Source: Streptomyces sp.
Lineage (GTDB): Bacteria > Actinomycetota > Actinomycetes > Streptomycetales > Streptomycetaceae
Reading direction: 5' to 3'
DNA length: 64,000 nucleotides
Assembly: GCF_019510245.1 (NCBI RefSeq)
Contig: NZ_JAEKKT010000120.1
Coordinates: 62,001-126,000, forward strand
Part shown: positions 1 to 64,000 of the stretch, one piece after another
Numbering within the stretch: position 1 is the stretch's first letter
How the letters are laid out: every line of letters begins with the position of its first letter
Position numbers and translations under genes: made by a program
The notes under the pieces: generated by a model
Database searches by the model: none
Told to the model about the DNA's origin: nothing
The model's input: the letters and a program-made list of their open reading frames with translations, nothing else

Positions 1-414
1 GCCCCCCGAGAGCGTCCGGATCTTCGCGTCGGCGCGGTCGGCGAGTCCCACCCGGGCCACCGCCCGTTCGACGGCGGCGGGGACACGGGCGGCGGGCAGC
101 TCCTTCAGCCAGGCCACGTACGACACGAACTCCCGCACGGTGAACCCGGGGTAGTAGCCGAACTCCTGCGGCAGGTAGCCCAGCCGGCCGCGGACCTCGC
201 CGAGCGCGCGGTGCTCGGCGAGGTCCAGGCCGAGCAGCTCCACCCGGCCGGCGGCCGGCCTGGCGACCGTCGCCAGCACCCTGATCAGCGAGGTCTTCCC
301 GGCGCCGTTCGGGCCCAGCAGCCCGTGCACACCCGTGCCGAGTGCCAGGTCGACCGAGTCCAGGGCGACGGTCCTGCGGTGCCGGACGCGCAGCCCGGTC
401 ACTCGTATGCTCAA
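1..414 (-). CDS. ABC transporter ATP-binding protein (3' end outside window)
   Basis: ATPase subunit that would power an ABC transporter. The visible N-terminal ~138 residues contain a Walker A motif (GPNGAGKTS, about residues 34-42), a Q-loop region (LGYLPQEFGYYP) and the beginning of the LSGG signature at the window edge. The start is a TTG at 414 that overlaps the stop of the upstream anti-sigma gene by three bases (TTGA), so the two are translationally coupled. The YLPQEFGYYPGFTVREFV stretch is typical of ABC-2-type exporter ATPases. The partner permease should lie beyond the window, or be supplied by the membrane segments of the neighbouring anti-sigma protein. Family call is firm; substrate unknown. 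Confidence 0.85.
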   Translation of the reverse strand, partial: MSIRVTGLRVRHRRTVALDSVDLALGTGVHGLLGPNGAGKTSLIRVLATVARPAAGRVELLGLDLAEHRALGEVRGRLGYLPQEFGYYPGFTVREFVSYVAWLKELPAARVPAAVERAVARVGLADRADAKIRTLSGG

Positions 415-1316
415 CGGTTCTCCAGGTGATCGTAGGCGCGTCGGCGGGCCGCCAGGAGAGCGGCGCAGACGGCGCCGGCGGCGGCCCAGCCGGGCTGGGT
501 GCCGTCGAAGCAGGTGGCCAGCCGGTCGGCCAGCCGTGCGGTGAGGGGTCCGCCGTGGGCGGCGAGGGCCGGGACGAGGACGGCGGTGAGCCAGCCGGCG
601 GCGACCGCCGTGGTCGCCGTGCGGCAGCCGACGTAGGACGCGAGCGTCAGGGCGCCGAGCGTCAGGGCCAGGCCCGGCAGCAGCCAGGCGGCGGCGCCGG
701 GTGCGCCCGAGGCGGGCAGGGCGGCACCGGTGAGGGTGAGGGCGGGGAGGCTGACGCCGAGGACGGCGGCGGTGCGGGTGAGGGCGAGGCGGAGGCCGCC
801 GGAGGGGGTGGCCGCGGTGATCTCGTGCAGGGGGTCGGCGTGCGGGCCGTAGGAGAGGGCGACGCCGATCAGGGGGATGACCGGGGCGATGGTGAGCAGG
901 AGGGTGCGGGTGGGTGCGTAGCCCGCGCCGTGGTCGAGGAGGAGGGCGCCGAGGGTCACGGAGAGGAGGGCGAGGAGCCAGGTGCCTCTCAGGGCGGGGC
1001 CGAGGGACCAGAGGGTGGGGTGGAGGCGGGGGGGCCGCTGCGGGCCGGTGGGGGTTGCTCGCGCCCACGCGGCGGAGCCGCACATGTCAGGGCCCCGCGC
1101 CCCTTCGGGGCGCGTTGTGGTGGCCGTCAGTACCAAGTCCCGGATCTCCAGCAGATCCACTCCCGCTGCTGTCGCCCGTACCGCCGCCGACACCCGGGTC
1201 GCGCAGTCGGTGCAGGTCTCCAGGTGCTTCTCCAGGGACCACGCGTCCGCGTCCGGGAGGGAGCCGTCGGCGTAGCGCGCGGTCAGGTCCGCACAGGCGT
1301 GCCAGGGGGTCGTCAT
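411..1316 (-). CDS. Zinc-finger anti-sigma factor with polytopic membrane domain
   Basis: Predicted 301-aa membrane protein. Residues ~30-42 carry the zinc-binding anti-sigma motif H-x3-C-x2-C (HLETCTDC), which normally holds the partner ECF sigma factor inactive. The C-terminal two thirds has four to six hydrophobic segments (for example WLLALLSVTLGALLL and AAWLLPGLALTLGALTL), more than the single span of classical ZAS proteins. It overlaps the sigma gene by ATGA and the following ABC ATPase by TTGA, so the three form one operon. Residues about 68-88, the linker after the zinc finger, are encoded by a dispersed palindromic element (1053-1116) that happens to read through in frame. The much longer frame reaching 1703 is rejected because it lies over the sigma gene. 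Confidence 0.8.
   Translation of the reverse strand: MTTPWHACADLTARYADGSLPDADAWSLEKHLETCTDCATRVSAAVRATAAGVDLLEIRDLVLTATTTRPEGARGPDMCGSAAWARATPTGPQRPPRLHPTLWSLGPALRGTWLLALLSVTLGALLLDHGAGYAPTRTLLLTIAPVIPLIGVALSYGPHADPLHEITAATPSGGLRLALTRTAAVLGVSLPALTLTGAALPASGAPGAAAWLLPGLALTLGALTLASYVGCRTATTAVAAGWLTAVLVPALAAHGGPLTARLADRLATCFDGTQPGWAAAGAVCAALLAARRRAYDHLENR
1053..1116 (-). repeat. Palindromic dispersed element (type 2) inside the anti-sigma gene
   Basis: Read on the minus strand the segment contains CGCGCCCCGAAGGGGCGCG, a strong hairpin, followed by GCGGCTCCGCCGCG, a second hairpin, and GGGCGCGA. The same two hairpins in the same order occur at 40631-40700 inside a protein kinase gene. It supplies about 21 low-complexity residues to the linker between the zinc finger and the membrane domain of the anti-sigma factor. 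Confidence 0.7.
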
Positions 1317-1894
1317 GCCGGGCCTCCCGTCGGTGCGGGGTTCAGCTGCGCCAGGGCCGCGCGGAGTTCGGCCCTCGCGCGGACGGCGCGGGACTTGACC
1401 GTGCCCTCCGGTATGCCGAGCAGGCGGGCGGTCTCGCGGGTGGTGAGGCCGTCCACGACCGTGGCCCGGAGCACCTCGCGGAGTTCGGGGGAGATGCGGT
1501 CCAGGGCGGTGCCGACGTCGCCGTACTCCAGGGCGGTGAGGACGCGGTCCTCCGCCGAGGGCGCCACGGCGGGCGGGGCGGGAAGGTTCTCCGTGCGCGC
1601 CGCGCGCTCCTGGGCCCGGCGGGCGTCCACCAGGCGGCGGCCCGCGATCGTCCACAGCCAGCCGCCGGCCTCCTGCCCGCGGTGCCCGGCCGCCGACCGC
1701 CACACCGTGACGAAGGTGTCCTGGAGCACCTCCCGCACCACCTCGGGGTCGGCGCAGCGCCGGGTCAGCCGGGCGTGCAACCAGCCCGCGTGCCGGTCGT
1801 AGAGGACGGCCAGTGCCGAGGCGTCCCCCGCCGCGACCGAGCGCAGCAGCGCCGCGTCCCCGGCCGCGGCGTCGTTCTCCCGGTGGCCCCCCAT
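1313..1894 (-). CDS. ECF RNA polymerase sigma factor
   Basis: About 193 aa from the ATG at 1894 (an in-frame ATG at 1930 would add 12 residues). Region 2 is seen in DPEVVREVLQDTFVTVWR and WLWTIAGRRLVDARR. Region 4 is seen in LREVLRATVVDGLTTRETA and LLGIPEGTVKSRAVRARAEL, the helix-turn-helix that reads the -35 element. The stop overlaps the start of the downstream zinc-finger anti-sigma gene (ATGA at 1313-1316), the standard sigma/anti-sigma arrangement. The ABC ATPase in the same operon suggests control of an envelope stress or export function. The signal sensed is not visible. Confidence 0.9.
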   Translation of the reverse strand: MGGHRENDAAAGDAALLRSVAAGDASALAVLYDRHAGWLHARLTRRCADPEVVREVLQDTFVTVWRSAAGHRGQEAGGWLWTIAGRRLVDARRAQERAARTENLPAPPAVAPSAEDRVLTALEYGDVGTALDRISPELREVLRATVVDGLTTRETARLLGIPEGTVKSRAVRARAELRAALAQLNPAPTGGPA

Positions 1895-2049
1895 GGGGCG
1901 GAACAGTCTCACACCGTCTCTATCGATCACCCGGACGCGGTCGGTTCACGGACCCTCTCCGGCCGTCACGCGTGCCCTCGCGACGACGGGGTAGGGCTCC
2001 TCTGACCCGGCATTCGCCGCCGTACCCGACGTCAGACGAGGAGGCCGCC

Positions 2050-2259
2050 GTGGCCGCAACGGTTCATCATCCGATCCTGGCCCAGTTCAAACCCCCGGTG
2101 CGGACCGAGGAGGAGCCCGACCTGTGCGTGTTCAGCGCCGAGAGCGCGTGCGCCGAGGCCCCGCTGACCAGTGAGCCGCCGCTGACCGTCGCCGAGCCCC
2201 TCACCAGCGAACCGCCGCTGGCCGACGCGGTGCCGCTGACCAGCGAGCCGGGGTTGTAG
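2050..2259 (+). CDS. 69-aa repeat-containing peptide upstream of malQ
   Basis: Unrecognised small protein. GTG start at 2050, preceded six bases upstream by a strong GAGGAGG ribosome binding site; stop TAG at 2257-2259 directly abuts the malQ ATG. Residues 38-69 are a tandem repeat with a 12-residue period: PLTSEPPLTVAE, PLTSEPPLADAV, PLTSEPGL. Copies differ at synonymous positions (AGT/AGC, GAG/GAA, CTG/CTC), which argues that the peptide rather than the DNA is conserved. The first 30 residues are non-repetitive, and two Cys sit at about 26 and 34. No signal peptide or membrane span is evident. It could be a precursor peptide, a disordered partner of MalQ, or a translational leader; no peptide-modifying enzyme is adjacent. 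Confidence 0.65.
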   Translation: MAATVHHPILAQFKPPVRTEEEPDLCVFSAESACAEAPLTSEPPLTVAEPLTSEPPLADAVPLTSEPGL

Positions 2260-4305
2260 ATGAACGAAGCCCTGGACCCGGGGCTGTGCCGGCTCGCGGA
2301 GCTGCACGGCGTCGCCACCTCCTACAGCCCGGCCCCGGACCGCACGGTCGCCGCCTCCGCCGGTGCCGTGATCGCCGTACTGGGCGCCCTGGGCGTCGAC
2401 GCGAGCGGCCCGGAGGCCGTCCGCGCCGCCCTCGCCGACCGGGAGCGGGAGCTCGCCGGGCGGCTGCTGCCGCCGACGGTCGTCCACTGGGCGGGCACCG
2501 GCGAGGTCGACCTCGGCCTGCCCGCAGGCACCCGGCTCGAGGTGCGGACGGAGGACGGGGAGAGCCGGGACGACGTGCGGGGCCTGCCGCCCGGGGCCCA
2601 TCTGCTGACCGCCACCGCGCCCGACGGCCGTACCGCCCGCGCCCACCTGATCGTCGCCCCCGACCGGCTGCCCACCCCCGCCGGCCGCTCCTACGGCATC
2701 CTCGTCCAGCTGTACTCGCTGCTGTCCCGCCGCTCCTGGGGCATGGGCGACCTCGGCGACCTCACCGAGCTGGCCGACTGGGCCGGACGTACGGCCGGGG
2801 CGGGGTTCGTGCAGGTCAACCCCCTGCACGCGGCCGTACCCGGAGCCCCGACCGACCCGTCGCCCTACCGGCCCTCCTCCCGCCGGTTCCCCGACCCGGT
2901 GCACCTGCGGCCGGAGGCCGTCCCCGAGTACGCCGCGGACCCCTCCGTCGCGGACCGGGCCGGACACCTGCGCTCCGCCGTCCTCGACCAGGGCGCCCTC
3001 ATCGACCGGGACGCCGTGTGGGAGCTCAAGCGGGAGGCGCTGGAGACGGCGGCCGCCGCGCCCCTCACGCCCGGCCGGCAGGCCGCCTACGACGCCTTCC
3101 GCACCGCGGAGGGGCAGGCACTGGAGGACCACGCCACCTGGTACGCGCTCGCCGAGCGGCACGGCTCCGACTGGCACCGCTGGCCCGGGGCCCTGCGCGA
3201 CCCCCGCTCGCCGGAGACCGCCCGCGCCCGCGCCGAGCTGGCCGACCGCGTCGGCTTCCACGCCCGCCTCGCCTGGCTCACCGTCACCCAGCTCACCGCC
3301 GCCCAGCGCGCCGCCCGCGAGGCCGGGATGCCGGTCGGGATCGTGCACGACCTCGCCGTCGGCGTGCACCCCGCGGGCGCCGACGCCTGGGCCCAGCAGG
3401 ACCACTTCGCCGCCGGGATGTCCGTCGGCGCCCCGCCCGACGCCTTCAACGCCCGCGGCCAGGACTGGGGCCTGCCGCCCTGGCGCCCCGACCGCCTCGC
3501 CGCCTCCGGCCACGCCCCCTTCCGCGAACTCCTGCGCGCCCTCTTCCGCTACGCGGGCGCCCTGCGCATCGACCACGTGATGGGCCTGTTCCGGCTCTGG
3601 TGGGTGCCCGAGGGGCGGCCGCCGACGGAGGGCACGTACGTCCGCTACGACGCCGAGGCCATGCTCGCCCTGCTGGCCCTGGAGGCGACCCGCGCCGGAG
3701 CGGTGGTGATCGGGGAGGACCTGGGCACGGTGGAGCCGGGGGTGCGCGAGACGCTCCAGCGGCACGGCGTGCTCGGCACCTCCGTGCTCTGGTTCGAACG
3801 GGACTGGGACGGCGACGGCCGCCCGCTGCCCCCGGAAGGCTGGCGCGCCGACTGCCTCGCCACCGCCACCACCCACGACCTGCCGCCCACCGCCGCCCGC
3901 CTCACCGGCGAGCACGTCGAACTCCGCGACCGGCTCGGCCTGCTCACCCGCCCGCTCGCGGAGGAACGCGCCGAAGCGGCGGCCGACACCGCGGAGTGGC
4001 TGGCCCTGCTGACCCGCCTCGGCCTGCTCGCCGCGTCCGAGTCCGGCGACGAGGAGGCCGAGATCCGCGCCGTCCACCGCTTCCTGCTCCGCACCCCGGC
4101 CCGCATGATCGGCGTCTGGCTCCCGGACACCGTCGGTGACCGCCGCCCCCAGAACCTCCCCGGCACCTGGGACCAGTACCCGAACTGGCGGCTCCCCGTC
4201 GCCGACACCAAGGGCCGCCCGGTGACCCTGGAGGAGCTGACGGCCTCGGAACGGGTCCGGGCGCTCTTCCGGACCCTGCACACGGACGGCCCGTCCACGG
4301 CGTGA
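2260..4305 (+). CDS. malQ: 4-alpha-glucanotransferase (amylomaltase, GH77)
   Basis: 681-aa GH77 enzyme that transfers alpha-1,4-glucan segments between malto-oligosaccharides and releases glucose; cytosolic maltodextrin and glycogen metabolism. Catalytic residues are visible: nucleophile Asp in RIDHVMG (~438), acid/base Glu in IGEDLG (~486) and the stabilising Asp in THDLP (~539). An extra N-terminal region of about 140 residues precedes the barrel (RSYGILVQLYSL), as in the long actinobacterial/E. coli-type MalQ. The ATG directly follows the stop of the repeat peptide, with only a weak GGGG as Shine-Dalgarno, so translation is probably coupled to that peptide. No other maltose genes are nearby. 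Confidence 0.95.
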   Translation: MNEALDPGLCRLAELHGVATSYSPAPDRTVAASAGAVIAVLGALGVDASGPEAVRAALADRERELAGRLLPPTVVHWAGTGEVDLGLPAGTRLEVRTEDGESRDDVRGLPPGAHLLTATAPDGRTARAHLIVAPDRLPTPAGRSYGILVQLYSLLSRRSWGMGDLGDLTELADWAGRTAGAGFVQVNPLHAAVPGAPTDPSPYRPSSRRFPDPVHLRPEAVPEYAADPSVADRAGHLRSAVLDQGALIDRDAVWELKREALETAAAAPLTPGRQAAYDAFRTAEGQALEDHATWYALAERHGSDWHRWPGALRDPRSPETARARAELADRVGFHARLAWLTVTQLTAAQRAAREAGMPVGIVHDLAVGVHPAGADAWAQQDHFAAGMSVGAPPDAFNARGQDWGLPPWRPDRLAASGHAPFRELLRALFRYAGALRIDHVMGLFRLWWVPEGRPPTEGTYVRYDAEAMLALLALEATRAGAVVIGEDLGTVEPGVRETLQRHGVLGTSVLWFERDWDGDGRPLPPEGWRADCLATATTHDLPPTAARLTGEHVELRDRLGLLTRPLAEERAEAAADTAEWLALLTRLGLLAASESGDEEAEIRAVHRFLLRTPARMIGVWLPDTVGDRRPQNLPGTWDQYPNWRLPVADTKGRPVTLEELTASERVRALFRTLHTDGPSTA

Positions 4306-4413
4306 CGACGACCCGGCCCCCAGCCCTCGGCGTCAGGCGACTGGGCCGGGGCCCGGGGGCTTGGGGCCCGGGACCGGGGGCCGTTCGGCGCGCCGGTCCA
4401 CGATCCTTGAGGC

Positions 4414-5490
4414 ATGCGTGCCGCCCGCCTGATCCGCATGGCGCTCCTCGTCCAGTCGAGCCCCGGACTGACCGCCGACGCCCTCGCCCGCGAACTGGAC
4501 GTCTCCAGACGCACCGTGATCCGCGACGTCCAGGCCCTCCAGGAGGCGGGCGTCCCCGTCCGGTCCGAGCGCGGCCGAGCGGGCGGCTACCACCTGGCGC
4601 CCGGCCACCGCACCCGGCTCACCACACTGCATCCCACCGAGGCCGAGACGCTCTACCTCTCCGGCCTGCCCACGGCCCTGCGCGACCTGGGCCTGTCGGA
4701 CGCGGCGGACACCGCCCGGCTGAAGCTGTCGGCCACCCTGCTCCCCTCGCTGCGCGCGGCGGCCGAGTCGTCGGTACGCCGCTTCCATCTGGACGCCCCG
4801 GCCTGGTTCCGCGAGCCGTCGGCGCCCCGGCTGCTCCCGGAGCTGGCCCGCGCCGTGTGGTCCGACCGCACCGTCGAGCTGGCCTACGCGCGGCCGGGCC
4901 GGGACGGCGCACCGCCCCGCACGGTGACCCGCCTGCTGGAGCCGTACGGGCTCGTCCTGAAAGCGGGGGTCTGGTACGTCGTGGGGCGTGTCCCGGACGA
5001 GCGGACGGCGGGCCGGGACGGCGCCTGGCGGACGTACCGCGTCGACCGCGTCACGGCGCTCGCCCCTGCTCCCGGCGACGGCGAACCCTTCGTCCGCGAT
5101 CCCTCCTTCGACCTGGCCGCGCACTGGCAGGCGCACGCGGCCGGGTTCGCCCGGGCGCTGCTGCGCACGACCGTCACCGTGCGGCTGACCGGGACCGGCC
5201 TGCGCCGGCTGCCCGCCGTGGCGGACCCGGCCGGCGTGGCCGCCGCGCTGGCCTCCGCGTCCATGACCGCGCCGGACGCCGCCGGGCGGGTCACGCTCGA
5301 CCTGCCCGTGGAGTCGGAGGACGTCGCCTTCGGCCAGCTGACCGAACTCGGCGCGGACGTGGAGGTGCTGGCCCCCGCGGGCCTGCGCGCCCGCTTCCGC
5401 GAGCACGCGCGGGCCCTGGCCGCGCTGTACGACGCGGTGCCGCAGGGGCGGGGTCAGGCCGGCGGCGGGGCGGCCGTGGATCAGCGGTAG
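4414..5490 (+). CDS. WYL-domain transcriptional regulator (HTH_11/DeoR-like)
   Basis: 358 aa. The N-terminus has a winged helix-turn-helix (LIRMALLVQSSPGLTADALA then LDVSRRTVIRDVQALQEAGV). The C-terminal half is a WYL-type ligand-sensing domain (PYGLVLKAGVWYVVGR) followed by a WCX extension. Such proteins repress or activate neighbouring genes. The gene converges on, and overlaps by 10 bp at their 3' ends, an SDR oxidoreductase gene, a common WYL-SDR pairing in Streptomyces. An inverted repeat at 6525-6550 upstream of the SDR is a candidate binding site. The ligand is unknown. Confidence 0.85.
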   Translation: MRAARLIRMALLVQSSPGLTADALARELDVSRRTVIRDVQALQEAGVPVRSERGRAGGYHLAPGHRTRLTTLHPTEAETLYLSGLPTALRDLGLSDAADTARLKLSATLLPSLRAAAESSVRRFHLDAPAWFREPSAPRLLPELARAVWSDRTVELAYARPGRDGAPPRTVTRLLEPYGLVLKAGVWYVVGRVPDERTAGRDGAWRTYRVDRVTALAPAPGDGEPFVRDPSFDLAAHWQAHAAGFARALLRTTVTVRLTGTGLRRLPAVADPAGVAAALASASMTAPDAAGRVTLDLPVESEDVAFGQLTELGADVEVLAPAGLRARFREHARALAALYDAVPQGRGQAGGGAAVDQR

Positions 5491-6506
5491 TCGTCCGGTG
5501 AGCCGGGCTTACCGCCGAACACGACGTCCTCGAAGTACGCCAGGGCGTCCGGCCGGCTGCCGTCCACGTCCCGTACCCCGTAGGTCCTGGCGAGCTCCCC
5601 ACTGGAGGTGGACCTGCCGTTCCAGCGGGCGGCCCGGTCCGGGTCGGCGGCGAGCGCGGCGACCGCGCGGGCGAGGTAGTACGGCGACTCGGCGACGGCG
5701 AAGTGCGGATCCCGGGCGACGGCGTCACGCCAGTTCTCCTCGGTCACGCCGAAATGGGCGAGCATCTGCTCCGAGCGCAGGAAGCCCGGCGTGACCGCGA
5801 CCGCCGTGCCGCCGTACTCCGCCAGCTCCTGGCCCAGCCCGAAGGCGATGCGGATCGGGGCGTTCTTCGCGAGGTCGTAGTAGAGGTTCTCGCGGTAGCG
5901 GCGGTTGGTGACCGCCGTGCCGTCGGTGACCTCCACGTGCAGCGGTGCGTCCGAGCGGACCAGCAGCGGGAGGGCGAGCGCCGCGGTGATCACGTGTGAG
6001 CGGACCCCGAGGTCCAGGATGCGCAGGCCGTCGGCGAGCGGTGTCTGCCAGCTCTTCTTGCCGAAGACGGAGCCGACGAGCAGGTGCTCGCCGCCCCAGA
6101 GGTCGTTGACGAGGATGTCGAGCGGCCCCTGTTCGCGGCCGATCCGCTCGACGAGGGCCCGGACCTGGTCCGGGTCCAGGTGGTCGGTGGGGACCGCGAT
6201 GCCGGTGCCGCCGGCCGCGGTGACCAGCTCCGCGGTCTCCTCGATGGTCTCCGTGGTCCGGCCGACCTCGCTTGCGTGGCCGCGGGTGGTGCGGCCCGTG
6301 ACGTGGACGGTGGCGCCGGCCCGGCCGAGTTCGACGGCGAGGGCGCGTCCGGCGCCACGGGTGGCCCCGGCGACGAGCGCGATCCGGCCGGCGAGCGGGC
6401 CTTCCCGGCCGGTGGCCCCCGTGTCCTGCGTGCCCGTGTCCTGTGTGCCGGTGTCCTGCGCGGTGTCCGGTGTGCTGATGCCCTGGGTGCTGCTGTCCTG
6501 GTCCAT
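5481..6506 (-). CDS. SDR family NAD(P)-dependent oxidoreductase
   Basis: 341 aa from the ATG at 6506. The Rossmann motif GATRGAGRA (~residues 43-51) binds NAD(P), and VTGRTTRG supports NADP preference. The active site is atypical: the normal Ser-Tyr-x3-Lys is represented by VEVTDG and ENLYYDLAKNA, so Tyr and Lys are present but the Ser position is unclear. The first 32 residues are a low-complexity tail with a repeated DTGTQ unit, encoded by a short tandem repeat near 6420-6465. The 3' end overlaps the convergent WYL regulator. Substrate not predictable. Confidence 0.8.
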   Translation of the reverse strand: MDQDSSTQGISTPDTAQDTGTQDTGTQDTGATGREGPLAGRIALVAGATRGAGRALAVELGRAGATVHVTGRTTRGHASEVGRTTETIEETAELVTAAGGTGIAVPTDHLDPDQVRALVERIGREQGPLDILVNDLWGGEHLLVGSVFGKKSWQTPLADGLRILDLGVRSHVITAALALPLLVRSDAPLHVEVTDGTAVTNRRYRENLYYDLAKNAPIRIAFGLGQELAEYGGTAVAVTPGFLRSEQMLAHFGVTEENWRDAVARDPHFAVAESPYYLARAVAALAADPDRAARWNGRSTSSGELARTYGVRDVDGSRPDALAYFEDVVFGGKPGSPDDYR

Positions 6507-6524
6507 GGCACCACGGTGCCCGCC

Positions 6525-6550
6525 AAAGGTGACAGTTCGCGTCACCCTTT
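6525..6550. promoter_or_regulatory. Inverted repeat upstream of the SDR gene (candidate operator)
   Basis: AAAGGTGAC, a 7-bp spacer (AGTTCGC) and GTCACCCTTT form a near-perfect inverted repeat 19 bp upstream of the SDR start, in the divergent region with the small membrane-protein gene. Position and symmetry suit a dimeric regulator, plausibly the WYL protein encoded next door; the assignment is inference. Confidence 0.45.
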
Positions 6551-6638
6551 TCCGGAGATCTTCCCGGGCGCCGGGCGAGGGCGGCTTACGGGTACCCCGG
6601 ACGCGCGCCACCCGGATGGGCCAGCTAACTTTGGCTTC

Positions 6639-6890
6639 GTGGACAAGAAGAACGCCCTGCGCGCCGGCGCCCTGGCTGCCGGTACGACGCTGATGATGCT
6701 GCTCATGTCGTCGCCCGCCCTCGCGCTCACGCGTGACGACGGTGACGACCCCGGCAAGGGCCTGAGCGTCATCCAGACGCTGGGTCTCTACGTCCTGACC
6801 CCGCTCGTGCTGTTCGCGGTCATCGCCGGCCTCGTGATGGTGCTGGACAAGTCCAAGGTCCGCGTCACCAAGCCGAAGGCCAAGGCGTAG
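6639..6890 (+). CDS. Small two-helix membrane protein, unknown function
   Basis: 83 aa from the GTG at 6639. Residues ~7-31 form a hydrophobic signal-like segment ending in SSPALAL. A short acidic loop (TRDDGDDPGKG) follows, then a second span (LGLYVLTPLVLFAVIAGLVMVL) and a basic tail rich in Lys (DKSKVRVTKPKAKA). The arrangement is either a cleaved signal peptide plus one span, or a two-span hairpin. No catalytic motif is visible. It is monocistronic, followed by a very strong hairpin at 6911-6971. Confidence 0.7.
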   Translation: MDKKNALRAGALAAGTTLMMLLMSSPALALTRDDGDDPGKGLSVIQTLGLYVLTPLVLFAVIAGLVMVLDKSKVRVTKPKAKA

Positions 6891-6910
6891 GACCTGGGCT
6901 CCCTACTCCA

Positions 6911-6971
6911 CCGAGGGCGCCGGTCGGCCTCCGTACGTACCGCACGTACGGGAGCCGACCGGCGCCCTCGG
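6911..6971. terminator. Bidirectional hairpin terminator
   Basis: Left arm CCGAGGGCGCCGGTCGGC plus CCGTACGT pairs with ACGTACGG plus GCCGACCGGCGCCCTCGG, interrupted only by a small internal bulge. It sits between the ends of the small membrane-protein gene and the convergent TetR gene, and can end both transcripts. Confidence 0.8.
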
Positions 6972-6979
6972 TGTGTCGC

Positions 6980-7579
6980 TCAGGGGCTGGGCACGGTCAG
7001 GTACCGCTGCACGGTCGGCCCGAGCCACGCCACGATCTCCTCCCGGGCCAGCGCCACGACCGGGGGCAGCCGCACCACGTAACGGGTCAGCGCGAGCCCG
7101 AGCAGCTGCGCCGCGCACAGCCCCGCCCGGGTCGCCACCTGCTCGGGGTCCGGGCACACCCGCTGCGCCACCGGCACCACCTGCTCCCGGAAGATGCCCT
7201 GGAGGCGCTCGGCCCCCGCGTTGTTGGTGACGGCGACCCGCAGCACCGCCGTGAGCTCCTCGTTCGCCTCCCAGATGTCCAGGAAGTGGCCCGTCAGCGC
7301 CCGCCCCACCTCGGTGTGCGGTACCTGGGACACGTCGGGCATGCGCAGGTCCAGCGTGACGGCGGCCGCGAAGAGGCCGTCCTTGCTGCCGAAGTAGCGC
7401 ATGACCATCGAGGGGTCGATACGGGCGTCCTTGGCGATGGCGCGGATGGTGGCCCGCTCGTAGCCGTCGGCGGCGAAGCGTTCGCGGGCGGCGGCCAGGA
7501 TGGCGGAGCGGCTGGCGTCGGAGCGGCGCGCCGCCGGGCCGTTCCCGGACTCTCTGCCTCTACTGGGGGTGCCGGTCAT
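6980..7579 (-). CDS. TetR family transcriptional regulator
   Basis: 199 aa from the ATG at 7579. The N-terminal TetR helix-turn-helix is clear: ILAAARERFAADGYERATI, then AIAKDARIDPSMVMRYFGSK. The C-terminal ligand domain matches the group ending with LGLALTRYVVRLPP (TetR_C_17-like). The gene is divergent from an FAD monooxygenase. Its own start codon touches a run of 14-bp repeats containing TCAACA/TGTTGA half sites (7581-7795), so it very probably binds there, repressing itself and the monooxygenase until a substrate or drug-like ligand is bound. Confidence 0.9.
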   Translation of the reverse strand: MTGTPSRGRESGNGPAARRSDASRSAILAAARERFAADGYERATIRAIAKDARIDPSMVMRYFGSKDGLFAAAVTLDLRMPDVSQVPHTEVGRALTGHFLDIWEANEELTAVLRVAVTNNAGAERLQGIFREQVVPVAQRVCPDPEQVATRAGLCAAQLLGLALTRYVVRLPPVVALAREEIVAWLGPTVQRYLTVPSP

Positions 7580-7580
7580 G

Positions 7581-7795
7581 CCAACAAGCGTAGGCCAACA
7601 AGCGTAGGCCAACAAGTGTGGGTCAACAAGTGTGGGTCAACAAGTGTGGGTCAACAAGTGTTGACCGCCGAATCGGCCCGTCCTAGTCTGGTCAACAAGC
7701 GTTGGTCAACGGTCGTTGGCCCGCGGGTGTTGGCCAACCCCTGTTGGTCAACATCTGTTGGTCAACACCGGCGGGCCAACAGATGTTGGCAACCG
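7581..7795. promoter_or_regulatory. Array of 14-bp operator-like repeats between tetR and the monooxygenase
   Basis: The unit is approximately GTCAACAAGTGTGG. CAACA cores start at 7582, 7596, 7610, 7624, 7638 and 7652 (exactly 14 bp apart). After a ~27-bp non-repeated gap there is a second set at 7693, 7707, 7735, 7749, 7763 and 7777 (multiples of 14), plus a last CAAC at 7790. Several pairs form palindromes such as GTCAACAAGTGTTGAC at 7651-7666. The gap (7667-7691) contains TCCTAGTCT, a plausible -10. Because 14 is not a multiple of three the array is not coding. It fits multiple side-by-side TetR operators. Confidence 0.8.
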
Positions 7796-7819
7796 AGCCC
7801 AGGCACCCAGGAGGCCCCC

Positions 7820-9283
7820 ATGAACGGCACGACTGGCACCCCCGGCACCCCCGACCCCACCCCCCGTGTGATCGTCGTGGGCTCCGGCCCGACCGGCCTG
7901 CTCCTCGCCGGTGACCTCGCCGCCGCCGGCGTCCCGGTCACCCTCCTCGAAAAGCGCCCCCACAAGATCAGCAACCTCTCCCGTGCCTTCGTCCTGCACG
8001 CCCGCGCCCTGGAGCAGCTCGACGCGCGGGACCTCGCCGACGACCTGGAGGCCGTCGGCCGGCCCATCACCCGGATGAACCTCTTCGACGGGCTCACCCT
8101 GGACCTCGGCCCCCTCCCCTCCCGCTTCAACCACGTCCTCGTCCTCCCGCAGTACGAGGTGGAGAAGGTGCTGGAGCGCCGGGCCGCCGAGGCGGGTGTC
8201 GACTTCCGCCACGACTGCGAGGTGACCGGCCTGACCCAGGACGCGGACGGCGTGACGGTCCGCGTCAGGGGCGGGGAGGACCTGCGTGCCGCGTACGTCG
8301 TCGGCACCGACGGCATGCGCAGCGTGGTGCGGGAGGCGGTCGGGCTGCCGTTCCCGGGCAGGTCGGCGATCCGGTCCGTGGTCCTCGCCGACGTGCTGCT
8401 CGCCGAGCGGCCCGAGACGCTGCTGACGGCCGCCGCGGTCGGCGACGCGTTCGCGTTCCTCGCGCCGTTCGGCGACGGCTACTACCGGGTGATCTGCTGG
8501 CACCGCGGCCGCGACGTCCCCGACCACGAGCCGGTGGACCTCGACGAGATCAAGGAGATCACCCGGATCGCCCTGGGCCGGGACTACGGGATGCACGACG
8601 CCCGCTGGATGTCCCGCTTCCACAGCGACGAGCGCCAGGCGCCCAGCTACCGGGTCGGCCGGGTCTTCCTGGCCGGCGACGCGGCGCACGTGCACACCCC
8701 GGCCGGCGGCCAGGGCATGAACACGGGTCTCCAGGACGCGGCCAACCTGAGCTGGAAGCTCGCCGCCGTGCTGCACGGCCACGCCGCCCCCGACCTGCTC
8801 GACACCTACCAGAGCGAACGTCACCCCGTCGGCCGGACCGTGCTGCGCAGCAGCGGCGCGATCGTCCGCCTCGCGATGGCCAAGGGCTGGCAGCTGCCCG
8901 TGCGGGCCGCGCTCGCCACCGCCCTCAACCACCTCGGCCCGGCCCGCCGCAAGGCGGTCGGCCAGGTCACCGGCATCGGCTACCGGTACCCCGCCCCCAG
9001 GGGCGCCCACCGCCTCACCGGCGCCCGCGTCCCCGACCTCGCGCTGGCCGGCGGCGGCCGGCTCTACGAGGCCCTGCGCGGCGGCCGGTTCGTGCTGGTC
9101 ACCCCGGGCTGCTACGACCCGGGTGCGGACCGCGCGGACCGCGCGGACCGTCTGACCGCGGCCCGCTGGGCGAGCGACCGTCGTACGACCCTGCTGGTGC
9201 GCCCCGACGGCTACGTGGCCTGGGCGGCCGAGGACGCCCGGGCGCCGGACATCGAGCAGGCGCTCGCCACCCACCTCGGGTGA
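7820..9283 (+). CDS. FAD-dependent aromatic monooxygenase
   Basis: 487-aa flavoprotein of the PHBH/RdmE hydroxylase class, which hydroxylates aromatic or polyketide-like substrates with O2 and NAD(P)H. The ADP-binding motif VVGSGPTGLLLAGDLA is at ~18-33. The second FAD motif is GRVFLAGDAAHVHTPAGGQG, followed by MNTGLQDAANLSWKL. A C-terminal thioredoxin-like extension (from ~400) resembles that of PgaE/RdmE enzymes. AGGAGG lies 5 bases before the ATG. It is divergent from a TetR regulator across a dense operator array, so expression is probably tightly repressed and ligand-induced; detoxification of an antibiotic or aromatic compound is a reasonable guess. Confidence 0.9.
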   Translation: MNGTTGTPGTPDPTPRVIVVGSGPTGLLLAGDLAAAGVPVTLLEKRPHKISNLSRAFVLHARALEQLDARDLADDLEAVGRPITRMNLFDGLTLDLGPLPSRFNHVLVLPQYEVEKVLERRAAEAGVDFRHDCEVTGLTQDADGVTVRVRGGEDLRAAYVVGTDGMRSVVREAVGLPFPGRSAIRSVVLADVLLAERPETLLTAAAVGDAFAFLAPFGDGYYRVICWHRGRDVPDHEPVDLDEIKEITRIALGRDYGMHDARWMSRFHSDERQAPSYRVGRVFLAGDAAHVHTPAGGQGMNTGLQDAANLSWKLAAVLHGHAAPDLLDTYQSERHPVGRTVLRSSGAIVRLAMAKGWQLPVRAALATALNHLGPARRKAVGQVTGIGYRYPAPRGAHRLTGARVPDLALAGGGRLYEALRGGRFVLVTPGCYDPGADRADRADRLTAARWASDRRTTLLVRPDGYVAWAAEDARAPDIEQALATHLG

Positions 9284-9306
9284 CCGGCACGGGCACCGGC
9301 ACCGGC

Positions 9307-9765
9307 TCAGGCGAGGGTGAAGTCCGCGGCCCTGGTGTCGAAAGCGGTGTGCCCGTCCTTCGCCGTGGCGAACACCGCGATGTGCCAGGCGCCGTGCGCG
9401 GAGGACGCGGCGTCGGCGGCGGACACCGGAGCCTTGTAGACGCACCGGACGGTGCGGCCGCCGGCCGGCGTGCAGGTCGCCGACTCCACCGCGGCCATCT
9501 CCTCGGCGGTCAGCTGCTTCTTCGCGAACGCGGACTTCTCGGGCCAGGCCAGCACCTTCAGGCTCTTCACCCCGGAGGGCGCGCTGACCTCGGTGGTGAA
9601 GGAGAGCGAGCCGTCCCGGCCGCCGTCGGGAGCGGTGTAGTGGACGGCGCTGTGCGCCAGGGCGGGCGCGGGGTCCTGGTCGCCGGCGTAGGCGAGGGCG
9701 AAGGCCCCGGCTCCCGCGAGCACGACGGCACCGGCGACCACGGACAGGGCGATACGACGGGACAT
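9307..9765 (-). CDS. Secreted protein of unknown function (DUF5707-like)
   Basis: 152 aa with an N-terminal signal peptide (MSRRIALSVVAGAVVLAGAGAF) and probable cleavage near residue 27. The mature part is a small beta-rich domain (~125 aa) with two Cys (in ATCTPAG and VRCVY) likely forming a disulfide. It resembles the small secreted Streptomyces family I know as DUF5707; this is from memory of its layout. It has its own transcription unit; the 24-bp gap separates it from the convergent monooxygenase gene. No enzymatic motif is visible. Confidence 0.7.
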   Translation of the reverse strand: MSRRIALSVVAGAVVLAGAGAFALAYAGDQDPAPALAHSAVHYTAPDGGRDGSLSFTTEVSAPSGVKSLKVLAWPEKSAFAKKQLTAEEMAAVESATCTPAGGRTVRCVYKAPVSAADAASSAHGAWHIAVFATAKDGHTAFDTRAADFTLA

Positions 9766-9927
9766 GGCGAGTTCTCCGTAACTGGCTCAGGCCGGCCCGG
9801 ACTGCCCGGACCGAACGGACCCGGCGCTCGCTGCCGCGCCGTTGCGTCGATCCTCGCAACGCGCGACCGCCCCGGACGTGAGCACGGATACTCAACTCGC
9901 CCTGGGTGAAAAGCACTTCGCGGGTGA

Positions 9928-9967
9928 GGCGGGGCGCCCGGTGGGTGTCACGACCGGGCGCCCCGCC
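9928..9967 (-). terminator. Terminator of the first aminopeptidase N gene
   Basis: A perfect 15-bp inverted repeat GGCGGGGCGCCCGGT / ACCGGGCGCCCCGCC with a 10-base loop lies immediately after the pepN stop codon. There is no U tract, as is usual in Streptomyces. Confidence 0.75.
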
Positions 9968-9977
9968 GACGTACCGC

Positions 9978-12551
9978 CTACTGGGCGGCCGCGTCCGCCG
10001 CCTGGGCCCTCAGGGCGCGCTCGACGCCCGCGCGGGACTCCGAGACGAGCCGGGCCAGGGCCGCGTTCGGCTGGGCCGAGGCCAGCCAGGCGTCCGTCTT
10101 GGCGAGGGTCTCCTCGGAGACCTGGAGGGACGGATAGAGGCCGATCGCGATCTGCTGGGCGATCTCGTGCGAGCGGGAGTCCCACACCGACTTCAGGATC
10201 TCGAAGTACCTGTCGGCGTACGGGGCCAGCAGCTCGCGCTGGTCGGTCTGGACGAAGCCGCCGATCACCGCCTCCTGCACGGCGTTCGGCAGCTTGTCGG
10301 AGTCGATGACCGACGCCCACGCCTCCGCCTTCGCCTCCTCGGTCGGGCGGGCGGCGCGCGCGGTGGCCGCGTGCCGCTCGCCGGCGGCGGTCCGGTCCCG
10401 CTCGTACTCGCCCGCGATCTCCACCTCGTCGAAGCGGCCGACCGCCGCCAGCCGCTCCACGAACGCCCAGCGCAGCTCGGTGTCGACGGCCAGGCCCTCG
10501 ATGGTGTGGGTGCCGTCCAGCAGGCTCTCCAGGAGGTCCAGCTGCTCCGGGGTGCGGGCGGTGGCCGCGAAGGCACGGGCCCAGGCCAGCTGGTGGTCGC
10601 TCGCCGGCGCGGCGGACCGCAGGTGGGCCAGCGTGGCGTCGGTCCAGCGGGTGAGCAGGGCCTCGCGGGCGGTCGGGTCGGCGTACAGCTCGACGGCGAG
10701 CTTCACCTGGCGGTGCAGGGACTGCACGACACCGATGTCGGACTCCTTGCCGATGCCGGACAGCACGAGGGACAGGTACTCGCGGGTGGGGAGTTCCGCG
10801 TCCCGGGTCATGTCCCAGGCGGAGGCCCAGCACAGCGCGCGCGGCAGCGAGGACTCGAAGTCGCCGAGGTGCTCGGTGACGACGTGCAGGGACTCCTCGT
10901 CCAGGCGGACCTTGGCGTACGACAGGTCGTCGTCGTTGAGCAGGAAGACCGCCGGGCGGCGGCGGCCGGACAGCTGCGGTACGGCGGTCAGCTCGCCGTC
11001 CACGTCCAGTTCGATCCGGTCGGTGCGCACCAGCTTGCCGGTCGCCTCGTCGAGGTCGTACAGGCCGATCGCGATCCGGTGCGGACGGAGAGTCGGCTCG
11101 CCCTTCGCGCCGGCCGGCAGGGCCGGGGCCTCCTGGCGGATGGCGAACGAGGTGACGACACCGTCGGCGTCCGTCTCCACCTCGGGACGCAGGATGTTGA
11201 TCCCGGCGGTCTGCAGCCACTTCTTCGACCAGGTGCTCAGGTCACGCCCGGAGGTCTCCTCCAGGGCGCCCAGCAGGTCGGACAGGCGCGTGTTGCCGAA
11301 CGCGTGCCGCTTGAAGTACGCCTGCACGCCCTTGAAGAACTCGTCCATGCCGACATAGGCGACGAGCTGCTTCAGCACGCTCGCACCCTTGGCGTACGTG
11401 ATGCCGTCGAAGTTGACGAGCACGTCGTCGAGATCCCGGATCTCGGCCATGATCGGGTGCGTCGAGGGCAGCTGGTCCTGCCGGTACGCCCAGGTCTTCA
11501 TGGAGTTCGCGAACGTCGTCCACGAGTGCGGCCAGCGCGAGCCGGGGGCGTACGCCTGGCAGGCGATGGAGGTGTAGGTGGCGAACGACTCGTTCAGCCA
11601 CAGGTCGTTCCACCACTCCATGGTGACCAGGTCGCCGAACCACATGTGGGCCAGCTCGTGCAGGATGGTCTCGGCCCGCGTCTCGTACGCCGCGTCGGTC
11701 ACCTTGGACCGGAAGACGTACTGGTCGCGGATGGTCACCGCGCCCGCGTTCTCCATCGCGCCCGCGTTGAACTCCGGCACGAACAGCTGGTCGTACTTGG
11801 TGAACGGGTACGCGTAGTCGAACTTCTCCTGGAACCAGTCGAAGCCCTGCCGGGTCACCTCGAAGATCGCGTCCGAGTCGAGGAACTCGGCGAGCGACGG
11901 CCGGCAGTAGATGCCGAGCGGCACGCTCTGGCCGTCCTTCTCGTACACGCTGTGCACCGAGTGGTAAGGGCCCACGATCAGGGCGGTGATGTACGACGAG
12001 ATGCGGGGCGTCGGCTCGAAGACCCAGACGTCGTCCTTGGGCTCGGGCGTCGGCGAGTTCGAGATGACCGTCCAGCCGTTCGGCGCCTTCACGGTGAACT
12101 GGAAGGTCGCCTTCAGGTCCGGCTGCTCGAAGGAGGCGAAGACCCGGCGGGCGTCCGGCACCTCGAACTGGGTGTAGAGGTACGCCTGCTCGTCGACCGG
12201 GTCGACGAACCGGTGCAGGCCCTCGCCCGTGTTGGTGTACGCGCAGTCGGCGACCACCCGGAGGATGTTGGGCCCCGCCAGCAGGCCGGGCAGCGCGATC
12301 CGGGAGTCCGCGAAGACCTCGGCGGGGTCGAGGGCGTCACCGTTCAGGGTGACCTCGTGGACCGCGGGGGCCACCAGGTCGATGAAGGACGTGGCGCCGG
12401 GTTCGGCGACGTCGAAGCGCACCGTGGTCACGGACCGGTAGGTACCGCCCTCCTGCGCGCCGGAGAGGTCGAGATCGATCTCGTACGAGTCAACGGTGAG
12501 CAGCTTCGCCCGCTGCTGTGCCTCTTCGCGAGTCAGGTTTGTGCCAGGCAC
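9978..12551 (-). CDS. pepN: Aminopeptidase N (M1 zinc metallopeptidase)
   Basis: 857-aa cytosolic M1 aminopeptidase that removes N-terminal residues from peptides. The exopeptidase motif GAMEN is at ~263 and the zinc motif HELAHMWFG at ~296-304, followed 18 residues later by the third ligand Glu in WLNESFA. An ERAP1-like C-terminal helical domain occupies the last ~300 residues. The GTG start has AGGAGA eight bases upstream. A second, closely related enzyme is encoded at 27023-29608 on the same strand; the two share layout, length and most motifs, indicating paralogues. A hairpin at 9928-9967 ends the transcript. Confidence 0.95.
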   Translation of the reverse strand: MPGTNLTREEAQQRAKLLTVDSYEIDLDLSGAQEGGTYRSVTTVRFDVAEPGATSFIDLVAPAVHEVTLNGDALDPAEVFADSRIALPGLLAGPNILRVVADCAYTNTGEGLHRFVDPVDEQAYLYTQFEVPDARRVFASFEQPDLKATFQFTVKAPNGWTVISNSPTPEPKDDVWVFEPTPRISSYITALIVGPYHSVHSVYEKDGQSVPLGIYCRPSLAEFLDSDAIFEVTRQGFDWFQEKFDYAYPFTKYDQLFVPEFNAGAMENAGAVTIRDQYVFRSKVTDAAYETRAETILHELAHMWFGDLVTMEWWNDLWLNESFATYTSIACQAYAPGSRWPHSWTTFANSMKTWAYRQDQLPSTHPIMAEIRDLDDVLVNFDGITYAKGASVLKQLVAYVGMDEFFKGVQAYFKRHAFGNTRLSDLLGALEETSGRDLSTWSKKWLQTAGINILRPEVETDADGVVTSFAIRQEAPALPAGAKGEPTLRPHRIAIGLYDLDEATGKLVRTDRIELDVDGELTAVPQLSGRRRPAVFLLNDDDLSYAKVRLDEESLHVVTEHLGDFESSLPRALCWASAWDMTRDAELPTREYLSLVLSGIGKESDIGVVQSLHRQVKLAVELYADPTAREALLTRWTDATLAHLRSAAPASDHQLAWARAFAATARTPEQLDLLESLLDGTHTIEGLAVDTELRWAFVERLAAVGRFDEVEIAGEYERDRTAAGERHAATARAARPTEEAKAEAWASVIDSDKLPNAVQEAVIGGFVQTDQRELLAPYADRYFEILKSVWDSRSHEIAQQIAIGLYPSLQVSEETLAKTDAWLASAQPNAALARLVSESRAGVERALRAQAADAAAQ

Positions 12552-12652
12552 GCGGTCATCTCCTCGTTATGTGTGGGTTGCGCCATCCTTCCACGGGACC
12601 GGGGAGGAGGGCGACGAGGGAAAACCCCAGAGATCGCGCGGCGCCGGTGCCC

Positions 12653-13441
12653 TCAGGCCGCCGTCGTGCCGCCGTCGACCGGCATCGCCGCGCCGGTGAC
12701 GAAGGAGGCGCGGTCGCTGCACAGCCAGAGCGCGGCCTCGGCCACCTCGGCGGGGCCGGCCATGCGCTTCTGGAGCGTCTCGTCCTCGAACCGCTCCCGC
12801 AGCTCGGGCATGGTCCGCACCGCCCGGTCCATCATCTCGGTGCGGGTGCTGCCCACCACCAGCGCGTTGACGCGGATGCCGCGCTCCGCGTACTCGGCCG
12901 CGGCGGCCCGGGTGAGCCCGAGGACCGCGTGCTTGGCCGCCACGTACGCCGCCGACGCCCCGGTGGCCCGCTGCCCCGCGACACTCGACGTGTTGACGAT
13001 CGTGCCGCCGCCCGCGCTCAGCATCTCGGGGATCTGGAAGCGCAGGCAGTTCCACACCCCGCGCACGTTGACGTCCATGGTCTGCTCGTAGACGTCCTGG
13101 CCGGTCTCGTGCAGCTCGGTGCCGGCGGTGCCGAACCCGGCGTTGTTGAAGGCGCAGTCGAGGCGGCCGAAGGCGTCGACGGCCGAGCGGACGACCCGCT
13201 CGACGTCCGCGGCCGAGGCCACGTCCGCCGGCACGGCCAGCGCCCGCCCGCCGTCGGCCGAGATCTCCTCGGCCAGCGCCCGCAGCCGCTCCACGCGCCG
13301 CGCCGTCACCACGACCGCCGCCCCTTCCCGCGCGAACAACCGCGCGGCAGCCGCCCCGATCCCACTGGACGCCCCGGTGATCATGGCGACCTTGCCGTCG
13401 AGAACGCGTGAGCTGCCGCAGGCAGACCGGGTGTCGCTCAT
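12653..13441 (-). CDS. SDR family oxidoreductase
   Basis: 262-aa classical short-chain dehydrogenase. Cofactor motif TGASSGIG at ~22-29 with VVTARR, suggesting NADP. NNAGFG follows, catalytic Ser in NTSSVAG (~152), Tyr and Lys in AAYVAAKHA (~164/168), and the C-terminal VTGAAMPVDGG typical of FabG-like enzymes. Upstream lies a dispersed palindromic repeat (13479-13545); downstream is the pepN start. Substrate unknown. Confidence 0.88.
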   Translation of the reverse strand: MSDTRSACGSSRVLDGKVAMITGASSGIGAAAARLFAREGAAVVVTARRVERLRALAEEISADGGRALAVPADVASAADVERVVRSAVDAFGRLDCAFNNAGFGTAGTELHETGQDVYEQTMDVNVRGVWNCLRFQIPEMLSAGGGTIVNTSSVAGQRATGASAAYVAAKHAVLGLTRAAAAEYAERGIRVNALVVGSTRTEMMDRAVRTMPELRERFEDETLQKRMAGPAEVAEAALWLCSDRASFVTGAAMPVDGGTTAA

Positions 13442-13478
13442 GTCTGGTGGCTCCCCTGGAAAACGAACGTGAGTATCG

Positions 13479-13545
13479 GCGCCCCTGAAAGGGGCGCTGG
13501 GGGTACCCCGGCCGAAGGCTGGGGGAGGAACTGCGCGACCAGCCA
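13479..13545 (+). repeat. Dispersed palindromic intergenic element (type 1), copy A
   Basis: Contains GCGCCCCTGAAAGGGGCGC, then GGGGGTACCCCGGCCGAAGG, CTGGGGGAGGAACTGCGCG and ACCAGCC. Four more copies occur in the window (25665-25760, 43549-43602, 47258-47311, 51825-51887). It is non-coding, sits between the SDR and asd genes, and can form strong hairpins. Confidence 0.85.
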
Positions 13546-13601
13546 GGATGGCGCCGCACCTGTCCGACGGCAGAACGCGGCACCCCCGTGGCGCACGGCG
13601 C

Positions 13602-14938
<1,337 letters not shown>

Positions 14939-15466
14939 GTGCTGCGCAGAAAGGCCCGCCGCGCCCAGGGGGACCAGCACGGTGATCCCCTGGACGCGGA
15001 CCAGGAGCGCAGGGTGCGGGCGGTCCTCGCACTGGGCGGCGTACCGCAGGCGGACCTGCTGGACGGGGTACAGCAGGTACGTCTGCGGCTGCTGGAGCGG
15101 GCCGCGAGCGGCCAGGAGGCGCCGCGGGACGTGTCGGCGTGGGCGGCGGTCGTCGCCTCCCGGCTCGCCATGGACTGGCACCGCGCCAAGCGCCGCCAGG
15201 AACGCCTCGGCGAACGGCTGGCCTCCCTCCGCCAGCCCGACCACGCCGTGGGCGAGGACAGCAGGCTGCTCTCCGTCGCCGTCGCCCGCGGTCTGGACGA
15301 GCTGCCGGACGCCCAGCGCCAGATCCTCGTCCTGCGTTTCTACGCCGACCTGCCGGTGCGCGACATAGCTGGGGAGCTCGGCATCCCCGAGGGCACCGTC
15401 AAGAGCCGGCTGCACACGGCGGTACGGGCCCTGCGCGCCCGCCTGCACGAGGACGAGGTGGTGTGA
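14939..15466 (+). CDS. ECF RNA polymerase sigma factor
   Basis: 175 aa. Region 2 is diverged (DLLDGVQQVRLRLLERA, then WAAVVASRLAMDWHR). Region 4 is clear: LPDAQRQILVLRFYADLPVR, then LGIPEGTVKSRLHTAVRALR. The GTG start at 14939 follows a GAGGGGGG stretch. The stop overlaps a GTG of the next gene (GTGA) and lies 2 bp before its ATG, so the sigma factor and the downstream membrane protein are co-translated; that protein is the likely anti-sigma partner. Regulon unknown. Confidence 0.87.
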   Translation: MLRRKARRAQGDQHGDPLDADQERRVRAVLALGGVPQADLLDGVQQVRLRLLERAASGQEAPRDVSAWAAVVASRLAMDWHRAKRRQERLGERLASLRQPDHAVGEDSRLLSVAVARGLDELPDAQRQILVLRFYADLPVRDIAGELGIPEGTVKSRLHTAVRALRARLHEDEVV

Positions 15467-15468
15467 CC

Positions 15469-16293
15469 ATGCCCGCCGACCACATGCCCGACGGACGCGA
15501 CGAACACGTGGCCGCCGGACCCGACGGACACACGGCCGCCGGACCCGACGGCGGTCCGGGTGAGCCGGGCGGCACCGATGCCCTGTTCGCCGTCCTCGCG
15601 GACGAGCCGCTCACCGCCGAGCAGCGCACCGACCCCGCCTTCATGGCCGAGCACCGGGCGGCCGCCGCCGACGTGGCGCTCCTGCGCGAGCACCTCGGGA
15701 TCATCGGGGACACCCTGGCCGCGCCGCCCCCGCGGCCGGAGCCCCGCCCCCGTCCGGCCCGACTCCGCCGCGCCCGGCAGCACCCCGGCGTCCGGGCCCT
15801 CGGTCTCGCCGGTGCCCTCGCGGCCGCGTTCGCCGGGGCGGTGTTCGGCGTCGGCTGGCTCGCGGCGAACGGCGGTTCCGACGCCACGTCGAACGGTGCC
15901 AGTGCCGACAAGGCCGCCGGCAGCGCGGCGAGCTCGGCCGGCCAGGGCGGCGAGGAGCAGGCGGGCGGCCCCGGCTACCTCGCCTGCGCCCGGCTGGTCG
16001 TCGAGGGCACGGTCACCGGGGTGCGGCAGCTCGCGGACTCCGGCGAGGAACGCGTCACCCTGCGCGTGACCCACGCCTACAAACCGGCGAAGACCCCGGA
16101 GGAGGTGACGTTCCTCTTCGAGTCCGGCACCGACGCCCGGATCCGCACCGGCGCCCGCCTGCTGGTCGGCATCACGGGCGGGCAGCAGGTGCCCGACCGG
16201 TACGCGGTCGGGGAGGCACCGATCGCGGCGGAGCGGTCCTGGATCGTGCGCGACCTGCCCGAGTCGCGGACCATGACGTGCCCGGACAGGTGA
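15469..16293 (+). CDS. Single-span membrane protein, probable partner of the ECF sigma factor
   Basis: 274 aa from the ATG at 15469 (GTG at 15463 is an alternative that overlaps the sigma stop). The N-terminal ~115 cytosolic residues are acidic and then Pro/Arg-rich, with a helical patch (PAFMAEHRAAAADVALLREHL) that could bind sigma. One membrane span follows (ALGLAGALAAAFAGAVFGVGWLA), then a Gly/Ser linker and an extracytoplasmic domain of ~120 aa with two Cys (YLACARL and MTCPDR). No HxxxCxxC zinc motif is present, so an anti-sigma role is inferred from operon position and topology only. Confidence 0.65.
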   Translation: MPADHMPDGRDEHVAAGPDGHTAAGPDGGPGEPGGTDALFAVLADEPLTAEQRTDPAFMAEHRAAAADVALLREHLGIIGDTLAAPPPRPEPRPRPARLRRARQHPGVRALGLAGALAAAFAGAVFGVGWLAANGGSDATSNGASADKAAGSAASSAGQGGEEQAGGPGYLACARLVVEGTVTGVRQLADSGEERVTLRVTHAYKPAKTPEEVTFLFESGTDARIRTGARLLVGITGGQQVPDRYAVGEAPIAAERSWIVRDLPESRTMTCPDR

Positions 16294-16294
16294 A

Positions 16295-16324
16295 GGGGCG
16301 GGCGCCCCGCAGGACGCCCGCCCC
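16295..16324. terminator. Bidirectional terminator
   Basis: GGGGCGGGCG, a 10-base loop and CGCCCGCCCC, placed between the convergent stops of the membrane-protein gene (16293) and the subtilase gene (16340). Confidence 0.75.
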
Positions 16325-16339
16325 CGGCACCGGACTTCC

Positions 16340-19300
16340 CTACTGCGTGACCTTCTCGATCCGCACGCTGCCGACCCCCGCGACCGTGCCGCGCGTGTTG
16401 ACCAGCTGCACCCGGCCGAAGAACTCACGTCCCTCGGGGGCCGCCGCGGCCGCCGTGACCTGGCCGGCCACCGTGGCCGAGTCGCCCGTGCCGAGCTTGA
16501 CCGGGGCCGTGCCGTCGACCGTGACGGTGCCGAGCGTGGCGGAGAAGAACACGTCCCGGTAGTCGTAGTCGGTGGATCCGGCCGGGACCGAGTAGCCCAC
16601 GACCTTGATCGTGTAGGTCCCGGCGGCCGGCGAGGCGAGGGAGACCGCCTCCTCCGAGTCGCCGTCGGCGGACTGCGCGACCTGCTTGCCGGACGCGTCG
16701 TACACGGTCAGGTCCAGGTCGGCCGAGGCGTCCGACACGTTGCCGATCGCCACGTCCAGCGAGTTCGCACCCGCCGGCACGGTCACCGTCGTGGTCTGGG
16801 TCTCGCCCTCCTTGATGGACGGGCGGGCCGTCTTCGAGGAGCCGAGCGGGCCGCCGACCAGCCTGCCGTCGAGGGCGGCGAACTTGTCGGTCACCTTCCA
16901 GGAGGCGGTGACCGGGGTGCCGACCTTCGCCTCGGGCACGGTCACGGTCGCCGGGTCGAAGGCCGCGCCGAGCACGGTGACGCCCAGCTTGTACGGGTTG
17001 TCGAGCAGCGGCGAGGTGCGGCGCGCCTCCACCTCGATCTCCCAGACCCCGGCCTGCGGGTCGGCGTACGAACGGACGTCGGGCGTACAGCCGTTGCCGT
17101 TCAGGTAATTGTTGTAGCAGTACGGGGTGCCGGTGTTGTCGACCGGAGTGCCGTACGGGTGGATGGCGATGAACCGCGTCTGGCTCTTGTCGGCGAGCCC
17201 GCTCATCGCGACCTCGAGGGAGGTGGCGCCCTCGGGCACGGTCACGAAGTACGACGTGGAGCTGTTGCGCTGCACCGAGCCTGACGCCGAGTAGGTGTAG
17301 TGGACCGGGTCCGACACCACGACCGTCGTCAGGATCTGCTTGTCGACGCCTTCGGTCCGCGGGTCGTCGACTTCGAGGATCGCGGACTTGATGCCCGGAC
17401 TCTTCGGCTTGGCCTGCACCTTGACCGTCACCGGCTGGTTCAGCGGCAGCGTCACCTCGTCGGAGCCGAGGATCTTGAAGGTGTGCCCGGCGTTGTTCGC
17501 CAGGTGCAGCTCGTGCCGGATCGCCTTGTCCGCGCCGGAGGTACGGGTGATCGTGACGTCGTACGTCTTCTTCTGCCCGGCCTTCAGGCCGCCTTCACGG
17601 TCGTAGAGGCCGGTGCCGTAGCCCGGGGTCTTCAGCGCGTAGTCGATCGCGGTGTCGACGGGCGCCTTCACCGTGTAGTCGTGCGCGGTGGCGTGGTCGC
17701 GGATGGACTCCCACGCGTCGACGATGTCGATCCGGCCCGCGCCCTCCTCGTACGCCTGAACCCCCTTGATGTGGTGGGCGGTCGAGGTCAGCGCGGTGCG
17801 CAGGTCGGCGGGGGAGAGGGCGATGCCCTTCTCCTTGGCGGCGCTCAGCAGCAGCGCGCTCGCGCCCGCCGCCTGCGGGGACGCCATCGAGGTGCCCTGG
17901 AGCATCGAGTAGCCGGCCGGGAGGGAGTAGCCCGCCTCGGCGACGGGGGAGCCGGGCAGCCAGGTCTGGGTGGAGTTGATCGCGGCGCCGGGTGCGACCA
18001 GCGTCGGCGTGAAGCCGCCGTCCTCGCGCGGGCCGCGCGAGGAGAAGGGCAGCAGCTGGTACTTGGCCGTCACCTGGGAGCCGTAGTTGGCGGCCCAGGT
18101 GTCCTTGGAGATGGCCGCGCCGACCGAGACGACCTTGTCGGCCAGCCCCGGGTCGCCGATGGTGTTCGCCCCCGGGCCGGAGTTGCCGGCCGAGATCACC
18201 AGCTGCACGCCGTAGGTGTCGATGAGCCGCGTGTACAGCTCGGCACGGGCGTTGTTGCCGTCGTTCAGCGCCGGGAGTCCGCCGATCGACATGTTGACGA
18301 TGTCGACGCCCCGGTTGGCGACCAGGTCGATCATGCCCTCGGTGAGGGCGACGTTGGTGCAGCCGCCGGTCCAGGTGCAGGCGCGGGAGGAGACGATCTT
18401 CGCGCCGGGGGCGGCGCCGTTCATCTTCCCGCCGAACAGGCCGTTGGCGGCGGTGATGCCGGCGACGTGGGTGCCGTGCTCGGACTCGATGACGCCGATG
18501 TTGACGAAGTCGGCCGTCTTGCCGACCCAGTCCCCGCCGTACGGGTCCATGGGTACGTCCTTGCGGATCTGCACGACGAACGGCTGCCGCTCGACGACGT
18601 CGGTCGCCGGGTTGTCCGTGCCGAAGTAGCCGATCTGGTAGCCGTCCTTGTACGGCTTCATCGGCGTGTCGTCGGAGAAGTCGTTGTTGTTGTTCAGATC
18701 GACGGTGACCGTGCCAGCCGCCGGGTCGTACAGCACGCCCCAGCTGTCGGTGGTGTCCCCGTCCCGGTTGGCGTCACCGGCCGCGTCGCCGCCCGTGGTG
18801 TACGACTCCTTGAAGGTGCTGATCTCGTACGACCCGGCGGGCGCCGTCCAGGTCCTGCCCCCGTAGGTGAAGCTCGGCCCGGACACGGCCGTGACCATCG
18901 GCCGCCAGGTCTGGTCGCTGTCCACGATCGGGTCGGTCGAGGTCACCCAGTCGACGATCTTCCGTTCGCCGGTGGTGGTCTTCTGCAGCGCCGGGTGGCC
19001 GAGGTCCACGCCGGAGTCCAGGATGCCGATGGTGATGCCCCGGCCGTCCGCCTTCGGGTGCTCCTTGACGAAGTCGACGGCGCCCGTCTCGAAGGAGGGG
19101 TTGTAGGGGTTCTCGGCGGGGGTGTTCTTGTTCGGCCCCGAGTAACCCGAGTAAGCGGACTTCGACTTGGCGGACTTGGCGCCGGTCCCGCTCACCACCG
19201 GGTCGTCGAGCTGGATCTCCTGGCGCAGGTCGATCGCGTGCACCGAGGACAGCTTCGCGGCGGCGGCGATGGCCGAGTCCGCCCGCCCGGTGGGGACGGT

Positions 19301-19651
19301 CGCCCGGACGTAGCCGAGCTTGTCGTACGTACGGCCCACCGAGCCGCCCTTGACCGCGTCCAGCTCCCCGGCGACCTGCTCGGTCTGCCCCGGCGCGGTC
19401 GCGATCATCATCGTGACGTTCTTGGCGCCCGCGGCCTTGGCCTCGGCGAGCAGTTCGGCGTCGTCCGAACCGAGCTTGTCATGGGCGGACTTGGCGCCCG
19501 GGTCGGCGGACACGGCGGCGGCCGGGGCCGCGGCGGCGGCCAGGGGTATCGGCCCGGCGGCCGCGAGCGCGGCCACGACACCGACGGCGAGGGCTGTCCG
19601 GCCCAGGCGTCTGTGGCCCGGTATCGGGTCGTGCTGGGGGCTGAGGGTCAT
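16340..19651 (-). CDS. Secreted S8 (subtilisin-family) serine protease
   Basis: 1103-aa exported endopeptidase. A signal peptide (hydrophobic LGRTALAVGVVAALAAAGPI, then AAA motifs) is followed by an inhibitor-I9-like propeptide (~70-150). The catalytic triad is visible: Asp in GILDSGVD (~208), His in HGTHVAG (~391) and Ser in GTSMASPQ (~585). A PA-like insertion lies between Asp and His. The ~450-residue C-terminus contains two beta-rich PPC-like domains (for example AGTYTIKVVGYS), typical of large Streptomyces extracellular proteases. ATG at 19651 is preferred over 19657 because AAGGG is spaced six bases from it. It forms a single-gene unit. Confidence 0.93.
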   Translation of the reverse strand: MTLSPQHDPIPGHRRLGRTALAVGVVAALAAAGPIPLAAAAAPAAAVSADPGAKSAHDKLGSDDAELLAEAKAAGAKNVTMMIATAPGQTEQVAGELDAVKGGSVGRTYDKLGYVRATVPTGRADSAIAAAAKLSSVHAIDLRQEIQLDDPVVSGTGAKSAKSKSAYSGYSGPNKNTPAENPYNPSFETGAVDFVKEHPKADGRGITIGILDSGVDLGHPALQKTTTGERKIVDWVTSTDPIVDSDQTWRPMVTAVSGPSFTYGGRTWTAPAGSYEISTFKESYTTGGDAAGDANRDGDTTDSWGVLYDPAAGTVTVDLNNNNDFSDDTPMKPYKDGYQIGYFGTDNPATDVVERQPFVVQIRKDVPMDPYGGDWVGKTADFVNIGVIESEHGTHVAGITAANGLFGGKMNGAAPGAKIVSSRACTWTGGCTNVALTEGMIDLVANRGVDIVNMSIGGLPALNDGNNARAELYTRLIDTYGVQLVISAGNSGPGANTIGDPGLADKVVSVGAAISKDTWAANYGSQVTAKYQLLPFSSRGPREDGGFTPTLVAPGAAINSTQTWLPGSPVAEAGYSLPAGYSMLQGTSMASPQAAGASALLLSAAKEKGIALSPADLRTALTSTAHHIKGVQAYEEGAGRIDIVDAWESIRDHATAHDYTVKAPVDTAIDYALKTPGYGTGLYDREGGLKAGQKKTYDVTITRTSGADKAIRHELHLANNAGHTFKILGSDEVTLPLNQPVTVKVQAKPKSPGIKSAILEVDDPRTEGVDKQILTTVVVSDPVHYTYSASGSVQRNSSTSYFVTVPEGATSLEVAMSGLADKSQTRFIAIHPYGTPVDNTGTPYCYNNYLNGNGCTPDVRSYADPQAGVWEIEVEARRTSPLLDNPYKLGVTVLGAAFDPATVTVPEAKVGTPVTASWKVTDKFAALDGRLVGGPLGSSKTARPSIKEGETQTTTVTVPAGANSLDVAIGNVSDASADLDLTVYDASGKQVAQSADGDSEEAVSLASPAAGTYTIKVVGYSVPAGSTDYDYRDVFFSATLGTVTVDGTAPVKLGTGDSATVAGQVTAAAAAPEGREFFGRVQLVNTRGTVAGVGSVRIEKVTQ

Positions 19652-19826
19652 CTGCATCCCTTGTAGGTAAAGGAACGAGCATGGCGTGGCCGGAACTTGG
19701 TCAAGTACCGGCGCGTAGGCGCACAGCTTTCCCCAAGGGAACGGTCTTTTGGGAACGTTGACCGAATCGATATGAACGTATGGGGAAAACCCCCTATCTG
19801 CGCCCTTGCCGCGCGAGGAAATCCCG

Positions 19827-19862
19827 TTGGCCGCCGGCCGCCGCGGGCCCTACCGTGCCGAC
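19827..19862 (+). promoter_or_regulatory. Candidate promoter giving a leaderless NUDIX mRNA
   Basis: TTGGCC (19827-19832), 18 bp, TACCGT (19851-19856), with the GTG start at 19863, where transcription would begin. No Shine-Dalgarno precedes this GTG, which is consistent with leaderless translation. Confidence 0.45.
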
Positions 19863-20327
19863 GTGCGCGAGAAGCTCAGGGTGGCGGCCTACGCCGTGTG
19901 TGTCCGTGACGGTCAGATCCTCCTTGCCCGGTCCCCGGCCGACGACGGCACGCCCGAGTGGGTCCTGCCCGGCGGCGGCATGGAGCACGGCGAGGACCCC
20001 TACGACACCGTCCGCCGCGAGCTCATGGAGGAGACCGGCTACCGCATCGAGGTCACCGGGCTGCTCGGCATCGACTCCCGGCGCCACCGCTTCCCCCGCG
20101 CGGGTCTGCGGCGCCCCGCCACCGACCACCACGACGTACGGATCGTCTACACCGGCGAGGTCGTCGGCGGCGAGCTGAGGAACGAGGTGAACGGCTCCAC
20201 CGACATGGCTGCCTGGCAGGACCTCGACGCCGTACCGTCCCTCCGGCGCGTCCCGCTGGTCGACGTCGCCCTGCGGCTGTGGCGGGAGCGGCCCGCCGCC
20301 GGACGGTTTGCACAAGAGCAGTCGTAA
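19863..20327 (+). CDS. NUDIX hydrolase
   Basis: 154 aa from the GTG at 19863; a TTG at 19806 would add 19 residues but lacks support. Cytosolic hydrolase of nucleoside-diphosphate-linked compounds. The NUDIX box is complete: GGGMEHGEDPYDTVRRELME followed by ETGY, matching G-x5-E-x7-RE-U-x-EE-x-G-U. The surrounding AAYAVCVRDGQILLAR strand is typical of the MutT-like fold. Substrate cannot be read from the sequence. It is divergent from the subtilase. Confidence 0.88.
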   Translation: MREKLRVAAYAVCVRDGQILLARSPADDGTPEWVLPGGGMEHGEDPYDTVRRELMEETGYRIEVTGLLGIDSRRHRFPRAGLRRPATDHHDVRIVYTGEVVGGELRNEVNGSTDMAAWQDLDAVPSLRRVPLVDVALRLWRERPAAGRFAQEQS

Positions 20328-20461
20328 GCGCCGGAGACCCTCCCCTACCCCGGCAGATGAACGCGGAGTAGCCGGGCCCCGGCCGCCCGCAATCCGCTCC
20401 ATGACCGGTCCCCACCTCGGCTGATCCACGTACGGTGATCGGCGCTGCGCGTTGCCGCCGC

Positions 20462-20483
20462 GTTCACGCGCAGGTCACCCCCG
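20462..20483 (+). promoter_or_regulatory. Candidate PHO box (PhoP direct repeat)
   Basis: Two adjacent 11-bp direct units, GTTCACGCGCA and GGTCACCCCCG, match most of the Streptomyces PhoP unit G(G/T)TCAYYYR(G/C)G. They lie 89 bp upstream of the exported metallophosphoesterase, a class of gene commonly induced by phosphate starvation. Confidence 0.5.
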
Positions 20484-20571
20484 GTGCCAACGATCCACAG
20501 TGAGCGGGAAGTTCGCGGAAGCGATCGCCCGCGACCACTGCCGACGCGTTCGTACTCGGGGAGATCGCGCC

Positions 20572-22347
20572 ATGTCGCGCATACGCTCTGTCGCCACCTC
20601 CGCGGCCCGCACGGGCCGCGAGGCACTGGAGATCAACCGCCGTACCGTGCTCGCCGCCGCCGGAGCCGTCACGCTCTCCGCGGGCGTCGGCTACGCACTG
20701 CGTCCCACCGACAGCGAGGCCGCCCCCGCCGCGGCCGAGGAGCAGCCGGTCGCAGAGGGCCGCAAGGCCGCCGCGGCCCCGCTCGCCCCGTACACCAAGG
20801 GCACCACCCTCGCCTCCGTCGCCGCGCCCCGCAACAGCTCCGGCTACCGGCGGCTCGGCGACGGCGCCGGCTGGGCGCGCGTGCTGCGCTCCGACCTGGC
20901 CGCCGCCAAGTCCGGCCGGGAGAACCGCCGTACCGCCCTCGCCGCGTTCGTGCAGTTCACCGACCTGCACCTGATGGACGTCCAGCACCCGTTGCGCCTC
21001 GAGTACGTACGCGTCCACGACCGGCACGCCTGGCGTCCGCACGAGGCGCTCACCGTGCCCGGCGCGGTCTCGCTCGTCGAGCGGGTCAACGCGCTGCGCG
21101 GCGCCCCGGTCACCGGCTCGCCGCTGCACTTCGTGATGACGACCGGCGACAACACCGACAACAACGCCCACTCCGAACTGGAGTGGTTCATGAAGGTGAT
21201 GAGCGGCGGCCGGATCACCCCCAACACCGGTGACCCCAAGCACTACGAAGGCGTCCAGAACAGCGGGATGAAGCTGTACTGGCAGGCCTCCTCGACCGTC
21301 CGCGACCAGGACAAGGCGGTCGGCTTCCCGCACCTCGCGGGCTACCTGGCCGCCGCGATCCGCGAGGTGAAGAGCCCCGGCCTCAACCTGCCCTGGTACT
21401 CCACCGTCGGCAACCACGACGCCCTGCCGCTCGGCTGCTACGGCTCGCACGCCGACCCCTACCTCGTCGCGGCCGCGGTCGGCGGCAAGAAGCTGATGTC
21501 GGTCACCGACGCCGACGCCAAGAAGCTCCAGGACGCCATCCACAACGCCCAGGACCCCAAGGGCGGCGGCTACCGCGACTTCCTCAAGGCCCACGCCCGG
21601 TCGATGCGCTCGGTAACCGCCGACGAGAAGCGCGCCCCCTACACCCCCGCGGACTACCTCAAGGCCCACCTGGACCCCGCCCACCAGGGCCTCGGCCCGG
21701 TCGGCCACGGCTACTCGAGCGCCAACGTGGCCGCGGGCACCCAGTACTACGCCTTCCGGATCTCCGACGACGTCATCGGCATCAGCCTCGACACGACGGA
21801 CGCGGGCGGCCACTACGACGGATCGATCGGGACGGCCCAGCTGAACTGGCTGGAGAAGACCCTGAAGGAGAACAAGGACTCCTACGCCGTCGTCTTCAGC
21901 CACCACACCAGCCAGTCGATGACCAACACCCGCCCCGACCCGGCCCACCCCAGCGAGCGCCGCCACACGGGGACCGAGCTGGTCACCCTGCTCAACCGCC
22001 ACGCCAACGTACTGGCCTGGGTGAACGGGCACATCCACCGCAACCTCATCACCCCGCACAAGGCCTCCAACGGCAACTCCTTCTGGGAGATCACCACCGC
22101 CTCGCACGTCGACTACCCGCACCTCGCCCGGATCGTCGAGCTGGTGGACAACAAGGACGGCACGATCTCGCTCTTCACCACCCTGATCGAGTCCGCCGCC
22201 CCGCACCGCACCGACTTCTCCGACCTCTCCCAGACCGGCCTCGCCGCCCTCTACCGCGAACTGGCCTTCAACGCCCCCGGCGCGAGCAAGGCCCTCGCCG
22301 GCAACACGACGGACCGGAACACGGAGCTGGTCCTGAAGAAGAGCTGA
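20572..22347 (+). CDS. Tat-exported metallophosphoesterase (TIGR03767-like)
   Basis: 591 aa. The N-terminus has a twin-arginine signal (NRRTVLAAAGAVTLSAGVGY, ~22-41), so the folded enzyme is exported. Metal-binding motifs of the calcineurin-like phosphoesterase fold appear in order: FTDLHLMD (D-x-H), TTGDNTDNN (GD), STVGNHDAL (GNHD), FSHHTS and NGHIHRN (GHxH). The layout fits the actinobacterial TIGR03767 family, whose substrate is not established. A candidate PHO box upstream (20462-20483) suggests phosphate control. Start is ATG at 20572 with GGGGAGA upstream. Confidence 0.88.
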   Translation: MSRIRSVATSAARTGREALEINRRTVLAAAGAVTLSAGVGYALRPTDSEAAPAAAEEQPVAEGRKAAAAPLAPYTKGTTLASVAAPRNSSGYRRLGDGAGWARVLRSDLAAAKSGRENRRTALAAFVQFTDLHLMDVQHPLRLEYVRVHDRHAWRPHEALTVPGAVSLVERVNALRGAPVTGSPLHFVMTTGDNTDNNAHSELEWFMKVMSGGRITPNTGDPKHYEGVQNSGMKLYWQASSTVRDQDKAVGFPHLAGYLAAAIREVKSPGLNLPWYSTVGNHDALPLGCYGSHADPYLVAAAVGGKKLMSVTDADAKKLQDAIHNAQDPKGGGYRDFLKAHARSMRSVTADEKRAPYTPADYLKAHLDPAHQGLGPVGHGYSSANVAAGTQYYAFRISDDVIGISLDTTDAGGHYDGSIGTAQLNWLEKTLKENKDSYAVVFSHHTSQSMTNTRPDPAHPSERRHTGTELVTLLNRHANVLAWVNGHIHRNLITPHKASNGNSFWEITTASHVDYPHLARIVELVDNKDGTISLFTTLIESAAPHRTDFSDLSQTGLAALYRELAFNAPGASKALAGNTTDRNTELVLKKS

Positions 22348-22444
22348 AAGAATCCTCGGCGGCGATGTCGAGAACCCGTGGCCGGCTCCGTCCCAGGGGT
22401 GAAGGCGGCCACAATGGGCCGCACCGGCACCGAGGAGAACCACC

Positions 22445-22861
22445 ATGGCCAAGTACCTGCTGCTGAAGCACTACCGCGGCGCCCCGGCCCCCGAGAACTG
22501 CGTGCCCATGGACCAGTGGACGCCCGAGGAGATCTCGGCCCACATCCGGTACATGAACGACTTCGCGGCCAGGCTGGAGAAGACCGGGGAGTTCGTCGAC
22601 GGCCAGGCCCTCGCGCCCGACGGGATGTGGGTCCGCTACGACGGAGAGGGGCGCCCGCCGGTCACCGACGGCCCGTTCGCCGAGACCAAGGACCTCATCG
22701 CCGGCTGGATGGTGATCGACGTCGACAGCCAGGAGCGCGCCGTGGAGCTGGCCGGTGAACTGTCGGCGGCCCCCGGGGCCGGCGGGAAGCCGATCCACGA
22801 GTGGCTGGAGGTGCGGCCCTTCCTGGCCGCGCCGCCCACCATCGAGGAGTCCTGCCACTGA
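22445..22861 (+). CDS. YCII/DGPF-domain protein
   Basis: 138-aa single-domain protein of the YCII-related (DGPF) family with a ferredoxin-like fold. The signature VTDGPFAETKDLIAGW is present, preceded by KYLLLKHYRG. DGPF proteins are typically encoded next to ECF42-type sigma factors, and here the stop shares one base with the sigma start (TGATG). Function in sigma signalling is inferred from this conserved pairing. AGGAGAA precedes the ATG. Confidence 0.88.
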   Translation: MAKYLLLKHYRGAPAPENCVPMDQWTPEEISAHIRYMNDFAARLEKTGEFVDGQALAPDGMWVRYDGEGRPPVTDGPFAETKDLIAGWMVIDVDSQERAVELAGELSAAPGAGGKPIHEWLEVRPFLAAPPTIEESCH

Positions 22862-24006
22862 TGGACGAGGTCCTGCTCAGGAGCCTCACCCCGGGCGTGC
22901 TCACCGTCCTCGTCCGCCGCGGAGCCGACTTCGCAGCGGCCGAGGACGCCGTGCAGGACGCCCTGGTCGAGGCGATCCGGGTGTGGCCGGCGGATCCGCC
23001 GCGGGACCCGAAGGGCTGGCTGGTCACCGTCGCCTGGCGGCGGTTCCTCGACGCGACCCGCGCGGACACCGCCCGCCGCCGGCGCGAGGACCGGGTGGAC
23101 GAGGAGCCGCCGCCCGGCCCGGTCCCCGCCGCGGACGACACCCTCCACCTCTACTTCCTCTGCGCCCACCCCTCCCTCAGCCCGTCCGCCGCGGTCGCGC
23201 TCACCCTGCGCGCCGTCGGCGGCCTCACCACCCGCCAGATCGCCCGGGCCTACCTGGTGCCCGAGGCGACCATGGCGCAGCGGATCAGCCGGGCCAAGCG
23301 CACGGTCTCCGGCGTCCGCCTCGACCGGCCCGGCGACGTCGCCACCGTGCTGCGCGTCCTCTACCTGGTCTTCAACGAGGGCTACTCCGGCGACGTCGAC
23401 CTCGCCGCCGAGGCCGTCCGGCTCACCCGCCAGCTCGCGGCCCGGATCGACCACCCCGAGGCGGCCGGGCTGCTCGCCCTCATGCTGCTCCACCACGCCC
23501 GCCGCGCCGCCCGCACCGCGCCCGACGGCAGCCTGGTCCCCCTCGCGGAGCAGGACCGCGGCCGCTGGGACACCCGTCTGATCGCCGAGGGCGTCGGCAT
23601 CCTCCAGGGCGCCCTCGCCCGCGACCGCCTCGGCGAGTACCAGGCCCAGGCCGCCATCGCCGCCCTGCACGCGGACGCGCCCACCGCCGAGGAGACCGAC
23701 TGGGTGCAGATCGTCGAGTGGTACGACGAACTCGCCCGCCTGACCGACAGCCCCGTCGTCCGGCTCAACCGCGCGGTCGCCGTGGGGGAGGCCGACGGGC
23801 CGCGCGCCGGCCTCGCCGCACTCGCCGAGCTGGACGCCGGCCTGCCCCGGCACACCGCGGCCGCCGCCTACCTGCACGAACGCGACGGCGACACGGCGAC
23901 CGCCGCACGCCTGTACGCCGAGGCCGCACGCAAGGCCCCGAACCTCGCCGAACGCGACCACCTGACCCGCCGGGCCGCCCGCCTCAACGCCCACCGCGGT
24001 TCGTGA
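22861..24006 (+). CDS. ECF42-like sigma factor with C-terminal helical extension
   Basis: 381 aa. Sigma region 2 (FAAAEDAVQDALVEAIRVWP, WLVTVAWRRFLDATR) and region 4 (LTLRAVGGLTTRQIARAYLV, ATMAQRISRAKRTV) occupy the first ~180 residues. The remaining ~200 residues are an extension with VLYLVFNEGYSG and TPR-like helices (RLNRAVAVGE, AARLYAEAARKAPN), as in the ECF42/DUF6596 group where the extension replaces a separate anti-sigma factor. It is co-translated with the upstream DGPF protein. The exact signal is unknown. Confidence 0.9.
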   Translation: MDEVLLRSLTPGVLTVLVRRGADFAAAEDAVQDALVEAIRVWPADPPRDPKGWLVTVAWRRFLDATRADTARRRREDRVDEEPPPGPVPAADDTLHLYFLCAHPSLSPSAAVALTLRAVGGLTTRQIARAYLVPEATMAQRISRAKRTVSGVRLDRPGDVATVLRVLYLVFNEGYSGDVDLAAEAVRLTRQLAARIDHPEAAGLLALMLLHHARRAARTAPDGSLVPLAEQDRGRWDTRLIAEGVGILQGALARDRLGEYQAQAAIAALHADAPTAEETDWVQIVEWYDELARLTDSPVVRLNRAVAVGEADGPRAGLAALAELDAGLPRHTAAAAYLHERDGDTATAARLYAEAARKAPNLAERDHLTRRAARLNAHRGS

Positions 24007-24292
24007 CATCGTCGCGCGTCCGGAGGCCGCACTTGCCGATTTTTTGCCGTCGGCCGCGCTCGTCCGGAGGGCGCGAGGGAGCCGGATACCTCTGCAGAAG
24101 TGCAGGTCAGAGGGGTGACGGCGAGGCAAGTGGAATGATGTTGGCGGTAGCGGCTCCGACGCTGATCCTGTAAACGCAGCCGACTCCGGCCCGAGACACT
24201 CCGTTCATCCGAATGAAACGTCCGTACCGCCTCATATCGGCTAACCCGCGGTTCCCGGGGATGGCTCGATCTGGTGCAAGGCTGGTGGTCGT

Positions 24293-25537
24293 GTGAGCGC
24301 TCGGCTCGGACTTCGTGTGCTCTCGGTCTACGAGGGTTTTTTCTCCGGGGGAGCCCGGATCGTGCACAGTGATGTGCTGCTGGGCCTGGTGGAGGGCGGA
24401 CAGCAGTGGCATCGGGTGCTGAGTCTGCACGGTGAGGTCCACCGAGAAGCCACCACGCAGCGCATGGAGGACGACGCGTGTTACCGGGCCCTTACGGCCG
24501 GTGGCATCGAGGTCACCTCCCTCGGCCGCACCGCCGGGCTCGTGGACGGCACCGTCGCGGCGTCGGTTTTCAGCGGCCCCGAGCTGGCCGATACGGCCCG
24601 GGCCATGGCCGGCGCGGACGTCATCCTGTCGCTGAAGGAGCAGCCGCTCGCGCTGCTCAACCAGGCCGGGCTGCCCCGCCGCCCCGTCGTCGTCTGCCTG
24701 CACCGGTCCGACCCGGAGAACCAGGGCCCGGCGCTGGACGAACTCAAGGCCGCCATCGCGGACGGCACGGTGGTCGCCTGCGTGTGCTGCGCCGAGTCCA
24801 CCCGGGACGCGTACGAGGCCGCCGGGATCCCCGGCGAGCTGCTGCACGTGATCCCGAACGGCGTCGACCTGCTCCGCTTCCGGCCGGACGCGGCGCTGCG
24901 GCTCGCCTTCCGCGACTCCCTCGGCATCCCCGTCACCGCTCCCGACGGCCCCGGCGCCCCCGTTGTCGTATTCGCCGCCCGGTACGCCGGCATGAAGAAC
25001 GTGCCGCTCTTCCTGCGGGCGGCGCGGGCCTGGCTGGCCCGCGAGGGCGGCGGTCACGTCGTCATGTGCGGGGCCGGGATGACCGAGGACAACCCCGCCC
25101 TGTGGGCCGACATCGAGGTGGCCTTCGGTGCCGACCGGGCCGCCCTCGGCGACCGGCTGCACCTGCTCGGCGTACGGCACGACATGGAGACCGTCTACGC
25201 CGGCTCCGACGTCGTCGCCCTCACCTCCGCCTCCGGCGAGGCGGCGCCGCTCTGCCTCATCGAGGGCATGATGTGCGGTGCCGTCCCGGTCACGACGGAC
25301 GTCGGCGACAGCGCCTCGATCGTCGAGGGGCACGGGTTCGTGACGCCCTTCGACCCCGACGCGATCGCCTTCGCCTGGTCGGCGGCGGTGGCCGACCGGG
25401 AGCTGTTCGCGCCCGCGCTGGCGGCGAGCCGTGAGCGGTTCAGCCGCACCCGGATGATCGCCGCCTACGCCGACCTGCTCGGCCACGTCGTCGGCGACGT
25501 CCGCGACGAACTGCGCCCGGGCGTCGGCGGGCAGTAG
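24293..25537 (+). CDS. GT4-family glycosyltransferase
   Basis: 414-aa GT-B glycosyltransferase from GTG at 24293. The N-terminal acceptor domain begins LRVLSVYEGFFSGGARIVHS. The nucleotide-sugar domain has VVFAARYAGMKNVPLFLRAA (the usual GR..xxKG region), a GVRHDMETVYAGSD segment and the donor-site ExxE-like EAAPLCLIEGMMCGAVPV. It is a single-gene unit ending in a strong hairpin. Donor and acceptor cannot be deduced; no cell-wall polymer genes are adjacent. Confidence 0.85.
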   Translation: MSARLGLRVLSVYEGFFSGGARIVHSDVLLGLVEGGQQWHRVLSLHGEVHREATTQRMEDDACYRALTAGGIEVTSLGRTAGLVDGTVAASVFSGPELADTARAMAGADVILSLKEQPLALLNQAGLPRRPVVVCLHRSDPENQGPALDELKAAIADGTVVACVCCAESTRDAYEAAGIPGELLHVIPNGVDLLRFRPDAALRLAFRDSLGIPVTAPDGPGAPVVVFAARYAGMKNVPLFLRAARAWLAREGGGHVVMCGAGMTEDNPALWADIEVAFGADRAALGDRLHLLGVRHDMETVYAGSDVVALTSASGEAAPLCLIEGMMCGAVPVTTDVGDSASIVEGHGFVTPFDPDAIAFAWSAAVADRELFAPALAASRERFSRTRMIAAYADLLGHVVGDVRDELRPGVGGQ

Positions 25538-25566
25538 CGGCCCGCCGGTGGTCCGGCGGCGTACGT

Positions 25567-25610
25567 GAGAAGTGGCCGTCGGTCCCCCTCCGAACCGGCG
25601 GCCTCTTCTC
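25567..25610 (+). terminator. Hairpin terminator after the glycosyltransferase gene
   Basis: GAGAAGTGGCCGTCGGT pairs with ACCGGCGGCCTCTTCTC around a 10-base loop (two mismatches). Confidence 0.75.
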
Positions 25611-25664
25611 GTTCCGGGACCTGCGCCGAGGTGCTGCCGCGATGCGCCGTCGTTCGGCTGCCGC

Positions 25665-25760
25665 GCCGTCGTGGCTGGTCGCGCAGTTCCTCCCCCAGCC
25701 TTCGGCCGGGGGTACCCCCAGCGCCTCTTCAGGGCCCCTTCGGGGCCTCTTCGGGGCGCT
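25665..25760 (-). repeat. Dispersed palindromic element (type 1), copy B
   Basis: Reverse-orientation copy: GTGGCTGGTCGCGCAGTTCC, TCCCCCAGCCTTCGGCCGGG, GGTACCCCCAGCG, followed by GGGCCCCTTCGGGGCC. It lies between the convergent glycosyltransferase and AbiEi/DUF559-like genes. Confidence 0.85.
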
Positions 25761-25777
25761 GTGCCTGGGGGCGTTTT

Positions 25778-26815
25778 TCAGCGAGGCAGTACCACCACGT
25801 GCGCGGCCGGGTCGCGGTCGTCGGCTGCCATCAGGGCCGTGCGGACCACCGCGGCCTGCTGTTCCATCGCGTCGCGGAGCTTCCTCGGGGTGAGGTAGAC
25901 GACCGTGATGCCGAGGCGTTCCAGGTGCTCCCGCTTGCGGGCGTACTCCGACCACAGGGCGTCCTCGTCCTGGCGCGGTGCGCGCGTGTCCAGTTCGACG
26001 GCGACCCCCTGCTCCGGCCAGTAGGCGTCGACGCCGCCCAGGTGGGGGCCGCCCGGCAGCCTCAGGTCCACGTTCCAGACCGGGTCGGGGAGGCCGTACT
26101 CCTGGACCATCCGGTAGAGGCGGGCCTCGGCGATGGCCCGGCCCTCGGCGACCAGGGAGTCGACGGCGTCCACCACGTGGGGGCGGGAGAGCAGCTTCGC
26201 CTGGGTCAGCTCCCGCACCACCGCCGCGGGTTCGCAGTGGCCGCCGCGCACCGCCTCGGTCAGCAGCCGCCGTACCGCCTCCGCGTCGGTCAGGTCCGCC
26301 ACCGCGTCCGCGAGGGCACGGGGGACCGGGGCGACCGGGAGGCCCGTCACCTGTACGGGGGTGGGCAGGGCCGGGGTGCGGAGCACGCGCACGTAGGAGG
26401 TGGAGCGCAGCCGGCGCAGCCGCGGGACCAGGACGTCCACGTGGTCCAGGGCGAGCAGCGGCGGGGTCGCGGAGAAGCCGTGCAGGGTCAGCGCCGCCAG
26501 GCCCGTGATCACCGCGTCCGCGTAGACCGTGCGGTGCGGGGAGTCCGGGGTCGGCTGCGCCGGGACGCCCGGGACCGGTTCGCGCGCCGTGAACAGGAGG
26601 GCGCCGTGCAGGCGTTCCTCGCTGGTCGCCGGGCCGGGGTGGAGCAGGACCACGCCGGGCAGCAGTTGCTGCCAGGGCCCGCCGGGCCGGCACTGCTCGG
26701 CGATCTCGGTGGCCGCGACGCCGTGCGAGCGGAGCTGGGCCGTCGTCAGCACCCGGCGGTGGACGTCGGACAGGTGGCGCAGGGGGCGGGGGGAGAGCGG
26801 GGTGTTGTGGGTCAT
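25778..26815 (-). CDS. AbiEi-like HTH plus DUF559/Vsr-like endonuclease-fold protein
   Basis: 345 aa from the ATG at 26815. The N-terminus (VLTTAQLRSHGVAATEIAEQ, then WQQLLPGVVLLHPGP) matches the winged-helix domain of AbiEi-type antitoxin-like proteins. The middle region (~100-240) is of the same broad family. The C-terminus (GGVDAYWPEQGVAVELD, then KREHLERLGITVVYLTPRKL) resembles the DUF559/Vsr endonuclease core, with Asp, Glu-x-Asp and Lys-Arg-Glu placed as expected. Such proteins are widespread orphans in actinobacteria. No AbiEii toxin gene is adjacent, so a toxin-antitoxin role is not supported here. Confidence 0.65.
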   Translation of the reverse strand: MTHNTPLSPRPLRHLSDVHRRVLTTAQLRSHGVAATEIAEQCRPGGPWQQLLPGVVLLHPGPATSEERLHGALLFTAREPVPGVPAQPTPDSPHRTVYADAVITGLAALTLHGFSATPPLLALDHVDVLVPRLRRLRSTSYVRVLRTPALPTPVQVTGLPVAPVPRALADAVADLTDAEAVRRLLTEAVRGGHCEPAAVVRELTQAKLLSRPHVVDAVDSLVAEGRAIAEARLYRMVQEYGLPDPVWNVDLRLPGGPHLGGVDAYWPEQGVAVELDTRAPRQDEDALWSEYARKREHLERLGITVVYLTPRKLRDAMEQQAAVVRTALMAADDRDPAAHVVVLPR

Positions 26816-26929
26816 GGCGTCGGGATTCCCGGGGCCGGCGGGGTCCTTAACCGGTGTTACGCGTTCGTCGAAAAATGCGGACAACACGGTACTAAAGGAC
26901 GGGTGTTCGGATGCCGAGTAGGGAGCCAA

Positions 26930-26963
26930 AACCCCTGGTCCGGATGGGTGGGGACCAGGGGTT
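26930..26963 (-). terminator. Intrinsic terminator of the second aminopeptidase gene
   Basis: Read leftward, AACCCCTGGTCC, a 10-base loop and GGACCAGGGGTT form a perfect 12-bp stem followed by TTTTGG. It lies 60 bp past the pepN2 stop codon. Confidence 0.8.
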
Positions 26964-27003
26964 ACGGCCATGATGGAATGAATTGCGTAACGGTCACCCG
27001 GAG

Positions 27004-27027
27004 GCTGACCTTTGGCCAAAGGTCAGC
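27004..27027. promoter_or_regulatory. 24-bp perfect palindrome across the pepN2 stop codon
   Basis: GCTGACCTTTGG is followed directly by its exact reverse complement (axis between 27015 and 27016). The last bases are the C-terminal codons and stop of the aminopeptidase gene. With no loop it is a poor RNA hairpin, so a DNA-binding site is possible as well as a 3'-end RNA structure. Confidence 0.5.
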
Positions 27028-29608
27028 TCGCGGCGGCCTCGTCGGCCAGCGCGTCGCACTCCTGTCCGCGCAACGTCCGTGCCAGGTCGTCCCGGGCCTC
27101 CAGGACCAGCCGGCGCAGCGCCGGAGGCGCGTCGGCGTGCGCCGTCAGCCACGCGTCCGTCGCCTCCAGGGTCTGCGGACGGTCCTGGAGGGACGGGTAC
27201 AGCCCCCGGACCACGTCCATGCCGATCTGGATCGAGCGCTCCTCCCAGATCCCGGCGATGACCTGGAAGTACTTCTCGGCGTAGGGAGCCAGCAGCTCCC
27301 GCTGCGAGGGCTGGGCGAAGCCCGCGATCGTCGCCTCCACCAGCGCGTTGGACAGCGCCTGCGACTCCACGACCTGCGCCCACGCCTGCGCCTTCACCGC
27401 CGCCGACGGACGGGCGGCGAGGCAGCGCACCTGGTGGCGCCTGCCGGACGCCGTGTCGTCCCGGGCCAGTTCGGCCGCCAGGACCGACTCGTCGGCCAGC
27501 CCGTGCGCGGCGAGGGGTTCGAGGAACGCCCAGCGCAGCTCCTGGTCGACGTCCAGACCGTCGATCGCCACCGCCCCCGACAGGAGGTCCTGGAGCAGCC
27601 GGAAGTCCGGATCGTCCGCCGCCGTCGAGGCGAAGAACCGCGCCCAGGCCAGCTGGTGCTCGCTGCCCGGCGCCGCCTGCCGCAGCTCCCGCAGGGCGCC
27701 CTCGGCGAGCAGCCGCCCGGCCGCCTCGCGCCCCTCGGGCGCCACGTAGTGCACCAGCGCCGACTCCGCCCACGCCTGGAGCATCTGCAGCACGCCGATG
27801 TCCGACTCGCGGCTCGCGAACCGCAGCACCAGGCCGACGAACTCCCGGGCGGGCAGCAGCGCGTCCCGGGTCAGGTTCCACAGCGCCGACCAGCACAGCG
27901 CGCGGGCCAGCGGGTCGGTGAGCGCGCCGAGGTGGCCGCGCAGGGTCGTCAGCGAGGTCTCGTCGAAGCGGATCTTGCAGTAGGTGAGGTCGTCGTCGTT
28001 GACCAGGACCAGCTCCGGGGCCTCGGCACCGGCCAGCTCGGTGATCACCGTACGGGGGCCGTCGACGTCCGCCTCGGCACGCGCGTACCGGACCAGTTCG
28101 CCGCCCTCCAGCCGGTACAGGCCGATCGCGACCCGGTGCGGCCGCAGCTCCGGGTGCGACTCGGCGGCCTCCTGCACCACGGCCAGCTCGTCGATCCGGC
28201 CGTCGGCGTCCAGCAGCACCTGCGGCGTCAGGGAGTTCACCCCCGCCGTCTGCAGCCACTTCCCGGCCCAGGCGCCCATGTCCCGGCCGCTGGTCTCCGC
28301 GAGGACCGACAGCAGGTCGCCGAGGCGCGTGTTGCCGTACGCGTTGCGCTTGAAGTAGCGGCGGGCGCCCTCCAGGAACGCGTCCTGGCCGACGTACGCC
28401 ACCAGCTGCTTGAGGACGGAGGCGCCCTTGGCGTAGGTGATGCCGTCGAAGTTGAGCTTCGCGTCCTGGAGGTCTCGGATGTCGGCCGTGATCGGATGCG
28501 TGGACGGCAGCTGGTCGGCGCGGTACGCCCAGGCCTTGCGGCGGTTGGCGAAGGTGGTCCAGGCGTTCTGGAAACGGGTCGCGCCGACGTTCGCGAAGGT
28601 GCCCATGAAGTCCGCGAAGGACTCCTTCAGCCACAGGTCGTCCCACCACACCATGGTGACCAGGTCGCCGAACCACATGTGCGCCATCTCGTGCAGGATC
28701 ACGTTGGCGCGCGCCTCGTACGACGCCTGCGTCACCTTGCCGCGGAAGATGTACTCCTCCCGGAAGGTCACCAGCCCCGGGTTCTCCATCGCGCCGAGGT
28801 TGTACTCGGGCACGAAGGCCTGGTCGTACTTCCCGAACGGGTACGGGTAGTCGAAGTGGTCGTGGAAGAAGTCCAGCCCCTGCTTGGTGACGAGGAAGAC
28901 GTCGTCGGCGTCGAAGTAGGGGGCGAGGCCCTTGCGGCACATCGCGCCGAGGGGGATCTCCAGGGTCGAGCCGTCCGGCAGGGTGCGGGAGTACGAGTCC
29001 GTCACGTAGTGGTAGGGCCCGGCCACCACACACGTGATGTACGTCGAGATCGGCTTCGTCTCCGCGAACCGCCAGACGCCGTCGGCGAGTTCACCCGCCC
29101 CGTTGCTCCACACCGTCCACTCCTCGGGCGCCCGCACCTCGAAGCGGAACGGCGCCTTGAGGTCCGGCTGCTCGAAATTGGCGAAGACCCGGCGGGAGTC
29201 GGCCGGCTCGTACTGCGTGTAGAGGTAGACCTCGCCGTCCTCGGGGTCGACGAAGCGGTGCAGGCCCTCGCCGGTGCGGGAGTAGGCGCACCGGGCGCCC
29301 ACCACCAGCTCGTTCTCCGCGGCCAGGTCCTCCAGGGCGATCCGGGTGCCGTCGAAGACCTCCCCGGGGTCGAGGTCCTTGCCGTTGAGGGTCACGGCGG
29401 TCACGGCCGGCGCGATCAGGTCGGCGAAGCTCGACGCGCCGGGCTCGTTGCACCGGAAGCGGATCGTGGTCACCGAGCGGAAGGTGCGCGGCTCGTCCTG
29501 GCCCTCCCCGACGGCGGACCGTACGTCCAGCGACACGTCGTACCCGTCGACCGACAGCAGGGCGGCCCGCTCCCGGGCCTCGTCACGGGACAGATTCTCA
29601 CCGGGCAC
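27023..29608 (-). CDS. pepN: Aminopeptidase N, second paralogue (M1 family)
   Basis: 861-aa M1 aminopeptidase from the GTG at 29608, chosen because AAGGAG lies eight bases upstream; the frame stays open much further but over the divergent gene. GAMEN, the zinc motif HEMAHMWFG and the downstream Glu in WLKESFA are intact, so it should be active. It parallels the enzyme at 9978-12551 almost residue for residue in the catalytic domain, with diverged C-terminal helices. Keeping two copies 14 kb apart suggests different specificity or regulation. A 24-bp palindrome spans its stop and a terminator follows. Confidence 0.93.
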   Translation of the reverse strand: MPGENLSRDEARERAALLSVDGYDVSLDVRSAVGEGQDEPRTFRSVTTIRFRCNEPGASSFADLIAPAVTAVTLNGKDLDPGEVFDGTRIALEDLAAENELVVGARCAYSRTGEGLHRFVDPEDGEVYLYTQYEPADSRRVFANFEQPDLKAPFRFEVRAPEEWTVWSNGAGELADGVWRFAETKPISTYITCVVAGPYHYVTDSYSRTLPDGSTLEIPLGAMCRKGLAPYFDADDVFLVTKQGLDFFHDHFDYPYPFGKYDQAFVPEYNLGAMENPGLVTFREEYIFRGKVTQASYEARANVILHEMAHMWFGDLVTMVWWDDLWLKESFADFMGTFANVGATRFQNAWTTFANRRKAWAYRADQLPSTHPITADIRDLQDAKLNFDGITYAKGASVLKQLVAYVGQDAFLEGARRYFKRNAYGNTRLGDLLSVLAETSGRDMGAWAGKWLQTAGVNSLTPQVLLDADGRIDELAVVQEAAESHPELRPHRVAIGLYRLEGGELVRYARAEADVDGPRTVITELAGAEAPELVLVNDDDLTYCKIRFDETSLTTLRGHLGALTDPLARALCWSALWNLTRDALLPAREFVGLVLRFASRESDIGVLQMLQAWAESALVHYVAPEGREAAGRLLAEGALRELRQAAPGSEHQLAWARFFASTAADDPDFRLLQDLLSGAVAIDGLDVDQELRWAFLEPLAAHGLADESVLAAELARDDTASGRRHQVRCLAARPSAAVKAQAWAQVVESQALSNALVEATIAGFAQPSQRELLAPYAEKYFQVIAGIWEERSIQIGMDVVRGLYPSLQDRPQTLEATDAWLTAHADAPPALRRLVLEARDDLARTLRGQECDALADEAAAS

Positions 29609-29756
29609 GGGCGGCACTCCTTCGTGTCGATACGCATCGTCGTCAGTGGTCGGGACGGCACCGATCCTCCCACGTGCGCCTGACGGCGGTCGCCCGGGAA
29701 TGGGGTGGCCGGTGACGGTGTTGCCGCTGGAAAAGGCCCGTATTCCGAGGAGAACC

Positions 29757-30419
29757 ATGTCCGAGACCGCGACCAGCTCCGGCAAGACCCCCGTCGACTT
29801 CTGGTTCGACCCGCTGTGCCCCTGGGCCTGGATGACCTCCCGGTGGGTCCTGGAGGTGGAGAAGGTGCGCGACATCGAGGTCCGCTGGCACATCATGAGC
29901 CTCGCGGTCCTCAACGAGCCCAAGCTCGACGAGCTGCCCGAGGAGTACCGCGAGCTGCTGGAGACCAAGGCCTGGAAGCCGATCCGCGTGGTCACCGCGG
30001 CCTGGCAGAAGCACGGCTCCGACATCCTCGGCCCGCTGTACACCGCGCTCGGCACCCGTATCCACAACAACGGCGAGGGCCCGACCGTGGAGGCCATCGC
30101 GGGCGCGCTGGCGGACGTCGGCCTGCCGGCCGACCTGATCGACTACGCCGACCAGGAGGACTTCGAGTTCGACGCCGAGCTGCGCGCCTCCCACAAGGAG
30201 GGCATCAACAAGGTCGGCCAGGACGTCGGCACCCCGGTCATCGCGGTCCCCGGCCCCGACGGCGAGCAGATCGCCTTCTTCGGCCCGGTCGTCACCCCCG
30301 CCCCCAAGGGCGAGGAGGCGGCCCGCCTGTGGGACGGCACCCTCGCGGTCGCCTCCGTCCCCGGCTTCTACGAGATCAAGCGGACCCGTACCAAGGGCCC
30401 CGACTTCAGCAACCTGTAA
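29757..30419 (+). CDS. DsbA-fold protein of the Rv2466c (mycothiol-dependent nitroreductase) type
   Basis: 220-aa thioredoxin/DsbA-superfamily protein. The sequence WFDPLCPWAWMTSRWVLEV, then VRWHIMSLAVLNE and DVGTPVIAV, follows the mycobacterial Rv2466c family, in which a mycothiol-linked CPWC active site reduces nitro compounds and disulfides. Here the second Cys is Ala (CPWA, ~residues 22-25), leaving a single active-site thiol. It would have to use a monothiol mechanism, for example with mycothiol. GAGGAGA precedes the ATG at 29757. Divergent from pepN2. Confidence 0.82.
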   Translation: MSETATSSGKTPVDFWFDPLCPWAWMTSRWVLEVEKVRDIEVRWHIMSLAVLNEPKLDELPEEYRELLETKAWKPIRVVTAAWQKHGSDILGPLYTALGTRIHNNGEGPTVEAIAGALADVGLPADLIDYADQEDFEFDAELRASHKEGINKVGQDVGTPVIAVPGPDGEQIAFFGPVVTPAPKGEEAARLWDGTLAVASVPGFYEIKRTRTKGPDFSNL

Positions 30420-30439
30420 ACGGCACGACGGTCCCGCAC

Positions 30440-30493
30440 GGGCAGCCCCCGCGAGTCACCCCCCAGAGGGGGGACGGACCGCGGGGGCTGCCC
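30440..30493 (-). terminator. Nested hairpin at the end of the sodF transcript
   Basis: GGGCAGCCCCCGCG pairs with CGCGGGGGCTGCCC; inside the loop a second hairpin (CCCCCC AGA GGGGGG) is nested. It lies about 70-120 bp after the sodF stop and would stabilise the 3' end of the sRNA proposed here. Confidence 0.8.
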
Positions 30494-30530
30494 TCTTTCC
30501 GCCTGCCCCGGTGAACGGTGAGAAGACGAT
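30441..30530 (-). ncRNA. Candidate s-SodF small RNA from the sodF 3'UTR
   Basis: In S. coelicolor a ~90-nt sRNA is processed from the sodF 3'UTR and represses sodN by base pairing. Here the sodF 3'UTR (minus strand) contains GGGGCAGGCGGAAAG (30509-30495), whose complement CTTTCCGCCTGCCCC closely resembles the start of a sodN coding region (codons for LSRLFAP, CTTTCC.GCCTG...GCCCC). It is followed by a strong terminator hairpin at 30440-30493. Boundaries are estimated from the published size; sodN is not in this window. Confidence 0.6.
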
Positions 30531-30562
30531 CACGAGGCAGGACGTATCGACGGCTCAGCGCC

Positions 30563-31210
30563 TCAGGGAGCCGGCAGCAGCACGTCCGTCCGGGACCGCG
30601 CCGCCGCGTGGCGGCGCGCCACGTCCTGCCAGTCGACGACCGCCCACATGGCGTCGATGAAGTCGACCTTCTGGTTCCGGTACTGGAGGTAGAAGGCGTG
30701 CTCCCAGGCGTCGAAGACCAGGAGCGGGGTGGATCCCTGGCCGACGTTGCCCTGGTGGTCGTAGACCTGCTCCACGATCAGCCGCCCGCTGAGCGGCTCG
30801 TGGGCGAGGACGCCCCAGCCGGAGCCCTGGGTGGTGGCCGCCGCCTTGGTCAGCTGCGCCCTGAAGCCCGCGAACGAACCGAAGGACTCGGTGATCGCGT
30901 CCGCCAGCTCGCCCACCCCGTCCGCGGCGAGCGGCTCACCGCCGCCGTCCTTCGGGCCGGTCATGTTCTGCCAGTAGATGCTGTGCAGGATGTGGCCGGA
31001 GAGGTGGAAGGCCAGGTTCTTCTCCAGGCCGTTGACCGCCCCCCAGCTCTCCTTTTCGCGCGCCTCCGCCAGCTGCTCCAGGGCGTCGTTGGCGCCCTTC
31101 ACGTACGCGGCGTGGTGCTTGTCGTGGTGCAGTTCGATGATCTCGGGGCTGATCACGGGCGCGAGCGCGGAGTAGTCGTAGGGCAGGTCAGGAAGCGTGT
31201 AGACGGGCAT
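30563..31210 (-). CDS. sodF: Fe(-Zn) superoxide dismutase
   Basis: 215-aa cytosolic superoxide dismutase of the Fe/Mn fold. Metal ligands are visible: His in ELHHDKHH (~26-31 region), His in [13 protein letters not shown], and Asp/His in [13 protein letters not shown]. The C-terminal ~15 residues ([14 protein letters not shown]) are a Streptomyces-type tail. An exact Nur box lies 28 bp upstream (31238-31254), so nickel-loaded Nur should repress it while the Ni-enzyme SodN is made. The 3'UTR carries the candidate s-SodF RNA. Confidence 0.95.
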
Positions 31211-31237
31211 GGGCGTGGATCCCCTCCGAACCTCTTA

Positions 31238-31254
31238 TTGCAAAGAGCTTGCAA
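31238..31254. promoter_or_regulatory. Nur box upstream of sodF
   Basis: TTGCAA-AGAGC-TTGCAA matches exactly the tTGCAa-N5-ttGCAA motif reported for the nickel-responsive Fur-family repressor Nur in Streptomyces. It lies where RNA polymerase would bind the sodF promoter. Confidence 0.85.
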
Positions 31255-31292
31255 CTACACGTTAGCAACAACAAGCCGGGAGGAGGCAAGAA

Positions 31293-31328
31293 GCGAGGCC
31301 CCCACGTGTCGTCACGTGAGGGCCTCGC
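31293..31328 (-). terminator. Terminator of the sulfonate operon
   Basis: Leftward stem GCGAGGCCCTCACGTG / CACGTGGGGGCCTCGC with a 4-base loop, followed by TTCTT, located 30 bp after the dioxygenase stop codon. Confidence 0.8.
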
Positions 31329-31358
31329 GGAAGCGGTCGCGCCGTCAGGGCGCCGCGG

Positions 31359-32246
31359 TCACGCGACGGACGTGTAGTGCGAGGCGTCCCCCTCGATCGA
31401 GTAGCTCTCCTTGCCCTCGATGCCGGCCGGGACGTCGCCGGCGACGGTGACGCGGTTGAGGCGGCGCGGCCTGCCGTCGTAGTTGTCGACGGCGTAGTGC
31501 TGGGTGATGCGGTTGTCGAACAGGACGAGCTGGTTCGGGGACCAGCGGTGGCGCAGGAGGTTCTCGGGGCGGGTGACGTACGCCTGGAGCAGGTCGAGGA
31601 TCCGCCGGGACTCGTCCTTCGACAGGCCGACGATCCGCTGCGCGAACCCGCCGATGAACAGGCCGCGCTCACCGGTCAGCGGGTGCACCCGGACCACCGG
31701 GTGGACCGTGCGGAACCTGATCGACGTGAACTGGGCGCGCTGGGCGGCCCTCTCGTCGTCGATCTCCTCGTCCGGAACGGCGTAGTCGTAGTCGTTGGTG
31801 TGCTCCGCCCACAGCGTGTCGGCCAGCGCCCGCAGCGGCTCGGGGAGCTGGCGGTAGGCGGCGGCCGAACTGGCGATCAGGGTCTCGCCGCCGTACGGCG
31901 GGACCGTGAGGGAACGCAGCGTGCTGGCCTGGGGCGGGTTCAGGACGAACGTCACGTCGGTGTGCCAGTGGTTGGCCCGGCCGCGCTCGCTGTCGACGGG
32001 CAGCACGTTCGGGGCGCCGTCGACGGCGGGCACCGTCGGGTGGGCGGTGGTGAGGTCGCCGAAGTGCCGGGCGAAGGCCTCCTGGCCCTCGTCGTCGAGG
32101 CGGACGTCGTCGAAGACCAGGGCCTTGTGGACGTTCAGGGCCTCGCGGACCGCGGCGACCTGCTCCTCGTCGAGCGGCTTGGCGATGTCCACGCCCAGGA
32201 CCTGGGCGCCTATGTTCGCGGTGACCTTGCGGATCTCGATGGACAT
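31359..32246 (-). CDS. TauD/TfdA-family alpha-ketoglutarate-dependent dioxygenase
   Basis: 295 aa. Fe(II)/2-oxoglutarate oxygenase that in this family releases sulfite from taurine or sulfate from alkyl sulfates. The Fe ligands are in NHWHTDVTF (H-x-D, ~93-95) and the distal His in NRITQHYAVDNY; the 2-oxoglutarate-binding Arg is in RRLNRVTV. Last gene of the sulfonate operon, 54 bp after the monooxygenase stop. Together with the ABC importer it supplies sulfur from organosulfur compounds when sulfate or cysteine is short. Which substrate is used cannot be read from the sequence. Confidence 0.9.
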   Translation of the reverse strand: MSIEIRKVTANIGAQVLGVDIAKPLDEEQVAAVREALNVHKALVFDDVRLDDEGQEAFARHFGDLTTAHPTVPAVDGAPNVLPVDSERGRANHWHTDVTFVLNPPQASTLRSLTVPPYGGETLIASSAAAYRQLPEPLRALADTLWAEHTNDYDYAVPDEEIDDERAAQRAQFTSIRFRTVHPVVRVHPLTGERGLFIGGFAQRIVGLSKDESRRILDLLQAYVTRPENLLRHRWSPNQLVLFDNRITQHYAVDNYDGRPRRLNRVTVAGDVPAGIEGKESYSIEGDASHYTSVA

Positions 32247-32300
32247 GCGGGGGCGTCCTTTCGGAGTTCAGGGGTTTCGGAGTTACGGAGTTCCGGGCTT

Positions 32301-33641
32301 TCAGGCGGTGGCGAGTGCGCGGGTGACGTACTGGTTGGCGGGCCGGGGGAGGCCGTAGCGCTCCCGCAGGGTGCGGCGCGGGCCGTACTCCGTGCGCAGC
32401 AGGCCGCGGGCGCGCAGGATCGGTACCACGTGGTCGACGAAGGTCTCCAGGCCGGAGGGCAGCACGGGCGGCATGATGTTGAAGCCGTCGGCGGCGCCCT
32501 GCGTGAACCAGGTCTCGATGGCGTCGGCGACCTGCTCCGGTGTCCCCGTGAAGGTCAGATGCCCGCGGCCGCCGCCGAGCCGGCCGATCAGCTGCCGTAC
32601 GGTGAGCCGCTCGCGGCGGGCGAGCCCGACGACCAGCGTGTAGCGGCTCTTGGCGCCCTCGATGGCGTCCTCGGGCGGCAGCCCGGCGGGGAGTTCCGCG
32701 TCCAGCTCCAGGGTGCCGGCGGGGAGATGGAGCAGCCGTTCCAGGTTGGCCACGCCGTGCCGGTGGACGATGTGGTCCTCCAGGAGCTGCTCGTGCGCCC
32801 GCGCCTCGGCCTCCGTCGAGCCGATGACGGGGACGATGCCGGGCAGCACCTTGATGTGGTCCGGATCGCGGCCCGCCGCGGCCGTACGTGCCTTGAGGTC
32901 GGTGTAGAACGCCCGCGCCTCCTCGACGGTCTGCTGCGCGGTGAACACGGCCTCGGCGTACCGGGCCGCGAACGTCTTGCCGTCCTCGCTGGAGCCCGCC
33001 TGCACGAGCAGCGGGTAACCCTGGGGGCTGCGGGGCACGTTGAGGGCGCCCTCGACACCGAAGTACGTGCCCCGGTGCCGGGGCGGGTGAATCTTCGCGT
33101 CGTCGCCCCAGACGCCGGCCGCCTTGTCGGCGACGATCGCGTCGTCCTCCCAGCTGTCCCAGAGCTTCAGCGCCACGTCGAGGAACTCGGCGGCCCGCGC
33201 GTACCGCTCGGCGTGCGCGGGCTCCTCGTCGATCCCGAAGTTGCGGGCCGCCTCCGCCCCCGCCGTGGTGACGATGTTCCAGCCCGCCCGGCCGCCGCTG
33301 ACGATGTCCAGCGAGGCGAACCTGCGGGCCAGGTTGTAGGGGGAGTTGTAGGACGTGGAGGCGGTGGCGATCAGCCCGATGTGCTCGGTCGCCGTCGCCA
33401 GCGCGGTGAGCAGGGTGAGCGGTTCCAGGGCCCCGGCGGGCCGCTGCGCGACGCTGCCCCACAGGTGCGGCCCGTCGGCCAGGAAGAGCGAGTCGAAGGT
33501 GCCGCGTTCGGCGGTCCGGGCGAGCCCGACGTAGTGCCCGAGGTCGACGTGCGCGTAGGGGTCACTCTCCGGGAGGCGCCAGGAGGCCTCGTGGTGACCG
33601 GTGTTCATGAGGAAGGCGTTGAGGTGGAGCCGGCGGGTCAT
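32301..33641 (-). CDS. NtaA/DmoA/SnaA-family FMN-dependent monooxygenase
   Basis: 446-aa bacterial-luciferase-fold monooxygenase using FMNH2 from a separate reductase. Family motifs: LHLNAFLMNTGHHEASWR at the N-terminus, TASTSYNSPYNLARRFASLD, SGGRAGWNIVTT and GYPLLVQAGSSEDGKTFAA. Position inside an SsuABC-TauD operon points to desulfonation or dialkyl-sulfide/sulfone breakdown rather than nitrilotriacetate. ATG at 33641 overlaps the ATPase stop (ATGA). The longer upstream frame is rejected because it covers the ATPase gene. Confidence 0.9.
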   Translation of the reverse strand: MTRRLHLNAFLMNTGHHEASWRLPESDPYAHVDLGHYVGLARTAERGTFDSLFLADGPHLWGSVAQRPAGALEPLTLLTALATATEHIGLIATASTSYNSPYNLARRFASLDIVSGGRAGWNIVTTAGAEAARNFGIDEEPAHAERYARAAEFLDVALKLWDSWEDDAIVADKAAGVWGDDAKIHPPRHRGTYFGVEGALNVPRSPQGYPLLVQAGSSEDGKTFAARYAEAVFTAQQTVEEARAFYTDLKARTAAAGRDPDHIKVLPGIVPVIGSTEAEARAHEQLLEDHIVHRHGVANLERLLHLPAGTLELDAELPAGLPPEDAIEGAKSRYTLVVGLARRERLTVRQLIGRLGGGRGHLTFTGTPEQVADAIETWFTQGAADGFNIMPPVLPSGLETFVDHVVPILRARGLLRTEYGPRRTLRERYGLPRPANQYVTRALATA

Positions 33642-34351
33642 ACGGGGTCCTCCGTGACACCGAGGGCAGCGAGCAGCCGGGTGCGGTACTCGTCCCGTGG
33701 GCGGTTGTGATCGATGGTCAGGTCGACGCCGATCCGGCCCTTCTCCAGGACCAGGACCCGGTCGGCGAGGACGATCGCCTCGTCGACGTCGTGGGTGACG
33801 AGCAGCACGGACGGGCGGTGCCGTTTCCACAGCTCGCGCAGCAGGTGGTGCATCTTGATCCGGGTGAGCGCGTCCAGGGCGCCGAACGGCTCGTCGGCGA
33901 GGAGCAGTTCGGGTTCGCGGACCAGGGACCGGGCGAGCGCGGCCCGCTGTGCCTCGCCGCCGGACAGCTCGCCCGGCCAGGCCCGTTCGCGGCCCGCGAG
34001 CCCCACCTCGGCCAGCGCCGGCCGGCCCCTGTCCTGGGCGTCCCTGCCGTCCAGGCCCAGCACCACGTTGTCCAGCACCCGCCGCCAGGGCAGCAGCCGG
34101 GAGTCCTGGAAGACCACCGACACCCTTTCCGGGGCGCTGAGTTCACCGGTGCCGCGCACCCCGTGGTCGAGTCCGGCGACCGCCCGCAGCAGGGTGGACT
34201 TGCCGGAGCCGCTGTGCCCGAGCAGCGCGGTGAACTGCCCGGCCGGCAGGTCGAGATCGATGGAGTCGAGGACCGTGCGGTCCCCGAACGACCTGGTCAG
34301 GCCCCGGATCCGGACGGCGGGGCGGGTCAGCTGCTCAGTGTGCGGCGCCAC
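33638..34351 (-). CDS. Sulfonate-type ABC transporter ATP-binding protein (SsuB-like)
   Basis: 237 aa. Walker A GHSGSGKST (~45-53), Q-loop VVFQDSRLLPWRRV, signature LSGGEAQR, Walker B ELLLADEPFGALD and the switch His in VLLVTHDVDE are all intact. The VFQDSRLLPW segment is characteristic of nitrate/sulfonate/taurine importers. The GTG start at 34351 overlaps the permease gene by 25 bp; the stop overlaps the monooxygenase start. It energises the importer formed with the permease and lipoprotein encoded upstream. Confidence 0.92.
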   Translation of the reverse strand: MAPHTEQLTRPAVRIRGLTRSFGDRTVLDSIDLDLPAGQFTALLGHSGSGKSTLLRAVAGLDHGVRGTGELSAPERVSVVFQDSRLLPWRRVLDNVVLGLDGRDAQDRGRPALAEVGLAGRERAWPGELSGGEAQRAALARSLVREPELLLADEPFGALDALTRIKMHHLLRELWKRHRPSVLLVTHDVDEAIVLADRVLVLEKGRIGVDLTIDHNRPRDEYRTRLLAALGVTEDPV

Positions 34352-35172
34352 GACAGCACCCTCCGTTCGACGAGACGGACCACGGTGTCGGAGACCAGGC
34401 CGAAGACGCCGTAGATCAGCAGACCGACGAGGATGATGTCGCTGCGCCCGTAGTTCTGGGCCTGGAACATCATGTAGCCGAGGCCGCTGGTGGCGTTGAT
34501 CTGCTCCAGGACCACCAGGCCGAGCCAGGAGCCGGTGACGCCGAGCCGGAGCCCCACGAAGAATCCGGGCAGCGCGCCGGGGATCACGATCTCCCGGATG
34601 AACCGGAGCCTGGAGAGGTCGAGCACCTCGGCGAGTTCCACGTACCGGCTGTCGATGGCGGACAGCGCGGCGTGCGTGTTCAGGTAGACCGGGATGTAGA
34701 CGACGATCGCGATGATGGCGATCTTGAAGGTCTCGCCGATGCCCAGCCAGAGGATGAACAGCGGGATCAGGCCGAGGGTGGGGATCGCCCGGTTGATCTG
34801 CACGGTCCCGTCGATCAGCGCCTCACCGGTGCGGGTGAGCCCGGAGGCCAGGGCCAGCAGCACCCCGGCGGTCAGGCCGATCGCGAAGCCGTACCCGGCC
34901 CGCTCCACGGAGGTCAGGATGTCGGTGCGCAGCGTCCCGGCCGTCCACAGGTGGACGGCGGTGTCCAGGACGGTCCAGGGCGCCGGGATCGCGCCGGGGT
35001 CGAGCCGCCCGGCGGCGGAGGCGATCGCCCAGGCGGCGAGGACGACGAGCGGACCGGCGAGCCGGGCGGCGGGCAGCCGGCGGCCGGGGGAGAGCCGGCG
35101 GCGCGGCCGGACCCGGTGCGCCTCGTCCTCCGCGACGGGAACCGGCACGGTGCCGGTGGTCACGGCGGTCAT
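34327..35172 (-). CDS. Sulfonate-type ABC transporter permease (SsuC-like)
   Basis: 281-aa inner-membrane subunit from the ATG at 35172, whose ATGA overlaps the stop of the binding-protein gene. About six spans are visible (LVVLAAWAIASAAG, AIGLTAGVLLALASG, TLGLIPLFILWLG, IAIIAIVVYIPVYL, SWLGLVVLEQ, IILVGLLIYGVFGLVSD). The ATPase-coupling EAA-type loop is ELAEVLDLSRLRFIREIVIP followed by GALPG. It fits the nitrate/sulfonate/taurine transporter family. Confidence 0.92.
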   Translation of the reverse strand: MTAVTTGTVPVPVAEDEAHRVRPRRRLSPGRRLPAARLAGPLVVLAAWAIASAAGRLDPGAIPAPWTVLDTAVHLWTAGTLRTDILTSVERAGYGFAIGLTAGVLLALASGLTRTGEALIDGTVQINRAIPTLGLIPLFILWLGIGETFKIAIIAIVVYIPVYLNTHAALSAIDSRYVELAEVLDLSRLRFIREIVIPGALPGFFVGLRLGVTGSWLGLVVLEQINATSGLGYMMFQAQNYGRSDIILVGLLIYGVFGLVSDTVVRLVERRVLSWRRTLSS

Positions 35173-36236
35173 TTCCGGTACTCCGCCGGTACGGCCTTCG
35201 CGGCGAGGCCCTCGAAGCGGTGGTCGAAGAGCGAGGAGACGTCGGTCTTCTTCACGAAGCCGCCCTCCGCCAGCAGGTCCGCGGTCTCCTGCTCCCACGT
35301 GACCGCCTCGTCCCAGCTCGGCGGGAACAGCGGCTTGTTGGCCAGCTTGGTGATGCCCCGGGCCTGGGCGAGGGTCAGGTTCTGGGTCTTCACGTAGAAC
35401 TCCTCGTTCCAGGTGTCCGGGTTCTCCCACTGCCAGACCAGGCCCCTGGCCCACTGCGGGATGTACGCGGCGATCGCGGCCGCCTTGGCCCTGTCGTTCA
35501 GCACCGACTGCGGCGCCCACAGCAGGTTGAGCAGGTCGACGACGTCGGTGGCGATGGTGTGCGCGCCCTTGGAGCCGTACTGCTGGAGGTAGGCCGGCGC
35601 CTGGGTGTTGGCCAGCGGGGCCACGTCCACCTGGCCGGACTGCAGGGCGGTGAGGAACTGGTTGCTGGTCAGCGGGACCAGCTTCACGTCGCCGTAGGCG
35701 AGCCCGGCCTCCTTCAGCGCCCGCAGCAGGACGACACCCTGCGCCTGCCCCTGCGAGAAGGCAAGCTTCTTTCCCTTGAATTCGGCGACCGTGCGGATGT
35801 CGCTGCCGGGCTTGGTGGCGAACAGGTAGTTCGGCTTTCGGGTCAGCTCGATCGCCACGATTTTTGCGGCGAAACCCTGGTACTGCGCCTGGATCGGCGG
35901 AATTCCCGCGTTGTTGGCGAGGTCGAGGGACTTGGCGCGGAACGCGTTGATGACATCGGGACCGGCGCCGATGTTCACCCAGCTCGACACCGTGAACGGC
36001 AGTTCCGGCAGCTTCGCCAGCTTGAACTCCAGCTGCTGGACGCCCAGATAGGAGGCGATCTTCAGGCTGGTGCCGGCCGGGACCTTGTCGGCCAGCGGAG
36101 CGGTCGAGGCGCCCGCGGTGTCGGCGGCCGCACTGCCGCCCGCGCAGCCGCTCAGCCCGGCCACGGCCGCCGAGGCGCCGAGCAGTGAGGTGAGGAAGAG
36201 CCGGCGGTCGATGCCGGGGGAGGACGCAGAAGGCAT
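35169..36236 (-). CDS. Sulfonate-type ABC substrate-binding lipoprotein (SsuA-like)
   Basis: 355 aa from the ATG at 36236. The signal peptide carries a twin-arginine-like DRRLFLTSL and a lipobox LSGC (~32), so it should be a lipoprotein at the outer face of the membrane. The mature part follows the NMT1/SsuA fold: SYLGVQQLEFKLAKLPELPF, DVINAFRAKSLDLANNAGIP, FKGKKLAFSQGQAQGVVLL. First gene of the five-gene operon; an 8-residue Cys-rich leader ORF and a GC hairpin lie upstream (36327-36377), suggesting cysteine-dependent attenuation. Confidence 0.92.
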   Translation of the reverse strand: MPSASSPGIDRRLFLTSLLGASAAVAGLSGCAGGSAAADTAGASTAPLADKVPAGTSLKIASYLGVQQLEFKLAKLPELPFTVSSWVNIGAGPDVINAFRAKSLDLANNAGIPPIQAQYQGFAAKIVAIELTRKPNYLFATKPGSDIRTVAEFKGKKLAFSQGQAQGVVLLRALKEAGLAYGDVKLVPLTSNQFLTALQSGQVDVAPLANTQAPAYLQQYGSKGAHTIATDVVDLLNLLWAPQSVLNDRAKAAAIAAYIPQWARGLVWQWENPDTWNEEFYVKTQNLTLAQARGITKLANKPLFPPSWDEAVTWEQETADLLAEGGFVKKTDVSSLFDHRFEGLAAKAVPAEYRK

Positions 36237-36326
36237 GGGAGTGCTCCGGGGAGAAAAGCAGCAGAAAGGCAGGGCGAATTCCCGGCGACGGAAGGCCGGA
36301 AAGAGAGATCTCACGCAGAGGGAAAT

Positions 36327-36343
36327 GCGCGCCCGGGGCGCGT
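36327..36343 (-). promoter_or_regulatory. GC hairpin between the Cys leader ORF and the operon start
   Basis: Leftward GACGCGCC-CCG-GGCGCGC followed by ATTT, starting 8 bases after the leader stop codon. A six-base-pair stem with a three-base loop here could act as attenuator or processing site. Confidence 0.45.
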
Positions 36344-36350
36344 CAAGACG

Positions 36351-36377
36351 TCAGCAACAGAGGGTGCGACAGGTCAT
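36351..36377 (-). CDS. 8-residue Cys-rich leader peptide upstream of the sulfonate operon
   Basis: ATG at 36377, translated MTCRTLCC and stop: three of eight codons are Cys (TGT, TGT, TGC), two of them adjacent just before the stop. An AAGGA lies 11 bases upstream and TTGACA, a consensus -35, occurs at ~36412-36407. A GC hairpin follows and then the substrate-binding protein gene. Clustered Cys codons ahead of sulfur-acquisition genes are a known way to sense cysteinyl-tRNA. Too short for statistical support by itself; context carries the call. Confidence 0.5.
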   Translation of the reverse strand: MTCRTLCC

Positions 36378-36431
36378 GAGATGGATGTTCCTTGCCGTGT
36401 GCGACGGCTGTCAATATTCCGAGTTTCTGAA

Positions 36432-37640
36432 TTAAATAAGCTCTGGTGACAGGACCGGAGCCGCGGCGTGCGAGGCGCTCAGCGGGTCCCGGTACAGCAC
36501 GTCGAGGACCACCGAACCGCCTGCCACCGCCAGCACCGACTCGCGGAAACTGGTCGGCGCGACCACGGCCGCCCGCTCCGCACCGACCGCCTCCCGCAGC
36601 GCGGCGAGACAGTCCTCGCGGTACAGCACCCCGACCTCGGTGACGACCACGCTCTCCGGGTTGAGGACGTCGAGCAGCAGCGCCGCCGCCCGCCCGGTCA
36701 GCCGCGCCCGCTCCACCAGCAGCCGTACGGCCGCCGGATCGCCGGCCCCGGCCGCCGCGAGGACGTCCATCGGGTTGGCGCCGTCCGTCACCCCGGCCGC
36801 CCGGGCCCGCCGCACCAGCGTGCGTTCGCTGAGCTCCACCTGGAGACAGCCGGTGCGTCCGCAGCCGCAGGGCTCGGTGCCGCCCGGCACCGGGAGGTGG
36901 CCGATCATCCCGGCCTGGGAGCGCGGCCCGTGGTGCACCTCGTCGCCGGTGGCGAACGCCGCGTCGACCACGTTCCCGACGAACAGGTGCAGCACGCTCC
37001 GGCTGCCCCGGGCCCGTCCGAAGAGCCGCTCCCCGTTGACCAACGCGCGCGCGTGGCCGTCCACATGGACGGGCAGCCCGGTGTGCGCGCCGAGCAGCTC
37101 GCGCACCGGCACCTCGCGCCAGCCCAGCAGGGGGTGCTCGACGACGGTCCCGGAGTCCCGGTCCACCCAGCCGCCGATGGCGACGCCGATGCCCAGCGGC
37201 CGGCTGCCGGGCGTCTCGTCGAGCAGCGCGGCCAGCCCGGCGGCGGCCCGCGCCAGCACCCCGCGCGGGTCGGTGTCCCGGTGCTTCAGCTCCCGCCGTA
37301 CGACGACCCGGCCGCGCAGGTCGAGCAGCGCGACCGTGGTGTACCGGACGGCCACGTGCACCCCGCCGACCACGAACCGCGAGTCGTCCAGGTCGACCGG
37401 CACGTGCGGCCGGCCCACGCCCTTGACGCGCTGCGGCGCCGTCGTCTCCCGGAGCAGGCCGAGTTCGGTGAACCGGGCGCAGTAGTCGGTGACGGAGGCC
37501 GGGGAGAGCCCGGTCAGCCGGGCGATGGTGGAGCGGGCGACCGGCCCGTGCTCGAGAACCGAGCGGAGGACCACACTGGCGCTGGTCCGCCGCCGGTCAC
37601 GGGGCGCGGAGGTGAGCGGGGGTGCTGCGGTACGGGGCAT
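36432..37640 (-). CDS. ROK-family transcriptional regulator
   Basis: 402 aa. The N-terminal winged helix is VLRSVLEHGPVARSTIARLT, then GLSPASVTDYC. The ROK domain follows with GIGVAIGGWVDRDSG, VHVDGHARALVNGE, the zinc-binding CGCGRTGCLQ (~268-277) and LLLDVLNPESVVV. ROK regulators normally sense sugars or their derivatives. Here the gene sits upstream of, and in the same direction as, the sulfonate operon (196-bp gap) and is preceded by a Cys-containing leader peptide, so control by sulfur status is likely. It may regulate the operon. Confidence 0.88.
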   Translation of the reverse strand: MPRTAAPPLTSAPRDRRRTSASVVLRSVLEHGPVARSTIARLTGLSPASVTDYCARFTELGLLRETTAPQRVKGVGRPHVPVDLDDSRFVVGGVHVAVRYTTVALLDLRGRVVVRRELKHRDTDPRGVLARAAAGLAALLDETPGSRPLGIGVAIGGWVDRDSGTVVEHPLLGWREVPVRELLGAHTGLPVHVDGHARALVNGERLFGRARGSRSVLHLFVGNVVDAAFATGDEVHHGPRSQAGMIGHLPVPGGTEPCGCGRTGCLQVELSERTLVRRARAAGVTDGANPMDVLAAAGAGDPAAVRLLVERARLTGRAAALLLDVLNPESVVVTEVGVLYREDCLAALREAVGAERAAVVAPTSFRESVLAVAGGSVVLDVLYRDPLSASHAAAPVLSPELI

Positions 37641-37717
37641 GGGAAACCGTCCTCGGGAACGGGGCCGACACGTCTCGGACGTCGAGGCGCGCCGGACCGG
37701 TCTCCCGCCGCGCGGCC

Positions 37718-37804
37718 TCAGAGCGGGCGGCGACAGACGGCAGCCCCTTGCCGTCGCAGGTCGACATAGCGACGCGACGTGAGGTTCAGGGACTGGGCGA
37801 CCAT
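37718..37804 (-). CDS. 28-residue leader peptide upstream of the ROK regulator
   Basis: ATG at 37804, stop at 37718, 77 bp before the ROK start. The peptide begins MVAQSLN and continues LTSRRYVDLRRQGAAVC, then RRPL. The pattern L-T-x-R-(R/H)-x-V-D-L-x-R-x2-(A)-A-x-C is the one I know from short Streptomyces 'putative leader peptides' upstream of sulfur-transport genes. The single Cys codon near the end, followed by Arg codons, fits a cysteine-sensing attenuator. Confidence 0.7.
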   Translation of the reverse strand: MVAQSLNLTSRRYVDLRRQGAAVCRRPL

Positions 37805-38075
37805 GTCCGGAAGCGTAAGCCAGAAACCCTTAATCCCACCAGACCACTAGGGTTCGATTGGCGGAACTCCACAGGCCTGTTCAACGCCGTTGACGTGACT
37901 GAAACATCTCTGCCTGAGTGATCGGCGTCACCCCGTACCGCGTGTAACCCGCACCCTTTGTGGAGAGCCCACCAAGTGCCGCTTCCGGCCTTTGTCGACC
38001 GCTGACGTGTCCGGCTCAGACGGCCCGGGATAGCGTCACGGTGTCCCTTGCCTGCCCCCACCCCGCGGAGTCCCC
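37805..38075. other. Divergent promoter region between the ROK leader and bioY
   Basis: 271 bp, noticeably AT-richer near 37820-37870. Leftward, the stretch CTAGTGGTCTGGTGGGATTAA precedes the leader by ~30 bp and offers GATTAA as a weak -10. No further ORF with a ribosome binding site is seen. Towards bioY there is no recognisable operator. Confidence 0.4.
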
Positions 38076-38660
38076 ATGAGCACCGCCACCGCCGCCGCGT
38101 CGACCCGCACCGGCACCGTCCTCGCCGACCTCCTGCCCGCGTCCCGGGTGCGCGATGTCGCCCTCGTGGCGGGCGGCGCCGTGCTCACCGGCCTCGCCGC
38201 CCAGATCGCCGTCCCGGTGCCCGGCTCCCCGGTCCCGGTGACCGGCCAGACCTTCGCCGCCCTGCTCGTCGGCACCGCCCTCGGCGCCCGCCGCGGCCTG
38301 CTCTCCCTCGCCCTGTACGCGCTGGCCGGCCTCGCGGGCGTGCCCTGGTTCGCGAGTGGCACCTCCGGTGTGTCCGTCTCCTTCGGCTACATCCTCGGCA
38401 TGATGCTGGCCTCCGCCGTCGTCGGCGCCCTGGCCCGGCGCGGCGCCGACCGCGGCGTGCTGCGCATGGCCGGCACGATGCTGCTCGGCGAGGCGATCAT
38501 CTACGCGGTCGGCGTGCCCTACCTCGCCTACGCCGCCGGCATGTCGGCGTCCGCGGCGATCGCGGCCGGCCTCACCCCGTTCCTGATCGGCGACGCGGTG
38601 AAGGCCGCCCTGGCGATGGGCGCGGTGCCCGCGGCCTGGAAGCTCGTCGGCGAGCGCTGA
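38076..38660 (+). CDS. bioY: Biotin transporter substrate-binding subunit BioY
   Basis: 194-aa polytopic membrane protein, S-component of the ECF biotin transporter. The signature region IAVPVPGSPVPVTGQTFA (~48-65) is intact, and about six spans are visible. No bioM/bioN genes are adjacent, so it acts alone or shares an energising module encoded elsewhere. No BirA/BioR operator was recognised upstream. A perfect hairpin follows. Confidence 0.93.
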   Translation: MSTATAAASTRTGTVLADLLPASRVRDVALVAGGAVLTGLAAQIAVPVPGSPVPVTGQTFAALLVGTALGARRGLLSLALYALAGLAGVPWFASGTSGVSVSFGYILGMMLASAVVGALARRGADRGVLRMAGTMLLGEAIIYAVGVPYLAYAAGMSASAAIAAGLTPFLIGDAVKAALAMGAVPAAWKLVGER

Positions 38661-38674
38661 ACCGGCCCGACCGC

Positions 38675-38712
38675 AGCGGGGCCCGGGGTGCGTCGGCACC
38701 CCGGGCCCCGCT
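38675..38712. terminator. Bidirectional terminator between bioY and the LPKTG protein gene
   Basis: Perfect 17-bp stem AGCGGGGCCCGGGGTGC / GCACCCCGGGCCCCGCT with a 4-base loop. Confidence 0.85.
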
Positions 38713-38724
38713 GTCGTACGGGTG

Positions 38725-39456
38725 CTACGACTGCTGCCGCGGCCGCCGCTGCGACCACCACACCCCCGCGGCCCCGGCCGCGATCAGCGCCGCGCCGGCC
38801 GCGCCGAGCGGCAGCACGTCACTGCCGGCGCCGGTCTTCGGCAACTGGTCACCGCCCGGCCCCACCGGCTTGTTGTCGGTGCCGAGCAGCAACGGGGTGG
38901 CCGGGGCGTTCGGCGACGGGTTCGTCGTACCGAACGGCACCGGGCCCTGCTGCCAGAAGGTCTTCTTCCCGTCCGCGCTCTGCACGGGCAGGCAGATCTT
39001 CCCGGTCCTGCCGAGGTCGAACGTGGCGTCCACGGCGTAGGACTTCGACGTGCCCGCGCCGAGCGCCCCCACGGGGCAGCTGAAGGCGCTGTTCGAGCCG
39101 GCCGGCAGATCCTTCGCGGCGACGGCGTCGCACCCCTGCACCCCGTTGACCTTCAGCCCGTCGAAACCGACCACCAACAGCCGGATACTGTCGCTCTCCT
39201 TGGTCCCTTCGTTCTTCACGGTGGCGGTAATCGCCGTTTTCTGTGAACTGTTGTCGACCGAGATCCGCTCGGGCAGTGTGGTCGTCAGCCGCACACCGTC
39301 CGGCGCCTGGTCGACCGCCTTTCCCCCCTTGCCGCTTCCCGGTCCCTGGTCATCGGCGGCGGCCGTGAACGGCAGGATCAGCACGGCCGAGAAAGATGCC
39401 GTGACCAGCGATCCCCCGACCACCGTCAGTCGCCGGCGCATACGACGAGAACTCAT
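38725..39456 (-). CDS. Sortase-anchored surface protein (LPKTG)
   Basis: 243 aa from ATG at 39456 with GGGGGA upstream. Signal peptide (MRRRLTVVGGSLVTASFSAVLIL, cleaved after TAAA). A beta-rich extracellular domain (~40-175) with two Cys pairs' worth of residues (QGCDA, FSCPV, KICLPV) resembles an Ig-like/DUF11-type fold. A Pro/Gly spacer follows, then LPKTG (~208), a hydrophobic span (LGAAGAALIAAGAAGVWW) and a basic tail RRPRQ. It would be attached to peptidoglycan by sortase. No sortase gene is in the window, and most Streptomyces SrtE substrates carry LAxTG. Confidence 0.82.
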   Translation of the reverse strand: MSSRRMRRRLTVVGGSLVTASFSAVLILPFTAAADDQGPGSGKGGKAVDQAPDGVRLTTTLPERISVDNSSQKTAITATVKNEGTKESDSIRLLVVGFDGLKVNGVQGCDAVAAKDLPAGSNSAFSCPVGALGAGTSKSYAVDATFDLGRTGKICLPVQSADGKKTFWQQGPVPFGTTNPSPNAPATPLLLGTDNKPVGPGGDQLPKTGAGSDVLPLGAAGAALIAAGAAGVWWSQRRPRQQS

Positions 39457-39607
39457 GTTCGTCCCCCTTGCAACCCCCTGGACCGCGCCTGAATTCGCGG
39501 CCACTTGAAGAGGTACCACAAGATTTCTCCGCACTATGCTGGTACGGCCGTAAGTGTGACCATTGTGTACCGGCAGGGGCGGTCGTTGAGGGGGTGCAGC
39601 GAATTGC

Positions 39608-39700
39608 CGGGGAATTCAGAGGATTCAGGGAATTCAGGGAATTCAGTTGGCGCGGGGAGTCCGGGGAGTCCGGGGAGCCAGGGGGGTCCGGAGAGCGCGG
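39608..39700 (+). repeat. Short tandem repeats at the 5' end of the kinase gene
   Basis: Runs of GGAATTCAG/GGATTCAGG units (about 39610-39650) followed by GGGGAGTCC units (about 39655-39690). They encode a low-complexity Gly/Ser/Asn/Pro N-terminal tail (GNSEDSGNSGNS, GSPGSPGS) before the kinase domain. Confidence 0.65.
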
Positions 39701-40630
39701 GGCCGGGCGGGGTCCCCGGGCTGCTGGTGACCGGCCGCTACCGGCTGGCCGAGAGCATCGGGCAGGGCGGCATGGGGCGGGTGTGGCGGGCCGCCGACGA
39801 GATCCTCGACCGGCAGGTCGCCGTCAAGGAGATGCGCATCGACGGCCTCGACGCCGAGGACACCCGCACCCGCCGCGAACGCACCCTGCGCGAGGCCAGG
39901 GCCACCGCCCGGATCGACCACCCCAACGTCGTGCGGGTCTATGACGTGGTCGACGAGGGCGAACGCCTCTGGATCGTCATGGAACTGGTCCACGGCCGCT
40001 CGCTGGAGTGGATCATGGCCGAGGAGGGGGCACTGAGCCCGCGCGCGACGGCCCGAATCGGCCTCGGCCTGGTCGCGGCGCTGCGCCAGGTGCACGCCGG
40101 GGGAGTGCTGCACCGCGACATCAAACCCGGGAACGTGCTCGTCGAGAACACCGCGGGCAGGGTCGTCCTCACCGACTTCGGCATCGCCGCGATCCAGGAC
40201 GCCAAGGCGCTCACCATGGCCGGCATGCTCGTCGGCTCCCCCGACTACATGGCGCCCGAACGACCCTGCACGCCGTCCTCTACGAGGACCCCGAACTCCC
40301 GGCCACGGCAGGCCCGTTGCACGACCTCCTGGCAGCCCTCCTGGAGAAGGAACCGGCCGCACGCCCCGGCCTGGAGGAGGTGGAGCGGCAACTGCGCCCG
40401 GTGGCCCACCCGGCCCCCGTCGAACGCCGCACCCCCACCTACATGCTGCGCCCACCGACACCGCAGGACGAACCCCCACAGCCATCGCCGACGGAGGTGC
40501 GGACAGTCCCGTCGTTCAGCGCGTCGACGCAGGCGGCGTCGGAACCCCGCTCGGAGGTCCGCTCGGAAACCCCGTCGAACAATTCGACGGGCCCGACACT
40601 GGAGCGCCCCACCAGTGAACGCCCCGAACC

Positions 40631-40700
40631 ACAGCGCCCCGAAAGGGGCGCGGGGCTGCATCGATCAGCGGCTCCGCCGCGGCGCGCGACCAGCCACGAC
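40631..40700 (+). repeat. Palindromic dispersed element (type 2) inside the kinase gene
   Basis: GCGCCCCGAAAGGGGCGCG, then GGGCTGCATCGATCAGCGGC, TCCGCCGCG and GCGCGACCAGCCACGAC. Same hairpins as the element at 1053-1116, and the same CGCGACCAGCCACGAC end as the type 1 elements. It encodes a low-complexity insertion (RPERGAGLHRSAAPPRRA) in the kinase linker. Confidence 0.75.
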
Positions 40701-41336
40701 GGGCCCGCACGTCCCCACCCGGCCAAAGCCCCCCGACGGACAACTCTCCTCGCCGTCCTGGGAATCGCCGCCGTGACCACGGCCCTCGCCGTCCTCCTCA
40801 CCACCACAACGGACGGCGGCGACAAGGACACGGCGACCGGCACCTCCCCGACCCCCTCGGCCGCAACCGACCCCTCGGCCACCGTTGCGGGCACCGCCCG
40901 CCCCCGCTCCCTCCCGCCCGGCACCCACGAGGAGGCCGGCGGCTTCGCCTGGGCGCCCCCCGCCGGCTGGCGCAGGGACGTGAAGACGGGCGCCGAGGTC
41001 CACTACACCTCCCCCGACGGCGGCCAGGAACTCGTCGCCAAGTCCTCGCTCGCCCGCGGCAACCTCATGGACAGCTGGAGCGCCTCCGAACAGAGCGCCC
41101 ACCAGGGACAGGGCTACGCCAAGATCCGGCTGGCCGAGACGACCTTCCGCGGCTACCCGGCGGTGGTCTGGGAGTACACCTTCACCCTCAGGGGCACCCC
41201 CTGGCACGCACGGCTGCTGGGCTTCGACGCGGACGGCAAGTCGTACCAGATCAACACCTGGTACCAGCCGGCGGTCGAAGCCCAGGCCGTACGGACGTAC
41301 GAGAAGGTGAAGGACAGCTTCACCCTGCTGTGAGGA

Positions 41337-42770
41337 TCAGCCGACGGACACCCGGTCGGCGGGCTCGGCGGCCGCCTGGTCCGCACGGCCGCCGGCCATC
41401 TTCTGCTTCACCAGCGCGACGACGATCACCGCCGCCGCGACCATCAGTGAGAGCAGCACCGTCGTACGACCGCTGCTCTCGCCCTCCGTGTCGGTCAGCA
41501 TGTAGCCCAGCACGAAGACGATCAGGCCGGCCGTCGCCCAGGTCAGGTACGGGTACAGCCACATCTTCACGACGAGCTTCTCCGGCGCCTCTGCCTGGAT
41601 GATCTTCCGCATGCGCAGCTGCGAGAAGCAGATGACGAGCCAGACGAACAGGGCCACCGCGCCGCTGGAGTTGACGAGGAAGAGGAAGACCGAGTCCGGG
41701 AACTTGTAGTTGAAGAAGACGGCGACGAACCCGAACAGCACGGACGCGATGATCGCGGCCATCGGCACACCGCGGGCCGTGGTCCGCGCGAACGCCTTCG
41801 GGGCGTCGCCCCGCTGCCCGAGCGAGAAGGCCATCCGGGAGGCCGTGTACAGGCCGGAGTTGAGACAGGACAGCACGGACGTCAGCACGATGAAGTTCAT
41901 GATCTGACCGGCGTGCGCGATGCCGAGGGAGTCGAGGGCGGCGACGTACGAGCCCTTCTCCTTGATGGCCGGGTCGTTCCAGGGCAGCAGCGAGACGACG
42001 ATGAGGATCGAGCCGAGGTAGAAGACGCCGATCCGCCAGATGATGCTGTTGGTGGACTTGGTGACCGCGCGCTGCGGGTCCTCCGACTCGCCGGCGGCCA
42101 GGGTGGCGATCTCGCTGCCCATGAAGGAGAAGACGACGAGCAGGACACCGGTGAGGATGGCGCCGGGCCCGTGCGGCAGGAAGCCGCCGTGACCGGTGAG
42201 GTTGGAGAAGCTCGCCCGGTCGGTGTCCGCGCCCGGCAGCACGCCCAGCACGGCGAGCAGACCGACGACGATGAACGCGCCGATCGCGACGACCTTGATG
42301 CCGGCGAACCAGAACTCGAACTCGCCGTAGGAGCCGACGGAGACCAGGTTGGTGGCGGTGAGGACCGTCATCACGATGAGCGCCCAGGCCCACTGCGGTA
42401 CGGCCGGGATCCAGCCTTCCAGGATCGTGGCGCCGGCGGTGGCCTCGACCGCCAGCACCACCACCCAGAAGAACCAGTACAGCCAGCCGATGGAGAACCC
42501 GGCCCAGCGGCCGAGCGCGCGGTCCGCGTGCGCGGAGAACGATCCGGAGGTGGGGTTGGCGGCGGACATCTCGCCGAGCATGCGCATCACCAGTACGACG
42601 AGCGTGCCGACGAGCGCGTACGACAGCAGGATGCCGGGACCTGCGGTGGCGATGCCGGTACTGGAACCGACGAAGAGGCCGGCGCCGATGACGCCGCCGA
42701 TGGCGATCATCGACAGATGGCGGTTCTTGAGTCCTGCGTGGAGACCGTCCTGGGGACCGGTGCCAGTCAT
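41337..42770 (-). CDS. Amino-acid permease (APC superfamily, GabP/AnsP-like)
   Basis: 477-aa transporter with 12 predicted spans, from ATG at 42770. The APC signature IAIGGVIGAGLFVGSSTGIA (~22-41) and PGILLSYALVGTLVVLVMRM are clear; EMSAANPTSGSF is the conserved TM3 loop of amino acid transporters. Likely proton-coupled uptake of GABA or another amino acid; the substrate is uncertain. It converges on the kinase gene with a 3-bp gap. A direct repeat TGAGGTT lies upstream at 42882 and 42893 (11 bp apart). Confidence 0.9.
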   Translation of the reverse strand: MTGTGPQDGLHAGLKNRHLSMIAIGGVIGAGLFVGSSTGIATAGPGILLSYALVGTLVVLVMRMLGEMSAANPTSGSFSAHADRALGRWAGFSIGWLYWFFWVVVLAVEATAGATILEGWIPAVPQWAWALIVMTVLTATNLVSVGSYGEFEFWFAGIKVVAIGAFIVVGLLAVLGVLPGADTDRASFSNLTGHGGFLPHGPGAILTGVLLVVFSFMGSEIATLAAGESEDPQRAVTKSTNSIIWRIGVFYLGSILIVVSLLPWNDPAIKEKGSYVAALDSLGIAHAGQIMNFIVLTSVLSCLNSGLYTASRMAFSLGQRGDAPKAFARTTARGVPMAAIIASVLFGFVAVFFNYKFPDSVFLFLVNSSGAVALFVWLVICFSQLRMRKIIQAEAPEKLVVKMWLYPYLTWATAGLIVFVLGYMLTDTEGESSGRTTVLLSLMVAAAVIVVALVKQKMAGGRADQAAAEPADRVSVG

Positions 42771-42974
42771 GGGGGGAATCCTTTGCGCCGGGTGAGCGGG
42801 CTCTCGCACGAGCGGCGTACGAGTCGGTCCAGTGAAACGGAGGTGGACTGATTCCTGAACCTTTGAATCCAGATCGTTACTTGAGGTTTTCCTGAGGTTC
42901 TGTAGTGTTGCTCACAGTTTCCGGGATGCGGCCCCGCCCCTGCCGTGCGTTCACGCCCATGTCACACTCGTCCC

Positions 42975-43460
42975 ATGCGCGTGTATCTCGGCTCCGACCA
43001 TGCGGGCTTCGAACTCAAGAACCACCTCGTCGAGTGGCTGAAGGCGGCGGGCCACGACCCCGTGGACTGCGGCCCCCACATCTACGACGCCGACGACGAC
43101 TACCCGCCCTTCTGCCTCCGCGCGGCCGAGCGGACGGCGGCGGACCCCGACGCCCTCGGCATCGTGATCGGCGGCTCCGGCAACGGTGAGCAGATCGCCG
43201 CGAACAAGGTGAAGGGCGTGCGGGCGGCGCTCGCCTGGAGCGAGGAGACGGCGTCGCTCGGCCGGCAGCACAACAACGCGAACGTCGTGGCGGTGGGCGC
43301 GCGCATGCACACGCAGGACGAGGCGACGAAGTTCGTCGAGACCTTCCTGAACACGCCGTTCTCCGAGGGCGAGCGGCACATCCGCCGCATCGACATGCTC
43401 ACGGCGTACGAGACCACGGGCGACCTCCCGCCGATCCCGGCGCACCACCCCCAGCCGTAG
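42975..43460 (+). CDS. rpiB: Ribose-5-phosphate isomerase B
   Basis: 161 aa from ATG at 42975. It interconverts ribose-5-phosphate and ribulose-5-phosphate (pentose phosphate pathway). N-terminal SDHAGFELK and the phosphate/anion loop GGSGNGEQIAANKVKG are present. The GSGNGEQ form, with Glu instead of the E. coli-type active-site Cys, is the mycobacterial variant. His residues in GRQHNNANV are conserved. Divergent from the amino-acid permease. Confidence 0.92.
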   Translation: MRVYLGSDHAGFELKNHLVEWLKAAGHDPVDCGPHIYDADDDYPPFCLRAAERTAADPDALGIVIGGSGNGEQIAANKVKGVRAALAWSEETASLGRQHNNANVVAVGARMHTQDEATKFVETFLNTPFSEGERHIRRIDMLTAYETTGDLPPIPAHHPQP

Positions 43461-43548
43461 GCCCTCCGCCCACCCACCCGCCCGACTCGGTCACCTGAGA
43501 AGCGAGGCGGGGGCGTGGCCGGCAGACATTCGGCCGCGGGCGCGCGAG

Positions 43549-43602
43549 GGCCGGTCGCGCAGTTCCTCCCCCAGCCTCCGTCCGGGGGCGCCCCCAGCGC
43601 CG
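43549..43602 (-). repeat. Dispersed palindromic element (type 1), copy C
   Basis: GGTCGCGCAGTTCCTCCCCC, AGCCTCCGTCCGGGGGCGCC and CCCAGCGCC: a diverged reverse copy following rpiB. Confidence 0.8.
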
Positions 43603-43610
43603 CTACGGGA

Positions 43611-43730
43611 GGCGCCTGCGGGGCCGCTCTGCCTGGGCCCTGCGGGGGGGCGCCTGCGGGGCCGCTCTGCCTGGGCCTTGTGGGGGGGCGCCTGCGGGGC
43701 CGCTCTGCCTGGGCCCTGCGGGGGGCGCTG
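43611..43730 (+). repeat. Tandem repeat of a 38-bp unit, three copies
   Basis: Unit GGCGCCTGCGGGGCCGCTCT followed by GCCTGGGCCCTGCGGGGG, starting at 43611, 43649 and 43687. 38 is not a multiple of three and there is no gene here. With the type 1 element it fills most of the 353-bp gap between rpiB and the glycosylase gene. Confidence 0.85.
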
Positions 43731-43813
43731 GCTGACGGGGCTCTTCGGGTCCCTTCGACGTTCACCTCTCCACTGACCGAGTCGGGTGGGTGGGTGGGAA
43801 AGGAATCACCTCA

Positions 43814-44617
43814 GTGCCAGAGGGGCACACGATCCACCGGCTCGCGCTGGACTACCGGCGGCTCGCCGGCCCCGTCCGGGTCAGCAGCCCGCAGGGCAAG
43901 TTCTCCGACGCGGCGAGCCTCCTGGACGGCGCCGAGCTCACCCGCACGGAAGCCCACGGCAAGCACCTCTTCCTCGGCTTCCGCGACAGCGACTGGGTCC
44001 ACATCCACCTCGGCCTCTTCGGCAAGGTCACCTTCGGCGACGCCCCCGCGCCCCCGGCCACCGACACCGTCCGCCTCCGCCTGGCGAACCCCACGGCCTA
44101 CGTCGACCTGCGCGGCCCCACCACCTGCGCCCTGATCGCCGACGCCGAGAAGGACGCCGTACACGCCCGCCTCGGCCCGGACCCGCTCCGCGACGACGCC
44201 GACCCGGACGCGGCGTACCACAGGATCTCCCGCAGCCGTACGACGATCGCCGCCCTGCTGATGGACCAGAAGGTCATCGCCGGGGTCGGGAACGTCTACC
44301 GGGCCGAGGTCCTGTTCCGGCACGGGATCGACCCGTACCGCCCGGGCAGGGACATCACCCCCGCGGAGTGGGACGGGATCTGGGCCGACCTCGTCGGGCT
44401 CATGCACGAGGGCGTCCGCAACAACCGCATCGACACCGTCCGGCCCGAGCACACCCCGGAGGCGATGGGCCGCCCGCCGCGCGTGGACGACCACGGCGGC
44501 GAGGTGTACGTCTACCGCCGGGCCACCCTGCCCTGCCACCTCTGCGGCACCAAGATCCGCACCGCCGGCCTGGCCGCCCGCAACCTCTTCTGGTGCCCCG
44601 CCTGCCAGCAGCGCTGA
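43814..44617 (+). CDS. Fpg/Nei-family DNA glycosylase-AP lyase
   Basis: 267-aa base-excision repair enzyme. The GTG at 43814 is chosen because it puts the catalytic Pro-Glu at residues 2-3 (VPEGHTIHR), as the mechanism needs. The conserved Lys is in HGKHLFL, the H2TH motif in MDQKVIAGVGNVYRAEVLF, and a C-terminal zinc finger is formed by CHLCGTK and CPACQQR. PEGHTIHR is typical of actinobacterial Nei-type endonuclease VIII rather than MutM. AAGGA lies ~10 bases upstream. Confidence 0.92.
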   Translation: MPEGHTIHRLALDYRRLAGPVRVSSPQGKFSDAASLLDGAELTRTEAHGKHLFLGFRDSDWVHIHLGLFGKVTFGDAPAPPATDTVRLRLANPTAYVDLRGPTTCALIADAEKDAVHARLGPDPLRDDADPDAAYHRISRSRTTIAALLMDQKVIAGVGNVYRAEVLFRHGIDPYRPGRDITPAEWDGIWADLVGLMHEGVRNNRIDTVRPEHTPEAMGRPPRVDDHGGEVYVYRRATLPCHLCGTKIRTAGLAARNLFWCPACQQR

Positions 44618-44624
44618 CCGCGCG

Positions 44625-45866
44625 CTAGAAGCCGTGCGGCAGCCACGGCGGCACCGGTGAGCCGAACGCGACCGACGCGTCCGCCAGCGCCCCCGGCCGC
44701 AGTTCGCCCACCCGACCGGCCCGCGCCAGCGACAGCAGGGACACGCCGCCGAGGTACGCCGCCCCCAGCTCCCGTACCGACAGCGTCAGCTCGGCCGCGT
44801 CCGTCGTACGCTCGCAGGAGGCCCCCTTGGTGTCCCCGGTCAGCCGCCAACGCCCCGCGTTCCAGGGGCAGAAGGCGTCGGCCACCTCCAGCACCACGTC
44901 CACCGGCGTCTGGTAGGTCCGCGCCGCGAGCGCCGCACCGACGTCGACGAGGCGCACGTACCCCATGTCCCGCACCCGCGTCAGACAGCGCCGGATGTCG
45001 GAGACCTGGTACTGCCAGGCGTCGTCGACCGGCCGCCCCCGTACCGTCAGCGTCGACATCAGGTCGATGCCGAACAGGAACCGCCACAACGCCGCGTCGC
45101 TCGCCGGGTCGAGCGCGCCCAGGTACTCCAGTGACACCGTGCCGTCGTGCCCGCTCGGCGACCAGCCCAGCTTCGTACGGAACCGGGCGTATCCGGTGAC
45201 CTCACCGTCCCGCTCGGCGACCACGCACTGCAGCGCCGACGCCCCGTTCCGCTCGCTCTCCGGGTCCAGCAGCCCCACCCGCTCCCAGCCGGGCTGCCGG
45301 GCCAGCATCCCGGGCCGCAGCGGCACCAGCTCCGCGTAGACCGCCTCGCACACGTCGAGCACCTCGGCCGGGTCGGCGTACCGCAGCCGTACGTCACCGG
45401 TGCCGGCCGGCACGTCCAGCGTCACCCGGCTCGTGTCGATCTCGGCCTGCAGCTGGAAGGTCGCGGCGCCGTACCCGAAGCGGCCGTAGATCGCCGGCTC
45501 GGAGGCGGTCAGCGCGGCCAGCGGCTCGCCCCACTCCCGGATGTCGTCCAGCTGGCGGCGCATCATCGACGTCAGCACCCCGCGCCGCCGGTGCGTCGCG
45601 GCGACGCTCACCATGGTGATCCCCGCGGTGGGCAGCACGGCGCCGCCCGGCACGGTCATCCGGAACCGGAACGCCCCCGCCGTCCCGACCAGTTCGGCCC
45701 CGTCCCAGACGGCCAGCGAGCGCTCGTACTCGGTGAGGGACCGGTCCAGGTCGCGCTCCTCGGCCGGAGCCGGACCGGCGCCGAAGGCCCGCACCAGGTG
45801 GTCCCACCACCCGTCGAACTCCTCGGGACGCAGCACCTTCAACTCGGTCGCACGGTCGGTCGCCAT
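44625..45866 (-). CDS. Eis-like GNAT N-acetyltransferase
   Basis: 413 aa with the three-part Eis layout: N-terminal GNAT domain (acetyl-CoA loop VSVAATHRRRGVLTSMM, ~87-103), a second diverged GNAT domain and an SCP2-like C-terminal domain ending in free carboxylate Phe (WLPHGF), which serves in catalysis in Eis. Such enzymes acetylate amines such as aminoglycosides or protein lysines; the natural substrate here is unknown. Converges on the glycosylase gene with a 7-bp gap. Confidence 0.88.
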   Translation of the reverse strand: MATDRATELKVLRPEEFDGWWDHLVRAFGAGPAPAEERDLDRSLTEYERSLAVWDGAELVGTAGAFRFRMTVPGGAVLPTAGITMVSVAATHRRRGVLTSMMRRQLDDIREWGEPLAALTASEPAIYGRFGYGAATFQLQAEIDTSRVTLDVPAGTGDVRLRYADPAEVLDVCEAVYAELVPLRPGMLARQPGWERVGLLDPESERNGASALQCVVAERDGEVTGYARFRTKLGWSPSGHDGTVSLEYLGALDPASDAALWRFLFGIDLMSTLTVRGRPVDDAWQYQVSDIRRCLTRVRDMGYVRLVDVGAALAARTYQTPVDVVLEVADAFCPWNAGRWRLTGDTKGASCERTTDAAELTLSVRELGAAYLGGVSLLSLARAGRVGELRPGALADASVAFGSPVPPWLPHGF

Positions 45867-45937
45867 ACGCCATGCCTACCAGCGCACCGCAGGACGGGCC
45901 AGCGAATTTCTCCCGGACGGCGACGCGGGGGCTTCCG

Positions 45938-45948
45938 GTGAAGTTCAC
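45938..45948. promoter_or_regulatory. Short palindrome upstream of the phosphatase gene
   Basis: GTGAAGTTCAC, followed by a second GTGAA at 45950. It lies about 95 bp before the phosphatase ATG in the divergent region. Speculative operator. Confidence 0.25.
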
Positions 45949-46040
45949 TGTGAAGTCGCACCCGAAGGTGAGCCTCGGACGGGGGACAAGTGGGACCTCC
46001 CGTGCCAAGCAGCTGGTCCGATGGATAGGGTCCCGAACTA

Positions 46041-47204
46041 ATGGCAGTAGACCGAGAGCGGCGCGCGAAGGCCGAGACGCTTACGGCCCGGTGGAAAGTG
46101 CAGTGGCACCGGGTCCGCGTCGGCGTGCGCAGAAGCGCCGTGGACTACTTCCGGGGCGACGGCTCCGACTGGATCGCCCTGATCGGGCTGCTCCTGACGG
46201 TCCCGGTGCTCGCGACCATGACCCTCGCCAACTCGGTCTGGTTCTCCCCGGCCGCACTGGTCCTGCCGATCATCGCGGGGGGCCTGCTGCTGCGCCCGGC
46301 GAGCCTGCTCGGCCTGTACGCGGCGGCGGCCACCGCCCTGATCGTGGAGTCGGTACGGCTCGGCCCCTACACCGAGGGCCCCTCCCGGGTCACCCCGGGC
46401 GTTGTCCTCACCGTCGCCGCCTGCGGTTTCTTCGGTCTCCTCACGGCCCAGTTCCGCAGCCGCGTCGGCGTGCCCTGGCGGCGCGGCGGCACCATGCTCT
46501 TCGACCTGCGCGAACGCATCCGGGTGCAGAGCAAGCTGCCGAAGCTGCCGCCGGGCTGGCACCGTGAGATGGCCCTGCGGCCGGCCGGCGGGCAGTCCTT
46601 CTCCGGCGACTTCGTGGTCGCGGCCCGCACGAACAACGGCCGCACGATGGAGGTCGTCCTCACGGACGTCTCCGGCAAGGGCATGGACGCGGCCTCCAGA
46701 GCCCTCCTGCTCTCCGGCGCCTTCGGCGGCCTGCTCGGCTCCCTCCCGCCGCACGCCTTCCTCCCCGCCGCCAACGGCTACCTGCTCCGCCAGGACTGGG
46801 ACGAGGGCTTCGCGACCTCCATACACCTGGTCCTGGACCTCGACTCCGGCGACTACGAGCTGTACTCCGCGGGCCACCCGCCCGGTCTCCAGCTCAGCGC
46901 CGGCAGCGGACGCTGGGAGGAGAAGGCCGCCGAGGGGCCGCTCCTCGGGGTCTACGACGGCGCCCAGTTCGACCCGGTCAAGGGCTCCCTGCGCCCCGGC
47001 GACGTCCTGATGATCTTCACGGACGGCCTGGTGGAGACGTCCGACCGCGACATCGTGGAAGGCATAGACCGCCTCACGGGCGAGGCCGACCGCTACGTCG
47101 CCGGCGGCTTCCACGGCGCCGCCTGGCACCTCATCGAGGCGGTGGCGAAGGACGTCAACGACGACAGGGCGCTGCTGCTGATCTGCCGCGAGGCGGTGCG
47201 ATGA
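46041..47204 (+). CDS. Membrane-bound SpoIIE-type PP2C serine phosphatase
   Basis: 387 aa. Three to four membrane spans occupy residues ~35-135 (WIALIGLLLTVPVLATMTLA, AALVLPIIAGGLLL, VVLTVAACGFFGLLT). The PP2C/SpoIIE domain follows, with metal-binding Asp residues in FSGDFVVA, LTDVSGKGMDA, IFTDGLVE and DDRALLLI. These enzymes dephosphorylate anti-anti-sigma factors; no such gene is adjacent. Its own transcription unit begins at ATG 46041. Confidence 0.88.
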   Translation: MAVDRERRAKAETLTARWKVQWHRVRVGVRRSAVDYFRGDGSDWIALIGLLLTVPVLATMTLANSVWFSPAALVLPIIAGGLLLRPASLLGLYAAAATALIVESVRLGPYTEGPSRVTPGVVLTVAACGFFGLLTAQFRSRVGVPWRRGGTMLFDLRERIRVQSKLPKLPPGWHREMALRPAGGQSFSGDFVVAARTNNGRTMEVVLTDVSGKGMDAASRALLLSGAFGGLLGSLPPHAFLPAANGYLLRQDWDEGFATSIHLVLDLDSGDYELYSAGHPPGLQLSAGSGRWEEKAAEGPLLGVYDGAQFDPVKGSLRPGDVLMIFTDGLVETSDRDIVEGIDRLTGEADRYVAGGFHGAAWHLIEAVAKDVNDDRALLLICREAVR

Positions 47205-47257
47205 ACGCGGACCGGGGTGCGACCGCGGACCGTCGGCGGGCGCGGGTGCGCGGGGGT

Positions 47258-47311
47258 TGCGCGCGCAGTTCCTCCCCCACCCTTCGGCCGGGGGTACCTC
47301 AAGCGCCCCTG
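47258..47311 (-). repeat. Dispersed palindromic element (type 1), copy D
   Basis: GCGCGCAGTTCCTCCCCCAC, CCTTCGGCCGGGGGTACCTC and AAGCGCCCCT. Lies between the phosphatase and HD-protein genes. Confidence 0.82.
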
Positions 47312-47436
47312 ACGGGACGCTTGACAGCTACAAGCTGCGGGCAGGCGTGCCGCAGGGCGGCACCGGTGGGCGCGGCGGCACTTTGCAAGCGCCGGTAAGC
47401 GTCCCCGACCACCCCGGCCACGAGATACTCGGGTCC

Positions 47437-47883
47437 GTGAACTCGCTCACCCTCCCCGAAGTGGAGAGACTCGCCCGAGACGCCCACGCGGAGCAGACCG
47501 ACAAGGCCGGCCGTCCCTACGCCGAGCACCTCGCCGCCGTCGCCGCCGGTGTCCGCGCCCGTGGCGGCGACCCGGAGCAGATCGCCGCCGCCTGGCTGCA
47601 CGACGCCGTCGAGGACCACGCCCTCACCGAGGAGTGGCTGGAGACGGCCGCCCTGAGCCCCCGTACGAAGGCCGTCGTGCTCGCCCTCACCAAACACCCC
47701 GGCGAGTCCCCGGAGTCGTACGCCCGCCGCATCCTCACCACCCCCGGCGCCCTCCTCGTCAAGGAAGCCGACCTCGCGCACAACGCCGACCCCGGCCGTC
47801 TCGCCGTACTGGACGAGGACACCCGGAAACGGCTGACCGAGAAGTACGCCCGGATGCGCGCCCTCCTCGGTCTCTCCGGGTAG
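47437..47883 (+). CDS. HD-domain phosphohydrolase (RelA/SpoT-hydrolase-like)
   Basis: 148 aa from GTG at 47437; the open frame extends upstream but through a dispersed repeat, so the inner start is chosen. Metal-binding H...HD...D residues are in YAEHLAAVA, AAAWLHDAVEDH and VKEADLAHN. The short, one-domain form resembles the small alarmone-hydrolase/MESH1-like HD proteins. It may cleave nucleotide phosphates; the substrate is uncertain. Confidence 0.8.
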   Translation: MNSLTLPEVERLARDAHAEQTDKAGRPYAEHLAAVAAGVRARGGDPEQIAAAWLHDAVEDHALTEEWLETAALSPRTKAVVLALTKHPGESPESYARRILTTPGALLVKEADLAHNADPGRLAVLDEDTRKRLTEKYARMRALLGLSG

Positions 47884-47889
47884 GCACTC

Positions 47890-49008
47890 TCACGCGTTGG
47901 CCATCTCCCGGCTCCGCGGCTCCCGCTCCCGGGCCGTTTCCGCCGGGTCCCGCCGGAACGCCCAGTCCATCCGCGGCTCCATGGAGAACCGGAACACCCG
48001 CCGCACGGGCCCGGTGCACAGCAGCGTCACGCACGCGCCCGCGAGCGCCGTGACGAGGATCTCGCCGAGCGGCCCGTGCAGCGACTTCGGGTCGAACCAG
48101 CCCGCGTGGACGCCGTACTTCACCACGAAGCCGTGCAGCAGGTAGCCGTAGAGCGTGCCCGCGCCCAGCGCGGTGAACCACGTCCGGCGGCCCGGTACCC
48201 AGGAGAAGAACCCGGCCGTCAGCAGCATCGAGCAGCCGAACATGGCGAGCACCATCACCGGCCCGCACCACCACGGCGCGCCCAGCTCCTGCGCGGAGTC
48301 ACGGTGGTAGAACCAGGCGGTGTTCATGCGCGGCACCGACCACCACGCGAACGCCAGCGCGAGGGCGAACACCGGCACGGCGGCGATCCGCACCGGCCAC
48401 CGGCGCACCAGCCGGAAGTGCTCGGGCCGCAGGCACAGGCCGAGCACGAAGTAGGGCAGGAACTGCAGCACCCGCTGGAGGTCGAGGTCGTCGCCGATGC
48501 TCGGGGACACGGACGCCAGCATCGCGATGCCGAAGGCGACCGGAAGGGGATGGCGGACCGCCTTCCACAGGGGGGTGGTCAGGCGCCAGACGAACAGCGC
48601 GCACAGGAACCAGGTCAGGTACCAGGGATCGAGCAGGCTGATGTCCTGGTCGGAGGCGCCGACGACGAAACGCTGGAAGAGCGAGTAGGCCGTCTCGAAC
48701 AGGACGTAGGGGATGACGACCCCGGTGACCAGCCGCTTCAGCCGGTCGGGGCGCATGTCGAAGTTCCGCGAGAAGTAGCCGGAGACGATGATGAACGCCG
48801 GCATGTGGAAGGCGTACACGACGCAGTACATCGCTTCCAGGACGCGGCTGTCGCCCTTCAGCGGCTCCCATGAGTGACCCATCGCGACGAGCACGATCGC
48901 CAGGTACTTGGCGTTGTCGAAGAACGCGTCGCGCGGTCTGCCCGCCGGCGGCGGGGCCGGGGGAGGTGGTGTTCGGTTCTGGCCGGGGGACGTGGCGGCG
49001 TCAAACAT
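47890..49008 (-). CDS. Membrane acyltransferase (Acyl_transf_3 family)
   Basis: 372-aa integral membrane protein from ATG at 49008 (AGGG eight bases upstream). About ten spans. Family features at the start: FFDNAKYLAIVLVAMGHSWE, with the catalytic-type His in MGH, then YAFHMPAFIIVSGYF. Such enzymes acylate cell-surface carbohydrates or are uncharacterised. Pro-rich N-terminal tail (PPPPAPPPAG). Convergent with the HD gene. Confidence 0.85.
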   Translation of the reverse strand: MFDAATSPGQNRTPPPPAPPPAGRPRDAFFDNAKYLAIVLVAMGHSWEPLKGDSRVLEAMYCVVYAFHMPAFIIVSGYFSRNFDMRPDRLKRLVTGVVIPYVLFETAYSLFQRFVVGASDQDISLLDPWYLTWFLCALFVWRLTTPLWKAVRHPLPVAFGIAMLASVSPSIGDDLDLQRVLQFLPYFVLGLCLRPEHFRLVRRWPVRIAAVPVFALALAFAWWSVPRMNTAWFYHRDSAQELGAPWWCGPVMVLAMFGCSMLLTAGFFSWVPGRRTWFTALGAGTLYGYLLHGFVVKYGVHAGWFDPKSLHGPLGEILVTALAGACVTLLCTGPVRRVFRFSMEPRMDWAFRRDPAETAREREPRSREMANA

Positions 49009-49468
49009 CTGAGGCACCCTAGCGTCGCCTGTGGGATTTCGTAAAACCGCCGATGCGGTTCCTGGTAATCGTCGACAACCGTATGCGGATCGCGCGGCGA
49101 TTTACCGGGGCGGATGCCTGCGCGTATGCAGTTCCATGCGCCACTTACACCCGTGATGTCCTCATTCATCCCGACTAATTGGCGCATATCGACCGCAGAT
49201 CGTCGCCCTTTGTCGTGCCTGTGTCGAGAATTCGAATTGGCTGCGCGTGAGTTGTGTGGACACGGAAACCAAGTCCGTCAATTGCCGTCTGCCCGTGGGC
49301 GGGTGGGATCTCGAATTGCAGTGCGGGCAGTTGTCGGTGTGCGGTGAGTTGTCGACGTTGTGTCACGAACCGCATAGTACGGCCGGGTTGGTGGCACGAT
49401 GGATCTGGCGGGGGTGCGGGGCCGTACCCCCGGGCCGGAGAGCGGACCGACCGAGGGTGTGATCAGTT
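49009..49468. other. 460-bp AT-richer intergenic region
   Basis: Between the divergent acyltransferase and small membrane-protein genes. 49020-49260 is clearly less GC-rich than the surroundings (for example GTAAAACC, CTCATTCATCCCGACTAATT). No ORF has both codon bias and a ribosome binding site, and no RNA family was recognised. It may hold a long 5' leader or a small RNA. Confidence 0.35.
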
Positions 49469-49663
49469 GTGGCCATTTCACTGTCTGTGGTGTTGCTGTT
49501 GGCGATCATCCTTGTGGTGATGATGAGAGGGGGGAACATCAAGGCAGGCCCCGCCATCGTCGCGGTCCTCTTCGGCTTCTTCCTCGCGTCGACCGGGATG
49601 GCCCCCTCCATCCAGCGCTTCCTCGACTCGCTGGCGCAGACCATAAACTCGATCAACTTCTGA
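49469..49663 (+). CDS. Conserved-type small membrane protein, 64 aa
   Basis: From GTG at 49469. Two hydrophobic segments: ISLSVVLLLAIILVVMMR and AGPAIVAVLFGFFLASTG, joined by a short basic turn, then an amphipathic tail (PSIQRFLDSLAQTINSI). No catalytic motif. Small two-span proteins of this design are frequent in Streptomyces and have no assigned role. Confidence 0.7.
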   Translation: MAISLSVVLLLAIILVVMMRGGNIKAGPAIVAVLFGFFLASTGMAPSIQRFLDSLAQTINSINF

Positions 49664-49830
49664 CCGCGGAGGCCGTCCGGCGGCATGCGCGGAAGATCAC
49701 GCGGCAGGTGGTGGGGGCCGCCGTCGCCATGGCCACGATGCCTTCGCCCCCCTGCGGATCCGGCTCCGGCAACGACTCAGGCCCGGGTCGCCGAGTGGAT
49801 CTACCCGGTGACCTGGGCCTGAGTGTTCGG

Positions 49831-49901
49831 AGCGGGCGACGGGAATCGAACCCGCGTAGTCAGTTTGGAAGACTGAAGCTCTACCATTGAGCTACGCCCG
49901 C
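49831..49901 (-). tRNA. tRNA-Gly (anticodon TCC)
   Basis: Folds as a full cloverleaf: acceptor GCGGGCG/CGCCCGC, D arm GCTC/GAGC, anticodon arm TCAGT-CTTCCAA-ACTGA, T arm GCGGG-TTCGAAT-CCCGT, discriminator T. 71 nt; CCA not encoded. Confidence 0.97.
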
Positions 49902-50087
49902 ACACCATGCGCCGCAGGTCGGGGACCGCGGCACAGGAGGCATCGTAGCGGGTCGTCCGGCGCGGAGGCCAACGCGATTGGTCTGCGGGGACGCGGCACG
50001 CACGCGACCGTGGCGCGAGGCGGACGCGGGTGAACAAAGCGACCGACGCGGGCGGCCCGGGCATGTACCCTACGTGTCGCACCGAAA

Positions 50088-50164
50088 CGGGGTGTGGCGC
50101 AGCTTGGTAGCGCGTCCGCTTTGGGAGCGGAAGGCCGTGGGTTCAAATCCCGCCACCCCGACCA
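50088..50164 (+). tRNA. tRNA-Pro (anticodon TGG)
   Basis: Acceptor CGGGGTG/CACCCCG, anticodon arm TCCGC-TTTGGGA-GCGGA, T arm GTGGG-TTCAAAT-CCCGC, discriminator A and encoded CCA (50162-50164). 77 nt including CCA. It lies upstream of tig. Confidence 0.97.
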
Positions 50165-50351
50165 CTACCTGACGGCGTCCGTCTTGATCGCCTTTTGGGG
50201 CGCTGAGCGGCTGCGGTTACTATGCAAGCTGCGCGCCCGTGTGTCCCGGACCGCCAGACGGCGGCCCACGAACTCCTCCGGGCGGCGCAACTCCGCCGGG
50301 CCCCTCTGGCACCGGCAGAACCCGAGAAGTCAGCCACAAGGAGACCGAACC

Positions 50352-51740
50352 GTGAAGAGCGCCGTGGAGACCCTGAACCCGACCCGGGTTCGGCTCACTG
50401 TCGAGGTGCCCTTCGAGGAGCTCAAGGACAGCCTCGACGCGGCGTACAAGAAGATCAACCAGCAGGTCACGGTGAAGGGCTTCCGCAAGGGCAAGATCCC
50501 GGCCCGCGTCATCGACCAGCGGTTCGGCCGCGGAGCGGTGCTGGAGGAGGCCGTCAACGACGCGCTTCCGAAGTTCTACACCGAAGCGGTCAACGAGGCC
50601 GAGCTGAACCCCCTGGGCCAGCCCGACGTCGACATCACCGAGCTGAAGGACGGCGAGACGCTGAACTTCACCGCCGAGGTCGACGTCCGCCCGGCCCTGG
50701 AGATTCCGGACTACTCCGGCATCGAGGTCGAGGTCGACGCCGTCGAGGTCAGCGACGAGGACGTCGAGAAGTCGGTCGAGCAGCTCCGCGAGCGCTTCGC
50801 CTCCACCTCCCCGGTGGAGCGCGCCGCCGAGGACGGCGACGTCGTCACCGTCGACCTGGAGGCCAAGGTCGACGGCGAGGTCCTGGAGGACGGCATCGCC
50901 AGCGGTGTCTCCTACACCATCGGCTCCGGCGAGCTGCTGGACGGCATCGACGACGCCGTGAAGGGCCTGGAGGCCGGTGGCGAGGCCACCTTCACCTCCG
51001 AGCTCAAGGGCGGCTCCGCGGCCGGCCGTGAGGCCGAGGTCACCGTCAAGGTCACCCAGGTCGCCGCCCGCGAACTGCCCGCGCTGGACGACGAGTTCGC
51101 CCAGCTCGCCTCCGAGTTCGACACCCTGGACGAGCTCAAGGACGACAGCCGCAAGCGCCTCGCCAACATGAAGACGTACGACCAGGCCACGCAGGCCCAG
51201 GAGCGCGTCCTGGAGAAGCTGCTCGAGCTCGTCGAGGTGCCGGTCCCCGAGAAGCTGCTCGAGGACGAGATCAACACCCGCAAGCACAACCTCGAGCACC
51301 ACCAGCTCGCCCAGATGGGTCTCGACCTCGACAAGTACCTGGAGATCCAGGGCAAGACCGCCGAGGAGTTCGAGACCGAGACCCGCGAGGCCGCGGTCAA
51401 GGGCATCAAGACCCAGTTCGTCCTCGACGAGCTGGTCAAGGTCGAGAAGCTGAACGTCAACCAGGAGGAGCTCACCGAGCACCTCATGCGGCGCGCGGCC
51501 TCGTCCGGTATGTCCCCCGACCAGTTCGCCCAGGCCGTCGTCGAGGGCGGCCAGGTCCCGCTCCTGGTCGGCGAGGTCGCCCGCGGCAAGGCCCTGGCCG
51601 TCGTGGTCGAGGCCGCCACGGTGAAGGACACCAACGGCGAGATCGTCGACCTGGACGACGAGGACGAGGACGAGACGGAGGCCCCTGAGGCCGCCGCCGA
51701 GGCCACGGACGCCGCGGACGAGGAGAAGTCCGAGGGCTGA
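50352..51740 (+). CDS. tig: Trigger factor (ribosome-associated chaperone, peptidyl-prolyl isomerase)
   Basis: 462 aa from GTG at 50352 with AAGGAGA upstream. The ribosome-binding tail signature [17 protein letters not shown] (~42-58), a central FKBP-type PPIase domain (~165-245; [20 protein letters not shown]) and a C-terminal helical chaperone domain are present. The very acidic Glu/Asp/Ala tail ([20 protein letters not shown]) is usual in Streptomyces. Located immediately before the clp genes, as in other actinobacteria. Confidence 0.97.
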
Positions 51741-51758
51741 CCCCCACGGCGCCCACAA

Positions 51759-51804
51759 CGGCGTACAGGGGCTCCTGGGCACTGTCCCGGGGGCCCCTTC
51801 GCCG
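51759..51804 (+). terminator. Probable terminator of tig
   Basis: ACGGCG...AGGGGCTCC pairs imperfectly with GGGGGCCCCT...CGCCGT around a G+C-rich loop, 19 bp after the stop. Confidence 0.5.
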
Positions 51805-51824
51805 TATGCGCCACGCGGACCCGC

Positions 51825-51887
51825 CCAGGGGCGCCGGGGGTGACCCCGGCCGAAGGCTGGGGGAGGAACTGCGCGAGCGGCCACGAC
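51825..51887 (+). repeat. Dispersed palindromic element (type 1), copy E
   Basis: CAGGGGCGCCGGGGGTGACC, CCGGCCGAAGGCTGGGGGAG and GAACTGCGCGAGCGGCCACG. Lies in the tig-clpP1 gap. Confidence 0.85.
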
Positions 51888-51960
51888 GCACCCGCACGCA
51901 CCCACGCACGCACCCCCGCAACCACGGCGAGTAGCCACCGGCCCACCGCCGTAGCCACTA

Positions 51961-51974
51961 CGCCCCCGGCGAAC
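51961..51974. promoter_or_regulatory. ClgR box upstream of clpP1
   Basis: Read on the minus strand, GTTCGC-CGGGG-GCG matches the ClgR operator GTTCGC-N5-GCG defined for Streptomyces clp and lon promoters. It is 128 bp upstream of the clpP1 GTG, with possible -10 sequences (TTAGGGT, ~52013) downstream. Confidence 0.75.
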
Positions 51975-52101
51975 AGCGCTCTTACCGGGATTCCCCGAAG
52001 GGACCATCGCGTTAGGGTCCATGAGTACGAGGGCAGCCAAGCCCCCGGCTACGGAAACGTGAGACGGCCCGGCGCCGTCGTACAGACGAGCAGGTGGATA
52101 C

Positions 52102-52719
52102 GTGACGAATCTGATGCCCTCCGCCGCCGGCGAGCCTTCCATCGGTGGTGGCCTCGGTGACCAGGTGTACAACCGGCTGCTCGGTGAGCGGATCATCTTC
52201 CTCGGCCAGCAGGTGGACGACGACATCGCGAACAAGATCACCGCGCAGCTGCTGCTGCTCGCGGCCGATCCCGCCAAGGACATCTACCTCTACATCAACA
52301 GCCCCGGCGGCTCGGTGACCGCCGGCATGGCGATCTACGACACCATGCAGTACATCCCGAACGACGTGGTGACCATCGCGATGGGCATGGCGGCCTCGAT
52401 GGGCCAGTTCCTGCTCACCGGCGGCGCCGCCGGCAAGCGCTTCGCGCTGCCGCACGCCGACATCATGATGCACCAGGGCTCCGCAGGCCTCGGCGGTACC
52501 GTCTCGGACATCAAGATCCAGGCCGAGTACCTGCTGCGCACCAAGAGGCGGATGTCCGAGCTGACCGCGCAGCACTCCGGCCAGACCGTCGAGGCGATCG
52601 TCCGCGACGGCGACCGCGACCGCTGGTTCACCCCGGAAGAGGCCAAGGAGTACGGTCTCATCGACGAGATCATCACGCATGCCTCCGGTGTTCCGGGAGG
52701 CGGCGGCACCGGCGCCTGA
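52102..52719 (+). CDS. clpP1: ATP-dependent Clp protease proteolytic subunit 1
   Basis: 205-aa serine peptidase subunit of the ClpP1P2 tetradecamer. Catalytic Ser in GMAASMGQ, His in [11 protein letters not shown] and Asp in [15 protein letters not shown] start. A short N-terminal propeptide-like tail ([15 protein letters not shown]) precedes the core. ClgR box upstream. Followed after 73 bp by clpP2, with which it forms an operon. Confidence 0.96.
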
Positions 52720-52792
52720 CACCGGGCCCGGCCACGCCACGCTCCGCCGAGACTCCAGCCCCCCGAACGCCACCAGGACGGTGAACACCCTC

Positions 52793-53458
52793 ATGAGCAA
52801 CATCCCCGGCGCCGCTGACGCACGCTACGACGGGCCCCGGCCCGACGCCCGCTACGTCATCCCGCGCTTCGTCGAGCGCACCTCCCAGGGCATCCGCGAG
52901 TACGACCCGTACGCGAAGCTCTTCGAGGAGCGCGTGATCTTCCTCGGCGTCCAGATCGACGACGCCTCCGCCAACGACGTCATGGCGCAGCTGCTGTGCC
53001 TGGAGTCGATGGACCCGGACCGGGACATCTCGATCTACATCAACAGCCCGGGCGGCGACATGACCGCCCTCACGGCGATCTACGACACGATGCAGTTCGT
53101 GAAGCCCGACATCCAGACGGTCTGCATGGGCCAGGCGGCCTCCGCCGCGGCCATCCTGCTCGCCGCCGGCACGCCCGGCAAGCGCATGGCGCTGCCGAAC
53201 TCCCGCGTGCTGATCCACCAGCCGGCCGGTTCCACCGGCCGCGGCCAGCTCTCCGACCTGGAGATCATCGCCAAGGAGTTCACGCGGATGCGTGACCAGC
53301 TGGAGACGATGCTGGCCAAGCACTCCAACCGGGCGATCGAGCAGGTCCGCGAGGACATCGAGCGCGACAAGATCCTCACGGCCGAGGAAGCGCTCGAGTA
53401 CGGCATCGTGGACCAGATCATCTCCACCCGGAAGATGAACAACGCCGACGTCCGCTGA
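52793..53458 (+). CDS. clpP2: ATP-dependent Clp protease proteolytic subunit 2
   Basis: 221 aa from ATG at 52793; GTG at 52781, four residues upstream, has a closer AGGACG and is possible. Catalytic Ser in MGQAASAAA, His in LIHQPAG and the Asp in [14 protein letters not shown] longer N-terminal tail ([15 protein letters not shown]) than ClpP1, usually removed by processing. It forms the mixed protease with ClpP1 that works with ClpX or ClpC. Confidence 0.95.
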
Positions 53459-53493
53459 CAGAGGCCGCCGGCGGAGAATGTATTCTCTGCCGC

Positions 53494-53553
53494 CCTTGGC
53501 ACGGTTTGACCGTGCGCACGGCAAGGTGCACGTCAAAGTGAACCGTGCCAAGG
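53494..53553. promoter_or_regulatory. Long inverted repeat upstream of clpX
   Basis: CCTTGGCACGGTT and AACCGTGCCAAGG are exact reverse complements separated by 34 bp. They lie ~110-165 bp before the clpX start and ~40-95 bp after clpP2. Could be a terminator/attenuator for the clpP operon or a paired operator for separate clpX control. Confidence 0.5.
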
Positions 53554-53660
53554 GGGGCCCGTACGGGGGGCCCGGCAAGGTACCGTCGACATAAGGCAGC
53601 ACCAGGAGCCGCTGGATTCGAGAGAGTCCAGACGTCTCCCAGGCGAAGGGGAAGCACACC

Positions 53661-54947
53661 GTGGCACGCATCGGTGACGGCGGCGATCTGCTCAAGTGCT
53701 CGTTCTGCGGCAAGAGCCAGAAGCAGGTCAAGAAGCTCATCGCAGGGCCCGGTGTGTACATCTGCGACGAGTGCATCGATCTCTGCAACGAGATCATCGA
53801 GGAGGAGCTCGCCGAGACGAGCGAGGTGCGCTGGGAGGAACTCCCCAAGCCCCGCGAGATCTACGAGTTCCTGGAGGGCTACGTGGTGGGCCAGGAGCCC
53901 GCCAAGAAGGCCCTCTCGGTCGCGGTGTACAACCACTACAAGCGCGTCCAGGCAGGGGAGAACGGCGGCGCCCAAGGCCGCGACGACGCCATCGAGTTGG
54001 CGAAGTCCAACATCCTCCTGCTGGGCCCCACCGGCTCCGGCAAGACGCTCCTCGCGCAGACCCTGGCCCGCATGCTGAACGTCCCGTTCGCGATCGCCGA
54101 CGCCACCGCGCTGACGGAGGCCGGCTACGTGGGCGAGGACGTGGAGAACATCCTCCTCAAGCTGATCCAGGCCGCCGACTACGACGTCAAGAAGGCCGAG
54201 ACCGGGATCATCTACATCGACGAGATCGACAAGGTCGCGCGGAAGAGTGAAAATCCGTCGATCACCCGGGACGTCTCCGGCGAGGGCGTGCAGCAGGCCC
54301 TGCTGAAGATCCTGGAGGGCACCACGGCCTCGGTCCCGCCGCAGGGCGGCCGCAAGCACCCGCACCAGGAGTTCATCCAGATCGACACGACGAACGTGCT
54401 GTTCATCGTGGGCGGTGCGTTCGCCGGTCTGGAGAAGATCATCGAGTCCCGGGCGGGCGCCAAGGGCATCGGCTTCGGCGCGACCATCCGCTCCAAGCGG
54501 GAGCTGCAGTCCAAGGACCAGTTCGAGGACGTCATGCCCGAGGACCTGGTCAAGTTCGGCATGATCCCGGAGTTCATCGGCCGCCTCCCGGTCATCACCT
54601 CGGTCCACAACCTGGACCGCGAGGCCCTGCTCCAGATCCTCATCGAGCCGCGCAACGCGCTCGTCAAGCAGTACCAGCGCCTCTTCGAACTCGACGGCGT
54701 GGAGCTGGACTTCGAGCGCGAGGCCCTGGAGGCCATCGCCGACCAGGCGATCCTCCGCCAGACCGGCGCGCGCGGTCTCAGGGCCATCATGGAAGAGGTC
54801 CTCATGTCGGTGATGTACGAGGTCCCGTCCCGCAAGGACGTGGCCCGCGTCGTCGTCACGGCCGACGTCGTCCACTCCAACGTCAACCCGACCCTGATCC
54901 CGCGCGACGCCCGGGGCCGGGGCGCGGGGGAGCAGAAGTCGGCGTAA
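53661..54947 (+). CDS. clpX: ATP-dependent Clp protease ATP-binding subunit ClpX
   Basis: 428-aa AAA+ unfoldase. N-terminal zinc-binding domain (CSFCGKSQ ... CDECIDLC, ~14-45), Walker A GPTGSGKT (~119), pore loop GYVGEDVE, Walker [12 protein letters not shown]-type loop GGRKHPHQ, sensor/Arg finger region FIGRLPVI and sensor [11 protein letters not shown]. The ClpP-docking loop (IGFGATIRS) is present. GTG start at 53661. A U-tract terminator follows. Confidence 0.97.
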
Positions 54948-54964
54948 CCTGCGTCAACACCGAA

Positions 54965-55000
54965 GCGCCGGACCCTCCTCGAAGGAGGGCCCGGCGTTTT
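54965..55000 (+). terminator. Intrinsic terminator of clpX
   Basis: GCCGGACCCTCCTCGAAGG followed by AGGGCCCGGCGTTTT: a G+C-rich stem followed by TTTT. Confidence 0.85.
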
Positions 55001-55028
55001 CGCGTGCGTCGGTGCGTGCCGGCGGCGG

Positions 55029-56003
55029 CTACTTGGCGACGCGCGCCTCACCCCGCACATCGGCTGCGATCTTCGCCGACTCGTCCAGGGTGTACGTCTT
55101 CACACCCGCCGTCGGCTCCACGATGCCGATGGTGCTGTAGTCCGCCCAGATGCACATGTACGCCGTCTGGTCCTTGCCGGTGAGCTGGCTCTTGCCCGTC
55201 GCCTGCTGGCACTTCATCACCGCGCCGTCCAGACCGCCGGGCGAGACGGACTGCGCGTCGCCGACCAGCTTCACGTCGTCGTCGGAGGAGCTGTTCGCCT
55301 TCATCTGGGCGAAGGTGGTGTCCAGCGCCGCCTGCGGGTCCTTCACCGAGCCGTAGACGCCGAAGAAGGTGAAGTTCTCGGCGGTCTGCGCCTTGGCCAC
55401 ACTCGTCGGGTCGGTGGTGTCCAGGGAGTTCAGGTCGATGGTCGAGTAGAGGGAGCCGACCGAGGTCGCGCCGGTGACACCGGCCTTGGCGAGGTCGTTC
55501 GCGTCGCTCGAGCTGGCCTTCTCCTCCGAGGCGTCGCCGTACCGCTTGTACTTGCCGGACAGTAGTGAGGCCGGCGTGGTCAGCTTGTGCGGCCCGTCGT
55601 CCTTCACCGCGCCGGATCCGGTTCCGCCGAGCACGAAGTACGCCCCGACGCCGATCGCCGCCACCACCGCCACCGCCCCGATGACCAGCCCCGTCTTCTT
55701 CTTCCCGCCGCCCGGCGCCGGCGGCTGCGGAACGCCGTAGGGAGGCTGGCCGTAGGGGGGCTGCTGGCCGTACGGGTTCGGCTGCGGGGGAACGCCCTGC
55801 TGCGGGTAGCCGTAGCCCGGCTGCGGCGGCTGCTGCCCGTAGGGTCCCGGCTGCGGCGGGGCCGCGGGAGGGGCCTGCTGCGGGTAGCCGTAGCCGGGCT
55901 GGGGCGCCTGCGGCGGCTGGCCGTACGGACCCGGCTGCGGCCCGTAGGGTCCCGGCTGCTGCGGCGGCGGCGCGCCGTACGGGCCCGGCTGGTTGTGGCT
56001 CAT
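55029..56003 (-). CDS. Pro/Gly/Tyr-rich single-span membrane protein
   Basis: 324 aa from ATG at 56003. Residues 1-110 are a disordered cytosolic tail of repeated [15 protein letters not shown] and [10 protein letters not shown] units. A Lys-rich stop (GGGKKK) precedes one span ([22 protein letters not shown]), then a ~190-residue extracytoplasmic domain with two Cys (VMKCQQ and AYMCIW), probably disulfide-bonded. This design is common in actinobacteria; the role is unknown. Convergent with clpX, divergent from valS. Confidence 0.85.
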
Positions 56004-56125
56004 CTCTGGGTTCCCCTCCAGATGCTTATGTGTTCCTGACATCCTGGCTCAGCCACGGGGAACTCACGGCACGGGGGTATCCACCGTTACAGAACAAACG
56101 AGTTTCGGGACACCGTCGGGACACC

Positions 56126-56141
56126 TCTAAACTGGGCCCCG
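56126..56141 (+). promoter_or_regulatory. Candidate -10 of a nearly leaderless valS transcript
   Basis: TCTAAA (56126-56131) lies only ten bases before the GTG at 56141, with no Shine-Dalgarno between. A start site at ~56138-56141 would give an almost leaderless mRNA. No T-box is present. Confidence 0.4.
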
Positions 56142-58771
56142 TGACCGAGAATGCTCAGCAGCAGCCCACAGCGCCCAGCACCGAACTGCCGACCCAGTAC
56201 GCGCCGGCCGACGTAGAGGGGCCGCTGTACAAGCGCTGGGTAGAGCGGGGTTACTTCGCGGCCGACGCCAAGAGCGACAAGCCCGCGTACACCATCGTCA
56301 TCCCCCCGCCGAACGTCACCGGGTCGCTGCACCTGGGCCACGCCTTCCAGCACACGCTGATGGACGCGCTGACCCGCCGCAAGCGCATGCAGGGCTTCGA
56401 GTCGCTGTGGCTGCCCGGCATGGACCACGCCGGCATCGCCACCCAGAACAAGGTCGAGCAGCAGCTCGCCGAGGAGGGCAAGTCCCGTCAGGACCTCGGC
56501 CGCGAGGAGTTCGTCGACCGCGTCTGGCAGTGGAAGGAGGAGTACGGCGGCAGGATCCTCGGCCAGATGCGCCGGCTCGGCGACGGCGTCGACTGGGACC
56601 GCGAGCGCTTCACCATGGACGAGGGCCTGTCCAAGGCCGTCCAGACCATCTTCAAGAAGCTCTACGACGACGAGCTGATCTACCGCGCCGAGCGCATCAT
56701 CAACTGGTGCCCGCGCTGTCTGACGGCCATCTCGGACATCGAGGTGGAGTACCAGGAGGACGACGGCGAGCTGGTCTCCATCAAGTACGGCGAGGGGGAC
56801 GAGACGCTGGTCGTCGCCACCACCCGTGCGGAGACGATGCTCGGCGACACGGCCGTCGCCGTCCACCCGGACGACGAGCGGTACCGGCACCTGGTCGGCA
56901 AGCGCATCAAGCTCCCCCTGACGGACCGTACGATCCCCGTCGTCGCCGACACCCACGTCGACCCGGAGTTCGGCACGGGTGCCGTCAAGGTCACCCCCGC
57001 CCATGACCCGAACGACTTCGCGATCGGCCAGCGCCACGGCCTGGAGTCCATCACCGTGATGGACGAGCGCGCGGTCATCACCGTCCACGGCCCGTTCGAG
57101 GGCCTGGACCGCTTCGAGGCGCGCTCCGCGATCGTCGCCGCGCTGCGTTCGCAGGGCCGGATCGTCGCCGAGAAGCGGCCCTACGTCCACAGCGTCGGCC
57201 ACTGCTCGCGCTGCAAGACCACCATCGAGCCGCGGCTGTCCATGCAGTGGTGGGTCAAGGTCGGCCCGCTGGCGAAGGCCGCCGGTGACGCGGTCCGCGA
57301 CGGCCGGGTGAAGATCCACCTCGAGGACATGTCGAAGCGGTACTTCGACTGGGTCGACAACATGCACGACTGGTGCATCTCGCGCCAGCTGTGGTGGGGC
57401 CACCGCATCCCGGTCTGGTACGGCCCCGCCGGCGAGGTCGTCTGCGTCGGCCCCGACGAGCAGCCGCCCGGCACCGAGGCGGAGGGCTGGAAGCAGGACA
57501 CCGACGTCCTCGACACCTGGTTCTCGTCCGGCCTGTGGCCGTTCTCCACCCTCGGCTGGCCCGAACAGACCGCGGACCTGCGCAAGTTCTACCCGACCGA
57601 CGTCCTGCTCACCGGCCACGACATCATCTTCTTCTGGGTCGCCCGGATGATGATGTTCGGCCTGTACGCCATGGACGGCGAGGTCCCCTTCCGGACCATC
57701 GCGCTGACCGGTCTGGTCCGTGACGAGCGCGGCAAGAAGATGTCGAAGTCCTTCGGCAACGTCGTCGACCCGCTGGACTGGATGGACAAGTACGGCTCCG
57801 ACGCCGTCCGCTTCACCCTGGCCCGCGGCGCCAACCCCGGCACCGACGTCCCGATCGGCGAGGAGTGGGTCCAGGCGTCCCGCAACTTCGCCAACAAGAT
57901 CTGGAACGCGACCCGCTTCGCCCTGATGAACGGCGCGACCGTCGAGGGCCCGCTCCCGGACCCGTCGGAGATGTCGGCGACGGACCGGTGGATCCTCTCC
58001 CGTCTCAACAAGACGGTCGCCGAAGTCGACGCGTTCTACGACGACTTCCAGTTCGCGAAGCTCTCCGACTGCCTCTTCCACTTCGCGTGGGACGAGGTCT
58101 TCGACTGGTACGTCGAGCTGTCCAAGACGACGTTCCAGGCGGGCGGCCGGGGCGCCGAGGTCTCCCAGCGCGTCCTGGGCGAGGTCCTGGACATCACCCT
58201 GAAGCTGCTGCACCCGGTCGTCCCGTTCGTCACGGACACCCTGTGGACCACGCTGACCGGCGGCGAGTCGGTCGTGATCGCCGGCTGGCCGGCCGACAGC
58301 GGCTTCCGTGACGACACGGCGGAGAAGGAGATCGAGACCCTCCAGTCCGTCATCACCGAGGTCCGCCGGTTCCGCGCCGACCAGGGCCTGCAGCCCGGCC
58401 AGCGGGTCCCGGCGCGGCTGACCCTCGACGGCACGGCGCTGGCCCCGCACGAGGCGGCCATCCGCCAGCTGCTGCGCCTCCAGCCCGAGGGCGACGCCTT
58501 CGCGGCGACGGCGACCCTCCCGGTGGCCGGCGCCACGGTCGCCCTCGACCTCTCCGGCACCATCGACGTCGCCGCCGAGCGCAAGCGCCTCGCGAAGGAC
58601 CTCGCGGCCGCCGAGAAGGAGAAGGCCCAGGCGACGGCCAAGCTCGGCAACGAGGCGTTCCTGGCGAAGGCCCCGGACAACGTGGTGGAGAAGATCCGCA
58701 CCCGCCTCGCCAAGGCCGACGAGGACATCGCCCGCATCCAGGCCCAGCTGGACTGCCTCCCGGAGGCGTAG
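56141..58771 (+). CDS. valS: Valyl-tRNA synthetase
   Basis: 876-aa class I synthetase charging tRNA-Val. The HIGH motif is [13 protein letters not shown] (~51-63), KMSKS is in [13 protein letters not shown] (~530), the CP1 editing domain is present ([13 protein letters not shown] ... TPAHDPNDF), as are [14 protein letters not shown] and a C-terminal coiled-coil tRNA-binding arm ([20 protein letters not shown]). GTG start at 56141. A strong hairpin follows. Confidence 0.97.
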
Positions 58772-58819
58772 CAGCGGGGCCCCGCCCCAGGGGCCCCGCA
58801 CGTGGTCGAGACGTCCCCG

Positions 58820-58861
58820 CAGGCGTCCGGCAGCCCTTCCGACCGGGCTGCCGGACGCCTG
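58820..58861 (+). terminator. Terminator of valS
   Basis: Perfect 17-bp stem CAGGCGTCCGGCAGCCC / GGGCTGCCGGACGCCTG with an 8-base loop. Confidence 0.85.
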
Positions 58862-58902
58862 TCGGCGTTTCCCCGTCACACAGCACGCACCAGCCACCGC
58901 CC

Positions 58903-58938
58903 TACAATCCAAAAGTAGGAACATGACCTTAATGTTCC
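58903..58938 (+). promoter_or_regulatory. Promoter -10 and operator palindrome of the sensor phosphatase gene
   Basis: TACAAT (58903-58908) is a near-consensus -10. Just after the expected start site, GGAACAT-GACCTTA-ATGTTCC (58918-58938) is a perfect inverted repeat placed to block initiation. No obvious -35. Confidence 0.6.
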
Positions 58939-58971
58939 GTTTTGGTGCCATGCGGCGGAGGGAACGCCCAT

Positions 58972-61473
58972 ATGCAGCACAGGGGCCGGACGAGAACGCC
59001 CCCGCACAGGGGACTGGTTCCCCTGACGGCCGGCGCGGGCGGCCTGCTCGCCGTGCTCATCGGCCTCGTCTTCCTGATGCTGGTGCTCGCGATCCAGGAC
59101 GCCCAGCACTCCCTGCTCTCCGCGAGGAGCGGCCGGCCGGCCCTGGACCAGATGGGGGTGGTCCAGGGGACCGTCCTCGACATGGAGGGCGGCCAGCGCA
59201 GCTACGTCATCACCCGGCAGGACGAGTTCCTCAAGCCCTGGCAAGCCGCCCGGGCCGCGTTCCCCGCACAGGCCCAGCGGCTCGTGGACCTCAGCACGTC
59301 CCCCGCCCAGCGGCAGCTCGCCCGGCGGATCCAGCGGTCCGGCCAGTCCTTCGTCGACGACTACTCCGTCCCGCTGGTGGCCGAGGCCCGGCGCGGCGAC
59401 CCCGACGCGAGCAGCACCGCGCGGACGCTGGAGGGCAAGCAGCGGCTCGACGCGCTCCGGGCCCAGTTCTCCCGCTACCTCCACGACGAGCGCGCCGCGA
59501 TCAGCCGGCGCGAGAACGCCCTGGAGGCCCGGATGCGCATGCTGACGATCACCGCGTCCGTCGGCGTCGGCGCCGCGGTCCTCCTGATCGTCGCCTACGG
59601 CGCCTACGTCTCCCGGGTGATCGTCTGGCCGGTGCGCAGGATGGCCCGCTTCGCGACCCGGCTCGCCGCCGGGGACCTGGGCGCCCGGGTGCCGCTCTCC
59701 GGACGCCGGGAGATCGGGCAGCTGGAGACGGCCTTCAACACCATGGCGGGCTCGCTGGAGAAGAGCCACCGGCGGCTGCGGCTGCTCTACGACGCCGGTA
59801 CCGCCCTCGGCAACACCCTGGACGTGGGGCGGACCGCCGACGAACTGGTGCGGGTGGCCGTCCCCCGCTTCGCCGACTTCGTCACCGTCGACCTGGAGGA
59901 GTCCGTGCTGCACGGCGGGGAGCCGACGGCCACCGAGACCGTCCTGCGGCGCGTCGCCCGGGGCGGCGTCCGCGACGACTCCCCGCTGGACCCCGCCGGC
60001 GCCCTGATCGCCGTGGACCCGCCGCCCGGTGCCACCCGCCACACCGCCACCGCCGCGGCCCTCATAGCCGACCTGAGGGTCACCCGCAGGGCGACGTTCC
60101 CCGACGCGCGGCGCACCGAAAAGCTCCTCGACTACGGCATGCGCTCGCTGATCACCGTGCCGCTGTCGGCCCAGGGCGTCCTGATGGGGGTGATCGTCTT
60201 CTGGCGCACCCGGGACTCCCCGCCGTTCGAGGAGGACGACCTGTCCGACGCGGAGGAACTCGCCGCGAAGTCCGCGACCGCCATCGACAACGCGCGCCGC
60301 TACACCAGGGAGCGCGAGACCGCGCTGGCGCTCCAGCGCAGCCTGCTCCCGCACGTCATGCCCGACTGCCCGAGCGTCGACTTCGCCTACCGCTACCTGC
60401 CCACCGGTACCCGGGCCGGCGTCGGCGGCGACTGGCTCGACGTGATCCCGCTGTCGGGCACCCGGATCGCCCTGGTCGTCGGGGACGTCGTCGGCCACGG
60501 CATCGAGGCCTCCGCCACCATGGGCCGGCTGCGCACGGCGGTGCGCACCCTCGCGGACGTCGACCTGCCCCCCGACGAACTGCTCACCCATCTCGACGAC
60601 CTGGTCCTGCACCTCGACGACGGCGCCGGGGAACAGGCCGGCGAGCTGGGCTCGACCTGCCTGTACGCCGTGTACGACCCGGTCTCGCGGCACTGCTCCC
60701 TGGCCAGCGCGGGCCATCCGCTGCCCTTCGTGATCACCCCCCAGGGGGAGGTGGAGGCGGCCCCCGGCCGGCCCGGCCCGCCGCTCGGGCTCGGCGGGCT
60801 GCCGTTCGAGACCACCGACCTGGACCTCACCGAGGGCGCCACCCTCGCCCTGTTCAGCAACGGCCTGGTGCACTCCCGCGACCTCGACCTCGGCCACGGC
60901 CTCGACCGGCTGCGCCGCGCGCTCCTCGCGTCCGCCCGGAAGGGGGAGTCGCTGGAAGCGGCCTGCGACCGGGTGGTGGCCGCGCTGCGCATCGGCGAAC
61001 CCGCCGACGACGTCACCCTGCTGCTCGCCCGCACCCGCGCCCTGCCCGCCGACCACGTGGCCGCCTGGGAGATCCTCGCGGACCCCGAGCACGTCGCCAG
61101 GGCCCGGACCCTGACCACCGACCAGCTCGCCGCCTGGAAGCTGGACGAACTGTCGTTCACCACCGAACTGGTGGTCAGCGAACTCGTCACGAACGCCGTC
61201 CGCTACGGCGCCCCGCCGATCCAGCTGCGGCTCATCCGCGACACCAGGACGCTGATCTGCGAGGTCTCCGACGGCAGCAGCACCGCCCCGCACCTGCGGC
61301 GGGCCCGGGTCTCCGACGAGGGCGGCCGTGGCCTGCTGCTGGTGGCCCAGCTCACCCGGCGGTGGGGCACCAGGCAGACCGCCGCCGGCAAGACGATCTG
61401 GTGCGAGCAGGCACTCCCGGCGCCCGACGCGTCCACGCGTCCGCAGGGCTCCGTAGACTGGTGCCGTGAGTGA
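58972..61473 (+). CDS. Multidomain membrane sensor: HAMP-GAF-SpoIIE phosphatase-ATPase
   Basis: 833 aa from ATG at 58972 (GGAGGGA eight bases upstream). First span ~18-42, an extracytoplasmic CHASE3-like helical sensor (~45-185), second span (MLTITASVGVGAAVLLIVAY), HAMP (VWPVRRMARFATRLAAGDLG), a GAF domain (~275-440), a PP2C/SpoIIE phosphatase (GVGGDWLDV, VGDVVGHGIEA, ADDVTLL) and a C-terminal RsbW-like ATPase (ELVTNAVRYG, EVSDGS, DEGGRGLLLV). One protein thus combines phosphatase and anti-sigma-type kinase modules, typical of Streptomyces. The 3' end overlaps folC by 8 bp. Confidence 0.9.
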   Translation: MQHRGRTRTPPHRGLVPLTAGAGGLLAVLIGLVFLMLVLAIQDAQHSLLSARSGRPALDQMGVVQGTVLDMEGGQRSYVITRQDEFLKPWQAARAAFPAQAQRLVDLSTSPAQRQLARRIQRSGQSFVDDYSVPLVAEARRGDPDASSTARTLEGKQRLDALRAQFSRYLHDERAAISRRENALEARMRMLTITASVGVGAAVLLIVAYGAYVSRVIVWPVRRMARFATRLAAGDLGARVPLSGRREIGQLETAFNTMAGSLEKSHRRLRLLYDAGTALGNTLDVGRTADELVRVAVPRFADFVTVDLEESVLHGGEPTATETVLRRVARGGVRDDSPLDPAGALIAVDPPPGATRHTATAAALIADLRVTRRATFPDARRTEKLLDYGMRSLITVPLSAQGVLMGVIVFWRTRDSPPFEEDDLSDAEELAAKSATAIDNARRYTRERETALALQRSLLPHVMPDCPSVDFAYRYLPTGTRAGVGGDWLDVIPLSGTRIALVVGDVVGHGIEASATMGRLRTAVRTLADVDLPPDELLTHLDDLVLHLDDGAGEQAGELGSTCLYAVYDPVSRHCSLASAGHPLPFVITPQGEVEAAPGRPGPPLGLGGLPFETTDLDLTEGATLALFSNGLVHSRDLDLGHGLDRLRRALLASARKGESLEAACDRVVAALRIGEPADDVTLLLARTRALPADHVAAWEILADPEHVARARTLTTDQLAAWKLDELSFTTELVVSELVTNAVRYGAPPIQLRLIRDTRTLICEVSDGSSTAPHLRRARVSDEGGRGLLLVAQLTRRWGTRQTAAGKTIWCEQALPAPDASTRPQGSVDWCRE

Positions 61474-63004
61474 TCTGCCCCCGCGCGACCCCCATGAGAG
61501 CTTCGACGGCGACTTCGAGGACGCCTTCGAGGACGGCTTCGACGACATCGTCGCGGCCGAGACGGACCGCGACCCCGATCTCGCGGTGATCGAGGCCGGC
61601 AGCCGGACCCTGCGCACCCGGGGCGGCCCGCAGCAGGGCGACGTCCCGGGCCGCCCCGAGGACCCCGAGGTCGACCGGGCCCTGCGCGAGGTGGAGGCGG
61701 AGCTCGCCACCCGCTGGGGCGAGACCAAGCTGGAGCCGTCGGTCACCAGGATCGCCGCCCTCATGGACGTGCTGGGCGAGCCGCAGCGGTCGTACCCCTC
61801 GATCCACATCACCGGCACCAACGGCAAGACCTCCACCGCCCGCATGGTCGAGGCCCTGCTCGGCGCCTTCGAACTCCGTACCGGCCGCTACACCAGCCCG
61901 CACGTGCAGTCGATCACCGAGCGCATCAGCCTCGACGGGGCCCCGATCTCCGCCGAGCGGTTCATCGAGACGTACAACGACATCAAGCCCTACGTCGAGA
62001 TGGTCGACGCGCAGCAGGAGTACCGGCTCTCCTTCTTCGAGGTGCTCACCGGCATGGCGTACGCGGCCTTCGGGGACGCCCCCGTGGACGTCGCCGTCGT
62101 CGAGGTCGGCATGGGCGGCTCCTGGGACGCCACGAACGTCATCGACGGGGACGTCGCCGTCGTCACCCCGATCGACCTCGACCACACCGACCGGCTGGGC
62201 GGCACCACCGCCGAGATCGCCGGCGAGAAGGCCGGCATCATCAAGCAGGACGCGACGGTCATCCTGGCCCAGCAGCCCGTCGACGCGGCGCAGGTCCTGC
62301 TGAAGAAGGCCGTGGAGGTCGACGCCACCGTGGCCCGCGAGGGCCTCGAGTTCGGCGTCGTCGCCCGCCAGGTCGCCGTCGGCGGCCAGCTGCTCACCCT
62401 GCGCGGCCTCGGCGGCGAGTACGACGAGGTCTACCTGCCCCTGCACGGCCCCTACCAGGCCCACAACGCGGCCGTCGCGCTCGCCGCGGTGGAGGCGTTC
62501 TTCGGGGTCGGCTCCCAGCGCCCCGAGCCCCTCGACATCGACACCGTCCGCAAGGCCTTCGCGGCCGTCTCGTCCCCCGGCCGTCTCGAAGTCGTACGAC
62601 GCTCTCCCACCGTCGTCCTCGACGCCGCCCACAACCCGGCCGGCGCCCGCGCCACCGCCGAGGCCGTCGGTGAGGCCTTCGACTTCAGCCGGCTGATCGG
62701 CGTGGTCGGGGCCAGCGGCGACAAGAACGTCCGGGGCCTCCTGGAGGCCTTCGAGCCGATCTTCGCCGAGGTCGTCGTCACCCAGAACTCCAGCCACCGC
62801 GCGATGGACGCGGACGAGCTGGCCGCGGTCGCCGTCGAGGTGTTCGGCGAGGACCGCGTCCAGGTCGAGCCGCGGCTGCCCGACGCCCTGGAGGCCGCGA
62901 TCACGCTGGCCGAGGAAGAGGGCGAGTTCGCGGGCGGCGGCGTGCTGGTCACCGGCTCCGTCATCACCGTGGGCGAGGCCCGACTGCTCCTCGGGAGGGG
63001 CTGA
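61466..63004 (+). CDS. folC: Folylpolyglutamate synthase / dihydrofolate synthase
   Basis: 512 aa from GTG at 61466. It adds glutamate to dihydropteroate and to folates. The ATP loop ITGTNGKTSTARM (~113-125), VVEVGMGGSWDATN, VVTPIDLDHTDRLG, the carbamylated-Lys region AGEKAGIIK and LDAAHNPAG are intact. An acidic N-terminal extension of ~70 residues (DGDFEDAFEDGFDD) precedes the Mur-ligase-type core. It overlaps the upstream sensor gene by 8 bp and is followed after 2 bp by the DUF4233 gene. Confidence 0.95.
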   Translation: MSDLPPRDPHESFDGDFEDAFEDGFDDIVAAETDRDPDLAVIEAGSRTLRTRGGPQQGDVPGRPEDPEVDRALREVEAELATRWGETKLEPSVTRIAALMDVLGEPQRSYPSIHITGTNGKTSTARMVEALLGAFELRTGRYTSPHVQSITERISLDGAPISAERFIETYNDIKPYVEMVDAQQEYRLSFFEVLTGMAYAAFGDAPVDVAVVEVGMGGSWDATNVIDGDVAVVTPIDLDHTDRLGGTTAEIAGEKAGIIKQDATVILAQQPVDAAQVLLKKAVEVDATVAREGLEFGVVARQVAVGGQLLTLRGLGGEYDEVYLPLHGPYQAHNAAVALAAVEAFFGVGSQRPEPLDIDTVRKAFAAVSSPGRLEVVRRSPTVVLDAAHNPAGARATAEAVGEAFDFSRLIGVVGASGDKNVRGLLEAFEPIFAEVVVTQNSSHRAMDADELAAVAVEVFGEDRVQVEPRLPDALEAAITLAEEEGEFAGGGVLVTGSVITVGEARLLLGRG

Positions 63005-63006
63005 CC

Positions 63007-63363
63007 ATGCGCACGCTCTGCTCGTCCACCCTGATCGGCGAGTTCTTCGTCATCGGCTTCGCCGCCCTCGTCGCCATGAAGGACCCCGACCTGTCCACCT
63101 CCACGGTGTGGCTGGTCAGCGGCATCGCGATGTTCCTCTGCCTGGCCCTGTGCGGCGTGCTCACCCGCCCGGCCGGCATCGCCCTCGGCTGGGCCCTGCA
63201 GATCGCCCTGATCGCCTCCGGGATCTTCGTCCCGACCATGTACTTCATGGGCGCGATCTTCGCCGGTCTCTGGTGGGCCTCCGTGCACTACGGCAGAAAG
63301 ATCGACGAGGCAAAGGCCCGCTTCGCGGCCCAGAACACCCAGGACAGCCCGTCGGGGGTGTGA
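63007..63363 (+). CDS. DUF4233 membrane protein
   Basis: 118 aa, ATG two bases after the folC stop. Four spans (TLIGEFFVIGFAALVAM, VWLVSGIAMFLCLALCG, GIALGWALQIALIAS, MYFMGAIFAGLWWASVHYG) and a short charged tail. Always found next to folC in actinobacteria. Function unknown. Confidence 0.9.
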   Translation: MRTLCSSTLIGEFFVIGFAALVAMKDPDLSTSTVWLVSGIAMFLCLALCGVLTRPAGIALGWALQIALIASGIFVPTMYFMGAIFAGLWWASVHYGRKIDEAKARFAAQNTQDSPSGV

Positions 63364-63383
63364 GGGCCGGGGGCGGTCGGTAC

Positions 63384-63770
63384 GGCATCCCAGGCTGCCG
63401 GGGTGTGGGGGCGGGAGCTGGTTGCGACGACGTCGCCGTCCGTCGGGCGTGTGGGGACGAAGTCCGGTCGGCACCACATCCGCCTGTCGGGGTGTGGGGA
63501 CGGAGGCTGGTTGGCACCACATCCGCCTGTCGGGGTGTGGGGACGGAGGCTGGTTGGCACCACATCCGCCTGTCGGGGTGTGGGGACGAAGTCCGTTCGG
63601 CACCACATCCGCCTGTCGGCGTGGAGGGACGAAGTCCGGTCGGCACCACGCACCCGCCTCTCGGGCGTGTGAGGACGAAGGCCGGACAGTGCCACACCCC
63701 AGCCCGTCCGGCGTTCGAGGACGAGGCCGTTCAGGCCGAAGCGGGGGTCCGGGGGCGCAGCCCCCGAAGG
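63384..63770 (+). repeat. Tandem array of a 43-bp unit upstream of ndk
   Basis: GGCACCAC-starting units begin at 63470, 63513, 63556, 63599 and 63642, exactly 43 bp apart (GGCACCACATCCGCCTGTCG, then GGGTGTGGGGACGAAGTCC). A diverged copy precedes (63427-63469). The array runs into the common Streptomyces element CCGTCCGGCGTTCGAGGACG and a hairpin GGGGGCGCAGCCCCC. 43 is not a multiple of three, so the repetitive open frames across it are not genes. CCACA/TGTGG in each unit can pair. Confidence 0.9.
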
Positions 63771-63868
63771 CGGCCGCCCCCACCGACCTGCACACTGTGT
63801 AACGGACGCTCAGACCGGCCCTGTAGCCTCTCCTCACCGCACCCGGCCAGTACCGAAGGAGCCCTCCC

Positions 63869-64000
63869 GTGACTCAGCGCACCCTCGTCCTGCTCAAGCC
63901 CGACGCCGTCCGTCGGGGCCTGACCGGCGAGATCATCAGCCGTATCGAGCGCAAGGCCGGCTGGCAGATCACCGCGCTGGAGCTGCGCACCCTGGAGCGC
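63869..64000 (+). CDS. ndk: Nucleoside diphosphate kinase (3' end outside window)
   Basis: First 44 residues: [20 protein letters not shown], then [13 protein letters not shown]. The KPDAVRRGL strand-helix is the family N-terminus, and NDK balances NTP pools. GTG start at 63869 with AAGGAG eight bases upstream. The catalytic His lies beyond the window. Confidence 0.95.

Follow-up and report, generated by a model that had tools for sequence, protein, structure and literature searches.

Tandem overlapping 14-bp units, probable operators of an adjacent TetR regulator, appear to form both divergent promoters of a Streptomyces monooxygenase module

Introduction

What are thirteen copies of a 14-bp unit doing between a tetR gene and the flavin monooxygenase gene that diverges from it? 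The question is raised by a locus in the window, by which we mean the whole stretch of 64,000 nucleotides of Streptomyces DNA analysed here. An earlier note had described about thirteen such repeats in this intergenic region and had suggested that they are operators of the adjacent TetR. The repeats proved to be exactly thirteen, in strict register and in two blocks, and a comparison across actinobacterial genomes makes it very probable that they are tandem, overlapping operators of the neighbouring TetR and that the same units form the promoters of both divergent genes.

Results

Geometry of the array

The tetR–monooxygenase intergenic region contains 13 repeat units of 14 bp, arranged in two blocks of six and seven (Table 1). 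Unit starts fall at 7580, 7594, 7608, 7622, 7636, and 7650 in block 1 and at 7691, 7705, 7719, 7733, 7747, 7761, and 7775 in block 2, with a step of exactly 14 bp throughout inside each block. The array thus lies where it had been placed before (7581-7795), with its extent corrected to 7580-7788. The 14-bp phasing previously noticed for CAACA cores is likewise exact, although CAACA itself occurs in only 10 of the 13 units (CAAC in 12 of 13).

The consensus of the unit is G(T/C)CAACNNNNGTTG, and a unit extended by two bases into the following unit forms a 16-bp palindrome, GYCAACRNNYGTTGRC, so that adjacent palindromes overlap by 2 bp. Several palindromes had been claimed for the array. One of them is indeed perfect (7650-7665), but the right half is imperfect (GTAG or GTGG) in five of the six block 1 units and one half is damaged in units 9 and 12, so that the full palindrome is present in only some units.

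Allowing at most one mismatch, GYCAACNNNNGTTG has 20 matches in the window, 19 of them inside the array, versus 4.9 expected, and none of 100 shuffles reached 20 matches; the Tandem Repeats Finder score for block 1 is 115. Throughout the window's whole assembly, a two-unit pattern with at most two mismatches gave 18 matches, every one of them in this array, and the reversed control pattern gave 0; this assembly (G000; 11.57 Mb in 556 contigs) is 91% complete with 7% contamination, and its genome-wide counts are somewhat doubtful. A coding role for the array was rejected, because a unit length of 14 bp is not divisible by three and the open reading frame running through the array is a mechanical reading. 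The repeat finder also reported further, longer tandem repeats in the window, with units of about 43 bp (63395-63729) and about 38 bp (43607-43725).

Table 1. Coordinates of the array, its predicted promoter elements and the flanking genes, as positions in the window.
Feature	Position	Strand	Remarks
tetR (P0002, 199 aa)	6980..7579	-	TetR_N + TetR_C_16; start codon 7577-7579 adjoins the array
Block 1	7580..7663	none	Six putative 14-bp operator units, tetR side
Predicted leaderless tetR -10, TACGCT	7587..7592	-	Inside unit 1, 7 nt before ATG
Candidate tetR -35, TTGTTG	7610..7615	-	Inside unit 3, 17-nt spacer; weak, from sequence only
Perfect 16-bp palindrome GTCAACAAGTGTTGAC	7650..7665	none	Overlaps predicted monooxygenase -35
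Predicted monooxygenase -35, TTGACC	7661..7666	+	TTGAC conserved in 153/158 anchored loci
Inter-block segment	7664..7690	none	27 bp
Predicted monooxygenase -10, TAGTCT	7684..7689	+	1 nt before block 2; spacer 17
Block 2	7691..7788	none	Seven 14-bp units (putative operators) over predicted monooxygenase start site and 5' leader
Shine-Dalgarno-like AGGAGG of monooxygenase	7809..7814	+	
FAD-dependent aromatic-ring monooxygenase (P0001, 487 aa)	7820..9283	+	FAD_binding_3 + Rng_hyd_C

The two flanking genes

The tetR product, P0002, combines an N-terminal TetR helix-turn-helix with a TetR-type C-terminal domain, both scoring over the cut-off (PF00440, E 4.2e-13; PF17920, E 7.2e-29), which makes it a member of the TetR family. 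Its predicted model has a mean pLDDT of 86, with helices at residues 45-52 and 56-63. The nearest solved relative by sequence, 2np3 (SCO0857), is also the best structural match (Z 16.3, rmsd 3.2, 170 aligned). The EthR structure 7ngg is found among the structural matches as well (Z 14.2, rmsd 3.4, 176 aligned), tied with many TetR structures, so that the fold searches single out no functional relative; DarR is absent among the matches listed. P0002 scores 37.3 bits against the NCBIfam equivalog of RefZ-type positional TetR proteins, below its cut-off of 180.

The nearest solved relatives of the monooxygenase, P0001, are rifampin monooxygenases and polyketide oxygenases. A classification as a rifampin monooxygenase (Rox/Iri) was rejected, the scores being 371.1 bits for rif_monoox (cut-off 800) and 250.8 bits for Iri (cut-off 950).

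A conserved module of phased sites

We searched for the TetR in 246 genomes of the window's genus and 394 genomes of its class, together with 80 named loci. With identical intergenic sequences removed and loci lacking a monooxygenase hit left out, the Streptomyces set comprises 177 distinct tetR–monooxygenase regions, and a 14-bp-phased pair of units is present in every one of them (177/177, a count of events that are not independent because orthologous loci have common ancestry). Twenty dinucleotide shuffles per region yielded no 14-bp pair. The gene pair without an array, which the earlier note had named as a case that would speak against the operators, was not found among these 177 Streptomyces regions.

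The mean number of detected units per region is 5.9, with four units in 39 regions, five in 46, and six in 36; the range of 2-19 bears out the expectation that unit number varies, here between species. Consecutive units are spaced by 14 bp 639 times, the next most frequent spacings being 41 bp (82) and 42 bp (69). A step of 40-43 bp between blocks defines an anchored set of 158 regions, and the other 19 of the 177 are without this standard gap. Within the anchored set, the commonest contiguous block sizes are 2+2 (43 regions), 2+3 (29), and 3+3 (28), and the 6+7 of the window is the longest contiguous version; two regions total 19 units each, with interruptions. Most versions of this conserved module have two or three contiguous sites on either side of the enzyme promoter, so that multiple sites are the rule for this TetR and the array of the window is an extremely enlarged form.

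The module extends beyond the genus. In other genera of the class, the phased pair is kept in 27 of 30 loci (L253-L282), the exact 14-bp pair being missing in the other three, and it is also found in L239; detection on the enzyme side is limited in these genera by the position of the aligned monooxygenase start. Streptomyces orthologs in which the TetR is 51-56% identical and the monooxygenase only about 40% identical mostly retain two pairs.

Promoters formed by the units

A detected unit adjoins the start codon of tetR in 135 of the 158 anchored regions, and none was detected there in the remaining 23. All 135 of these adjoining units carry A13, T12, and A8; read on the tetR strand, these bases give a TANNNT that ends 7 nt ahead of the ATG. 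Of 421 interior units, a count that leaves out those beside the monooxygenase promoter, 57 have A13 and 161 have A8. A Shine-Dalgarno-like CCTC within 18 nt of the tetR start was found in none of the 135 regions. Taken together, the conserved TANNNT and the lack of a Shine-Dalgarno-like CCTC suggest that the tetR mRNA is probably leaderless and that the operator includes its predicted -10.

On the side of the enzyme, TTGAC closes block 1 in 153 of the 158 anchored regions, and TANNNT stands one nucleotide ahead of block 2 in 134 of them. This conservation agrees with the promoter that had been suspected in the segment between the blocks, for which we predict TTGACC and TAGTCT separated by 17 bp. 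Across the inter-block segment, unit starts are 41 or 42 bp apart at 145 of the 158 anchored loci, steps that give the monooxygenase promoter spacers of 17 or 18 bp. A standard sigma-70 promoter scan reported no promoter; the -10 and -35 hexamers resemble sigma-70 elements only weakly and were judged by their conservation instead. The comparison strongly suggests that the same bases serve as operator and promoter at both divergent genes, whose start sites are predicted ones.

Age and turnover of the units

Pairwise agreement between the units of block 1 is 1.0 at the half-sites and 1.0 at the two central bases, with bases 8-9 identical in all six units, and this identity down to the centres indicates that block 1 was probably duplicated recently. 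In block 2 the corresponding values are 0.89 and 0.19 (a contrast that is somewhat inflated because units are recognised by their half-sites); with its half-sites kept and its centres diverged, this block looks old and maintained, which argues against fresh neutral slippage there.

Slippage is nevertheless the serious rival to our reading, above all for block 1, and we put its chances somewhat below even. According to this explanation, the core sites are operators and the extra units of the window are neutral, replication slippage having multiplied the 14-bp unit to a number that is not under selection. It would account for the near identity of the block 1 units and for a rapid turnover of copy number: the named relatives with the most similar TetR, S. 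shenzhenensis (92%) and S. fuscichromogenes (90%), have 10 and 6 units, compared with 13 in the window, and a label of eight or more units requires at least 22 changes on the TetR tree, five of them forced by well-supported branches (215 rows, built with a quick method that leaves 87 of 212 inner branches open). The same tree shows a mild clustering of the many-unit label, only 1 of 500 shuffles being as low, which fits neutral slippage less well. So do the preservation of the 14-bp phase in expansions (639 consecutive pairs) and the retention of half-sites in block 2 and in the dispersed arrays described below while the centres diverge, a pattern that half-site-based recognition itself favours.

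The array follows the TetR gene

Genomes were scored as TetR-positive when they had a TetR match below 1e-40, which divides 199 Streptomyces genomes into 104 positive and 95 negative ones. The two-unit pattern, with one mismatch allowed, was found in 98 of the 104 TetR-positive versus 1 of the 95 TetR-negative genomes, and the reversed pattern in none of the 199. Profile R1, which models three units from sequence only and was derived from 43 segments flanking tetR, detected arrays in 100 of 104 versus 1 of 95 (counted by hand). More sensitive settings gave 40 of 40 TetR-positive versus 0 of 40 TetR-negative genomes; these 40 positive genomes were partly hand-picked for known extra arrays, and the search of 199 genomes provides the less biased frequencies. 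By elimination, the genomes missed by profile R1 are G107, G120, G141, and G186. Two of these misses concern TetR paralogs (G120, L235; G186, L234), one a TetR frame with a TGA (G141, L071), and one a distant ortholog (G107, L134). The TetR-negative genome G180 has one two-unit match 3' of a CAT, which may be a remnant.

The sites also persist where the target gene has changed. At fourteen loci no monooxygenase was hit next to tetR. A contig end truncates one of them, and the other 13, which are readable, comprise eight with the exact 14-bp pair and five without it. The replacement genes encode an ABM-domain protein (L081, with L085, L087, and L103 similar) or a glyoxalase-superfamily protein (L100), and at L233 2+2 sites have an MFS-transporter gene downstream; one example of each type of replacement was confirmed by Pfam. 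L085 and L103 have unit-like sites with the exact register broken, and L071, where the TetR frame is interrupted by the TGA, is without an array. In G109, which has no TetR ortholog, a 77%-identical monooxygenase gene is preceded by one unit match and, as judged by eye, an eroded unit-like sequence. Three further genomes (G017, G059, and G085) have a monooxygenase with four to five sites and no detected adjoining tetR (L315, L326, and L328), as expected for regulation in trans by a TetR encoded elsewhere in those genomes. The small gene found at about 6640-6891 of the window also neighbours the monooxygenase locus L326 of G059.

At 18 paralogous TetR loci (39-48% identity), the 14-bp pair is absent. 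The recognition helix, mostly IDPSMVMRY(Y/F) in orthologs, differs in 14 of the 18 paralogs (ALVHHYF or similar), and the other four have the ortholog-type helix but no array, with no site near the gene at L216, L217, and L235 and one at L234. The latter, in G186, is a paralog with an MVMRYY-type helix and a single operator-like site just ahead of its gene. Four TetR-negative genomes contain distant monooxygenases with one TCAACNNNNGTTGAC site in a -35-like position (L334-L337), and related single-site systems may therefore exist, perhaps with another TetR that has a similar recognition helix.

Because the comparison tracks the TetR across genomes, across replaced target genes, and across paralogs, we tie the array to the adjacent TetR and not to the enzyme. 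The proposal that the units are operators of this TetR gains support from the comparison in all 177 regions and in 100 of 104 versus 1 of 95 genomes. That they bind another protein, with the TetR association a mere matter of linkage, is highly unlikely. The four paralogs that lack an array despite a similar recognition helix would suit such an explanation, as would the comparative nature of the case for TetR–unit binding, but array presence tracks the TetR genome by genome, pairs outlast the replacement of the target gene at several loci, the predicted tetR -10 falls in unit 1, and the monooxygenases of L326 and L328 keep their sites without an adjoining tetR, the TetR being elsewhere in those genomes. 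Least likely of all is that the array acts at the RNA level, its units folding into hairpins in the monooxygenase 5' leader and affecting attenuation or mRNA stability: the palindromic units of block 2 do lie within the predicted leader, but the tetR side is filled with the same units, upstream of both predicted start sites, units recur elsewhere between convergent genes, and their presence tracks the TetR gene.

Dispersed arrays elsewhere in the genomes

In the 199-genome search, arrays away from tetR and the monooxygenase gene were found in at least eight genomes (G014, G016, G040, G087, G128, G151, G169, and G183). A more sensitive search added G068, which gives at least nine Streptomyces genomes with arrays of 5-17 units and a TetR in nine of nine. 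The difference between at least 8 of 104 TetR-positive and 0 of 95 TetR-negative genomes corresponds to P = 0.007, a value that ignores relatedness and omits G180.

The loci concerned include L308, L309, L313, L314, L316, L320, L321, L324, L325, L329, and L330. At L308, 15 units lie between divergent genes, and L313 and L316 have 13 and 11 units. At L314, nine units take up the whole space separating two convergent genes, and 10 units stand at the corresponding site in another species (L324). A second site common to species has 17 units at L325 and 8 at L330, and a third has 16 at L329 and 13 at L320. The array of L327 (G068) consists of only five units, loosely spaced. Half-sites are better conserved than centres in the dispersed arrays.

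The site of L314 and L324 adjoins a putative penicillin-acylase-like gene, where arrays are found in G014, G016, and G040 (L312, L324, and L314, respectively). We checked this site in 15 TetR-positive and 15 TetR-negative genomes. The gene is present in 28 of them (15 and 13, respectively), and none of the 28 has an array within the 420 bases downstream of it, so the array there is sporadic, which counts against a widely conserved function at this site. Two-unit matches within a putative aldehyde-dehydrogenase-like gene of G014, G128, and G183 (L311, L319, and L322) were excluded as chance coding matches.

A speculative and rather improbable extension is that, in some species, the arrays constitute a chromosome-wide system. 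TetR-bound tracks at places without an evident promoter, the ends of convergent genes among them, would then resemble engineered operator arrays and serve as natural decoys or antennas governing how much repressor is available, or as roadblocks to transcription in both directions.

Discussion

The reading that we prefer, in which the units are overlapping operators of the adjacent TetR and at the same time parts of both promoters, leads to the following proposed mechanism. The comparison strongly suggests that the TetR recognises GYCAACRNNYGTTGRC, a 16-bp palindrome that recurs every 14 bp within a block. Within a unit, 10 bp separate the centres of the half-sites, a spacing that suits a TetR dimer bound to a single face of the DNA, and by analogy with known TetR systems each palindrome would take one dimer; with B-DNA values, the next unit lies about 120 degrees round the helix and 48 Å further on. 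There is likewise strong reason to expect that unit 1 provides the -10 of a leaderless tetR mRNA, that the last unit of block 1 provides the -35 of the monooxygenase gene, and that the predicted start of its transcription coincides with the beginning of block 2. As in known TetR systems, binding would silence both genes until they are freed by a ligand, which might be an aromatic compound or one resembling an antibiotic. With two units filled on each side, the bound repressor would lie over the tetR -10 as well as the -35 and the start site of the monooxygenase gene, and the sites on each side might be filled cooperatively, by analogy with EthR and with the dimer-of-dimers regulators QacR, CprB, and DarR. 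Additional units may lengthen the repressor-covered track and alter the dose response; they could raise occupancy, delay induction, or absorb repressor. The earlier note had proposed coating of the region or a steep, titratable switch as possible consequences.

Multi-operator autoregulation by TetR proteins is a known kind of system. In the portion of one paper available to us (PMC3511530), SCO7222 and SCO7223 of Streptomyces coelicolor are a TetR and a divergent monooxygenase with a 146-bp intergenic region, and SCO7222 has three TGGAACGNCGTTCCA operators, three gel-shift complexes, and a negative reporter effect. That pair resembles the window in its TetR repressor, its divergent monooxygenase, and its several operators, and it is a precedent for a Streptomyces TetR with three sites that represses a monooxygenase gene divergent from its own. 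It differs in its operator sequence and in having three discrete protected sites instead of overlapping, 14-bp-phased arrays, and the same portion of the paper describes no expansion. The autoregulated tetR/tetA pair, as outlined there, has two 15-bp palindromic operators (PMC3511530); it shares with the window divergent genes and common intergenic operators, and it represses both genes, as we infer for the window.

QacR, CprB, and DarR place two dimers on one operator of 20-28 bp, and DarR binds ATACT(N)4AGTAT sites whose palindromes overlap, according to the sections of the two sources drawn on here (PMC4150764, PMC10636190). The window unit has the same four-base gap between half-sites as DarR, and by its sequence geometry it forms overlapping palindromes that could seat two dimers, as those of this class do. 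These sections describe two dimers only for the three regulators, whereas the 14-bp register of the window is repeated up to seven times per block. A larger assembly is formed by EthR of Mycobacterium tuberculosis, a cooperative homo-octamer beside its monooxygenase gene in the part of the account considered (PMC5403819), that is, four dimers, compared with the 13 units of the window. The number and phasing of the window's sites permit several dimers to bind cooperatively on one operator in the manner of EthR. EthA, a Baeyer-Villiger enzyme and not an FAD_binding_3 ring hydroxylase, would differ from P0001, whose domains are FAD_binding_3 and Rng_hyd_C.

What appears to be new is a set of overlapping, 14-bp-phased operators that would double as two promoters, comprise up to 19 detected units, and occur also elsewhere in some genomes. 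A search of the literature by title and abstract opening, with partial coverage and with subscription journals mostly outside it, found no description of the 14-bp array or its motif.

With one conserved repressor and 2 to 19 detected operators, the module is a natural set of variants for measuring directly how threshold, steepness, and noise depend on operator number. It predicts the regulator, and the site of that regulator, for a family of actinobacterial monooxygenases, and it provides a probable example of operator and promoter occupying the same bases at a gene that is probably leaderless. The dispersed arrays in TetR-encoding genomes, finally, raise the question of whether natural decoy or roadblock arrays exist.
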